Origin: Syntrophomonas sp. DTU018
GTDB lineage: Bacteria > Bacillota > Syntrophomonadia > Syntrophomonadales > Syntrophomonadaceae
DNA length: 44,569 nt
Direction: 5' to 3'
NCBI GenBank assembly: GCA_001513155.1
Contig: LFSR01000008.1
Span: forward strand, 1-44,569
This document shows, one piece after another, positions 1 through 44,569 of this stretch (its first letter is position 1; each line of letters opens with the position of its first letter). The notes under the pieces were generated by a model. That model searched no databases, was not told where the DNA came from, and was given only the letters and a program-made list of their open reading frames with translations. A program made the translations under genes and the position numbers.

Positions 1-176
1 ATGGCTGAATCGGCATCAGGAGCTGATCCTACCTTGGTAGCCAGGTTGGCTCCGAAGCCAATATACACACCAGCCAATATACCCATAACTAACATTTTCA
101 AGAATGGCATTTCTGCCTTGGTTTTGCCGGCATTACATACTGCTACGGCAACTTCTGCAGGAGTTAGAAAATTCAT
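1..176 (-). CDS. Formate/nitrite transporter (FNT/FocA family), N-terminal part, cut by window edge
   Basis: Only the first 58 codons are present; the gene continues past position 1. Translation from the ATG at 176 begins MNFLTPAEVAVAVCNAGKTK and goes on to the first membrane helix, with the glycine-rich LAGVYIGFGA stretch typical of FNT channels of the FocA/FdhC type. An AGGAAGGGA ribosome site precedes the ATG. It is the last visible gene of the formate dehydrogenase operon, 32 bases after the NuoF-like gene, so a role in moving formate across the membrane fits both family and context. Nitrite or hydrosulfide specificity cannot be excluded from this fragment. Confidence 0.85.
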   Translation of the reverse strand, partial: MNFLTPAEVAVAVCNAGKTKAEMPFLKMLVMGILAGVYIGFGANLATKVGSAPDADSA

Positions 177-208
177 CTCATTCCCTTCCTTTCGCAAGCA
201 TCTAGTTT

Positions 209-1432
209 TTAATTCAGGTACGCGTTGTAATCCCCCGCAAAATGCTTTAAGGTGGTCAGGAACGGTGCCGGTGCTGCTTGACCCAGTCCACACAGGCAAG
301 CTACGGACATTACCCGACCGAGTCTTTCCATATTGCTCAAATCATCAGCCGAACCCTGACCAGCGGTAAGGCGGCATATAATCTCGTGCATCCGCTTGGT
401 ACCTTCACGACAGGGTGAGCATTTGCCGCAGGATTCATGTTCAAAAAATTTAGTGATGCGCTTGATTACATCCACCATGTCACGAGTCTCATCCATGACG
501 AATACTGCACCTGATCCAAGGGTTGCACCGATGGCTGCCATTGAATCAAAGTCAATACTGGTATCCAGGAATTCTGCCGGTATAAATCCCCCGGAGGTTC
601 CGCCGATTTGAACTGCCTTAAATTTCTTGCCGTTAGGTATACCACCGCCGAAATCATAAATGACCTGGCGTATGGTGGTATCGGTGGGAACCTCGATAAA
701 GGTGCGGTTGACAACGTCGCCAGTCAGGGTTAATACCTTGGTTCCCGGGTAAGATTTGGCTCCGATGGAACTGTACCAATCGGCACCTTTCTCCAGAATG
801 ACCGGCAGATTGGCAAAAGTTTCTACATTGTTTACGATAGTGGGTTTATTCCATAATCCTTTTACCGGCGGATAGGGCGGCTTAAAGCGGGGCTCACCCC
901 GGTGTCCTTCAATGGACTCGATAAGGGCACTTTCTTCCCCGCATACGTAAGCTCCAGCTCCCATGCGTACTTCTATGTCGAAGTCTCCCAAGCAGCCTTT
1001 GTCCTTGGCCTGTTGGATGGCTACATTGAGCTTTTCTACCACGTAAGGATATTCACCCCGGCAGTAGATGTAGCCCTTTTTGGCACCGATAGCATAGGCG
1101 CAGATGGCCATTCCTTCCAGAAGACTCTGGGGATCGTTTTCCATGATGATCCGGTCCTTGTAAGTGCCTGGTTCGCCTTCGTCGGCATTGCACACTACAT
1201 ATTTTTCTTCTGCACCAGTATTGTAAGCGAAAGACCACTTGGCTCCGGTATTGAATCCAGCCCCTCCCCGTCCGCGCAAGTTAGACTTTCTGACTTCATT
1301 GATTACGTCAAGCTGGCTCATACTCCGGGCTTTTTCCAAACCCTTGTATCCTCCTGCATTCAAGTAATCATCAATATTCAACGGATCAATTTTTCCGTAA
1401 TTGCGCAATACGATACGCAGTTCTTCAGCCAC
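209..1432 (-). CDS. NuoF/HydB-like NADH- and FMN-binding subunit of formate dehydrogenase
   Basis: This 407-residue flavoprotein subunit should oxidise or reduce NAD(H) at an FMN and pass electrons through a [4Fe-4S] cluster. Visible signatures are the glycine-rich FMN/NADH loop GRGGAGF (residues 54-60), NADEGEPGTYKDR, and the cluster ligands in SCGKCSPCREG (Cys335, 338, 341) with the fourth in CLCGLG (about Cys381). It is a short form: the N-terminal thioredoxin-like domain and C-terminal ferredoxin domains found in many HydB proteins are absent. It follows the NuoE-like gene by 21 bases in the fdhA operon, so I read it as the NAD(H) module of a soluble, NADH-linked formate dehydrogenase. 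Whether the complex is electron-bifurcating cannot be told from sequence. Confidence 0.93.
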   Translation of the reverse strand: MAEELRIVLRNYGKIDPLNIDDYLNAGGYKGLEKARSMSQLDVINEVRKSNLRGRGGAGFNTGAKWSFAYNTGAEEKYVVCNADEGEPGTYKDRIIMENDPQSLLEGMAICAYAIGAKKGYIYCRGEYPYVVEKLNVAIQQAKDKGCLGDFDIEVRMGAGAYVCGEESALIESIEGHRGEPRFKPPYPPVKGLWNKPTIVNNVETFANLPVILEKGADWYSSIGAKSYPGTKVLTLTGDVVNRTFIEVPTDTTIRQVIYDFGGGIPNGKKFKAVQIGGTSGGFIPAEFLDTSIDFDSMAAIGATLGSGAVFVMDETRDMVDVIKRITKFFEHESCGKCSPCREGTKRMHEIICRLTAGQGSADDLSNMERLGRVMSVACLCGLGQAAPAPFLTTLKHFAGDYNAYLN

Positions 1433-1453
1433 AAAATTCCCCTCCTTTCCCGG

Positions 1454-1900
1454 CTATTTATATTCGGCAAGTATTCCGGTTACCTTATCTGGCGTTACAC
1501 CAGCATAAGGTTTGCAGTTAATGGTAATTACCGGTGTAGCCTGGCACTGTCCTACGCATTCGGTAAATTCCAGGGTAAACTTGCCATCAGGCGTAGTTTC
1601 TCCCATCTTTATTCCCAACTCTTTCTCCAGGGCATTTACTACTTCGGCCGCCCCGGCAACGTGACAGGGAGCACTTTCACAGATGCGAATAACATAACGC
1701 CCTCTCTTGCCCACCTTGAAATAAGAATAAAACGTGGCAACTCCATATGCCTTAGCCTTGGGTATATCAAAAACTTCTGCCGCCTGGCTAATAGCATCTT
1801 CAGGAATATAATTATACTCCCGCTGCAGGGCATGATAGGCTTCTATCAAACCACCGGGCAGATCTTTATATTTTTCCAAAATGCTCAGATAATCAGCCAT
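1454..1900 (-). CDS. NuoE/HydC-like [2Fe-2S] thioredoxin-fold subunit
   Basis: This 148-residue protein has the NuoE pattern: a helical N-terminus (LQREYNYIPEDAI, GVATFYSYF) and a thioredoxin-like domain with four cysteines in CESAPC and CVGQC, the usual [2Fe-2S] ligands. The ATG at 1900 is preferred because GGGAGGTGA lies 5 bases before it; an upstream TTG at 1918 would place this ribosome site inside the gene. It sits between moeA and the NuoF-like gene and would form the small electron-transfer partner of NuoF, linking NAD(H) to the iron-sulfur chain of FdhA. Confidence 0.93.
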   Translation of the reverse strand: MADYLSILEKYKDLPGGLIEAYHALQREYNYIPEDAISQAAEVFDIPKAKAYGVATFYSYFKVGKRGRYVIRICESAPCHVAGAAEVVNALEKELGIKMGETTPDGKFTLEFTECVGQCQATPVITINCKPYAGVTPDKVTGILAEYK

Positions 1901-1935
1901 CTGTTCACCTCCCAACAACCTTGTTTATCCATGGA

Positions 1936-3147
1936 TTAAACATCCGTATATTCTCCTAAGAGTATCACTTGCACCTCTTCTCCCGCCTCAATGGGGCCAC
2001 CGCCGGGCGGCAGATCAATCAGCGCATTGCATCCCAACCAGGAGCGCAGCATGCTGGGTTTTTGTCCGGGAAGAACTTCTACTTCCCAGCCAGAATCCCG
2101 CCAAAGGGCTTTCCCGCGCACCAAACGCCTGCTGCTCGTTCTTTTGGCAAATCCATTACTGCACCTGGCAACAACCTGGCGATATTTCCAGGGTAATCCC
2201 TGCATGCTTCTTATTACCGGCGCAGCGAAGAGATGGTAGTGCACCGCACAAGCTGCCGGATTGCCTGACAGGGATAGAATCAAAGTGTTGTCCAGTTTCC
2301 CTGCTCCAACATGGCTGCCGGGTTGAATGAGTACACCCCAAAAGAGGACCTGGGCTCCTGCATCCTCCATTAATAATCTGCTGGTGTTTTTCCCGTTCTG
2401 GTAAGTTCCCCCTACCAGGATTATCATTTGGGTTTGGCTGCACAGATCTTCCAGCACATTTTTCATGGAAGTACCGGTAACGGACCTATAGTGAACAGAA
2501 GTTACGACACCACCCTGCCGGCTGATAAACCCGCTCAGCATGGGGCCATTACTGTCCCGCATTTGTCCCCTGTCCGGTTCAAGTCCCGGGGGAACAATAT
2601 TATCAGCCAAACATATGATAGCTATCCTCGGCTTCTGAAAAACCTCAACCTCACCGATACCCAGTGCAGCCAATAACCCCAGAGCTGCCGGTTCTATCTG
2701 GGTGCCTGCGGTGAGCAGAATATCATTCCGGGCAAAATCCTCTCCCGCTCGTTTGATGTTATCCCCCGGTTTGATATTGCCCAATACCCGCAAGTATTGA
2801 CCTTCCACTACGACCTTTTCATGGGGAATTACCGCCACGGTTCCCCGGGGCAGAACTCCTCCGGTATTAACCGGTACTGCTTGCCCCTCTTTCAGAACCT
2901 CCGGCACACCTCCTGTTTCCGGCTGGTCTTGGCAAAGCCTATAGCTGTGGTCAGCATTGGGACTCTCCCCCAGGGCATACCCGTCCACCGCTGATTGGTG
3001 TTCAGGCGGCAAATCATGCTTGGCATAAAGGTTGCGCGGCAAAACCCTGCCCAGAGCATCATCTAGAAGTACTAATTCCTGCCCTAAAGAGGGACATTGT
3101 TCCTGTAACAGCTGCCAGGCTTGTTCCAGGCCGATATCTTGGTGCAA
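1936..3147 (-). CDS. moeA: Molybdopterin molybdenumtransferase, MoeA family
   Basis: This 403-residue protein matches the MoeA/gephyrin-E layout: an N-terminal region with HQSAVDGYAL (the substrate-loop motif usually seen as SAMDGYA), a MoaB/Mog-like central domain, and a C-terminal beta barrel ending near IEAGEEVQVILL. MoeA inserts molybdate or tungstate into adenylated molybdopterin, the cofactor needed by the formate dehydrogenase upstream. Translation starts at a TTG (3147) behind a strong AGGAGG 8 bases away. The central domain has GGTYQNGKNTS where MoeA proteins usually show GGxSxGxxD, so the active-site loop is atypical and the exact activity is less certain than the family. Confidence 0.85.
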   Translation of the reverse strand: MHQDIGLEQAWQLLQEQCPSLGQELVLLDDALGRVLPRNLYAKHDLPPEHQSAVDGYALGESPNADHSYRLCQDQPETGGVPEVLKEGQAVPVNTGGVLPRGTVAVIPHEKVVVEGQYLRVLGNIKPGDNIKRAGEDFARNDILLTAGTQIEPAALGLLAALGIGEVEVFQKPRIAIICLADNIVPPGLEPDRGQMRDSNGPMLSGFISRQGGVVTSVHYRSVTGTSMKNVLEDLCSQTQMIILVGGTYQNGKNTSRLLMEDAGAQVLFWGVLIQPGSHVGAGKLDNTLILSLSGNPAACAVHYHLFAAPVIRSMQGLPWKYRQVVARCSNGFAKRTSSRRLVRGKALWRDSGWEVEVLPGQKPSMLRSWLGCNALIDLPPGGGPIEAGEEVQVILLGEYTDV

Positions 3148-3159
3148 TATTTATACCTC

Positions 3160-4191
3160 CTAAAATGGACTTGCTTTGCCAAAGGAACAGTTGGGATACT
3201 GGCATGACGGGCATCCCAGGCAGAGGCCGCCATGCCCTAGAGCAACTATGTCAGCCTTGGAAATACGTTCACCGGCAAAAATGCGCGGCAATACCAAATC
3301 CAAAGTAGTCACTTTATCGAACAAAGCTCCTCCGGGCACCCCGCAAACCGGGACACGACCCAGGTAAGCCAGCATAAAGTGTGATCCAGGCAGCACAGGA
3401 GCACCATGAAAGACTACTTGAGCGCCGCTAGTACGAATAGCTCGGGGAGTAGCGTCATCGGCATCAACAGACATACCGCCTGTTACCAAAATCAGCTGGG
3501 CTCCCTCAGCTATAAAATTGTGAATCTCTCCAGCTATTAACTCCGCATCATCAGGTACGATGGTTTGTCCCATCCACCTTCCTCCAAAGGTATTTACTTT
3601 CTGGCGCACTACATAGCTGAAACCGTCACGAATTAATCCGCTGTTTACTTCACTGCCGGTAGTAACTACCGCCACCCACAAAGGTTGAAACGGTTTAACT
3701 TCAACCAGAGGTAAGGGCCGGCTGGCCAGATGTTCGGCCTCCAGCAGCAGGTCTTCGTGAATCGCCAGTGGTATTATTCTGGTACCAGCCACAACCTGGT
3801 GTTTGTTAACCACCGAATTGTTGTGCAGGGTAGCAAAAATAATGCCATCGCAGTTGTTAACCCACTGCAGCTGGTTAACTCTGATTTTCAACAAGCCAGG
3901 TATAGCTGCCTGCAAGTTTACCCGGCCTTGATTGGGCGTGCCTATGCTTACCCCGAAACCAGCAGCAGAGCGAGCCAGGCGAACTGCTGCATCATCTTCA
4001 TGAACCAGATGATCCTCAGCTTCCCACACATAAATGTGTTCTTTGCCCAAACTGCGCAGCCGCTCAATATCCTGAGGCTTTATTATATGACCTCGCCGGA
4101 AAGCCCTGCGTTTGACTTTGCCCGGCAATATCTCAGTGATATCGTGTCCCAGGGGTAGGCCTATGGCTTCCTCAATGGCTATCTTACGCAT
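3160..4191 (-). CDS. Molybdopterin-binding (MoeA/Mog-like) protein with cysteine-rich C-terminal tail
   Basis: This 343-residue protein has a central Mog/MoaB-type molybdopterin-binding domain (VVTTGSEV and ILVTGGMSVDADD, close to the MoeA pattern GGxSxGxxD). Its N-terminus (GLPLGHDITEILPG) resembles the start of many MoeA-like proteins, but the full MoeA barrel is missing. It ends in a tail with the pattern CLGCPSCQYPNCSFGK, four closely spaced cysteines that could bind zinc or an iron-sulfur cluster. Its ATG overlaps the fdhA stop by 8 bases, so the two are translationally coupled. A role in delivering or sensing the molybdenum/tungsten cofactor for FdhA is inferred from position; the precise function is unknown. 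Confidence 0.8.
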   Translation of the reverse strand: MRKIAIEEAIGLPLGHDITEILPGKVKRRAFRRGHIIKPQDIERLRSLGKEHIYVWEAEDHLVHEDDAAVRLARSAAGFGVSIGTPNQGRVNLQAAIPGLLKIRVNQLQWVNNCDGIIFATLHNNSVVNKHQVVAGTRIIPLAIHEDLLLEAEHLASRPLPLVEVKPFQPLWVAVVTTGSEVNSGLIRDGFSYVVRQKVNTFGGRWMGQTIVPDDAELIAGEIHNFIAEGAQLILVTGGMSVDADDATPRAIRTSGAQVVFHGAPVLPGSHFMLAYLGRVPVCGVPGGALFDKVTTLDLVLPRIFAGERISKADIVALGHGGLCLGCPSCQYPNCSFGKASPF

Positions 4192-6889
4192 TGGCAGCCT
4201 CCGGCAATTTCTCTATTCTGACCGCACACACCTTGTATTCACCAGTTCCGGTGGTGGGATCCAAAGCATCGCTGGTCAAAGCATTGGTAGGAGTAGCCGA
4301 GTGATGGAAGGACATCCATATCATGCCCGGCTGCACCCGCTCCGTTACCTTAACAGCAGAAATAACTTCTCCACGCCGGGATACAATCTTCACTTGCTGC
4401 CCTGTTTCCAATCCTAATCTCTCTGCATCCTCCGGATGGATCTCCGCCATTTCTTTGTCCCACAGCTCGGCTATACCGGATGAATAGGGAGTAGTAACAT
4501 TGTAATGATACAGAATACGTCCCGTCGACAGCAAGAATGGGTACTCTCTATCCGGCATCTCTGCAGGCGGTACATGATCGGCCGGCTGGAACAAGCCTAG
4601 GCCGCGAGTAAATTTGCCCTTATGCAGGTAAGGAGTTCCCGGGTGATCATCAGTGGTACACGGCCATTGCAGAGATCCTTTCTCCAGGCGATTGTAATTA
4701 ATACCTGCCATAGAGGGAGTTAAAGAGGCCATCTCATCCCATATCTCACTGGGATGTTCGTAATGCATGGGGAATCCTACCCGGGTTGCCATCTGGCAAA
4801 TAGTCTGCCAGTTAGCCTGACCGGGGATAGGTTCGATAGCTTTACGTACCCTTTGTACCCGCCGTTCTGTGTTGGTAAAGGTTCCGTCACATTCAGCAAA
4901 ACTGGCGGCCGGCAGGATTACATCGGCATATTCAGCTGTTTCAGTCAGGAACAGCTCCTGGACTACCAAAAACTCAAGCTTCTCCAGGGCAGCACGAACA
5001 TGATTGGCATTAGGATCGGTCAGCACCGGATTTTCGCCTAGAATATACATGGCTTTGACCTTACCCTCATGGGCTGCATCGAACATTTCCGGAATCTTCA
5101 AGCCCACTTTGGGTGAAAGAGATACTCCCCAGGCCTTTTCAAACTTCTCGCGAATTTCGTCATTAGTAACCGCTTGATAACCGGGATAAACATTGGGCAG
5201 AGCGCCCATATCGCAGGCACCCTGTACGTTGTTCTGGCCGCGCATGGGGCATACACCGGTTCCAGGACGTCCCAAATGTCCGGTCAACATGGCCAGATTA
5301 GCAATACTCATAACATTGCGGGTCCCACAGATATGCTCGGTGATACCCAGGGTATAGAATATCATGGCTTTATCAGTGGTAGCATAGAGGCGAGCCACTG
5401 CATACAGGTCTTCCACCGGGACTCCCGTCAATTCCGAGACATATTCAGGGGTATATCTTTCCACAGTTTCTTTAAGAGCTTCATAATTTTCGGTACGTTC
5501 GGCAATGAACTCTTTATCCTCTAAACCTTCTTTAATAATGATGTGCATCAAGCCATTCAAGAGGGGAATGTCGGTACCGGGTTTAATCTGCAGCCAGTAA
5601 TCTGCTTCATCCACCAGATCAATTCGGCGGGGATCACAGACAATCATCTTGGCTCCCCGGCGAGCCGCCTGGCGCATTTTGTACCCGATCACTGGGTGGG
5701 CTTCAGTGGCATTGGTTCCAATCAAGAACAGAAGTTCTGCTTCTTCCGTGATTTCATTAATGGGATTGGTCATAGCGCCGCTTCCGAAAGTTGTGGCCAG
5801 ACCGGCCACAGTGGGCGCGTGTCAGGTACGGGCACAATGGTCTACATTGTTTGTGCCCATATAGGCCCGGGTAAATTTCTGCACCAAATAGTTTTCCTCA
5901 TTGGTACAACGGGCCGAACTTAATGCCGCAAAGGAATCAGGACCATATTTTTCCTTGATGCTGTTAAATTTCTCGGCAATTAAATCAAATGCCTCATCCT
6001 AGGTTGCTTCCACGAACTGGCCATCCTTTTTAATCAAGGGGGTGGTAAGACGTTTTTCATTATAGATGAAATCCCAGGCAAAACGTCCCTTTACGCACAG
6101 CATACGCCCGTTCACGGGAGCATCCTCAGCGGAAAGAACCCCTATGATTCTGCCATCTTTTACAGCCAGATCAAAATTACATCCCGTTCCGCAAAACGGG
6201 CAAGTGGTACGGACTTTTTCCATCTCCCACCGTCTGGCTTGTCCGGCCATAGACTTCTCTGTTAAAGCACCGGTGGGACATACGGCTACACATTGACCGC
6301 AAAACACACAGTCTGACTCGATATAAGGCACATCTCCTGCAGTAGTCGCCTTGCGGTGAAAACCACGGTAGAGATAGGATAGATTATCCTGACCCGTCAT
6401 TTCTTCACAGGCCCGTACACAGGCACCGCAAAGAATACATTTGTTTAGATCTCTGATTATAAAGGGATTGCTGTCGTCGATAGCATAATGGTGTTTTTCC
6501 CCTGTGAATGGACTATCTTTCACATTATACCGATAACAATACTCCGCCAATTTGCAGTCTCCCATTTTGTCACAGGTCATGCAGTCCAGGGGATGATTGG
6601 CTACCAGAAGTTCCAGTATGGTTTTGCGCGCTTCTACAACAGACGGAGACTCAGTCTCCACTACCATACCTTCCGTCACCGGAGTGACACAGGCAGCTGG
6701 TAAGAGACGGTTGCCTTTTACCTCCACCACGCATAAACGACAGGCTCCCATCGGACTCAAATCAGGATCGTAACACAGGCGAGGAATGTCTACGCCTATC
6801 ATTTCTGCAGCCTCTAGTATAGTGCTGCCTACCGGGGCTTCAACCTCCTTTCCGTTAATAGTCAGCTTTACCCTCTGCAAATCCACCAC
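4184..6889 (-). CDS. fdhA: Formate dehydrogenase catalytic subunit, selenoprotein, interrupted by in-frame amber codon
   Basis: Read through, this frame gives 901 codons. In order: a [2Fe-2S] ferredoxin domain (about 5-80), a NuoG-like His/Cys cluster (HPLDCMTCDKMGDC), two [4Fe-4S] motifs (CILCGACVRAC, CVFCGQCVAVCP), the catalytic-domain cluster (CPFCGTGC), then the molybdopterin oxidoreductase domains. Codon 356 is TGA (5822-5824) in the context CART-U-HAPTVAGL, the selenocysteine position of FdhF-type enzymes. Codon 297 is TAG (5999-6001) in VEAT-x-DEAF, where relatives have tryptophan (TGG); no in-frame start with good spacing follows it closely. Start choice is loose: GTG at 6889 and 6886 lie very near AGGAG, and a TTG at 6880 has better spacing. 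The enzyme should oxidise formate or reduce CO2 with a Mo/W cofactor and exchange electrons with the NuoEF-like subunits. Confidence 0.9.
5792..5824 (-). promoter_or_regulatory. Bacterial SECIS element of fdhA with its UGA codon
   Basis: Immediately downstream of the TGA (5822-5824) the transcript can form a perfect 7-bp hairpin, UGUGGCC-GGUCU-GGCCACA (5792-5810). The loop begins 18 bases after the UGA and is GGUCU, which as I recall is the same as in the E. coli fdhF SECIS. Distance, stem length and leading G residues fit the known bacterial SECIS pattern recognised by SelB. Confidence 0.9.
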
Positions 6890-6924
6890 TCCTTCCCAGA
6901 CACATTATCATCCATGAAAATATG

Positions 6925-6951
6925 AAAAGACTCCTGCCTGGACAGGAGTCT
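6925..6951 (-). terminator. Intrinsic terminator in the fdhA leader (likely riboswitch expression platform)
   Basis: The minus-strand transcript forms a perfect 9-bp stem AGACTCCTG / CAGGAGTCT with a 6-base loop, followed by a short U-run. It lies about 35 bases before fdhA and directly after the folded region at 6960-7090, the usual place for an on/off attenuator. Termination strength is uncertain because the U-run is only about four bases. Confidence 0.7.
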
Positions 6952-6959
6952 CCATATCA

Positions 6960-7090
6960 TATCCAACCGGGAATGGTATCCCGTAATAGTGACAAGCTCC
7001 TTTCCAAAACACGGGAGGCACACCCGTTTCCGGATATACCCTAACGGTCACATAACCTTGGCTTAAGCTTTAGGTTGATGTGACTCAGAG
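6960..7090 (-). promoter_or_regulatory. Candidate molybdenum/tungsten cofactor (Moco/Tuco) riboswitch
   Basis: The leader RNA is rich in nested stems: a GTCACAT...ATGTGAC arm (7047-7084) extended by AACCT/AGGTT, a CCTCCC ... GGAAAGGAG arm (about 6997-7018), and CGGGA TACCAT TCCCG (6968-6983). The paired CCTCC/GGAAAGGAG block resembles what I remember of the Moco RNA motif, and the downstream gene encodes a Mo/W-cofactor enzyme followed by two MoeA-type genes. A terminator follows at once. The class assignment rests on memory and context and needs a covariance-model search. Confidence 0.6.
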
Positions 7091-7266
7091 CTATTTAATT
7101 ATGTATGAATACCCTTTTCTAGCGCCGACCGCTGTCAGCCTGTCCCCTCTGCTGTCAAAGGGTGGAACGAAACCGCAAACATAATATTCCGGGTCTCTCT
7201 GGTGCTCCGGGGAAATACAAGTGTCTTTCTGTATGAATAACTTAATGCTCAATTGCTTTTTGCACG

Positions 7267-7297
7267 AAAAAAGCACAACTCGACCTCCCGAGCTTGT
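7267..7297 (-). terminator. Intrinsic terminator after the conserved leader element of the fdh operon
   Basis: On the minus strand ACAAGCTCG pairs with CGAGTTGT (one bulged G) around the loop GGAGGT, and is followed by G then CTTTTTT. It lies about 20 bases downstream of the conserved element at 7316-7350, the same order as in the hydrogenase leader. Function as an attenuator is inferred. Confidence 0.65.
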
Positions 7298-7315
7298 CTC
7301 CCCCAATAGCAAAGG

Positions 7316-7350
7316 AATCTTCAAGGAATCGTTTCCGCTGTACTGTCACT
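7316..7350 (-). promoter_or_regulatory. Conserved leader element, fdh copy
   Basis: The minus strand reads AGTGACAGTACAGCGGAAA followed by CGATTCCTTGAAGATT. The hydrogenase leader (17253-17288) carries AGTGGCGGTACAACGAAAA followed by a similar TCC-x-TGAAG block. The 19-base cores differ at only a few positions, mostly purine-for-purine changes. Both copies precede a terminator. It may be part of a regulatory RNA or a protein-binding site; I do not recognise the class. Confidence 0.5.
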
Positions 7351-7405
7351 GAGCATTCTCCACCAACAATCCTGCAAAACGCTTTATTATTGATAAGGTT
7401 GCTCA

Positions 7406-7434
7406 ATTACCAGTGGGATACATGTCGTTGTCAA
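7406..7434 (-). promoter_or_regulatory. Possible sigma-A promoter of the fdh operon
   Basis: The minus strand has TTGACA (7434-7429), a 17-base spacer and GGTAAT (7411-7406; 4 of 6 matches to TATAAT). Transcription would begin some 50 bases before the conserved leader element. Another TTGACA lies farther upstream near 7670 without a good -10 box. Confidence 0.35.
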
Positions 7435-7732
7435 TATGCTCTTTTTTGTCTATTCATGTTTGATCATGATGTTTTTATATTTATAACCTTTATGCTAGCT
7501 ATAAAGCAAATTTACCGCTACCTGACCAGATGTACATTCCCAATCGTCACTGATTTTTCGAGCGTTTTTGTTTAATATCTTCTTTTTTGGCATAGACTTA
7601 TCTTTCGCTTAATATAACTTTTAATTATTATTATTATTAAAACATGTAATATCTTGCCAAGGTTTTGTCAATAACAATCGAAATTTTTTGTGTTAATCCC
7701 AAAGCCTTACTAATGTGAATTTTCTTAGACCT

Positions 7733-8746
7733 TCAGCATATGCGCGGTACATGTTCCCCTTCCAGAGCAGCCAAAATGCGCTCGGTTCCCAGAGCAGTTT
7801 TAATCAACACCATGCCCTGAGGCTGGCTGACCACCTTGCCTATATCAGCCGCATTCTGACCAACGGGGAGCTTGTGCAGAACCTCCAACACCTGCTGGCT
7901 TACCTGGGGTGCACAAATAATCACCATTTTACCTTCATTGGCCATGTACAGGGGATCCATGCCCAGCATTTCACAAGCTCCGCGGACCGCATCTAAAACA
8001 GGAATCTTTTGTTCATCTATATACATCCCCAGGCGAGACTGAGCCGCCAGTTCGTTTAAGACTGTAGCCAGACCGCCCCGGGTGGGATCACGCATACAGT
8101 GGATTTGTTCGCCAAAAGGCTGCAAGGCCTTACCGATTTCATGCAAGGGTGCACAGTCGCTTACCACCGGAGTTCGGAAACGGAGTCCTTCCCTCTGGGC
8201 CAGAATAGTCAAACCGTGATCTCCCATGGTCCCGCTTACCAGAATCCGATCCCCCGGCTTAATGCGTCCGGGCCGGTAATCAATACCCGGAGGAATAACT
8301 CCGATACCGGTAGTATTGATAAACACCTGGTCGGCACTGCCTCTTTCCACCACCTTGGTATCGCCGGTCACCAGCTTTACTCCTGCCTGTTGAGCAGTAC
8401 GGGCCATAGACTTTACAATCTCCCCCAGGCTGTCCAGGGAAAAGCCTTCCTCCAGAATAAAAGCGGTGGACAGGTATAGGGGCCTGGCCCCGCAGGCTAC
8501 CAGGTCATTGACCGTGCCGCTGACAGCCAGCTTGCCGATATCTCCCCCTGGAAAAAACAAGGGAGAAATCACAAAGCTGTCCGTACTGATAACTGCTTTC
8601 CCCGGCGGCAGATCCAATACTGCCCCGTCATTTAATTCCCATAGCCCTTCGCCTTCGGCAAAGGCGCGGACAAAGTATTCTTCGATCAAACGCTGGCTTA
8701 ACAAGCCGCCGCTGCCGTGAGCCATTATAATCTGCGATGGTTTCAT
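7733..8746 (-). CDS. hypE: Hydrogenase maturation protein HypE (carbamoyl dehydratase)
   Basis: This 337-residue protein converts the thiocarbamoyl group made by HypF into thiocyanate on its C-terminal cysteine, giving the CN ligands of the [NiFe] site. The protein ends in VPRIC, the hallmark HypE terminus with the reactive cysteine, and begins with AHGSGG, the PurM/SelD-like nucleotide-binding start. The ATG at 8746 overlaps the hypD stop (ATGA), so longer readings starting inside hypD are rejected. It is the last gene of the hydrogenase/hyp operon. The C-terminal motif excludes selenophosphate synthetase, which shares the fold. Confidence 0.96.
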   Translation of the reverse strand: MKPSQIIMAHGSGGLLSQRLIEEYFVRAFAEGEGLWELNDGAVLDLPPGKAVISTDSFVISPLFFPGGDIGKLAVSGTVNDLVACGARPLYLSTAFILEEGFSLDSLGEIVKSMARTAQQAGVKLVTGDTKVVERGSADQVFINTTGIGVIPPGIDYRPGRIKPGDRILVSGTMGDHGLTILAQREGLRFRTPVVSDCAPLHEIGKALQPFGEQIHCMRDPTRGGLATVLNELAAQSRLGMYIDEQKIPVLDAVRGACEMLGMDPLYMANEGKMVIICAPQVSQQVLEVLHKLPVGQNAADIGKVVSQPQGMVLIKTALGTERILAALEGEHVPRIC

Positions 8747-9816
8747 ACTTCTGCGCTCCTTAGTGGTTGATAACGATAGAAGGCTGCACATGCTCCCTCT
8801 TGGGAGACCATACATGGTCCCACAGGCTGAGTGGGAGTACATGCTTTCCCAAATAAGGGACATTGATCCGGATTCAGCTTACCGCTTAAAATTGCTCCAC
8901 ATGAACATCCTGGTATCTCGTATCTCTGCTGGGGCTTGATCTGAAATCTCCGCCGGGCATTATAGTCTGCATATTGAGGCCGCAAGTCAAGCCCGCTGGC
9001 AGGAATAATCCCCAATCCCCGCCAGGCTGCATCTACCGGTGTGAACACCTGGTCCAGCACCTGCCGGGCAGCAGGATTACCTTGAGCCCGCACCACCCGC
9101 CGGTATTGCAATTCTGCCCTGGCTGTACCGGTTTTCAGCTGTCGTACCAGCATTCCGATTCCTTCCAAAATATCCTCGGCTTCAAAACCGGTCACAACCA
9201 TGGGTTTATGATAGCGAGCCGCCAGCTTTTCAAAGGGCTCCAGGCCCAAGACAATCGACACATGTCCGGGGCATATCAAGCCATCCACCTGCACCTCCGG
9301 ATCGGAGAAAATCGCCTCCAAAGCCGGGGGAATTATTTTATGCACAGAATAAACGGACAGGTTTTTCAGCCCTAACTGGTGAGCTCGCTGCACCGTCACA
9401 GCTACAGCCGGAGCCGTAGTTTCAAAGCCTATGCCTAAAAAAACCACCTGCCGTTCTGGTCTTTGGCGGGCAATTTCCAGGGTCTCAAGAGGAGAATAGA
9501 CCACCCTTACATCTGCACCCCGGCTGCGGGCTTCCTGGAGGCTGCCATGACTGCCCGGGACTCTCAGCATATCCCCGAAAGTAACCAGGGTAATATCTTC
9601 CTGCTCGGCCAGATCAATAACGGCATCCAGATCCCCTTGTGAAGTTACACAAACAGGACAGCCCGGACCTGATAAAAGACGGATGTTGGGGGGCAGAACA
9701 CCGCGAATACCGCTCCTGGCAATAGCCATGGTATGAGTCCCGCATACTTCCATTAAGCTGCACCGAATGGTTTCCGCTTTGATTAGTTCCAGTAATTGCT
9801 GCACAACACTATCCAT
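8743..9816 (-). CDS. hypD: Hydrogenase maturation protein HypD
   Basis: HypD is the iron-sulfur scaffold on which, with HypC, the Fe(CN)2CO group is assembled. The 357 residues show the family blocks MEVCGTHTMAIARSGI, LSGPGCPVCVT and GFETTAPA, and a cysteine-rich C-terminus (PGCSCGAILSG, DQCPLFGKAC, VGPCMVSQEGACAAFYRY) providing the [4Fe-4S] ligands. The length is normal for the family. It overlaps hypC by 8 bases at its start and hypE at its end, so translation is probably coupled through hypC-hypD-hypE. Confidence 0.96.
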   Translation of the reverse strand: MDSVVQQLLELIKAETIRCSLMEVCGTHTMAIARSGIRGVLPPNIRLLSGPGCPVCVTSQGDLDAVIDLAEQEDITLVTFGDMLRVPGSHGSLQEARSRGADVRVVYSPLETLEIARQRPERQVVFLGIGFETTAPAVAVTVQRAHQLGLKNLSVYSVHKIIPPALEAIFSDPEVQVDGLICPGHVSIVLGLEPFEKLAARYHKPMVVTGFEAEDILEGIGMLVRQLKTGTARAELQYRRVVRAQGNPAARQVLDQVFTPVDAAWRGLGIIPASGLDLRPQYADYNARRRFQIKPQQRYEIPGCSCGAILSGKLNPDQCPLFGKACTPTQPVGPCMVSQEGACAAFYRYQPLRSAEV

Positions 9817-10039
9817 CTTGTCTTAACTCCTTAAGTTCTTCCAGAAGCTGTCTGGTCTCCCGGGCTATTTCTCTATCAATAAGCTCCATGGCAAAACCGG
9901 CATGAATCAAAACATAATCTCCGACCTTGACATCCGGCAGCAAAGCCACGCTGATTTGCACCTGGTTGCCGTCCACATCGGCTACTGCTCCCCAATCCGG
10001 CTGTATTTCCACTATCTGTCCCGGTACACCTAAGCACAT
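9809..10039 (-). CDS. hypC: Hydrogenase assembly chaperone HypC/HupF
   Basis: This 76-residue protein begins MCLGVPGQIVEI, the HypC signature; the cysteine after the initiator Met binds iron and contacts HypD and the hydrogenase large subunit precursor. It overlaps hypF by 10 bases and hypD by 8. Only one hypC-type gene is visible, so it presumably serves as the chaperone for the large subunit encoded in the same operon. Confidence 0.95.
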   Translation of the reverse strand: MCLGVPGQIVEIQPDWGAVADVDGNQVQISVALLPDVKVGDYVLIHAGFAMELIDREIARETRQLLEELKELRQDG

Positions 10040-12309
10040 TTTTCTGTCACCTCGCTTGCGATCACGGCTTGGCCAAGGGAAATACCCCCATCACCAGCAG
10101 GAACCTGTTGATGGTAAAATACCTCAAATCCCTGGCCTCCAAGGGCAGATATGATGCCCCTCAGCAATATCTGGTTATGGAAAACTCCCCCGCTCAAGAC
10201 CACCTGGTTTAAGCCGGTATCTTCCCGAACCTTCATCAAGGTTTCTGTAAACATAGCTATCAGGGTCTGATGAAACTTTCCGGAAATTACGGGCAGGGGA
10301 ACATTGTCCTTATACCTGTCCCGCATCAATTCCGGCCACATGGGGCCGGTATCCATATTATACATCCCCTTCTCAACAGTGATCCTATATGGATAGCCCT
10401 CCATGATCCCCGGCTGAGCCAAAGCTTCCAATTGCATAGCTGCCTGGGCTTCATAGCTGTTCCATGAACAGACTCCTAATGCTGCGCTAACTGCATCAAA
10501 TAATCGTCCGCAGGAGGAAGTATAAAGCCAATTACGGCTATGATTGATTTGCTGAATAATGATCTCCTGTTCATCCCAGGAAAGATCGGGCAAATGTTTT
10601 TGGGCTAGTTTCCAGCCCTTTTCACCCATTACAGAATACAGGTAAATCAGAGCCATCCGTACCGGTTTGCGGCTGTTCTGGTCTCCTCCCGGAAAGGGAA
10701 GATAGGTCAGGTGGGCGAGACGCTGGAACTGCCGGTAATCACCCCGCAGTATCTCTCCGCCCCAGATAGCCTGATCCGTACCCCAGCCTGCCCCATCACA
10801 AATCAGTCCCAGAACTTCCTCACCTAGCCCGTTGTCGGCCATGGCCGCCGCCAGGTGGGCATGGTGATGCTGGACTTCTATCTGCCTGTATTGAGTCTGC
10901 TGGCGCCCCCACCGGCTTACCTGGTAGTCGGGATGCATGTCCAAAGCTATGGTAACCGGTTCCACGTCCAGCATGCGCTTAAACCTTTCCAGACCTACCT
11001 GGAAACGCTGGTAATTGCCGAACTGGGTCATATCTCCCCAGGGCTGGCTCAGATAAGCATCCCCTTTGCGGGTCAGGCAGAAAGTATTTTTCAAATCCCC
11101 TCCCACGCCCAATACCGGGTCAGTGTTGATGGGAATGGGAATTCCCCGAGGTACAAATCCCCGTGCCCGGCGGATAAAATGAGGGCTCCCTTCCGGACAT
11201 ACTGACATAACCGAATCATCACAGGGATTTACTATCTCCCGGTTGTGCACCAGGAAGTAATCAGCCACATCCTTTAACTGATCCAAAGCTTCCCGGTTAT
11301 CGGTGATAAGAGGTTCATCGCTGATATTGGCACTGGTCATGACCAGCACCTTGATCTGGGCATCAAACAGCAGGGTGTGCAGGGGCGTGTAGGGCAGCAT
11401 TACTCCCAATGTATCCAGACCTGGATGAACCACCGAACCGGCCAGTTCTTCATTAAACTTGCTGCGCATGACCACAATAGGAGCAGAAGGTGATGTCAGC
11501 CAGGCTTCTTCATATTGGTCTATAAAACAATATTCATGAGCCGTTGCCAGGTCCTTCACCATGACGGCAAAAGGCTTGGCATCCCGGCGCTTGCGGCGTC
11601 TCAATTCAGCCACCGCTTCAGCATTGGTTGCATCCACGGCCAAATGGAAGGCCCCCAAACCCTTAACGGCTACGATTTTGCCTTCCAAAAGCAATTGATG
11701 GATATCATAATCCACCGACTGCCCTTTACGGTCCAGCAGTTGCACCTGGGGTCCGCAAACCGGGCAGGCATTGGGCTGGGCATGGAAACGCCTGTTTCTG
11801 GGATCGTCGTATTCAGACTGGCAGGAGGGACACATAGGAAAGGAAGCCATAGAAGTGCGATCCCTGTCATAGGGTACATCACGTATTATGGTATAACGGG
11901 GCCCACAGTTGGTACAGTTAATAAAGGGATATTTATAACGGCGGTCCTTTTCATCAAACAATTCCCGCAGGCAATCCTGGCAGATAGCCACATCAGGGGA
12001 GATCATCACCAACTGTTCCTGCTCCCGGGCACTTTGGCGAATTATAAATTCACTATAACCAACTTCCGGAATGATTTCCGTACTGATCTCACGTATTACC
12101 GCCAGTGGAGGCGGGTGCTGTTTAATCTGACGGATAAAAGAGGCAATGGACTCAGGGCGGCCTTCCGCTTCAATAATCAAGCCCTTTGAGGAATTCTGTA
12201 CCCAACCGGTAATGTGCTCCTGTTCAGCTAGACGATATATAAAGGGGCGAAACCCCACCCCCTGTACTATTCCATTAACTCGAATCCGAGCGGCCTGTCG
12301 TTTATGCAT
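10030..12309 (-). CDS. hypF: Carbamoyltransferase HypF
   Basis: HypF uses carbamoyl phosphate and ATP to carbamoylate the HypE C-terminal cysteine. The 759 residues show the usual order: acylphosphatase domain (VNGIVQGVGFRPFIYRLA, residues 11-28), two zinc-finger repeats (CQDCLRELFDEKDRRYKYPFINCTNCGPRYT and CPSCQSEY...CPVCG), a YrdC-like domain (KGLGAFHLAVDATN), and a Kae1-like C-terminal domain with HHHAH and SGGVFHN. Length is normal. It starts 41 bases after hypB and overlaps hypC. Confidence 0.96.
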   Translation of the reverse strand: MHKRQAARIRVNGIVQGVGFRPFIYRLAEQEHITGWVQNSSKGLIIEAEGRPESIASFIRQIKQHPPPLAVIREISTEIIPEVGYSEFIIRQSAREQEQLVMISPDVAICQDCLRELFDEKDRRYKYPFINCTNCGPRYTIIRDVPYDRDRTSMASFPMCPSCQSEYDDPRNRRFHAQPNACPVCGPQVQLLDRKGQSVDYDIHQLLLEGKIVAVKGLGAFHLAVDATNAEAVAELRRRKRRDAKPFAVMVKDLATAHEYCFIDQYEEAWLTSPSAPIVVMRSKFNEELAGSVVHPGLDTLGVMLPYTPLHTLLFDAQIKVLVMTSANISDEPLITDNREALDQLKDVADYFLVHNREIVNPCDDSVMSVCPEGSPHFIRRARGFVPRGIPIPINTDPVLGVGGDLKNTFCLTRKGDAYLSQPWGDMTQFGNYQRFQVGLERFKRMLDVEPVTIALDMHPDYQVSRWGRQQTQYRQIEVQHHHAHLAAAMADNGLGEEVLGLICDGAGWGTDQAIWGGEILRGDYRQFQRLAHLTYLPFPGGDQNSRKPVRMALIYLYSVMGEKGWKLAQKHLPDLSWDEQEIIIQQINHSRNWLYTSSCGRLFDAVSAALGVCSWNSYEAQAAMQLEALAQPGIMEGYPYRITVEKGMYNMDTGPMWPELMRDRYKDNVPLPVISGKFHQTLIAMFTETLMKVREDTGLNQVVLSGGVFHNQILLRGIISALGGQGFEVFYHQQVPAGDGGISLGQAVIASEVTEKCA

Positions 12310-12350
12310 ATGATTCCCTGCCTTCTAGCCGATATGAAAGAATAGCTATT

Positions 12351-13019
12351 CTACATGAGTTTGGTTCTTCCCTTGGCGTGTATTTGCTCTAACAGCCAAG
12401 AACTCCACTCTTCCAGGCCGTCTCCGTTTCTGGCGGAAACAAAAAAGATTTTGGTCTTAGGATTGATAAGGCCTATGTCCTTTTGCACCCTGGCCACGTC
12501 GAAATCAGTGAAGGGAAGCAGATCCATCTTGTTTACCAGTATCACATCAGCCCTTTGGAAAACCAAAGGGTATTTGGTTATCTTGTCATTACCTTCGGGA
12601 ACACTAATAACTACTGCCCGCAGATCTTCGCCCAGGTCAAATTCCGCCGGGCACACCAGATTGCCCACATTTTCAACTACTAATAGATCCGGATTATCCG
12701 CCAGCAGTTCCTGGCAAGCATGGCTGACCATACCGGCATCAAGATGACAGGTTCCCTCAGTATTTATTTGCACTACTTTAACGCCCTGCTGCTCAATGCG
12801 CTGGGCATCCTGATCCGTATAAAGATCACCTTCAATAACCGCAATCTTAATCTGGTCTTTTAATCTGGAAATAGTTTTTTCCAGAATGGTAGTCTTACCC
12901 GAGCCCGGTGAGCTCATCAGATTGATAACCAGTACGCCTTGATTGCTGAATATAGTCCGATTGTTATGAGCGATAAGCTCGTTGGCACCCAAAAGGCGGG
13001 TTTCCAGCTTGACCTTCAT
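12351..13019 (-). CDS. hypB: Nickel-insertion GTPase HypB
   Basis: HypB is the GTPase that helps HypA deliver nickel to the hydrogenase large subunit. The 222 residues show the P-loop SSPGSGKT, the metal-site block NTEGTCHLDAGM, VENVGNLVCPAEFDLGE, and NKMD for guanine recognition. The N-terminus lacks both the CxxCGC motif of E. coli HypB and the His-rich stretch of nickel-storing forms, so it appears to be the minimal GTPase type. It lies 3 bases after hypA and uses TAG as stop, which shows that TAG is an ordinary stop codon here. Confidence 0.95.
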   Translation of the reverse strand: MKVKLETRLLGANELIAHNNRTIFSNQGVLVINLMSSPGSGKTTILEKTISRLKDQIKIAVIEGDLYTDQDAQRIEQQGVKVVQINTEGTCHLDAGMVSHACQELLADNPDLLVVENVGNLVCPAEFDLGEDLRAVVISVPEGNDKITKYPLVFQRADVILVNKMDLLPFTDFDVARVQKDIGLINPKTKIFFVSARNGDGLEEWSSWLLEQIHAKGRTKLM

Positions 13020-13022
13020 AAG

Positions 13023-13367
13023 CTAGTCTCCCTCGTAATAGTCGATATACAATTCCTTGCCGCCCTCAACTTCAATATCAGTACTTCCGCAGGTGGGACA
13101 GACAAATTGAAAATAGTCATCCAGCTTATACTCCTGCTGGCAACTGTGGCATGTACATTGAGCATGTCGTTCCTCAATAATCAAACTGGCATCTGAGAAC
13201 ATGGTTCCCGGTTTAAGGGCTTCAAAGGCAAAAATAAGACTATCAGGAAGAGCCATGGTTAACTGACCGATTACCAGCTTGACCTTGTTTATCCGGTTAA
13301 TACCATGCTGGGCAGCATCTTGCTCCACAGTCTGCAAAACACTCTGCATCAAAGTCAGTTCATGCAT
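13023..13367 (-). CDS. hypA: Nickel metallochaperone HypA
   Basis: HypA binds nickel through its N-terminal MHE motif (His2), present here as MHELTLMQSVL, and zinc through two CxxC pairs, seen as CHSC and CPTC in the C-terminal half. The 114-residue length is typical. It is followed by hypB after 3 bases and ends at TAG. With HypB it should load nickel into the large subunit encoded upstream in the operon. Confidence 0.96.
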   Translation of the reverse strand: MHELTLMQSVLQTVEQDAAQHGINRINKVKLVIGQLTMALPDSLIFAFEALKPGTMFSDASLIIEERHAQCTCHSCQQEYKLDDYFQFVCPTCGSTDIEVEGGKELYIDYYEGD

Positions 13368-13419
13368 GTACTCTTCCTGACTCCTTAATAAAAGGCTATT
13401 TTAATTATCATCTAGCTGC

Positions 13420-13881
13420 TTAAGCTATACCTTTATTGATATCCTCCAGAATCAACTCCGCTGCTTTAGGTACAGCAGCAGCTACCGGCGGGCTCAGCTC
13501 AAGGCTTAACTTTACCGACTGGGGTTCAATACCGTACACCAGTATATCCGGGTTATACCCGAGCATGTTTGCCATCTGCACGGCTTCAATAAAATGAAGC
13601 TCGTGCAGTGACATTATCTGGTCTGACGGTTTTAAACCCAGTTCATGCAAAGGCGCCCGGTAAATAGCTCCCGGTTCGCCGCCGGCATGCATGGCATCCA
13701 CTACAATGAATGACGCATCAGCGGCAAAATACTCCAGCAGGTCATAGCTGTGGGTGCCGCCGTCTATCAGTTCAACATGGTCTGGTACACCCAGATCGCT
13801 CAGATAGTTTATTACATGCACCCCGACCCCATCATCCTGCATGAGTAAGTTTCCAATTCCAATTACCTTGACAGGTTTCAA
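13420..13881 (-). CDS. Hydrogenase maturation endopeptidase (HyaD/HybD family)
   Basis: This 153-residue protease should cut the C-terminal extension of the hydrogenase large subunit after nickel insertion. Family features are GIGNLLMQDDGVGVHVI with the first metal-binding acidic residue, VDAMHAGG with the second, and SLHELHF with the metal-binding histidine. The matching substrate site is visible in the large subunit, DPCLACAIH followed by VMTPDKK. The start is a TTG at 13881 behind AGGGGGG. It lies 18 bases after the cytochrome b gene. Confidence 0.93.
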   Translation of the reverse strand: MKPVKVIGIGNLLMQDDGVGVHVINYLSDLGVPDHVELIDGGTHSYDLLEYFAADASFIVVDAMHAGGEPGAIYRAPLHELGLKPSDQIMSLHELHFIEAVQMANMLGYNPDILVYGIEPQSVKLSLELSPPVAAAVPKAAELILEDINKGIA

Positions 13882-13899
13882 TCATAACCCCCCTGGGGA

Positions 13900-14532
13900 T
13901 TAAGCACTCTCGTCCGTGCTGTGTTCGCCATGAAAACCTTTCGGTATCTTGCCGGTGAACATTGATTTTAATACCGGGATACCTTCAGATATATCCAAAT
14001 ATACATGGGCCAGAATGGTCAGGACGAACAGCCAGGTTACGATCAAGTGTACCATGCGAATGGCGATATCTCCCCCCAGGTAGTCCCCCAGGTTCGCCCA
14101 GAAAGCTACTTGGGGTTTGTAGAGGATGAAGCCTGTGATTATTTGGATTATCGCCATGACCAGCCATCCGGTATACATAGCTTTCTGGCCGGGATTGTAC
14201 TTGCCGTAATAAGGATGGCTGTCCGACATGAACAGGTAATACTTCATCATGCTGGGCAGATTAGGGATATCTGTCTTGGGGTTAAAGACGATATTTTTGG
14301 CATCCTTGGCAGCAATCGCATAATATACCCGCAAAACCACACCGAAGCAGAGTACATATGCCATTGCAAAGTGGACCATCCGCGCCCCGTCCATATTGCC
14401 GAACAGGCGGAAAGACTGGGGAGCATGAATATAGAAGCCGGTAAATATCAAGAGCATTATGGCTACCATATTTATCCAGTGAAAGATGCGAATCCAGACA
14501 GAATGCCTTTCTTCCATTAAAGTTACTTTCAC
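13900..14532 (-). CDS. [NiFe] hydrogenase cytochrome b subunit
   Basis: This 210-residue membrane protein has about four hydrophobic segments (near residues 18-36, 52-73, 120-138 and 162-182) with histidines in or next to them (RIFHWINM, HFAMAY, MVHLIVTW, HVYLDISEG) able to bind two b-type hemes. The HyaC/HupC-type subunit anchors the hydrogenase dimer and passes electrons between its iron-sulfur clusters and the quinone pool. It starts 13 bases after the large subunit stop, at a GTG behind AAGGGGGT. In a syntroph the flow could be quinol-driven H2 production or H2 uptake; the sequence does not decide this. Confidence 0.92.
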   Translation of the reverse strand: MKVTLMEERHSVWIRIFHWINMVAIMLLIFTGFYIHAPQSFRLFGNMDGARMVHFAMAYVLCFGVVLRVYYAIAAKDAKNIVFNPKTDIPNLPSMMKYYLFMSDSHPYYGKYNPGQKAMYTGWLVMAIIQIITGFILYKPQVAFWANLGDYLGGDIAIRMVHLIVTWLFVLTILAHVYLDISEGIPVLKSMFTGKIPKGFHGEHSTDESA

Positions 14533-14545
14533 CCCGGCACCCCCT

Positions 14546-15988
14546 TTAACCGACCTGGCATCTACTGATGGTCTTCTTATCAGGAGTCATAACGTGTATA
14601 GCACAGGCCAGACAGGGGTCAAAGGAACGGATAACCCGTACCACTTCAATGGGATTATTAGGATCCGCCACGGGAGTTCCTATTAAGGCTTGCTCCATGG
14701 GACCCATTTGATCCTGGTCATCCCGCGGGGACAGGTTCCAAGTAGTGGGTACTATGGCATTGTAAATAGCAGTACGCTGGTGTTCGATACGATTCCAGTG
14801 ACCCAGAGCACCGCGTGGAGCCTCAGTTAAACCTACACCCTGGGCAGAACTCGGTATCTTATGAGGAGTACATACCGGTTGCCCGATTTCCAATTGCTGT
14901 ACCCATTCCGCCAAATTCTTGGCAACCAAAGAGCATTCCAGAGCCCGGGCCAAATGACGGCCCAGTACGGAGAAGGCTTTCTCGCCCAAGGAAGTGATGG
15001 TCTCGTCACCCATCACATACATACGGGCCAGAGGACCTACTTCCATAGGTGCACCATTATAGCGAGGTGCTTTAATAAACGAATAAGCATTTTTCTTGGC
15101 AGGGTTGGGTTTAACCACTGCTTCAGTGGGTTTCTTTCCGCCGGTGTCGTCTTCATACCAGGAATACTTAACTGCTTCATCAATTACTTCGATGTCTAAA
15201 TCAGCTAATTGACCATTCACATAGACCTTGGAGGGGAAGAGCTTATTCTTCTTTACATGATCCATGCCCTCTTCCAGCGGGAAAGCTCCGTAAGACAAGA
15301 AATTCATGCAGCCCCGGCCGATATCCCAGTAATCAGGATAGACTTCAGCCACAGCTTTAACGGTGGGGATGTATTCATTATCAATAAATGCCTGCAGTTC
15401 CTGTAATCTAAACAGGAACTCAGCAATCTTCTGGCTGTCAGGAACCTCAGAGACACCTCCAGGTACAATAGCCTGCTGGTGAGGCATTTTACCGCCCCAC
15501 AAAGCCACCATTTCATGGGCTTTGCGCCGCATCTGCAATGCTTTCAGGTAGGTGCCTACAACCTGCTGATTCACATCGTCCGGGAACCGGTAGTCACCCT
15601 CATAGCGAGGAGTAAAGGGCGGCATGTCCGGACCTTTAACATAATCCAGGGCAGCTAAATGGAAAAAGTGCAGAATATGGGACTGGATGTAATTGGATCC
15701 TAAGATCAGGTTGCGAATAATGCGCCCATTGGGAGGCGGTTCAATTCCAAAAGCGTTGTCCAAAGCCAGCGAACCCGCGCTAGCATGAGCTACCGGTCAA
15801 ACGCCGCAGATGCGCTGCATCAGTTGAGCGGCATCCCGCGGATCTCTCCCTTTCATTATTAATTCCAAGCCTCGGAACATCATGCCCATGGATTTGGCAT
15901 TGACTACCCTACCACCATCAACTTCCACTTCAACAGCTAGGTGTCCTTCGATTCTGGTTACGGGATCTATTATTATCGTCTGGGCCAT
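14546..15988 (-). CDS. [NiFe] hydrogenase large subunit with in-frame UGA (probable selenocysteine 64)
   Basis: The 480-residue catalytic subunit starts [17 protein letters not shown]. The N-terminal nickel motif reads RICGV-x-PVAHASAG, where x is codon 64, TGA (15797-15799), instead of the expected cysteine. The frame continues intact to the C-terminal motif DPCLACAIH followed by a VMTPDKK extension for the maturation protease. A SECIS-like hairpin sits right behind the TGA. In known NiFeSe enzymes selenocysteine replaces the first cysteine of the C-terminal motif; here that residue is cysteine and the changed position is the bridging cysteine of the N-terminal pair. Overall it is a group-1-like enzyme. 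The ATG overlaps the small-subunit stop by one base (TAATG). A nonsense mutation is the alternative reading. Confidence 0.93.
15765..15799 (-). promoter_or_regulatory. Candidate SECIS element of the hydrogenase large subunit
   Basis: After the TGA (15797-15799) and 12 unpaired bases the transcript can form GCUAGCG-CGGGUU-CGCUGGC (15765-15784), a 7-bp stem with one G-U pair. The loop starts 19 bases after the UGA and has G residues near its 5' side. Position and size fit bacterial SECIS rules. The loop begins with C rather than GG, so the match is weaker than that of the fdhA element. Confidence 0.6.
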
Positions 15989-17049
15989 TATTCGTCACCT
16001 TCTTTCTCATCTTGATTCTTTTTGGGCCCGATACGGCCTGTCATGATATTTCCAGCCAAATGACCTCCGATTCCCAGTACAGCTAAGCCTGCAAGTACAC
16101 CGCCAATCTGGTCTACAGTAGCAGTGATACCAGGAGCAACCGGCAGTTCCGGTAAGCGTTCATAGATCGGCCAGGCCGGGAACTGGGGTTCTGTACAGGC
16201 GATACAAACTCCTCCTGCTTTTACGCACCAATTGGTGCCGCCGTTCCACAGACGAGTAGTAGAATCACAATGAGCAAAGGGACCTTTGCAGCCCAATTCC
16301 AGCATGCAGCCCGGCTCACCAAAGTTCTTGGCAAAAATCGCATTGTCAAAGTACTGGCGACGCTGGCAGTTATCATGAATTATCTTGTCGAAGAACATGG
16401 TAGGACGTCCGAAAGCATCCAGTTCGGGCAGTTCGTTGTAAAGGATAACATGGGCTATGGTACCTACCATCCAATCAGGATGAGGCGGACAACCCGGTAC
16501 GTTTACGATAGGCACATTCTTAACTATGTCTTTGACAGGCTTGCAGTCCGTGGGATTAGGCGGTGTGGCCGGGAAGCCTCCAAAGGCAGAACAGGTACCG
16601 AAATTCAAAATGCCTGCTGCCTGGCTGCCCAGTTCCTGTACTGCTTTCAGGAAAGTCAGGTGATGTCCATTCCGCTCACCAATAATGCAATAGACCCCAT
16701 CATCGGCAACCGGGACAGCACCCTCTACAACCAGGAAAAACTTCTTGGGATTCTCGGCGGCAACCTTATACATTTCCTCAATGACAAGATTGCCTGCTCC
16801 TGCGGCTAGATTGGGATGATAGCGCAGGCTGATGACTTCCGTGATAACTTTTTCAATATCCGGATGAACAGTGTTTAAAATGGAGATAGAACAACCAGTG
16901 CAACTGCCTCCCTGTATCCATAATACCGGAGGCCCTCCGGCAGCAGCTGCTTCCTTAATAAAAGGTGCCAAGTACCCGGATAAGGATATAGCTGCGGCTG
17001 AGCCGGCACAGAGACGTAGAAAGTCACGCCGTGACAGCTTAGTTGGCAT
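15988..17049 (-). CDS. [NiFe] hydrogenase small subunit, Tat-exported and membrane-anchored
   Basis: This 353-residue subunit carries the iron-sulfur relay. The N-terminus SRRDFLRL (residues 6-13) followed by a hydrophobic stretch and AAAAGG is a Tat signal, so the folded dimer should be exported to the outer face of the membrane. Cluster ligands lie in [58 protein letters not shown] and [15 protein letters not shown]-terminal hydrophobic helix (about 315-340) then a charged tail form the membrane anchor typical of quinone-linked group 1 enzymes. It is first in the operon, preceded by GGGGGGAATGAGG, and its stop overlaps the large-subunit ATG. Confidence 0.95.
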
Positions 17050-17200
17050 TTTTCCTCATTCCCCCCAACTTGTTTCAGTTTAAATGGGTAAATAATAGAT
17101 TGTTGTTAATCATCCACCTCCTGCCCGCATAATTCCCATATACCCACCAGGGCTATTGGTTGGCTAGCCTGTAGTCTTAACCATGCGATGTGCTCTGCAT

Positions 17201-17229
17201 AAAAAAAGCAAGGCACGATAAGCCTAGCT
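17201..17229 (-). terminator. Intrinsic terminator in the hydrogenase leader
   Basis: On the minus strand AGCTAGGC pairs with GCCTTGCT (one mismatch) around a 7-base loop and runs into seven T. It lies about 150 bases before the small-subunit gene and just after the conserved element at 17253-17288, suggesting attenuation of the hydrogenase operon. It is also over 400 bases past the cbiO stop, too far to be the natural end of that operon. Confidence 0.7.
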
Positions 17230-17252
17230 TGGCCAACTCACTTGGCGTGCGC

Positions 17253-17288
17253 ATCCTTCATGGACACGCTTTTCGTTGTACCGCCACT
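17253..17288 (-). promoter_or_regulatory. Conserved leader element, hydrogenase copy
   Basis: The minus strand reads AGTGGCGGTACAACGAAAA then GCGTGTCCATGAAGGAT. Flanking GTGCG and CGCAC (immediately outside) can pair, enclosing the element in a stem, with TCC/GGA as a small inner hairpin. It matches the fdh-leader copy at 7316-7350 and, like it, precedes a terminator. I cannot assign it to a known riboswitch class. Confidence 0.5.
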
Positions 17289-17302
17289 ACGCACTTCCCG
17301 CG

Positions 17303-17331
17303 CAAATATGTATGGCATATGATCTTGTCAG
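17303..17331 (-). promoter_or_regulatory. Possible sigma-A promoter of the hydrogenase operon
   Basis: The minus strand has CTGACA (17331-17326), a 17-base spacer and TATTTG (17308-17303). A start just downstream would put the conserved element at the 5' end of the leader RNA. The -10 box is weak. Confidence 0.35.
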
Positions 17332-17659
17332 TTCAACGTCTATTACTGGTGAGGAACATTGAATACAACTAATTTCCAGTTATAGATGTTTCTACATTTA
17401 TACCCTTTCCATGTCTAATAGGCAACTTTCCTGACAACTTTCCAGAATTAAGGGCAGAATGACACCGATATTAATAGTAAATAAACTAATTATATCTCTG
17501 TTTATCTCTTAATTTTAACGGTATTTGATTTTTCCCATTGATAACTCAAATTTATTTATATTATTAATTTCTATTATATTTTGCTGGAAAAATAGCAGCA
17601 GTTTTTTAGTCAGGCCATTTTTCTGACTATATTTGGGTTTGCAGGTTAATTATGGGTTG
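17332..17659. other. AT-rich intergenic stretch between cbiO and the hydrogenase leader
   Basis: No gene is seen here. The stretch is strongly AT-rich, especially 17440-17590, and contains short inverted repeats such as GTCAG/CTGAC near 17609-17628, but no convincing terminator with a U-run on the minus strand after cbiO. Confidence 0.6.
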
Positions 17660-18460
17660 TTACTGGTGAGTATACCGGTGGGTATGGGTTTGGTTATGAT
17701 GAGTGTGAGAAAAGTCATCAATCAAATTGGCTTCCCGCAGCATATCATAATCGTTAAGTATCTGATCGGAAGGCCCGTCAAATAGAATCTGATGCTGTTC
17801 GGAAAGCAACAGTGAACGGGGACACAGGGTATGGGCTAACTCCAAATTATGGGTGGCTATTACCAGGGTTCTGCCCTGTTTATTTAATTTCAGCAGCACA
17901 TTAACCAGCCAGCTCTGGGTGCGGGGATCCAATCCGTTGGTAGGTTCATCAAAGATCAATACCTGGGGATTTAACACCAGCACTGAGGCCAAAGCGACTT
18001 TTTTCTGCTCTCCCCCGCTCAGTCGGTGAGGAGATCGGTCCCGCAAATGCCCGATGTCCAGGAATGTTAAAATGTCCTCCACCCGGCCCTTCACTTCACT
18101 GGATGAAAGAGGAAGCTGCAAAGGCCCATAAGCTATTTCATCCCAGACCCGGGTAGTCAGCATCTGTACTTGCGTGTTCTGAAACAGGAATCCTATCCGG
18201 GCATGATACTCCTTGCTGAATCCGTCGTCTTCAAAATCGGCACCGGTGATTTCCCGGCCAAAAGCCCGGAAGGAACCGGACTGGGGATGGCACAGCCCGC
18301 ACATGATTTTCAGCAGGGTGGACTTGCCTGAACCGTTAGCCCCCAGTACAGCTACACTTTCTCCCCTGTGTATCCGGAAAGACATGTTTTTAAACAGTTC
18401 AGCTTGCCGGCCATAGGAAAAACTGACGTTATCAAATTCAAACACTGGCGATCCAGTCAT
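17660..18460 (-). CDS. cbiO: Cobalt/nickel ECF transporter ATPase CbiO-like, His-rich tail
   Basis: This 266-residue ABC ATPase powers metal uptake through CbiMQ. It has Walker A GANGSGKST, a Q-loop (FLFQNTQVQ), the signature LSGGEQKK, Walker B VLIFDEPTNGLD and the switch histidine (ATHNLE). The C-terminus FSHTHHNQTHTHRYTHQ is very rich in histidine, which suggests nickel binding on the cytoplasmic side. It overlaps cbiQ by 23 bases and ends the transporter operon. Nickel is the likelier substrate because the hydrogenase operon follows and no cobalamin genes are nearby. Confidence 0.93.
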   Translation of the reverse strand: MTGSPVFEFDNVSFSYGRQAELFKNMSFRIHRGESVAVLGANGSGKSTLLKIMCGLCHPQSGSFRAFGREITGADFEDDGFSKEYHARIGFLFQNTQVQMLTTRVWDEIAYGPLQLPLSSSEVKGRVEDILTFLDIGHLRDRSPHRLSGGEQKKVALASVLVLNPQVLIFDEPTNGLDPRTQSWLVNVLLKLNKQGRTLVIATHNLELAHTLCPRSLLLSEQHQILFDGPSDQILNDYDMLREANLIDDFSHTHHNQTHTHRYTHQ

Positions 18461-19388
18461 ATTCCTGAGCTCCTTTTCGGCTGTCAGTCAGAGAATCCTT
18501 ATGGGAAGCGTCCTGGAGGATAACCCTGCTGGTACCGGTGTAACAGCGAGCTACCATGGCTTCATGGATTTCCTGGGATAACAGAATACTGGCGGCAAAC
18601 AAAGCCCCCACCGCTGATCCCACCTGCTGCTGCTGCTTTCGCAGGGACAGGCGGCCTACACTTCTTAACTGCCGGGCGGCAAACATATCCAGGGTCAAGC
18701 GGATCAGCAGGGCTAGATAGCGTATGCTCATCTCCAATATCATTATTATAATGGAAGGAATTTTCAAGCTATGCAAGGCTGACAGCAGGTGATTAAAGGG
18801 AGTAGTAGCTACCAGCAGTACTCCCCAGGACAATGACAGGCCCACCCGCAGGAAAATGAGCAGGACTGACCGAGCGCCCTGATAACTGATGAACAACAGC
18901 TCCGGAGCCTGCCAGCTTCCTATAGCCAACTGCTCAGGCAAAGAGCATATCACCAGCAAGGGGGTGCCATCATTAAACAGGTTTAGGGAAGCCGGCAGGG
19001 CCATTATTAAAGTTAGCAGCGGTATGGTCAGCCAGATCCTTTTCTGCAAAGTCCAGACAGGCAGCCGGGAAGCCATCATCAGCATTATATTTAACCCGCA
19101 AAGCACCAGCAGTATGGGTATATCATGGATTAAAGCTGCCAGTAATACTGCCGCCAGCACCCCGGTTATTTTGAGACGGGCATCTACCCCCTGCAAAAAT
19201 CCATCCCTGCGGGACAAATTTTCATTCTGCATCTCCTGTTCCAAAGCCCGTCCGATTTCCAGCATGGTGCGCCGCAGGAAACGAGTTCTTCCCTGTTTTC
19301 CTGCTACCACATGCCAAACTTCCTCGGGTTCATTCATCCAGGCGGGAAGCTCAGTGTCTTTTATTTGGCCATGTTTCTTGTCAATCAT
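18438..19388 (-). CDS. cbiQ: Cobalt/nickel ECF transporter T component CbiQ-like
   Basis: This 316-residue membrane protein has several hydrophobic helices from about residue 75 onward and a coupling region with charged residues (ARQLRSVGRLSLRKQQQQVG) that would contact CbiO. An N-terminal soluble extension of about 65 residues (including PEEVWHVVAGKQGRTRF) precedes the usual start near FLQGVDARLKI. The ATG at 19388 follows AAAGGAG with 6 bases between, 3 bases after the CbiN-like gene. Confidence 0.9.
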   Translation of the reverse strand: MIDKKHGQIKDTELPAWMNEPEEVWHVVAGKQGRTRFLRRTMLEIGRALEQEMQNENLSRRDGFLQGVDARLKITGVLAAVLLAALIHDIPILLVLCGLNIMLMMASRLPVWTLQKRIWLTIPLLTLIMALPASLNLFNDGTPLLVICSLPEQLAIGSWQAPELLFISYQGARSVLLIFLRVGLSLSWGVLLVATTPFNHLLSALHSLKIPSIIIMILEMSIRYLALLIRLTLDMFAARQLRSVGRLSLRKQQQQVGSAVGALFAASILLSQEIHEAMVARCYTGTSRVILQDASHKDSLTDSRKGAQEYDWIASV

Positions 19389-19391
19389 CGT

Positions 19392-19706
19392 CTACTCCTT
19401 TACGCGCCGCCCCAGCAAAATCATTATGCCTGCAACCAATCCGGTCCCCAGCAGCGCGGAAAATATATAGCCCCCCGCCGCATGGAAAAAGGTATCTGCC
19501 AGACCAGGGATAGAATAATCGGGCAGTAGAGCATAGGACCATACTTCAGCAAACTGCTGCACGCCTGCGGGTATGTAACCAACTCTCTCGCTGAGCTCAT
19601 CCATACCCCATTCTCCGAAAGCAGTACCCGTAGCCAATAATCCCAAAGGGCACAACAATATCAGTACACCTAGAGCTATCCACAAATTGCGATACTTTTT
19701 AAACAT
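19392..19706 (-). CDS. CbiN/PDGLE-type small subunit of the nickel/cobalt transporter
   Basis: This 104-residue protein has two hydrophobic helices (about 8-28 and 78-98) with an extracytoplasmic loop containing GTAFGEWGMDELSERVGYIP, a pattern seen in PDGLE-domain (CbiN-like, NikN-type) proteins. Such subunits work with CbiM to admit Ni2+ or Co2+. It overlaps cbiM by 8 bases. The motif and neighbours support the role; the metal is inferred. Confidence 0.85.
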   Translation of the reverse strand: MFKKYRNLWIALGVLILLCPLGLLATGTAFGEWGMDELSERVGYIPAGVQQFAEVWSYALLPDYSIPGLADTFFHAAGGYIFSALLGTGLVAGIMILLGRRVKE

Positions 19707-20415
19707 GGCCGTTCACCTCCCGGACGGCAGGAATCACTTGACCAGGGCGTTCCAGTAACTCGGGATAATTTCGCCCTACAAACCATACCCCCAGCACAGT
19801 AATTATGGCTTCCGCCGGTCCTGCCAGGAGCAGGTGTTCCGACATCATAACCGCCAAGGTTACTTTCAGTGGGTACATGAAGTAAAGGGGAGTACCATCA
19901 GCGGCTTGAAACAGGTGATACTGGGAGCCAAACATAACCGCCGTAGCCAACGCCGCAACGTTAAGGCCGATATAAGCCGCTACCGCAGCAGCGGTCATAC
20001 CGCGGAAGGACAGCAAGTCTGCATTTCCTTTGATTAGCCGGTAAACTGCATAGCCAGCTACCGGCATCAGGAAAGCTATATTGAAGCAATTAGCTCCTAT
20101 GGCTAGAATCCCCCCATCTCCAAACAGCAAAGCCTGGATTATCAGGGCCACTGAGACACCTAAACAGGCAGCCCAGGGCCCCAATAAAATCGCCATTAAC
20201 ACTGCTCCTACCGCATGAGCCGAACTGCCTCCCGGCAAGGGGAGATTAAACATCATAATGATAAAGGAAAAAGCCGCTGCACAGGCTAAGAGGGGTACTT
20301 CCTTCTTGCGTACTGTTTTCTCGACCTGTTTTACGGCTACCCCCATAACGGGTACCATAACCGCTATCATGGGAATAGCAGTCTGGGGGCTCAGATAACC
20401 ATCTGGAATATGCAT
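19699..20415 (-). CDS. cbiM: Nickel/cobalt ECF transporter substrate-binding membrane subunit CbiM/NikM
   Basis: Translation from the ATG at 20415, 8 bases after GGAAAGGAG, gives a 238-residue protein beginning MHIPDGYLSP. In this family the N-terminal Met-His of MHIPDG binds the metal, which fixes the start; a longer reading is rejected. Seven or so hydrophobic segments follow, with NLPLPGGSSAHAVGAVL and FNIAFLMP as family blocks. It is the first gene of the cbiM-N-Q-O operon and is preceded by a terminator-like hairpin that may control its expression. Confidence 0.94.
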   Translation of the reverse strand: MHIPDGYLSPQTAIPMIAVMVPVMGVAVKQVEKTVRKKEVPLLACAAAFSFIIMMFNLPLPGGSSAHAVGAVLMAILLGPWAACLGVSVALIIQALLFGDGGILAIGANCFNIAFLMPVAGYAVYRLIKGNADLLSFRGMTAAAVAAYIGLNVAALATAVMFGSQYHLFQAADGTPLYFMYPLKVTLAVMMSEHLLLAGPAEAIITVLGVWFVGRNYPELLERPGQVIPAVREVNGHV

Positions 20416-20449
20416 AACCACATCTCCTTTCCAAATTTCCCCTACAAAC

Positions 20450-20498
20450 AAAAATGCCATGAGATATGGCTTTCACAGCCTGATACCTTCATGGCATT
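20450..20498 (-). terminator. Terminator-like hairpin before cbiM
   Basis: The minus strand has AATGCCATGA and TCATGGCATT as a perfect 10-bp stem enclosing 26 bases, inside which GGCT/AGCC forms a smaller hairpin, then TTTTTG. It lies between the CooT-DUF4198 gene and cbiM. It could end the upstream transcript or act as a nickel-responsive attenuator; the branched loop makes the second worth testing. Confidence 0.6.
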
Positions 20499-20599
20499 AT
20501 TCTTTAAAGGTTATTGTAGTAACGGTCAGCGACTTCTTCGTGAAGTCATTTTGTAAATAGTTTTATTCTATATCTTTCAGGTAATTCCTTCTTTTTACA

Positions 20600-21400
20600 T
20601 TAAAAACTTTTAACCAGGGTAAAAGTGCTGGTAATATTGTCATGGCTCACTGAGAATAAGTAATTACCGCGGGCAGTCAAAAACAACCGAGCTTTCCCTT
20701 CTTCATCCGTGACTAAATGATGGGGATAATCAGTATTGCGGGTGTTGGCATAAGTGGCCTTCAGCTCAGCCCCTGCCAGGGGTTTCCCGTCTTTTAACAC
20801 CTGGACTTCATAATTTTCCCCCATGCGGGCATGGGAATAACCACAGGGCAAAATTTCCAGAGGCAGACCAATGGGCTGCAGATCATGGTGGTGATGGTGC
20901 CCTACTTCCACCAGCAGTTTGGCATAAAGTTCCCGGTCCCCGGGTTCCAAGGCATATACCTGAACCAGGCCATCGTTTTCCGAACCCAGATTAATATGCC
21001 CGATATGGCCGTGCAGGTGCATTTCGGCCTGATGCTCTCCGCCCTGACCTACCACCATTACCCGGGGGGCTGTCCATGCTGCTTCCGGGTTGGCTTTCAT
21101 GTTGTAACCTTTAAACAGCTTCAGCTTGACTTCTTCTCCCTCATGAAAATGGCCATGATCAGTATCCAGATCCAGCCAGATTTCGGTTCCTGTGCCGGCT
21201 GATTCGGCAGCAATTTCTTCAATAATTATGCGATGATGTACCAATTCCATTTCCCGTATGGCGGCTTTTACAACCCGCCGTTCACCAAAAACACTTTCCA
21301 GAAACAGAGTTTGGTCCTCTCCCGGAATTATGCGATCCACTTTTTCCATAAACAGTTCTTCCCGGCCGTTTTTCAGCAGGTAAATATTAGCCTCGCACAT
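20600..21400 (-). CDS. Fusion of CooT-like nickel-binding domain and DUF4198 domain
   Basis: The 266-residue product begins MCEANIYLLKNGREELFMEK and for about 62 residues looks like CooT, a small nickel-binding protein whose Cys2 is the metal ligand. The rest (about 70-266) resembles DUF4198, a domain found with nickel and cobalt importers, including HFHEGEEVKLKLFKG and GENYEVQVLKDGKPLAGAELKATY. Histidines are dense (DTDHGHFHEG, HLHGHIGH, VGHHHHHDL). The ATG at 21400 is preferred over a GTG at 21409 because it puts Cys at position 2 and has better spacing from GGAGAGG. There is no signal peptide, so it should be cytoplasmic, unlike exported DUF4198 proteins. A nickel buffer or delivery role is inferred. 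Confidence 0.82.
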   Translation of the reverse strand: MCEANIYLLKNGREELFMEKVDRIIPGEDQTLFLESVFGERRVVKAAIREMELVHHRIIIEEIAAESAGTGTEIWLDLDTDHGHFHEGEEVKLKLFKGYNMKANPEAAWTAPRVMVVGQGGEHQAEMHLHGHIGHINLGSENDGLVQVYALEPGDRELYAKLLVEVGHHHHHDLQPIGLPLEILPCGYSHARMGENYEVQVLKDGKPLAGAELKATYANTRNTDYPHHLVTDEEGKARLFLTARGNYLFSVSHDNITSTFTLVKSF

Positions 21401-22004
21401 AATTTTCACCTCTCCAGTTCAGGTGGCATTCCGGACAAAGCAGGCCCTCCTCAGTTAAAACCGCGTGAGTCTGCATAACCCCTTCACCACAATTGCGGCA
21501 CTGGACATTTTTGGTTGTCCTGGCCTTGCCTATCTGGGGCATTTCAACTTCCCGCCAGTGAAAAAGCTGTTCCAGGGGCTGGCTCATGATCAATTCGAAC
21601 ACCTGAGCCAGAGCATCTTCCAACTCCATTTCCTCCTGCGGATCAAGGAAATCCCGGCCTTTTAATTCCCGGTAGCGTTCCACAACCGGATGCTCCAAAG
21701 CATCAAAGTTTTGAGCTATGCGAATGGCTCGTCCATTCTGGCGGTTGAAAACAGTGTAGACCATTTTCCCATAATCCTTGAAATATAAATTGCCTTTGCC
21801 GAAAGTGCAGCCCAAAATCGCCTGGATGGCATCCGCGCCGCAGGTATCATTTTCCACAATAGCCCCTACTTCATCATACTGATCTGAATCTATCTGCAAA
21901 TAATCCAGGGCCATTTCCGCTGCCCTAACCCCCAGCAACAGCCCTGGGCAAATGTGGCCATGAAACTGTATGGCTTTTTCCAGGGGGCTCATATCTTTGC
22001 ACAT
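21387..22004 (-). CDS. FmdE-family protein with C-terminal zinc ribbon
   Basis: This 205-residue protein has the FmdE pattern AIQFHGHICPGLLLGVRAAE at the N-terminus, with His and Cys likely to bind metal, and NDTCGADAIQAILGCTFGKGNL further on. The C-terminus carries two CxxC pairs (CRNCGEGV, CPECHLNW), a zinc ribbon. The family is named after a formylmethanofuran dehydrogenase subunit but is common in bacteria without that pathway, often near molybdenum or nickel enzymes. It overlaps the CooT-DUF4198 gene by 14 bases, so a metal-handling role is plausible but unproven. Confidence 0.85.
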   Translation of the reverse strand: MCKDMSPLEKAIQFHGHICPGLLLGVRAAEMALDYLQIDSDQYDEVGAIVENDTCGADAIQAILGCTFGKGNLYFKDYGKMVYTVFNRQNGRAIRIAQNFDALEHPVVERYRELKGRDFLDPQEEMELEDALAQVFELIMSQPLEQLFHWREVEMPQIGKARTTKNVQCRNCGEGVMQTHAVLTEEGLLCPECHLNWRGENYVRG

Positions 22005-22023
22005 AACTTCCGTTCACCCTTTC

Positions 22024-22452
22024 TTAACCTTGCGTCACTTTCTTCTCGTACCAGTAACGTACCCGCTCTACCAAATTCTCCACCTGCCAAGGCAACGGTT
22101 CATCCACTGTGCCGCATATCTCTATTCCACAGCGATTAAGGGGGATCAAAATTTTTACCGCTTCAGAACTAGCAATAGCTTCAGCCATGCGGGGGGTCAG
22201 TTCGCCGGAATAGGAATTGGCTGCCAGGATAGCCACTGAGCCGGTGATTATATCCACCCGGGAACTGGAAAATACTATGGCATTTTCTCCGCTGGCCCCT
22301 TCATTGGCACCCGCCTTCAGCATCACGGAAGCGGCCAAAGCGTTGGTTCCTAAGGCCAGAATGGTACAGCTATTTCCTAAAGCCTCCCGCAGCTTTTCAA
22401 CAATCAAGCGGCCAATACCTCCGCCCTGTCCATCAATTACTGCTATTTTCAT
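22024..22452 (-). CDS. DUF3842 family protein
   Basis: The 142-residue product starts MKIAVIDGQGGGIGRLIVEKLR, a Rossmann-like nucleotide-binding beginning typical of DUF3842. A second family block is GANEGASGENAIVFSSSRVDIITG. Function is unknown. An ATG 12 bases upstream (22464) is also in frame; the GGGGGAAGG between the two fits poorly with either, so the start is chosen on family grounds. It heads the run that continues with FmdE and CooT-DUF4198 genes, which suggests a link with nickel or hydrogenase physiology. Confidence 0.8.
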   Translation of the reverse strand: MKIAVIDGQGGGIGRLIVEKLREALGNSCTILALGTNALAASVMLKAGANEGASGENAIVFSSSRVDIITGSVAILAANSYSGELTPRMAEAIASSEAVKILIPLNRCGIEICGTVDEPLPWQVENLVERVRYWYEKKVTQG

Positions 22453-22629
22453 GCCTTCCCCCATAAATTCTCTTCGCTTTGGGATTATAATACCATAATC
22501 TTAGGCCTGCAGTTTACTAATTTACAAAAGAATCGCTGGCATCCAGCTTTTTGTCAGGCTTGCAGCGCCGGTCAGCTTGAGTTAAAGTGATAAAAGTCTA
22601 AAGGTTCAGCTAGAAAGGAAGTCGTTACT

Positions 22630-23523
22630 GTGCTTACCCGGGTTAATGGCAATACCTTTTTCATACCGGCACCCACAAATATTGGGGTATTTCAGTTCAA
22701 GGACCGCTATGTGCTGCTGGTGGACTCCGGCAGTGATAACCAGCAAGCCCGCCGTATTTGTGATACCTTGCAGGAGTCTGATTTAAGCCCCAAGTACCTG
22801 TTTCTTACCCACAGCCACCACGACCACAGCGGAGGCCATGCTTACATCCGCCAGCAGTTCCCGGGCTGCAAGCTAATGGCCCACCAAAACGCTGGGGTAT
22901 ACCTTAACCAGCCTGCCCTTCTGGCACAGCATGTATATGGAGGACAGCCTCCGGCTGGTCTCTCCCGTTCCCTGAGCTTTAAGCCCGCCTTTCCCGAGGA
23001 GGAAGCAACCCCAGGCATAGCGCGCATCCACGATGAAAAGTTCACCATAGTGGAACTGCCCGGACATGCTCCCGGGCAATGCGGGGTGATCACCAGAGAC
23101 CGGGTCTGTTTTCTGGGGGACAGCCTCTTCAGCCAGGACAACCTGGACAAGTATTCCTTTCCTTTCCTCTACGATATAGGCGCCCAGCTTAAGACTTATG
23201 AGGCTGTGGAGAAAATCGATGCCGATTACTTTATCCTGGGACACGGACCCGACATATTGGATCATGACCAAATACTGAAACTGGCGGAGGCAAACCGATC
23301 CAATCTCAATAAATATCTGGCTATGATAATGGATCTGTTGGATCAGCCTAAAAGCCGGGAGGAGCTTCTGGAAGAAATCATTATCCTGGATGACTTGAAC
23401 CCGGATGTACTGGAGTACTATTTCCTGTCTTCCACCCTGGCCGCCATGTTAAGCTACCTGCAGCAGCAGGAAAATCTGACCATGCAGGTTGAAAACGGGC
23501 GCCTCTACTTTTTCAAATCCTGA
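22630..23523 (+). CDS. Metallo-beta-lactamase-fold hydrolase
   Basis: This 297-residue protein has the metal site THSHHDHSGGH (residues about 60-70), GHAPGQCG, GDSLF and a late GHGPD, giving the binuclear zinc centre of MBL hydrolases. The C-terminal third (about 215-297) is helical and resembles the winged-helix-like tail of some thioesterase- or glyoxalase-type members. The start is a GTG at 22630, 8 bases after AGAAAGGAAG. It is transcribed away from the nickel genes and converges on the MATE gene. The substrate cannot be deduced. Confidence 0.88.
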   Translation: MLTRVNGNTFFIPAPTNIGVFQFKDRYVLLVDSGSDNQQARRICDTLQESDLSPKYLFLTHSHHDHSGGHAYIRQQFPGCKLMAHQNAGVYLNQPALLAQHVYGGQPPAGLSRSLSFKPAFPEEEATPGIARIHDEKFTIVELPGHAPGQCGVITRDRVCFLGDSLFSQDNLDKYSFPFLYDIGAQLKTYEAVEKIDADYFILGHGPDILDHDQILKLAEANRSNLNKYLAMIMDLLDQPKSREELLEEIIILDDLNPDVLEYYFLSSTLAAMLSYLQQQENLTMQVENGRLYFFKS

Positions 23524-23526
23524 CAG

Positions 23527-24927
23527 CTATTGCCACCACAGCCAGGCCTTAAGCCGCTGCCATAGATAGCCCCGCCTGAGCAGCATCAAGATGGTCAATT
23601 TGTTGCGTACCTGCAGGTCCCGCCACAGACTGATCAGGAATAACAAAGCCAGGGCTGCGCTTAACATCTCTGAAAAGGAAAAGGCCAGCCAGACGCCAGA
23701 CAAACCGTAATAGCGAGGCAATATCAACAAAAGGGGCAGGAAAAATCCCACCTGGCGGCTCAAGGACAGCCACATGGCGGAAAATCCCTGACCCACAGCC
23801 TGTAAAACCGTATAGAGGATGACCAGAGGACCCATTAAAGGCAGAAATAAAGTCGCCAGCTGCATACAGTTTACTCCGATGGCGGTAAGCTGGGGGTCCT
23901 GGGAGAAGAACTGCATTACCCAGGCCGGCTGGTGCTGCAGGATCATCCAGGCAGTTCCCGTGAATAGCAAAGCCAAAGTACAGGATTTCACAATGGTCTC
24001 CTTGACCCGGTCGTATAAGCGGGCACCATAGGCGAAAGCCGCGATGGGCATGGTCCCCTGGGACAGACCATGCACCGGCATGAAAGCCAGGGACCTGACT
24101 CGCAAAAATATACCCAGGGCAGCAACAGCCGTATAGCCATAGCCGGCCAGGGTGCGGTTAATTAATGCCAGGATCGCTACCGATACCACTTCCATTATCA
24201 TGGTGGGAAACCCCACCCGGTAAATATCAATGATTACCCGGAGGCTGGGCTGAAAATGGGCCCGGGACCAGGTAAGGTAGGATTTTTTTCTGCGCACCAG
24301 GGCAATTATGGCTGCCGTTATAATCACCTGGGAGAGCACGGAAGCTACAGCCGCTCCATTGAGACCCAGGGGGGGTATCCCCGCCCAGCCGAAAATAAAT
24401 ATGGGATCGAAAATCACGTTGAGACTGATACCCAGCAAGGAAATGACCATGGGCCAAAAGGTGTTGCCTTCCCCCTGGATAATATTGCCCAGGGTCATGG
24501 GCAGGAAGGTAAACAGGGAACCCCACAGCACAATCTGCAGGTATTCCCTGCTGAGGGCAAAAGTATCGGGAGTACAGCCGAAAAGGATCAGCAAGTCGTC
24601 AATATAATATAATCCTAAACCTGTAGCCAGCACTCCATATATCAGGCTGATGACAATGCCATGCCAGGCCACATTGTCCGCCCGTTTAACATCAGCGCCT
24701 CCCAGGGTTCTGCCGATGAGAGAGGTAAGACCGGCTCCGGTGGCGGCGGAAAGGGAGACCAAGAGTATTTGCAGCGGGATTACCAGGGTGAGGGCGGCGA
24801 AAGGCAATGGTCCCAGCTTGGCTACAAAGAAAGTGTCAATTAAGCTCAACAGGGAATAGAGCAGCATTCCGGCAGTAACCGGCAGGGACAGCCTGAGCAG
24901 GAGCCGGGCCACACTGTCCTGGAGCAT
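23527..24927 (-). CDS. MATE-family multidrug/sodium antiporter
   Basis: This 466-residue membrane protein shows twelve hydrophobic segments in two halves, with the MATE start (LLRLSLPVTAGMLLYSLLSLIDTFFVAKLG) and the internal repeat near VGFPTMIMEVVSVAILALINRTLAGYG. Members export cationic drugs or metabolites by Na+ or H+ antiport. The stop is 3 bases from the convergent metallo-beta-lactamase gene. No good ribosome site lies directly before the ATG at 24927, so the start may be slightly different. The substrate is unknown. Confidence 0.93.
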   Translation of the reverse strand: MLQDSVARLLLRLSLPVTAGMLLYSLLSLIDTFFVAKLGPLPFAALTLVIPLQILLVSLSAATGAGLTSLIGRTLGGADVKRADNVAWHGIVISLIYGVLATGLGLYYIDDLLILFGCTPDTFALSREYLQIVLWGSLFTFLPMTLGNIIQGEGNTFWPMVISLLGISLNVIFDPIFIFGWAGIPPLGLNGAAVASVLSQVIITAAIIALVRRKKSYLTWSRAHFQPSLRVIIDIYRVGFPTMIMEVVSVAILALINRTLAGYGYTAVAALGIFLRVRSLAFMPVHGLSQGTMPIAAFAYGARLYDRVKETIVKSCTLALLFTGTAWMILQHQPAWVMQFFSQDPQLTAIGVNCMQLATLFLPLMGPLVILYTVLQAVGQGFSAMWLSLSRQVGFFLPLLLILPRYYGLSGVWLAFSFSEMLSAALALLFLISLWRDLQVRNKLTILMLLRRGYLWQRLKAWLWWQ

Positions 24928-25011
24928 ATTAACCGGCCGGATAATACATCCCCCCTCTCTCCAGGCTTATGAAAACCATCCGGGAAATAGTATGAGGGGG
25001 CGGAAAAAATT

Positions 25012-25048
25012 AGAATCCGGAACCTGGTCTGGCCAGTTCCCGGATTCT
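25012..25048 (-). terminator. Terminator after fadD
   Basis: AGAATCCGG and CGGATTCT flank GAACTGG/CCAGGTTC-type inner pairing to form a long near-perfect hairpin. On the minus strand it is followed by AATTTTTT, ending the fadD transcript about 30 bases after its stop. A T-run also follows on the plus strand, so it may work both ways. Confidence 0.85.
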
Positions 25049-25076
25049 TTTTGGGAGAAGTTATGAGACAGAGAGA

Positions 25077-26915
25077 TTAATCTTCAAATAAAGAATCGAT
25101 TACATCTTTATATTTTTCAGCTATCACTTTGCGCTTAATCTTGGAGGTGGGTGTTAGTTCGCCGGTTTCCTGGCTGAATTCCACCGGCAGGATAGCGAAT
25201 TTCTTCGGTTTTTCCACCTGACCCAGATCCTTGGTCTGTTTTTCTACCCGCTCCTGGTACAGTTTAACAACCGCGGGGTGTTTAACCAGTTCTTCCCGGC
25301 TGGAATACCTAATGCCGTTTTTCTGGGCCCAGGCTTCCAGCGCTTCAAAAGCCGGCACTATCAGCGCAGCCACATACTTTTTGCCGTCTCCTACCGCTGC
25401 TGCATTTTCAATATAGAAGTCTTCCTTGAGAAGAGTTTCAATCATCTGCGGGGCAACGTATTTTCCGCCCGAAGTCTTAAACATATCTTTGATACGATCG
25501 GTAATTACAATAAAGCCATCTTCGTCGATGTAGCCCTTGTCACCGGTTTTTATCCAGCCGTCTTCCGTAAACATTTCCGCAGTGAGTTCCGGTTGCTTGT
25601 AATAACCCTGCATCATGCTGGGTCCCTTGGCCTGGATCTCCCCTTCCTCAGATATCCTTACCTGCATCAAGGGTACTACCGGCCCGCAGGTACCGAATTT
25701 ATTCCTTTCGGGGTTGGACACACAGATGACGAAACATTCGGTTAAGCCGTAGCCCTGCAGAATATATATCCCGGCATTATAGAAAAACTCCGATATTTCT
25801 CCGGAAAAAGCTGATCCTCCGCAGTTGTACACCTTAGTACGTCCTCCGAATATGGCCCTTATTTTGGAAAGAACCGCTTTGTCCGCCAGCTTATACTTCA
25901 GGCTCAGTCCCAGGGGAATGGGCTGGTGCTTTTTCTTCAGCTGTTCCACCTGGCCTCCTGTTTTCAGGGACCACCAAAACAGCTTTTGCTTCAGAGGGCT
26001 GGAGTTATTGATATTCTCCACCAGGGTAGCGTGAACTTTCTCCCACATGCGAGGTACGCTGCACATAAAGTGAGGCCTGGATTCCTGGAGAAATTCCAGC
26101 AGCCGGGTATGGTCATGGCAGTAGTCCACCTGGGCATTGTGCACCAGGATAAAATAGCTCCAGGCCCGTTCAAAAACATGGGAAAGGGGTATGAGAGCCA
26201 GGTTAACATCAGTTTCCTCAGGTTTGATGTGGTAACCAGTACCAAACAGCATAGCAAACCAGTTTTTATGGGTGAGCATAACACCTTTAGGTGTCCCGGT
26301 GGTTCCCGAAGTATAGATCAGGGTAGCCAGGTCATCGGAATCCAGGCGGGAAATCCTTTCTTCCAAAGCCTTTTCCTGACCAGCCTGGCGTCCCATATTC
26401 ATGAAATCGTCCAGGTACATTACCTTGTCACTGGGAGTTATCTGGATAGCCGGGTCAAAAGCGATAACCATTTCCAGATAAGGGGATACTCCCAGAATTG
26501 TCATGGCTTTATCGTATTGATCCTGGTTGCCTACAAAAAGTATCCTGATTTCCGCATGGTTGATAATGTACTCAGCTTCCTTGGCAGAATTGGTGCCGTA
26601 AATGGGCACCGAGGCCGCTCTAACCGTATAGGCGGCATAATCAGCCACCGCCCACCAAACCGAGTTATTGGCAAAGATACCGACGAAATCCCCTTCTTTA
26701 ACCCCGGCAGCCAAAAGCCCTTTGGCAGTTGAGTCGATCATATCCCCAAACTGAGCCCAGGTATAGGCAATCCACTCATCATGCGGCTTATGGCGTACTG
26801 CTATTTTGCTGTCGCCGAATTTGGCTGCGCGGCTTCTCACCATTAGAGCAAGGTGTTTTTCTCGGGCTAAAAACTCTTCAAACTCCTTTTCATACTCCTG
26901 CAAAGTCTTCTCCAT
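25077..26915 (-). CDS. fadD: Long-chain acyl-CoA synthetase (AMP-forming)
   Basis: This 612-residue enzyme activates fatty acids to acyl-CoA at the cost of ATP to AMP, the entry step of beta-oxidation. Motifs: the P-loop-like YTSGTTGTPKGVMLTH, GYGLTE, the ATP motif TGDKGYIDEDGF, and IKDMFKTSGGKYVAP with the hinge; a late lysine in TSKIKRK is the likely catalytic lysine. The ATG at 26915 follows AAAGGAG by 8 bases, so the longer reading from 26954 is rejected. It lies just downstream of a truncated TetR-like sequence. Chain length is guessed from the long FACL-type architecture. Confidence 0.94.
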   Translation of the reverse strand: MEKTLQEYEKEFEEFLAREKHLALMVRSRAAKFGDSKIAVRHKPHDEWIAYTWAQFGDMIDSTAKGLLAAGVKEGDFVGIFANNSVWWAVADYAAYTVRAASVPIYGTNSAKEAEYIINHAEIRILFVGNQDQYDKAMTILGVSPYLEMVIAFDPAIQITPSDKVMYLDDFMNMGRQAGQEKALEERISRLDSDDLATLIYTSGTTGTPKGVMLTHKNWFAMLFGTGYHIKPEETDVNLALIPLSHVFERAWSYFILVHNAQVDYCHDHTRLLEFLQESRPHFMCSVPRMWEKVHATLVENINNSSPLKQKLFWWSLKTGGQVEQLKKKHQPIPLGLSLKYKLADKAVLSKIRAIFGGRTKVYNCGGSAFSGEISEFFYNAGIYILQGYGLTECFVICVSNPERNKFGTCGPVVPLMQVRISEEGEIQAKGPSMMQGYYKQPELTAEMFTEDGWIKTGDKGYIDEDGFIVITDRIKDMFKTSGGKYVAPQMIETLLKEDFYIENAAAVGDGKKYVAALIVPAFEALEAWAQKNGIRYSSREELVKHPAVVKLYQERVEKQTKDLGQVEKPKKFAILPVEFSQETGELTPTSKIKRKVIAEKYKDVIDSLFED

Positions 26916-26954
26916 CAAACCATCTCCTTTCCCTTTTCTGTTGTTTACCGGCAC

Positions 26955-27176
26955 CTATTGGGAGCTATCACCACCTTCATGGCGAGCCTCAACACAGCTT
27001 ACGAATATTTCCTGAAAATAGCAGGCTAGTTTATTGAAAGGAACAGTTTCCGGAAAGAGCAATTCCATGGCAAGCGGTCGCATAGTTACATCCGGTAAGC
27101 TTTTGGGGAAGAATAGTTGGAAGCAATTCTGCAGCAGGTGCTGCCGGTATTCTTTATGGTCTATGATCTTGGGCAT
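26955..27176 (-). pseudogene. Truncated TetR-type regulator remnant
   Basis: This frame encodes 73 residues. The first 40 (MPKIIDHKEYRQHLLQNCF, then LPDVTMRPLA) resemble the N-terminal helix-turn-helix region of TetR regulators. After about residue 40 the recognition helix is unrecognisable apart from a CYFQEIF stretch resembling the usual YHYF-xSKEDIF, and the ligand-binding domain is absent; TetR proteins usually have about 190 residues. A GGATGGGAT sequence precedes the ATG. It may be a decayed regulator of fadD. A real small DNA-binding protein is possible but less likely. Confidence 0.4.
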
Positions 27177-27253
27177 AATATCCCATCCTGTTATGGTGTT
27201 GGTAATAGAAATGCCTTTTAATAGGTAGGTTCGATATAAAGAAGATTTTTTCC

Positions 27254-27269
27254 TTTATTTCGAAATAAA
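27254..27269. promoter_or_regulatory. Perfect 16-bp palindrome, candidate operator of the fadD locus
   Basis: TTTATTTCGAAATAAA is an exact inverted repeat 77 bases upstream of the TetR-like remnant and fadD. Its TTTCGAAA core recurs before the enoyl-CoA hydratase/isomerase gene (30335-30342). Size and symmetry fit a TetR-family operator. No clear promoter could be placed around it. Confidence 0.45.
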
Positions 27270-27292
27270 TATTTAACCATTGAAAAATACGC

Positions 27293-29608
27293 TTAGTTTA
27301 AATAAGTGTCGATTCTAAGACAATTTCCGTCACTGGTGCAGCGAACCAACCCTTGCCGATCGGTACGGTAAACCTGTATGCCCTGACCGGTCAGGGCATC
27401 AAGAACTTCCTCATGAGGATGCCCGAATTGATTATTTCCCACAGATATGATTGCCGCCCGGGGCTGACAGATAGCATAGAATTCCTCCACCAGGGAATAC
27501 CTGCTGCCGTGGTGAGGTACCTTTACCACATCACATTGCATAGCTTCTTTTTGAGCGGCTAGTTCTTCCAGTCCTTCCCTGTCCAGATCCCCAGGCAGCA
27601 AGGCGGCAAAGTTTTGATACCGGCATTTTAAAACCAGGGAAAAATGATTGGCCCCTGAAGCCATGGCAACCTCTCCTGGAGGATGGAGGATTTCCAGATA
27701 GAAGCCTGGTTCCACCTGCAAAACCTGCCCGGCTTGCAGGCCCAACAGGGAACCAGACTGCTGGCGGACCTGCCGGAAAACCTCCGCATAGGCTGGAGAA
27801 TCACGGAGTGCCAGGGGGTAGGCAAATCTCTCCACTGCAATCTTGTTCAGTATTTCGGTTAAACCCAGAAAGTGGTCGCTGTCCGGATGAGTGCTGATCA
27901 TCAAATCCAGGCGGTTAATACCCCGGTGGCGCAGGTAAGGCAAAAGCTTCATCTCCCCTACTTGATAAAACTGGCTGCCGCCTCCATCCACCAGGATGAA
28001 ACGTCCCTGGGGAGATTTTATCAGGATGGAATCTCCCTGCCCTACATCTATGAACACTATTTCCAGGGTTCCCCGGTTTTGCCAGGCCGGCGGCCAGCAG
28101 ATAGCGGTGAGAAAAACCAGTATCAACGCCGTTCCCACCCCCAAAGCCTGCTTGTAGTACCGGCTGTTTTGGGGCCAGGTGAACAGCAGCAGCAATCCGG
28201 CATAATAAACGGCTATGGCTGGTACTCCGGGAGTAGCCACCCATAACACCCCACCGGGAAGGGAATCGCAAAAGTGGGTGGCCAGGAGTATCAATTGTAT
28301 GCATAATCCAGCCGGCAGCAGGCAAAGCCCTGCCAGGGGAGCAGCCAGCACCAGGACCAGGGCTGCAAAACCCAGCATAACTACAGCTCCGGAAAGGTAG
28401 GTAACCAGCAGATTGGCCAGAATGGAAACTGGAGAAAGCAAATTGAAATAGTAAGCGATAGCCGGAATAACTGCCAACTGGGCACAAAAAGGCACCAGGA
28501 TCAGATCCACCGCCCAGCCGGAATAAGGCAGGCGCGACCTTAACACGGGAAACAGGTGCAGCAGTCCCCAGGTAGCCAGGAAAGACAGCTGAAAGGATAT
28601 GGTAAACAGGGCATGAGGGTCAAACAGTATTATCAGCAGGCCGGATATTCCCAGGCTGTTCAGCATTTGCCGGGGGCGGCCATAATAGTAAGCCAGCAGT
28701 CCCATGCCTCCCATTATGGAGGCCCGTATAACCGGCACCGGCCAGGATATCAGGGTTCCATAGACCAGCAGCAGGATAATGCCCGCCACCAGTTTGTAGA
28801 AACGCTTGGCTCCCAGCAGAGAACTGAGCCATCCGGACAGCAGAAGCAAAAAGCCGACATGCACCCCGGATACCGAGAATAAATGGACTATACCGGTATT
28901 CTGGAATTCCTCATATAACTCCGGATCAATATCGTCTATGTCACCCAGGAGCATTCCCCGCAGAACAGCCGCCTCCTGGGCAGTTAAATACTGGTTGGTG
29001 ACCTGGTACATGCGGTCACGATAGCTGTTTACCAGCCCCTGCCAGCCCCTGGCTCTCTCTACTTTCAGCACATCACTGGCTTCTTCCGCCGACAGGATAT
29101 AATAGATGCCCTGATGGTAAAGGTACTGCCGGTAGTCAAATTCCCCGGGATTACCGGCGCGATGGGGAGGTTTCAGGGATCCGGTCAGCCATATCCGGTC
29201 ACCTTTATGTACCGGCAGGTCAAAGCGGCACACTACCTGGTACTGGCGATGATAGCGGTTGTCCTCACCGGTAGACAAAACGAAGCGAGTGCGATCTTCG
29301 TCTTTTTTGGGAATGGAAGCAACAGTGCCCACCACCGTCTTGTTTTCAACGGCCGGCAGGTCACCAGGATAAGGAGAGAAAGACGGGTAGAAAAATATAA
29401 CCGCAGCAACAGTCAAGGCTACCCAGCCCAGGGAGATGCGGCAGCGGGACTTGACGATATACAGGACCAGCAAGGCCAATATGACGGGCAGTACATACCA
29501 CCACACCTGGTAGTAGGCTATGACCGCCCCAGCAGTCACACACAGAAATGCGGCAAACCAGGGATATTGAAAAAACAGATTGGGTTTATTCCCGGCAGCG
29601 GAAAGCAT
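27293..29608 (-). CDS. comEC: DNA uptake channel ComEC/Rec2
   Basis: This 771-residue protein forms the membrane channel for single-stranded DNA in competence. It has the N-terminal OB-like domain (about 75-190), a multi-helix competence domain (FSVSGVHVGFLLLLSGWL, then SWPVPVIRASIMGG), and a C-terminal metallo-beta-lactamase domain with FIDVGQGDSILI, STHPDSDHFLGL and VKVPHHGSRYS. Length and order are normal. Its ATG overlaps the comEA stop (TAATG). Confidence 0.95.
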   Translation of the reverse strand: MLSAAGNKPNLFFQYPWFAAFLCVTAGAVIAYYQVWWYVLPVILALLVLYIVKSRCRISLGWVALTVAAVIFFYPSFSPYPGDLPAVENKTVVGTVASIPKKDEDRTRFVLSTGEDNRYHRQYQVVCRFDLPVHKGDRIWLTGSLKPPHRAGNPGEFDYRQYLYHQGIYYILSAEEASDVLKVERARGWQGLVNSYRDRMYQVTNQYLTAQEAAVLRGMLLGDIDDIDPELYEEFQNTGIVHLFSVSGVHVGFLLLLSGWLSSLLGAKRFYKLVAGIILLLVYGTLISWPVPVIRASIMGGMGLLAYYYGRPRQMLNSLGISGLLIILFDPHALFTISFQLSFLATWGLLHLFPVLRSRLPYSGWAVDLILVPFCAQLAVIPAIAYYFNLLSPVSILANLLVTYLSGAVVMLGFAALVLVLAAPLAGLCLLPAGLCIQLILLATHFCDSLPGGVLWVATPGVPAIAVYYAGLLLLFTWPQNSRYYKQALGVGTALILVFLTAICWPPAWQNRGTLEIVFIDVGQGDSILIKSPQGRFILVDGGGSQFYQVGEMKLLPYLRHRGINRLDLMISTHPDSDHFLGLTEILNKIAVERFAYPLALRDSPAYAEVFRQVRQQSGSLLGLQAGQVLQVEPGFYLEILHPPGEVAMASGANHFSLVLKCRYQNFAALLPGDLDREGLEELAAQKEAMQCDVVKVPHHGSRYSLVEEFYAICQPRAAIISVGNNQFGHPHEEVLDALTGQGIQVYRTDRQGLVRCTSDGNCLRIDTYLN

Positions 29609-30210
29609 TATTTTACATCAACCTGGTCTTTGATTTCCGCAAAGCGTTTTTCCCCGATGCCGCTGACATTGCGCAGTTCTTCGATACTGCGAAAGGGACC
29701 ATTTTTCTCCCGGTATTCTACAATTCTCTGAGCCAAGGCAGGACCTATGCCGCTGAGATGCTGATCCAGCTCAGCTGCGCTGGCGCGGTTGATATTTATT
29801 TTGCCGCTGGGTGAAATTGCCGAAGCAGACTGAGCCCCACCCGGTGCAGTTGATTCCCCCAGGGCAGGAACCAGAATAGTTTCCTCGTCAACCATTACCC
29901 GGGCCAGATCGATATAACGCAGATCCGCCGTGGGTTTAGGCACCGCCTTTTCCAGAGCTTCATACACCCGGGCTCCGGGAGAAAAGCGATATACATTGGG
30001 ATATTCCACCTCACCGGTGACATATACCATTATTTCGGACGGCTGTTCCCGGGCCTCTAAGTTCTCTGCGGGCCTTTCCTCATTTATTAAGGAGAATTCA
30101 TCGGCTGCTTTCTGGCGTTCCTGATAAGCACCATAATAAGAGCCCAGCCCAAAAGCGATCAGCAGGGCTACTACCACAGCAGCCAGCAAACGCCTGTCCA
30201 CACCCATCAT
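29608..30210 (-). CDS. comEA: Competence DNA receptor ComEA
   Basis: The product (about 200 residues) has one N-terminal membrane helix, an SLBB-type domain (IMVYVTGEVEYPNVYRFSPGARVYEALEKA), and C-terminal helix-hairpin-helix repeats (ININRASAAELDQHLSGIGPALAQRIVEYR, LRNVSGIGEKRFAEIK) that bind double-stranded DNA outside the membrane. The start is uncertain: an ATG at 30258 has no ribosome site, while ATGs at 30216 and 30210 follow GGGCGG; the last has the best spacing. It is coupled to comEC. Confidence 0.93.
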   Translation of the reverse strand: MMGVDRRLLAAVVVALLIAFGLGSYYGAYQERQKAADEFSLINEERPAENLEAREQPSEIMVYVTGEVEYPNVYRFSPGARVYEALEKAVPKPTADLRYIDLARVMVDEETILVPALGESTAPGGAQSASAISPSGKININRASAAELDQHLSGIGPALAQRIVEYREKNGPFRSIEELRNVSGIGEKRFAEIKDQVDVK

Positions 30211-30331
30211 CCTCATCACCGCCCTATTATTTCGCTGTATTTTGAGGTTTCCCTGCATGAATATACAACTCTCGCCGCCCCTGCTGGTTTTATCACTCTG
30301 TTTCGCGTTCCTTCTACGAGTAGTAATATTT

Positions 30332-30379
30332 CACTTTCGAAATTTTGTGTTGACAACATTACTAACTCGAAACTACTAT
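30332..30379 (+). promoter_or_regulatory. Promoter with adjoining TTTCGAAA palindrome for the enoyl-CoA isomerase operon
   Basis: TTGACA (30350-30355), an 18-base spacer and TACTAT (30374-30379) form a likely sigma-A promoter 110 bases before the plus-strand gene at 30489. The palindrome TTTCGAAA (30335-30342) lies just upstream of the -35 box and a CGAAAC half-site lies in the spacer. The same core is in the palindrome near fadD. Confidence 0.55.
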
Positions 30380-30488
30380 GGAATTAGCTTATAGCTTATG
30401 AAGGGAGGGTGGAAAAGCCTCGCCAGGTTAAATCTTATTTCTAGGGCTGATAATATAGTTAGAACTGGTAAGGAGGCCAGAAAAACAA

Positions 30489-31244
30489 ATGGCTATTGTA
30501 GAGTGGAAAAAAGATGGTACGGTGGCCATCATGATAATGAACAACGGTGAAAACCTTAACAATCCCGCCTGGGCGGAAGCTATGCTGTCTGTATACAACG
30601 AGATTGAAGCTGATCAGGAAATTAAAGCATTGGTTCTTACCTCCAGTGATCCGAAGAATTTTTGTCTGGGCGCTGACTTAGCTTGGGTTACTGAACAGAT
30701 GAAAGCCGGAGATTTTGATGCCATCAGCCGGTGGCTGTATGGGAATAATAAGGTATTCAGAGCCCTTATGATGGCTCCCTTTCCTACCATTGCAGCCATC
30801 ACCGGGCATGCTTTCGGCAACGGCGCGATGCTGGCCGGTTGCTGTGATTTCCGGTTTATGAGGGCAGATCGTGGTTTTATGTGCTTCCCGGAGATAGATA
30901 CCGGAATCCAGATGGCACCTTCCATGATCGAATGGATGAGTACCATCATCCCCGACCATCTATTTAAAAGAATGATGCTGCGGGGAGACAGGATAACTGC
31001 GCAAGAGCTGGAGGAAAACCATGTCATCATTAAAGCCTGCGAGAATGCGGAAAAAACCGTAGAAGAAGCCGTAGCCTTTGCCAAGACTTTCAACAAATCC
31101 CGGGCAGCTATGCGGGAAATGAAGGCACGCGCCTACAAACATATTACAGACAAGATGGAAAAGGAAGACCCGGAATACTTCGACAACAAACCGGAACGGG
31201 CTAAACAGGGACAGATTCCCGTCTTTATGATAACCTTTGGCTAA
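30489..31244 (+). CDS. Enoyl-CoA hydratase/isomerase family protein, isomerase-like active site
   Basis: This 251-residue crotonase-fold protein has the oxyanion-hole region (FCLGADLAW) and the second block ITGHAFGNGAMLAGCCDFRFM. In hydratases the latter carries a catalytic Glu (GGGCELA); here that position is Met. The other catalytic Glu is kept in CFPEIDTG. A single glutamate is typical of delta3,delta2-enoyl-CoA isomerases, so I favour an isomerase that moves double bonds of unsaturated fatty acids over a hydratase. The ATG follows AAGGAGG. It lies 72 bases before an acyl-CoA dehydrogenase gene. Confidence 0.85.
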   Translation: MAIVEWKKDGTVAIMIMNNGENLNNPAWAEAMLSVYNEIEADQEIKALVLTSSDPKNFCLGADLAWVTEQMKAGDFDAISRWLYGNNKVFRALMMAPFPTIAAITGHAFGNGAMLAGCCDFRFMRADRGFMCFPEIDTGIQMAPSMIEWMSTIIPDHLFKRMMLRGDRITAQELEENHVIIKACENAEKTVEEAVAFAKTFNKSRAAMREMKARAYKHITDKMEKEDPEYFDNKPERAKQGQIPVFMITFG

Positions 31245-31316
31245 TATTCCGGTTCGCTCCATATTAGCTGAATTGTTGTATTTAAAATATTGCTTTTGCG
31301 AAAGGAGTTAAATGGC

Positions 31317-33035
31317 ATGACTAACCTGCTTCTCAACCCTAAGAAGTATCGTGACCGTGGTTATCCGGACGAAAGATCCAAAGAGATTATGCTTAAAACC
31401 ATTGATTGGTTTGAAGAAAAAGGCCTGGCCAAGCAGAAAGAGCAGTATCACAATCGGGAATTTGCCGAAGACTTCAGGCAGTTCGTGACCAAAGAAGGCA
31501 TTTTTGAAACCCTGTTTCTCCCCAAAGGCTATGGTTCCGACCCCAACCAGTACTACAGCACTTACCGGATGTATGAATTCTCGGAAATCTGCGGCTTTTA
31601 TGGGGCTGCTTACTGGTACTGCTACCACGTATCCGCCCTGGGGCTTAATCCGGTACTCATGGGCGACAATGAACAACTGAAGCACAGGTGTGTTGCCAAA
31701 CTGAAGGAAAACCCCTTCTGTGCTTTCGGTCTGTCGGAAAAAGCCCACGGCGCTGACATCTACTCTACGGAAATGACCCTGACTCCCAAAGGCGACGGCA
31801 CTTATGTAGCCAACGGCAGCAAATACTATATAGGCAACGGCAACGTGGCCAGCGTCATATCAGTATTCGGCAAAATGGCTGATACCGGGGATTATGTATT
31901 CTTTGTAGTTGATTCCAATCACCCCAACTACAACCTGGTAAAGAACATCGTTGACTGCAACCAGCAGTTCGTCGCCGAATTTGAATTGCGGGACTACCCC
32001 ATCACCCCGGATGATATATGCACTATCGGCCCCAAAGCCTGGGATGATATGCTAAATACCATCAACGTATGCAAATTTAACATTGGTTCCGGTGCAACAG
32101 GCATTGTAACTCATTCCTTCTATGAAGCCATCAATCACGCCTCCCACCGGGTTCTGTACGGGAAAAAAGTCACTGAGTTTGCTCATGTAAGACGGCTCTT
32201 CTTGGATGCCTGGCTGAGACTATTGGGCATGAAGCTTTTCGGTTTGCGGGCTACAGATTATATGCGAGTGGCAAATGAGAATGATAAAAGGTACTTGCTC
32301 TACAACCCCATCATGAAGATGAAAGTAGCCATCCAGGGCGAACAGGTTCATGAATTGCTGTGGGATATTATTGCTGCCAAGGGTTTTGAAAAAGATATGT
32401 ATTTCGAGCAGGCAGTGGCTGAGCTGAGAGGATTCCCCAAACTGGAAGGCACCCGTCACGTAAACATGGCTTTAATTGCCAAGCTGATCCCCAGCTACAT
32501 GTTCATGCCGGGCGAATTTGAAGAAGTGGGCAGAATAACCGATAACCGCGATGACACTTTCTTGTTCCACCAAGGACGCACCCGCGGTTATGCCAAAACC
32601 AAATTCCATGACTACATGATCGCCTACAACAGCGTATCTCACCTGCCCAATGTAAAGGTATTTATCGATCAGATCAATGCCTACAAGAACTACCTTATGG
32701 TTTCCGGACAGAATATCGCCAAACAGATGCAGGACTTTGATTACCTGCTGGCAGTGGGCGAACTGTTCACCATGGTGGCCTACGGGCAGCTAATCATTGA
32801 AAGTGCCAAAATCGAAGGAGTCAGCGAAGAGGTACTGAACCAGATGTTTGACGTTTTCGTCAGAGACTTTTCCACCTATGCTATGGATCTCTATGCCAAA
32901 CCCTTAAACACTCCGGAGCAGGTGGACGCAATTGCCAAGATGTTCAAACGTCCGGAACCTAATCCTGACGAAGCAGACAAAGTACTGAGAGAAGAAGTAT
33001 ACAGCCTCGCGGATGAATATATTCAAAATCCGTAA
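31317..33035 (+). CDS. Acyl-CoA dehydrogenase family protein
   Basis: This 572-residue flavoprotein has acyl-CoA dehydrogenase blocks: a helical N-terminus, FGLSEKAHGADIYSTEMTL followed by VANGSKYYIGNG (FAD/substrate region), and VLYGKKVTEFAHVRRLFLDAWLRL in the C-terminal helical domain. It is longer than the usual 380-400 residues, with an extra C-terminal part of about 150 residues, as in some long-chain members. The catalytic base cannot be assigned safely by eye. The ATG at 31317 follows AAAGGAG by 9 bases. With the isomerase-like gene upstream it suggests metabolism of unsaturated or long fatty acids; electrons would go to an ETF. Confidence 0.9.
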   Translation: MTNLLLNPKKYRDRGYPDERSKEIMLKTIDWFEEKGLAKQKEQYHNREFAEDFRQFVTKEGIFETLFLPKGYGSDPNQYYSTYRMYEFSEICGFYGAAYWYCYHVSALGLNPVLMGDNEQLKHRCVAKLKENPFCAFGLSEKAHGADIYSTEMTLTPKGDGTYVANGSKYYIGNGNVASVISVFGKMADTGDYVFFVVDSNHPNYNLVKNIVDCNQQFVAEFELRDYPITPDDICTIGPKAWDDMLNTINVCKFNIGSGATGIVTHSFYEAINHASHRVLYGKKVTEFAHVRRLFLDAWLRLLGMKLFGLRATDYMRVANENDKRYLLYNPIMKMKVAIQGEQVHELLWDIIAAKGFEKDMYFEQAVAELRGFPKLEGTRHVNMALIAKLIPSYMFMPGEFEEVGRITDNRDDTFLFHQGRTRGYAKTKFHDYMIAYNSVSHLPNVKVFIDQINAYKNYLMVSGQNIAKQMQDFDYLLAVGELFTMVAYGQLIIESAKIEGVSEEVLNQMFDVFVRDFSTYAMDLYAKPLNTPEQVDAIAKMFKRPEPNPDEADKVLREEVYSLADEYIQNP

Positions 33036-33097
33036 ATGGCAGAGTTCTTCACGAAACACATTTATTATTTAATTAGCCCACACACACCCCCCAACCA

Positions 33098-33123
33098 GGC
33101 GGCTTCACTAGCCGCCTTTTTTT
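33098..33123 (+). terminator. Strong intrinsic terminator after the acyl-CoA dehydrogenase
   Basis: GGCGGC, a 7-base loop and GCCGCC are followed by seven T on the plus strand, 60 bases after the gene. This is a textbook terminator for the isomerase-dehydrogenase operon and separates it from the convergent sigK. Confidence 0.92.
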
Positions 33124-33168
33124 CGGGCAAAAAACAGGCAGCACGGATACAGCTGCCTGCCGGGGTAA

Positions 33169-33870
33169 TTAGTTTACATTCAGATTTATTTCTTTAATCA
33201 GCTTCTTGAGAGCCCGTTTTTCTATGCGGGACACATATGATCGGGATATGCCCAGCTTACGGGCAATTTCCCGCTGGGTCTCTTTCAGCCCGGTAAAAAG
33301 CCCGTAGCGCATTTCAATAACTTGCCGCTCCCTCCGGGTCAATATCCCCATCTTCCCTCTGATTTTTTCCTCTTGCAGCTTGGCTTCCAGTATATCAATG
33401 ATTTCATTATCGGTAGTCAGAATGTCAATCAAAGATATTTCATTGCCTTCTTTGTCATGGCCAATGGGGTCATAGAGGGAGACTTCCTGTTTTACTTTCT
33501 TTATATTGCGTAAATGCATCAAAACTTCGTTCTCTATGCAGCGAGCCGCATAAGTAGCCAGCCGCACTCCCTTTTCCTCATTGAAAGTCTTGATGGCTTT
33601 GATAAGTCCAATGGTCCCTATAGAAATCAAATCCTCCATGTCTTCGCCGCTGCTGTCATACTTTCTCACCACATGGGCAACCAACCTCAAGTTATGTTCA
33701 ATCAGCTTGTTGCGGGCCTCCTCACACCCCGACCTCATCTTGTCCAAATACATCCGTTCATCAGCTTCGTCCAAGGGCTGCGGAAATACCTGATTGTTCA
33801 AATAGCCGAACAGAAACAGAGTTCCTTTTACCAGGGCGGCTATGGCTAAAGCCCAACCCAGGATGGCCAA
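33169..33870 (-). CDS. sigK: Sporulation sigma factor SigK (pro-sigma-K)
   Basis: This 233-residue protein follows Bacillus sigma-K closely: a hydrophobic N-terminal pro-sequence ([19 protein letters not shown]) that tethers the inactive form to the membrane, then [19 protein letters not shown], region 2 ([51 protein letters not shown]) and region 4 ([41 protein letters not shown]). It directs late mother-cell gene expression. The gene is uninterrupted, so no skin element splits it. Translation starts at a TTG 5 bases after GGAGGTG. Its presence marks the organism as a spore former. Confidence 0.95.
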
Positions 33871-33900
33871 GATACCACCTCCACAAACATTGAGCGCTTT

Positions 33901-33930
33901 ATACTATATGAAGGTGGTTGGTGAATTGTG
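33901..33930 (-). promoter_or_regulatory. Possible sigma-K/sigma-E promoter of sigK
   Basis: The minus strand has CATATAGTA (33910-33902), fitting the CATAnnnTA -10 of sigma-K, with an AC about 17 bases upstream (near 33928) as the -35 element. Transcription would begin about 25 bases before the TTG start. Autoregulation by sigma-K or activation by sigma-E is known in Bacillus; here it is inferred. Confidence 0.4.
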
Positions 33931-34005
33931 CTTGAAAATGGGGAGGAAAGTTTTGGAGGGATAATAGTCCGGCGTGCGGCAGTTTTTGAAGCTAGATAAG
34001 GATCT

Positions 34006-34035
34006 GGGGAGAGCAGTCTTAAACTGCCTCTCCCC
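34006..34035. other. Long hairpin of unknown role between sigK and the glycosidase gene
   Basis: GGGGAGAG-CAGT and ACTG-(C)-CTCTCCCC form a 12-bp stem with one bulged base and a short loop. It lies about 110 bases downstream of the phosphodiester glycosidase stop (minus strand), but no U-run follows, so termination is doubtful. The rest of 33931-34147 shows nothing else. Confidence 0.4.
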
Positions 34036-34147
34036 AAGAGGTGTTGACCATTATTACAGTAAATTCTGGACAATTACCGCCGCATATTTCCGGGTGTATT
34101 AAGATAACTTTAGCACCAGGAGCTGGAATTTGCTTTTACTAGATTGG

Positions 34148-35632
34148 TTAATCAGCCGTATAAGGGTTCTCGGGCTCAATATATATTTGCCCATCCCGGT
34201 AATCCACGTCAAAGTTCAGAGCCGCTGCCAGGTCGCGTAATTTAAAGTAGTTATAGCCCTCAATATTGTAGCCTTTCAGGTTTACTTCTTTCCCGTCTAT
34301 ATAGATTTTAACAGCGGTTTCAGTATAGGGCTTGTTTTTGTCTGCCTTTACATTGCCTTCAGTGCATTGGGCAGTATAGGGTTTTTGGCTGTAAATGCTT
34401 ATAGCCTTTTTAGCGGCATCATAGGTGACTTCAAATTGGGCAGGTGAGCCATTCAGATAATAGGCCAGATCTCTTAGCATTACATAATTATTGTTGTTTA
34501 TCAAAAAGGCCTGGAATTGCGTTTTAGTTCCGCTTATATCCACCGTGAACGGGTTGGCTTGGGCCATTTGGACAGGGATAACGGAGGTTTCTTTTTGCCC
34601 TGTCCGTATAAAGCCAATGGCGTTGCTGACATTTCTGCCCGGGCCGTTTAAGTATTTGCCATCCTTGTAATAGGCAATAGACCCGCCCCCGTCCAGGAAC
34701 AAGGCATTGACACATTCTGAGGCATTGCCCACTCCGATGGAAATTTTGCCATCCGGGGTTTCCCCGATGTAGGTCCTGTTGGCCCCTCCGCTGCCATTTA
34801 TCTTGGCTGCGTCTGAACCTACCGCCAAATAAACGTCTTTGAAGTCATACCCTTTCTGCGAGTAAATATCCCAGGTCCAGTAAGCCGGTTGTCCAATGGA
34901 GAAAATCTCGTCTATGCTTTGATTGCCGTAAAATACTCTGGCGGAAGCAGAGGCTACCACGATAAAGCCACCGGATGGTACTTTTACCGGGCCACGGGAC
35001 ACAATATCTTTGATTATCCCGCCCTCTACTATTACTGCTTTGTCCCCAGGTCTAAGCTGCACGTCACGCCCGAAGGCTTCGTCATACAAGACAACGGAAT
35101 CACGCTCATAACTGGGATGGTTTACCCGCCATACGGTGCTGGGACATCCATCCACCACAAATTCTATCTTCAAGCTTACTTGATCCACTATAAATGTGCC
35201 TTGTTTGGTAATGCCTCCTAAATAACCGCCCCATTGACCTGTGGCGCTCCCATATCCTGCCCCGTGGATCAGTTTGCCATTGTCGATCAACACCCCGCTG
35301 GGAAAATTCAGGGGAGCTCCATATAAGGAGCCAAAGGTGCGCAATATATTTACATCCCCGCCTTTGGCAATTACTTGATCTTCCGTAGAGTAAGCATCAA
35401 AATATGTGCCGTTTATGGCGGCAAAAGCACCTTTTGCCTGGGCGTATGCCCCTACGGAAGCCACTTCTGTCATGCCGTTATACATAAGCACAGGAATGTA
35501 CTGGCCGCTTTTGACATCCATAATCGTATTTGCGGCAGCGCAAGCGTTATAGGCCGCCCCGGGGACAAAGCCAAGTATTAAAAATGTCAAAACCCAAATA
35601 CCAACTGTTTTAAGAATTATCTTACCCGTCAT
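34148..35632 (-). CDS. Secreted phosphodiester glycosidase-family protein with copper-amine-oxidase-like C-terminal domain
   Basis: This 494-residue protein has an N-terminal signal peptide (KTVGIWVLTFLILGFVPGAAYNACA). The central part resembles the NAGPA phosphodiester glycosidase family: AAINGTYFDAY, KAVIVEGGIIKDI and the conserved ALFLDGGGSIAYYKDG. The last 130 residues carry two repeats like the copper-amine-oxidase N-terminal fold common in Firmicutes exoproteins (NYVMLRDLAYYLNG..., NYFKLRDLAAALNFDV...). It probably removes sugar phosphodiester groups from cell-surface or extracellular glycans. It stands alone, with a weak ribosome site (GGGGTTAATTAT) before the ATG. Confidence 0.88.
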   Translation of the reverse strand: MTGKIILKTVGIWVLTFLILGFVPGAAYNACAAANTIMDVKSGQYIPVLMYNGMTEVASVGAYAQAKGAFAAINGTYFDAYSTEDQVIAKGGDVNILRTFGSLYGAPLNFPSGVLIDNGKLIHGAGYGSATGQWGGYLGGITKQGTFIVDQVSLKIEFVVDGCPSTVWRVNHPSYERDSVVLYDEAFGRDVQLRPGDKAVIVEGGIIKDIVSRGPVKVPSGGFIVVASASARVFYGNQSIDEIFSIGQPAYWTWDIYSQKGYDFKDVYLAVGSDAAKINGSGGANRTYIGETPDGKISIGVGNASECVNALFLDGGGSIAYYKDGKYLNGPGRNVSNAIGFIRTGQKETSVIPVQMAQANPFTVDISGTKTQFQAFLINNNNYVMLRDLAYYLNGSPAQFEVTYDAAKKAISIYSQKPYTAQCTEGNVKADKNKPYTETAVKIYIDGKEVNLKGYNIEGYNYFKLRDLAAALNFDVDYRDGQIYIEPENPYTAD

Positions 35633-35722
35633 ATAATTAACCCCGCTTCCAATTAAAATACTCTATTGGAAGATTATATCAGAAACCCCTCCGGTTTATG
35701 GAGCAGTATATCCCTCAGAAGT

Positions 35723-35755
35723 GAAAAAAGTGCCCAGGGTTTAGTTTACCTGGCC
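35723..35755 (-). terminator. Terminator after the leucine-rich-repeat gene
   Basis: On the minus strand GGCCAGG and CCTGGGC pair around a 10-base loop and are followed by ACTTTTTT, about 45 bases after the stop at 35802. Confidence 0.75.
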
Positions 35756-35801
35756 ATTTCCTTCTAAATCCCCGTTGCTGACTGCCCTGTCTAAGGATGG
35801 T

Positions 35802-36956
35802 TTAAGACATTAATTCATAAGCGGCGATCACTTCCTGATCGGAAGTAACATTGCTGTATGTACCTCTCCATCCTATAAATGTGTAGCCAGTCCGGGTAGG
35901 GTTATCCGGAGGAATAGCAGATTCCCCGTATTTCACAGTTTCGGTTTTTAATACCGTTCCGTTCCAATCCTTAAACGTTACCGTATATTGATCAAGGTAG
36001 TTTATGGTATACCCGGCCTCAGTTGCTGCATTGATAAAGTTCGTGTTCGCAGAATAGGCATCCGCGGTTTTTTCACCGGGGGCATTGGTCGCAAAAGCAG
36101 ATGTTCCAATCAACTGATTGCTGCCGTTATAAAGAACGGTGATGGATTTCAAGGAAGTACATCCCCAAAATGCCTTTGAACCTATACTTGTAACTGAGGC
36201 AGGTATAACTATCGAGGTCAGGGCGGTACAACCATGAAAGGCGTTGGAATCAATCCTCGTGACTGAGTCGGGAATGGTAACGGAAGCCAGAGAGGTACAA
36301 TTATAAAACGTTGTGGTTTGAATTGTCGTAACGGAGTCGGGAATGGTAACGGAAGTCAGAGATCTGCACTCGAGGAACGCATGAATGCCTATATTCGTAA
36401 CTGAGTTTGGAATAGCAATAGAAGCCAAAGATATACAGCTGCTGAAAGCGAAAACCCCAATAACCTTTACTGAGTCTGGTATATTAACAGAGGTGAGAGA
36501 GACGCAATTTTCAAAGGCATAATCCCCGATGCTTCTAACAGAGTCCGGAATGTTAACGGCAGTCAGGGAACTGCAGTTAAAAAATGCATATAACCCAATA
36601 CTTGTGACCGAATTCGGAATGGTAATGGATTTCAGGCAGGTGCAGTTAAAAAACACACGATTGCCAATGGTCGTCACTCCCGAATTGATTACAACTGAGG
36701 TGATGGAGGACTTGTTTAAATAAAAGGGCACAAGGCTACCGGATGAATAGTTATACATTGGCCCGGTGCCAGAGATCACAAGCGTCCCGTCAGAATAGAG
36801 AATACCTGTTACCGTATCTCCCAGCGGGTAGGTTCTCACAATCTCTCCGGAAGGCACAGGTGCACTATTAAACTCCGTCCACCCTTCAAAGTTTTTTCCC
36901 TTTTCCTTAAGGTTTTTTTCAATTATTTCCGCAATGCGGTCACTCTTTTCATTCAT
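35802..36956 (-). CDS. Leucine-rich-repeat (BspA/LRR_5-type) protein with C-terminal Listeria-Bacteroides repeat
   Basis: The 384-residue protein contains eight 23-residue repeats (about 85-275) of the form sltsVtIPdSVtsIGxxAFxxCt, the LRR_5 type of BspA-like proteins. The C-terminal part (about 330-384) resembles an InlB/Listeria-Bacteroides repeat (YTVTFKDWNGTVLKTETVKYGESAIPP, GYTFIGWRG). Such proteins usually bind surfaces or host molecules, but this one shows no signal peptide: it starts MNEKSDRIAEIIEKNLKEKG, a charged helical N-terminus. The repeats also make the DNA repetitive with a 69-base period. It precedes an SLH-domain remnant and may have lost an export signal. Confidence 0.85.
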   Translation of the reverse strand: MNEKSDRIAEIIEKNLKEKGKNFEGWTEFNSAPVPSGEIVRTYPLGDTVTGILYSDGTLVISGTGPMYNYSSGSLVPFYLNKSSITSVVINSGVTTIGNRVFFNCTCLKSITIPNSVTSIGLYAFFNCSSLTAVNIPDSVRSIGDYAFENCVSLTSVNIPDSVKVIGVFAFSSCISLASIAIPNSVTNIGIHAFLECRSLTSVTIPDSVTTIQTTTFYNCTSLASVTIPDSVTRIDSNAFHGCTALTSIVIPASVTSIGSKAFWGCTSLKSITVLYNGSNQLIGTSAFATNAPGEKTADAYSANTNFINAATEAGYTINYLDQYTVTFKDWNGTVLKTETVKYGESAIPPDNPTRTGYTFIGWRGTYSNVTSDQEVIAAYELMS

Positions 36957-37046
36957 AACTTTCCCTCTCCCTCACTTTTTGACCCCTTGGGTTAGCACTC
37001 CTTTATTAATTCCAACTCCAGGGTTTCACTTCCGGGATATTTCGTT

Positions 37047-37313
37047 CTAAATCAATTCGGATTTCTGCAGCAGCCTCTGTACGATTACTGCAACCTCGGC
37101 CCGGGTTATGCTGTTCTTGGGGGCCAAGGTATCTGAGCTGCGCCCGGATATTTCTCCGTTTTTTACACAGGCGGCTATGCCTTGTTTTGCATAGTCAGAG
37201 GCTGTGTTAGAGTCGGTGTATCCTGCCAGTATGGTGCTGGATATATCGCTGTCTGAATATGTTGGCCCGTCCTCAATAGCTTGCACAGTACGCTTGCCTT
37301 CTCGCAACAACAC
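37047..37313 (-). pseudogene. SLH (S-layer homology) domain remnant
   Basis: The frame encodes about 88 residues ending in a single SLH-like unit (ASDYAKQGIAACVKNGEISG, then DTLAPKNSITRAEVAVIVQRLL). Full SLH proteins carry three such units and a long extracellular part. Upstream the frame stays open only to a TAA about 40 bases away, with no ribosome site and only GTG/TTG as possible starts. It looks like the 3' end of a surface-protein gene whose front was lost, possibly by the event that placed the leucine-rich-repeat gene here. Confidence 0.55.
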
Positions 37314-37648
37314 AGCACAGTTATTTTCCAGGCAATTAAAATGAAAAAACTTTTACATAATAACCATAAAACACTCACCGTTAACAAAACCGTTAACAAA
37401 ATAAAAATCTTTTTACTAGCTTCACAAATATTTCAGGACAGATCTTCCATTATGACATGTCTACACTCAGATGGTTGGGGGAACCGCTGGCGGGGAGTTA
37501 TGACAGGCGGCACTGAGAGCATAAGAAATAACTCCATACCAGCTGAAAAATAGGCAGTTCGAATACCAGCAATAAGAAGCGGTAATCTTTGACAAGGCAA
37601 GGAGACGGGTTGGGCGGACCCCCACCGTCTCCCCGTACGATGAATAAA
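37314..37648. other. Intergenic stretch between SLH remnant and chemoreceptor gene
   Basis: No intact gene is visible. The part next to the SLH remnant (37314-37440) is AT-rich and may hold eroded coding sequence. Close to the chemoreceptor stop, GGAGACGG and CCGTCTCC (37602-37634) form an 8-bp stem with a 16-base loop, a possible weak terminator lacking a U-run. Confidence 0.5.
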
Positions 37649-39346
37649 TTAATACTTAAATTGTTTTATCTTAACCTGCATTTCTTCTGCTAGTTTGGCT
37701 AAGGCTTGGCTGGCACTGGCTATTTCTTGAATTGAGGCTGTCTGTTCTTCAATAGAGGCAGCTCCTTCTTCTGTTCCTGCGGCATTTTCCTCAGCAATAG
37801 CAGATAAATTATGAATGATTTCGATTATTTCATTCTTCTTTTGCTGCATCTTTTTGCCTGAGCTGTTCAGTAATTCTATGGCTTGTCTGGTTTTTTCTAT
37901 AGCTTCAGCAATGCCTTCAAATTTACTTTTAGTATCATTTACACTAGCTGTTTGTTCGCTGATGGTTTCTCCTACCATCGTCATAGTCTCAACGGCTTTA
38001 TTAGTCTTTACGGTCAGTTCATTTATAATAGTATCTATCTCCTGAGCCGAACTATTGGATTGTTCCGCTAGTTTTCTTACTTCCTCGGCTACTACCTCAA
38101 AGCCCCTGCCATGTTCCCCTGCCCTAGCGGCCTCTATAGCTGCATTATGAGCTAATAAATTAGTCTGATCGGCAATGCTTTTTATTACTTCACTGGCAGT
38201 TTTAATACCCTCGGCACTTTGGTTAGTTTCTCGAATAATGGCAAAAATATCCATAGCCGCCTGGTTGCTTTCTTCGGTTTTCTGCAGGAGATTTTCTAAA
38301 GTAACAAAACCTTCATCCTTCAAAGTGGCTACTTGATCAGCCGCTTGGTTCAGGTCAAGCAGGAGTTTTTCGTCAGCCTCAATTATTTCAGCTAGTTCAT
38401 TAACTTTTTGGGCTCCTTGTTCGGTATCTTCAGCTTGATCACCAGCGCCACGCGCCAATTCTTCAATAGTTTTGGCTATTTCCTCGGCAGCAACTGAGGT
38501 TTGGTCACTAATCGCTGTCATTTCTTCAGCGGCGGCGGCCACCTGATTAGATTGATCGTCAATGTCTTTTAAGATTTGCACAAAATTATTCTGCAGGGCA
38601 GCAATAGAGTTGGTTATGGTGCCGATTTCGTCTTTGCGGGACATATACTTAAGAGCTCTGTTATTTTGATCAAAAGTTAAATCATACTTGGCGAATCGCT
38701 CTAAAACGGAAGATAAAAGGACAATGGGGTGAGCAATTTCCCGTCCGAAAAAGAAAGCTAATGCTTCTTTATTAACTAAAAATGCATAACCATTTTCCCC
38801 AAAACGAACAGCATTAGTTACATCACTTAAAGCAGTCCCCGGGCGGCGGGCTATTAAGACCCCTGCTATTTCATTATCCTGGTATATGGGGGCAGCTAAC
38901 ATTATCACTGCCGAGTTTGTGACTCGGCTGATAATTACATCAGAAATATTGACTTCACCATTAAAGGCTTTTACTACATAATCCCGGTCGCCCAGGAAGG
39001 TCTGTTCCTCTTGATCTATGTATCGGGCATTCCCATCTGGATTTACTATGCCCATAGTAAGAAAGCCATGCCTGGCAGTTTCTTCCTGTAAAACAGGTAA
39101 CAGGGTTTCCCAATCCATGCTCTTTATTTCATTGCGATTGGCAATCATATCCATCAGGATTATGTCGTTGTCGCAATCACGGATTACTATAGTAGCCGCT
39201 TTGGCAGCTAATTCTTCTAAACTGCTGCGTGCATTGTTCCGTAACGCATCGCAGGCTTCGTTGTAAGCAATTATGCCTAATCCTACCCCTATGATTAGAA
39301 TTGTCACAGAGAAATATAACATCAACCTGCTGCCGATACTTTTCAT
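37649..39346 (-). CDS. Methyl-accepting chemotaxis protein lacking a recognisable second membrane helix
   Basis: This 565-residue receptor has an N-terminal membrane helix (about 9-27), a Cache-type sensor region (about 35-190, with [28 protein letters not shown]), HAMP-like sequence (about 201-260), and a C-terminal signalling domain with the hairpin tip [35 protein letters not shown]. Between [13 protein letters not shown] and [14 protein letters not shown] one expects the rest of the double-Cache domain and a 20-residue membrane helix; only LAFFF remains. The frame is intact. With one helix, sensor and signalling domains cannot lie on opposite sides in the normal way, so this looks like an in-frame deletion product. 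RBS: AAGGGAGG before the ATG. Confidence 0.88.
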
Positions 39347-39888
39347 AACAGTAATCCTCCCTTAAAAATTAACTCATACTACTAATTCTCCAAGGTTTAC
39401 GGCTTCTTTGCTGCTGGGGTTTATGCTATTTCCTGATATAAAAAGAAGAAACTAGTTTTTCATCGATCTTTATCACATTACAAGGGAATTCAGATAAAGA
39501 GTGGGTATATTACTTGATGAATTAGTAAGCAGAGCATGGTGCGGATTTTAGAAGTGTGCCCAAAATCGCTGATTAACCGATCGTACGCAGATTATAAGGC
39601 AGCTGTCACCCCATTTGGCATGAAATATGGATATTTTCCTGACAACATGTGATGGTCCTAGGAAATTTTGTATGGATATTTTACCAAGTAATATGGATGT
39701 ACACAACGCTTTTATGACAGATTTCTGCTTATTCTAACAAGATATGCTTCCCTTGCAGGAAGCAGGCTCTTCTGGTTCAATCTACCCATATCCATCCGGA
39801 AAGCTTATGCTAGTTAATAGAAGAGTATTAAGACATGAACCTATCAGAGGGTATAGTACCACCAGCATGCTTGAGGGAGGTGACTGCA
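39347..39888. other. Intergenic region between divergent chemoreceptor and hydrolase genes
   Basis: No gene is supported. It should contain the promoters of both divergent genes, but I could not fix clear boxes. Two ATATGGATATTTT-like copies occur (near 39627 and 39672) followed by ATATGGATGTA, a loose direct repeat of unknown meaning. Confidence 0.45.
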
Positions 39889-40662
39889 GTGGAGATTTCC
39901 TGGTACGGAACCGCTGCCCTATGCATCAGTCACGCAGGACACAAAATAATATTTGATCCATTTGTATCCAGGAATCCAAATAGCCCCCGTATTTCTGTGC
40001 AGGAACTGGCCCAGATGGGAGATATATTTATTACCCACGGCCATTTTGACCACACCCTCGATGTGCCGGCAGTGGCAGCATTGGGGAAAAGCAAGGTCTT
40101 TTGCTCGGCCGAAACCGCCCGGCAACTGATCAAAAGAGGTGCTCCAGCCCAGCAAGTAGTCGCTATTAACCCGGGAGAAATAATCAGTAACGGTCCTTTT
40201 ACCATCCGAGTTCTTAAAGGTCAGCATATTAGATTTGATCTGAAGTTGATGTTCCAGACTCTGTTCAATCGGCGTTTGGTAGGCCATTTTCGGGAATTTG
40301 TAAACATCATCAGAACTCTTAGAAACTGTCCCCAGGGTCAGGTTTTGGTCTATGAAATCAGTTGGGAAAATACCAAAGTCTTGCACCTGGGCAGTCTTAG
40401 TCTATGTGCCGATGAGGAGTACCCCAGGGGCGCCAGTGTTCTCTGTGTGCCCTTTCAAGGCCGGTCAGATTTGTCAACATACACCCTTCCTTTTATAGAA
40501 AAACTCAAACCGCACAGTATTTTTCTTCACCACTTTGATGACACTTTTCCGCCCATTTCTTCCCAGGTAGATTGTGCAACTTTTGCTGCCCTGGTCCGGC
40601 GATTATATCCAGAAATAACGGTTATCATTCCTGAATTTGGGGTCAATTACTCGATAGCCTGA
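39889..40662 (+). CDS. UlaG-like metallo-beta-lactamase-fold metal-dependent hydrolase
   Basis: This 257-residue protein starts VEISWYGTAALCISHAGHKIIFDPFVS, the typical beginning of UlaG-type MBL proteins (IxWxGHSxxxI...DP), and has THGHFDHTLD as the metal site and LHHFDDTFPP near the end. The GTG at 39889 is chosen because GGGAGGTGA lies 5 bases before it; the open frame from 39835 is an extension without a ribosome site. The actual substrate is unknown; lactonase activity on ascorbate-6-phosphate is not implied. Confidence 0.85.
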   Translation: MEISWYGTAALCISHAGHKIIFDPFVSRNPNSPRISVQELAQMGDIFITHGHFDHTLDVPAVAALGKSKVFCSAETARQLIKRGAPAQQVVAINPGEIISNGPFTIRVLKGQHIRFDLKLMFQTLFNRRLVGHFREFVNIIRTLRNCPQGQVLVYEISWENTKVLHLGSLSLCADEEYPRGASVLCVPFQGRSDLSTYTLPFIEKLKPHSIFLHHFDDTFPPISSQVDCATFAALVRRLYPEITVIIPEFGVNYSIA

Positions 40663-40770
40663 CAGGTATTTCTGCTTCTCTCCAGCCCGGCTTTGTTATA
40701 TCTTGCTGTCAGGCCACGATGAATGAAAAGTCCTCTTATGTGTCATTGCTGTGAAAATAGCTTCCTTTCG

Positions 40771-40805
40771 TGTCATCGCGAGGCACGAAGTGCCGTGGCG
40801 ATCTC
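40771..40805. repeat. REP-like palindromic repeat (TGTCAT-CGCGAGG type)
   Basis: TGTCATCGCGAGGCACGAAGT and what follows fold into ATCGC...GCGAT plus GGCAC-GAA-GTGCC. A partial copy, TGTCATTGC, lies 30 bases upstream (40741-40749). This resembles the dispersed TGTCATTGCGAGG...GCAATCTC repeats known from many anaerobe genomes. It sits between the hydrolase stop and a terminator. Confidence 0.65.
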
Positions 40806-40833
40806 TTTACATGGCCTTTTTCGACTGTCTGAA

Positions 40834-40860
40834 GGGGGCGATATGACATCGCCCCCTTTT
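40834..40860 (+). terminator. Intrinsic terminator between convergent hydrolase and PHP genes
   Basis: GGGGGCGAT, a 5-base loop and ATCGCCCCC are followed by TTTT on the plus strand. It probably ends the UlaG-like gene transcript, 170 bases after its stop. Confidence 0.85.
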
Positions 40861-40874
40861 AAACCTAAGAGGTA

Positions 40875-41678
40875 TTACAGCCTGTGAAAAACCGGCACCA
40901 TTTGATCAAAGGTGGCGTAGTATTTTACTCCGGCACGCCGGGCTATTTCCATCGCATCATCAAAGCGATAGGCGATATACTCAGGTGAATGGGCATCGGA
41001 GCCAAAAGTGACAAATTCACCGCCCAACTCTACATAGCGGCGCAGCCAGTCCTCTCCCGGCGGATCCAACTGGCCCAGGCTGCGGTAAGTGGCGGTATTC
41101 ACTTCTATACACTTGCCCAGAGGGATAATATATTTGAACAAGGCATCAATCTCATCAGGAGCATAACGGTAGAACAGCCGGGAATCCCTTTCCGAATGGA
41201 CACCCTTTGCGGGAAAATCAATATGGCCCACACTGCAGTAAAGATCCGGATCCAATTGTTTAATACCGGTCAAAATGGTACTGATATAATCCTTAAACGC
41301 TTGGGGCAAGGTTTTCCCTGCAAAGAAAGCCGGGTCAAAGGGATCAACATTGTCAACGGTATGGGCACTGGCCAGCACGAAATCCCAGGACATGGACCGC
41401 AGTTCATTTTCCAGCTCAGGAAAATGCTCAGGTTTCAAAGCAATGCCAGCCTCGATGCCAAATTTTATCTTGACTTTCCCCGAGGATAACTGGGCGAACC
41501 GCTCTTTATAATCCTGCAGATTAAGATGCCAATCTTCCCCTCTATAAAAATGAAGTTCCAAATGTTCGGTAAAACATATCTCATCCAATCCTAATGCTTC
41601 GGCTCGCCGGATTTGCATGAACGGATCGGTGGGACTATCGGCTGAAATAGAAGAATGCAAATGATAATCACAACGCAT
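40875..41678 (-). CDS. PHP-domain phosphatase, histidinol-phosphatase (HisK) family
   Basis: This 267-residue protein has the PHP metal-site motifs DYHLHSSISAD near the N-terminus, EICFTEHLE, GIEAGI, LASAHTVD, VGHIDF and the late FGSDAHSPE. The family hydrolyses histidinol phosphate or similar phosphomonoesters. The ATG at 41678 follows AGGAGGTG by 6 bases; a GTG three codons earlier lies within this ribosome site and is rejected. No other histidine genes are near, so the substrate is not certain. Confidence 0.87.
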   Translation of the reverse strand: MRCDYHLHSSISADSPTDPFMQIRRAEALGLDEICFTEHLELHFYRGEDWHLNLQDYKERFAQLSSGKVKIKFGIEAGIALKPEHFPELENELRSMSWDFVLASAHTVDNVDPFDPAFFAGKTLPQAFKDYISTILTGIKQLDPDLYCSVGHIDFPAKGVHSERDSRLFYRYAPDEIDALFKYIIPLGKCIEVNTATYRSLGQLDPPGEDWLRRYVELGGEFVTFGSDAHSPEYIAYRFDDAMEIARRAGVKYYATFDQMVPVFHRL

Positions 41679-41828
41679 AGGGCACACCTCCTGGTAAGAA
41701 TCCTTCCGCCGATATGTTAATAAAGATTAATGCAGGGAGTCAGTCTGTTCTTAATAGTAAACAAATTCATTCGTATAAACAAGAGTAAGGACTTATCCCT
41801 TTTTTATAACCAACGCTGAAACATTTAA

Positions 41829-41866
41829 AAGGGGTATCAAGGCAAATGTTCCCTTGATACCCCTTT
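41829..41866 (-). terminator. Strong terminator after the sortase gene
   Basis: AAGGGGTATCAAGG and CCTTGATACCCCTT make a 14-bp perfect stem with a 9- to 10-base loop; on the minus strand the hairpin ends in TTTTAAA. It lies 12 bases after the sortase stop and closes the surface-protein operon. Confidence 0.88.
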
Positions 41867-41877
41867 GTGAGTATAGA

Positions 41878-42498
41878 TTACATATTTCCAGTATTGCTTG
41901 ATTTGACCTCAACCAGCCTGGCTCTGACTATAAGCCGGTCATAATCACCACCAGGAGGTTTGATAATGGGGGTGCAGGTAGTCAAGGTCAATACAGGTTC
42001 AGCAGTAGGTTCAATTACGCTCCAATCCCGGCTGTGGGTGGTAAATACCTTTTCCACTGCATAGACATACTGTTTATTCCGGTAAGTAAGAATGATCTGG
42101 TCTCCATCCTTCAGCTTATGAAGGTTCAAAAAGGGAGCCCCATGGACATTGCGATGTCCGGCTATGGAGACATTGCCATGATCCGGGTATTGGCTCTGGG
42201 GGTAGAATCCCGGTCCAGATTCCAGATCTGCTTCTTCTACCCCATAACCTACGCTGACCTTCAATCCCAGAGCAGGAATCTCCAATACTCCAGTATCCTC
42301 CACCAGCTTTTCAGGATAATCCTCCTCAACCACATCCGGCTCAGGCTCTGCCGGAATGTGCTGCTGGTTTTCCACCACCTCATGCTGGCTAACATAAAGG
42401 TAATAACGATGATAAATATAAGGAGAAAGAGCCAGGAGAAGTCCACATATCAGCAGTATCAAGGCTAATCGTGGTCTTGTTTTTCGCACTTCTCCCAC
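41878..42498 (-). CDS. Sortase
   Basis: This 206-residue transpeptidase has one N-terminal membrane helix (about 10-28), a linker, and a sortase domain with the catalytic His in SIAGHRNVHGAPF, the Cys in LTLTTCTP and the Arg in DRLIVRARL. It cleaves a C-terminal sorting motif and attaches the protein to the cell wall. The gene directly upstream (36 bases) encodes a protein with LPRTG near its end, its probable substrate. The start is a GTG at 42498 behind GGAGGAAGA; a second GTG at 42489 is possible. It resembles class D/E sortases more than housekeeping SrtA, but class is not firm. Confidence 0.92.
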   Translation of the reverse strand: MGEVRKTRPRLALILLICGLLLALSPYIYHRYYLYVSQHEVVENQQHIPAEPEPDVVEEDYPEKLVEDTGVLEIPALGLKVSVGYGVEEADLESGPGFYPQSQYPDHGNVSIAGHRNVHGAPFLNLHKLKDGDQIILTYRNKQYVYAVEKVFTTHSRDWSVIEPTAEPVLTLTTCTPIIKPPGGDYDRLIVRARLVEVKSSNTGNM

Positions 42499-42534
42499 TC
42501 TTCCTCCATGGGTTTGTTGACCCTTAATCGAAGA

Positions 42535-44487
42535 TTATTTGTCTTCCTTGCGTGATCTGGTCATTAACAGTATACCACTGCCTGCTACTAAAGAGCTAAT
42601 TATCAATGCCAGGGCATTGCCACCAGTTCTCGGAAGCTCGGGACCTGCAGCTGTTGCTTCAGGTTGTACTACAATTTCTTGTTCTTGCTCTGGTTCAACA
42701 GCAACAGGTTCTGGCCTAATCTGGGGTTCCTGTTCAGGTTCGGGCGAAACCGCCGTAGGCTCAGGTTCTACGATTATTGTGTTATCGCTTCCACCAGATG
42801 AACCGCCGCCACCAGAAGAGCCTCCTGAGCCACCTGGAGTATTGGGTTCTTCTGATTCACCGGGTTCTTCGTCACCGGGTTCTTCATCACCGGGTTCTTC
42901 AGAATCTTCTGGAGTGTTTTCAACACTTACGTTGGTGGTTTCGCCTGGTAACACTGTAATTAATCTGTTTTCATCATTGAGACTGGTTGTATATCCCACT
43001 GGAACTTCCTCGTAAAGTTCATATTCACCCGGTTCCAGATCTCCAAATAGTGCTATACCCAATTCGTTGGTAAAGGCGATGAGAGCATTGATGATGCTTC
43101 TAGCTTCACCAAGTACTCTTCTAAGTTTAAACTTCACACCAGTCTGAGGTTGTTCCGTAGTACTGATTATCTTTATAACTTGAACACTGCCCAGGGGCGT
43201 ATTCACCACAGGCACCTCGGTAGTTTGGCCTGCTGTGACAGTTACAGTAAAGTCCTCCGTAAGACTCGTCATATATCCCTCGGGGACTTGTTCAGTAAGG
43301 ACATAATCACCTGGTTCCAGATCTTCAAATAAGGCGATCCCATCCTCATCTGTTGCAACAGTTGTGCCTTCGGCACTCATGAAAGCTACGGGTTGTACTT
43401 CAACCTGCTTTGGGGTAAGAGTAAAACTCACACCCTCCTGGGGTTCACCAGTAGTGCTGAGGGTTTTTATGACTTCTACACTTCCCTTATCGGGTGTAAC
43501 AGGATTAAAGATATTGGTTACTGTTATAGCCACATTATTGACAACATCTTTTACATTTATTTCCTTGCTCCATAATTCCCCTTGACCAGGATGACCAGGT
43601 CGTTGTTCTGCTCTAAACATGTATTTTCCGGCTTGTGTTGGCTGAAATCTTAATGTATATTCCTGCCCCTGATCTAAAGCTGGGATTTGTCCTTCAGCTA
43701 TCACATTCCCGTTCTTTGGGTTACCAGATACTGCATAATACAGTTGCCAGCCGGTAGTGCCCTGCATAGCGGTACCATCATTTTTAATCTTTGCCCAAAT
43801 TTCTTTATACCCTTCAACTATTGAAAAAGTATGGCTTGGAGAGAATTCGACATCAGCACCATAGGAATCAGTTTCCACTATACTATACTGGCCAACTGGC
43901 AGATCATCGTATTTCTGTTCTTGGCCACTTTTAAGCAAAAATGATTTTACATCCTTTTCCCCTTGCTTGATTTTGAAATTGTATTCATATGATTCAGGTT
44001 CATTTGTTGCTATTTTGGTAAGGGTAAAGCTTGTCTTAGTACCACCTTCAGTCGTAAACTTAAGAGAACTTTTATCCCAATCGGGATCTGGTCCGCCTTT
44101 TAGTATAACTATACCACTGAGGGGTGACAGACCTGGTTCCTCTGACAATTCTTCTGATAAGTCAGGATCTTCTGATCCTTCGGGGTCTTCTGATTCTACA
44201 GGGTCTTCTGATCCTTCAGGTGCTCCTGTTCCTTCAGGGCTTCCTGATCCTTCAGTTTCTTCATTCAGGTCCCCCTCCGGGTTATCAGTAATCTCCGGAT
44301 CGGTTTGGTTTTCTCCTGGCGACTCAGGATCACTTGGGTTTTCTTGAGGCACGTCAATTTCAGTGCCTTCCCCTGGCGTAAAAGTATCGTTATCACCATT
44401 ACCTAAAGCTATACCGCATGAAAACAACATTGAAAAGACAACCATCAATACCAATATTCTTGACCGCTTCAACCGCAAAAAACTCAA
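42535..44487 (-). CDS. LPRTG cell-wall-anchored protein with two Cna-B/SpaA-type domains
   Basis: The 650-residue product has a signal peptide (RSRILVLMVVFSMLFSCGIALG), a long acidic Pro/Glu/Ser-rich stretch (about 35-125, with repeated SEDPEGSEDP), a middle region, two Cna-B domains (about 330-425 and 426-520; each starts SVxVIK, has LEPGxYxLxExVPxGY and ends NTP, consistent with Lys-Asn isopeptide bonds), a second Pro/Glu-rich part, and LPRTG (about 618-622) with helix and RSRKEDK tail. The start is a TTG at 44487, 8 bases after AAGGAGG (44496-44502); the ATG at 44523 lies upstream of this ribosome site and is not preferred. It should be anchored to peptidoglycan by the adjacent sortase; adhesion is inferred. 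Confidence 0.9.
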   Translation of the reverse strand: MSFLRLKRSRILVLMVVFSMLFSCGIALGNGDNDTFTPGEGTEIDVPQENPSDPESPGENQTDPEITDNPEGDLNEETEGSGSPEGTGAPEGSEDPVESEDPEGSEDPDLSEELSEEPGLSPLSGIVILKGGPDPDWDKSSLKFTTEGGTKTSFTLTKIATNEPESYEYNFKIKQGEKDVKSFLLKSGQEQKYDDLPVGQYSIVETDSYGADVEFSPSHTFSIVEGYKEIWAKIKNDGTAMQGTTGWQLYYAVSGNPKNGNVIAEGQIPALDQGQEYTLRFQPTQAGKYMFRAEQRPGHPGQGELWSKEINVKDVVNNVAITVTNIFNPVTPDKGSVEVIKTLSTTGEPQEGVSFTLTPKQVEVQPVAFMSAEGTTVATDEDGIALFEDLEPGDYVLTEQVPEGYMTSLTEDFTVTVTAGQTTEVPVVNTPLGSVQVIKIISTTEQPQTGVKFKLRRVLGEARSIINALIAFTNELGIALFGDLEPGEYELYEEVPVGYTTSLNDENRLITVLPGETTNVSVENTPEDSEEPGDEEPGDEEPGESEEPNTPGGSGGSSGGGGSSGGSDNTIIVEPEPTAVSPEPEQEPQIRPEPVAVEPEQEQEIVVQPEATAAGPELPRTGGNALALIISSLVAGSGILLMTRSRKEDK

Positions 44488-44495
44488 ATCTTTTT

Positions 44496-44502
44496 CCTCC
44501 TT
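44496..44502 (-). promoter_or_regulatory. Ribosome-binding site deciding the start of the LPRTG protein
   Basis: AAGGAGG on the minus strand lies 8 bases before the TTG at 44487. In the longer frame from the ATG at 44523 it would be translated as part of HKEE, and that ATG has only AGAGAAT before it. The signal peptide also becomes normally placed with the TTG start. Confidence 0.75.
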
Positions 44503-44569
44503 ATGTATCTGAGGATTTTGCATATTCTCTAGCCTAGAAAACTTCGGGCTTTTTCAGGGTAAAAAAAGG

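Follow-up and report, generated by a model that had tools for sequence, protein, structure and literature searches.

Regulski et al. (2008, PMC2408646) describe at least 15 Moco RNAs for Syntrophomonas wolfei, as well as tandem and triple arrangements and terminator platforms. The word 'hydrogenase' is absent from the main text of that paper (PMC2408646), and in the literature that was searched we found no mention of such riboswitches before hydrogenase operons, which is not proof of absence.

Syntrophic butyrate oxidisers hand electrons to their partners as H2 or formate, and to our knowledge the choice between the two routes is an open question. In this work we describe a leader element, X, that lies before both a hydrogenase (hyd) operon and a formate dehydrogenase (fdh) operon in one window, the whole stretch of 44,569 nucleotides that was analysed. 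This window corresponds to contig C50 of G000, a Syntrophomonas genome of 2.56 Mb. We compare X with the platforms of Moco riboswitches in related genera.

Materials and methods

Two covariance models were used. R1 was built from four copies of X, those before the fdh and hyd operons of G000 and its sister species G004, which match by construction; it was run over 63 genomes of the order, and a search at class level covered the same 63 genomes and gave no further matches. R2 was built solely from platforms that lie behind Moco aptamers. Locus L043 is a second contig with the same sequence as L052. The window's genus is represented by few genomes, and G003 is 63% complete.

Results

The relevant genes lie on the minus strand, in the order CbiM/CbiQ/ABC metal-uptake cluster, hydrogenase operon, fdh. 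The hyd/hyp operon (17049 to 7733) encodes a small subunit, a NiFeSe-type large subunit, cytochrome b, HycI, HypA, HypB, HypF, HypD and HypE; the closest two relatives of the hydrogenase come from one Bacillota MAG and one Syntrophomonas sp. MAG. The two operons are near neighbours: the fdh leader begins immediately 3' of hypE and precedes the genes for FdhA, two MoeA-like proteins and NuoF. This leader consists of a promoter-proximal box, X and a Moco riboswitch, in that order, and the hydrogenase leader of the box and X; in the latter a Moco aptamer is lacking even when E values as high as 5 are admitted (Table 1).

Table 1. Features of the two leaders and of the first genes behind them (positions in the window).
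Feature	Position	Strand	Basis
X_fdh (P1-like strand, core, P3 region, terminator)	7267..7367	-	R1 85.6 bits, E=3e-16 per genome; among the four sequences that R1 was built from
Core of X_fdh, AGTGACAGTACAGCGGAAA, named in the original prediction	7332..7350	-	sequence
Intrinsic terminator of X_fdh, AAGCTCGG...GTGC-TTTTTT	7267..7295	-	sequence
X_hyd, without Moco aptamer	17202..17306	-	R1 111.5 bits; among the four sequences that R1 was built from
Core of X_hyd, AGTGGCGGTACAACGAAAA	17270..17288	-	sequence
Intrinsic terminator of X_hyd, AAGCTAGG...CCTTGC-TTTTTT	17202..17230	-	predicted stem probability 0.94
Promoter-proximal box, fdh, AAAGGTTATAAATATAAAAACATC	7468..7491	-	search at up to 2 mismatches
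Promoter-proximal box, hyd, AAAGGGTATAAATGTAGAAACATC	17385..17408	-	search at up to 2 mismatches
[NiFe/NiFeSe] hydrogenase small subunit, first gene after X_hyd	15988..17049	-	PF14720, PF01058
Formate dehydrogenase FdhA, NuoG-like N-terminus, after X_fdh and Moco riboswitch	4184..6889	-	TIGR01591, TIGR01973
RF01055 (Moco/W-cofactor riboswitch) of the fdh leader, 3' of X, separate intact unit	6981..7102	-	76.8 bits, E=5.6e-17; 88% identical to G004
Terminator 3' of the Moco aptamer	6926..6953	-	sequence

Some details of the annotation deserve a comment. The large-subunit gene (HydL) has an in-frame TGA at 15799-15797 (-), within RICGV*PVAHA, which is the Sec codon of the NiFeSe hydrogenase; the start given in the list of open reading frames, 15763, is too late. 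In FdhA the Sec TGA lies at about 5824-5822 (-), and the frame is open as far as that codon apart from an extra in-frame TAG at 5999-6001 (-), where the G004 orthologue, the sole comparison, has Trp (TGG). This TAG is either a nonsense mutation or a sequence error.

Each leader holds one copy of X, an element of about 103 nt that ends in a terminator with a U6-7 tract. The 19-nt cores are identical at 15 of 19 positions, all four differences are A/G transitions, and both cores are followed, in the same order, by a hairpin and U6-U7. The original prediction that the hydrogenase leader has a close counterpart of the fdh element is thus borne out. It was also right that a terminator follows the core, but the distance to the terminator stem is about 37-39 nt, not 'about 20'. 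An intrinsic terminator is found before the first gene in every strong copy of X.

The similarity of the two leaders reaches well beyond the core. Aligned locally, the two copies of X score 44, compared with 30 for the best of 1000 dinucleotide shuffles. A shared block of about 35 bases with mostly purine-purine differences had been proposed; the differences within the core fit that description, but what is shared is the whole promoter-leader of about 430 nt, whose local alignment scores 91, whereas none of 500 dinucleotide shuffles exceeds 58. The promoter regions also align (47 versus 35 for the best of 1000 shuffles), and the spacer between the promoter box and X is similar at chance level only. 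Because the leader, X and promoter scores exceed their shuffles and the spacer stays at chance, the alignments indicate that the whole promoter-leader was duplicated in the window's genus, with the promoter-proximal DNA box and the RNA element X as two conserved islands.

The 19-nt core alone fails as a specific genome-wide marker. At up to two mismatches across the family, its other matches occur at about the frequency of a reversed-pattern control, and most lie inside long open frames or coding sequence. Within G000, the match on contig C13 has no terminator in the adjoining sequence and looks coding, and the match on C43 has 2 mismatches. What speaks for X is the longer element, together with where it lies and how it is conserved, not the 19-mer. 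None of the other Rfam families (4227 models) matches either copy in the window at E up to 5, and the two copies of G004 are likewise free of Rfam matches when the limit is E 1. We discarded a reading of GUACAGCGGA in the core as a CsrA site (RUACARGGAUGU-like): the cores of the hyd copies lack GGA, as judged by eye.

A covariance search had been proposed as a check on the original prediction, and across the 63 genomes of the order it does return further copies of X before fdh and hyd operons of sister species. Beyond its own four sequences, R1 matches the fdh leader of G003 (E=2.6e-12) and, weakly, the hyd leader of G002 (0.013); with both copies of G004, these are the sister species that carry X. 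The fdh leader of G002 has no X that we could find. Of 398 genomes sampled from the phylum, the window's own reaches E 0.001 and the 397 others do not, with few candidates scored per genome.

The two copies differ in how well they are conserved. Between G000 and G004, identity is 87% in X_hyd, but 55% in the spacer and 66% at fourfold-degenerate sites of hydS. In the fdh leader, X_fdh reaches 64%, about the level of fourfold sites (65%), and the Moco unit 88%. By this comparison X_hyd is evidently under constraint and X_fdh not clearly so; as it evolves near the fourfold rate, the fdh copy of the window is the weaker one. The two hyd copies have the same core, and the cores of the fdh copies resemble it. 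Some letters, compared by eye, differ by paralogue across species (UGCUCAG and GCUCGG in fdh copies; UGCRUAG and GCUAGG in hyd copies), and since they are kept across species the duplication is older than these species.

The origin of X is suggested by its matches in other genera. Outside the window's genus, R1 has weak matches in three genera, every one of them immediately 3' of a match to RF01055, and at most of these loci hypA, hypB and hydS are visible downstream. Conversely, R2, which has matches in 39 of the 63 genomes at E up to 0.1, finds the fdh copy of G004 (E=4.4e-5) and the hyd copies of G004, G000 and G002 (about 0.02; 0.022 for X_hyd of the window), each match overlapping X. R1 and R2 each find the other's set and the boundaries agree, with the hyd copies at E~0.02. 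On these alignments X is not a stand-alone novelty: it is a homologue of the expression platform that lies directly 3' of the Moco/W-cofactor riboswitch (RF01055) before the hypA-hypB-hydS genes of hyp-hydrogenase operons in other, related Syntrophomonadia genera. For the hyd copies the E-values alone make a marginal case for homology, which is supported in addition by position and by the reciprocal boundaries.

The R2 matches themselves have a regular setting. In the 20 loci that were scanned, the best match begins at the 3' end of RF01055 in all except L114, where a higher-scoring copy has a decayed aptamer only. HypA is found downstream on the same strand of most R2 matches; those without it include contig ends, a hypA remnant (L118), an [FeFe]-hydrogenase-like gene (L126), a few weak minus-strand matches and the fdh leader of G004. 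R2 has no match outside the class in the phylum sample.

A few loci are unusual. At L126 (G011:C182) a Moco aptamer and platform lie upstream of the [FeFe]-hydrogenase-like gene, which was named by eye, and at L118 (G037) a Moco-platform leader persists before the apparent hypA remnant, with no hyp genes found downstream. The fdh leader of G048 (L083) has tandem Moco aptamers, two strong and one weak. The contig of L040 (G003:C76) ends in CTGTCTCTTATACACATCT, a Nextera adapter, and the fdh leader there has no Moco match at E up to 2.

The structure of the R2 platforms covaries, with 112 both-side changes compared with 36 in shuffles (in an alignment fitted to the model). Riboswitches that terminate transcription in response to a ligand usually have a P1 3' strand complementary to a terminator arm. 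In the 40 rows of the R2 alignment A7, among them X of the G004 fdh leader, the aptamer P1 3' strand GAGAUGC and the terminator 5' arm/loop GCAUUUC are paired in 94% of cells, compared with 32-57% in slid registers. This pairing is partly kept in X, as AUGCU:GGCAU in the fdh copy of G004; elsewhere it is G-U rich or broken.

What X lacks is the aptamer. In the window, neither X_hyd nor X_fdh is covered by a match to RF01055 with E up to 5, and the hyd leaders of G004 and G002 have no Rfam aptamer, RF01055 included, at E up to 10. A Moco aptamer hidden between the promoter and X was considered and rejected, as the spacer there is unconserved (55%, chance level). Loss of the aptamer with retention of the platform does occur in this family, since G024 has a second platform copy without a detectable aptamer (L110:2296) and G028 a platform with a decayed one (L114:1501).

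X could also be a decaying relic, a partial terminator that became constitutive after the Moco aptamer was lost and lowers expression without sensing anything. The missing aptamer would fit, as would the near-neutral rate of the window's fdh copy, the decay under way in relatives (L110, L114) and the G002 fdh leader in which no X was found. However, a relic would hardly keep X_hyd at 87%, above fourfold sites, retain the core in paralogous fdh and hyd copies of two species, and preserve the 5'-hairpin/terminator alternatives in four of five copies. We consider decay rather unlikely.

The other conserved island, the box, was searched for in eleven genomes; all its matches with up to two mismatches lie before the fdh and hyd operons of G000, G002 and G004. 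The promoter was assigned by eye (TTGCYT-N17/18-TATAAA), and a promoter scan does not list that site. A ModE-like reading of the box was discarded, as the spacing of its half-sites is unlike the consensus.

Control may be shared at the DNA level, by a transcription factor on the box AAAGGTTATAAATGTAGAAACATC, with X carried along by the duplication. In three species the fdh and hyd promoters have almost the same box, which forms a 28-bp near-palindrome in the G002 hyd leader and persists, exactly, in the G002 fdh leader where X was not found. Yet the box could simply be the promoter, and this reading leaves unexplained both why X and its terminator, ~80-100 nt further downstream, are conserved separately and why X is homologous to RNA platforms. 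It is compatible with an attenuator; as the explanation for the shared leaders we hold it possible, although we do not favour it. The original prediction had offered a common regulator, acting through either an RNA or a DNA site. A shared non-coding block with a terminator, kept by sister species, does imply common control, from which we infer co-regulation, but the alternatives are not exclusive: both are plausible, because the duplicated leader has two conserved islands, and the box may add shared control by a DNA-binding protein besides the attenuator.

Discussion

On balance we think it probable that X is a cis-acting, bistable transcription attenuator in the 5' leader RNA. It would descend from the Moco/W platform of hyp-hydrogenase operons, having lost the aptamer and having been duplicated with its leader before fdh. 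If the leader is transcribed through X, as we infer, the RNA would switch between two folds. The OFF state would combine a short 5' hairpin (GCRC...GYGC) with the terminator hairpin, which would stop RNA polymerase. In the ON state both strands of the 5' hairpin would pair with the terminator 5' arm and loop, allowing read-through; in the fdh copy of G004 the predicted pairing is GCACGGU-AA-AUGCU-C-AGU with GCU-C-GGCAU-GUCGUGC. In relatives the GGAG strand would be held by the Moco aptamer once a ligand is bound, and OFF would be favoured. In the window's genus the balance would be set by something else, presumably some signal, perhaps one that binds the conserved core AGUGRCRGUACARCGRAAA.

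We propose an attenuator that works without its former aptamer because the ON arm would exclude the terminator and because the predicted energies are split between the two states. The hyd copies lean OFF and the fdh copies of G004 and G003 lean ON; the lack of a consistent winner also counts against the model, as does the state of the window's own fdh copy. The ON arm has 13-15 of 16 pairs in four copies and 10 of 16 in the fdh copy of the window, which is degenerate (P3 is not formed). Over the five copies of the genus, 81% of the cells of the ON arm are paired, compared with 27-56% in slid registers; there are no both-side changes, as expected from only five copies, and shuffles are not beaten. 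Covariation of the OFF fold is likewise weak in these copies. A different antiterminator, in which the core pairs with the terminator 3' arm, was rejected: helices of 5-8 bp can be drawn in all copies, but their registers differ, so we treat them as chance.

Alternatively, X could be a novel riboswitch, with an aptamer of its own in which P0/P2-like stems enclose the core and a ligand relevant to H2 and formate metabolism. The conservation of the core noted above could be read in this way, as could the predicted closed domain that abuts the terminator and the occurrence of X alone upstream of hyd. But the P0/P2-like pairs are inconsistent across the five copies, and an element confined to one genus would be very young for a riboswitch class, which makes this reading improbable.

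Returning to the attenuator, selenium had been suggested as a signal, and this found no support: X has no match to a SECIS model, and the related platform (X') precedes hyp operons generally. No SECIS-like structure lies within the shared block; the sole SECIS_3-like match, at 5769-5827, is in the fdhA coding region and below the gathering score. Nothing found ties X to selenium, and formate, H2 or redox state as signals are guesses.

The setting of the platforms in related genera is of wider interest. Moco/W-cofactor riboswitches are found before hypA-hypB-NiFe(Se)-hydrogenase operons in many Syntrophomonadia genera, some of them in tandem (L110, L112-L128 and others). A Ni-dependent hydrogenase does not use the Mo/W cofactor. 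A riboswitch for this cofactor, with its platform, before such an operon suggests a rule across the Syntrophomonadia, under which hydrogenase expression is set by how much cofactor is supplied for formate dehydrogenase.

In the window's genus, a platform without an aptamer that has been copied to fdh may be a riboswitch platform re-wired to a new input, and the two outlets for surplus electrons, H2 and formate, may be controlled together via sister copies of one leader. It is a more speculative step, and one that we think unlikely, that X has turned from a metal-cofactor riboswitch platform into an autonomous sensor (a new RNA aptamer or a protein target) that couples the two outlets and, with the downstream Moco riboswitch, makes a two-input tandem gate on formate dehydrogenase.

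As a general class, protein- or RNA-dependent 5'-leader attenuators resemble X in their combination of a terminator with a predicted, mutually exclusive pairing; X differs in having no assigned trans factor. With the Moco/Tuco riboswitch (RF01055; PMC2408646) in the hyp-hydrogenase leaders of related genera, X shares a 5' strand (GGAGAUGCUCAGU-like), a terminator (GCUCGGCAU.UCGUGCC) and the position before the operon. It differs from these riboswitches in the window's genus, where it has no Moco aptamer joined to it, a new core sequence and a changed first antiterminator strand; the Moco riboswitch of the fdh leader stands apart, as a unit of its own 3' of X. Although its first unit, X, has no recognised aptamer, the fdh leader is built like the tandem riboswitch leaders, for example the triple Moco RNAs of Syntrophomonas wolfei (PMC2408646), with X and then the Moco riboswitch each followed by its own terminator.
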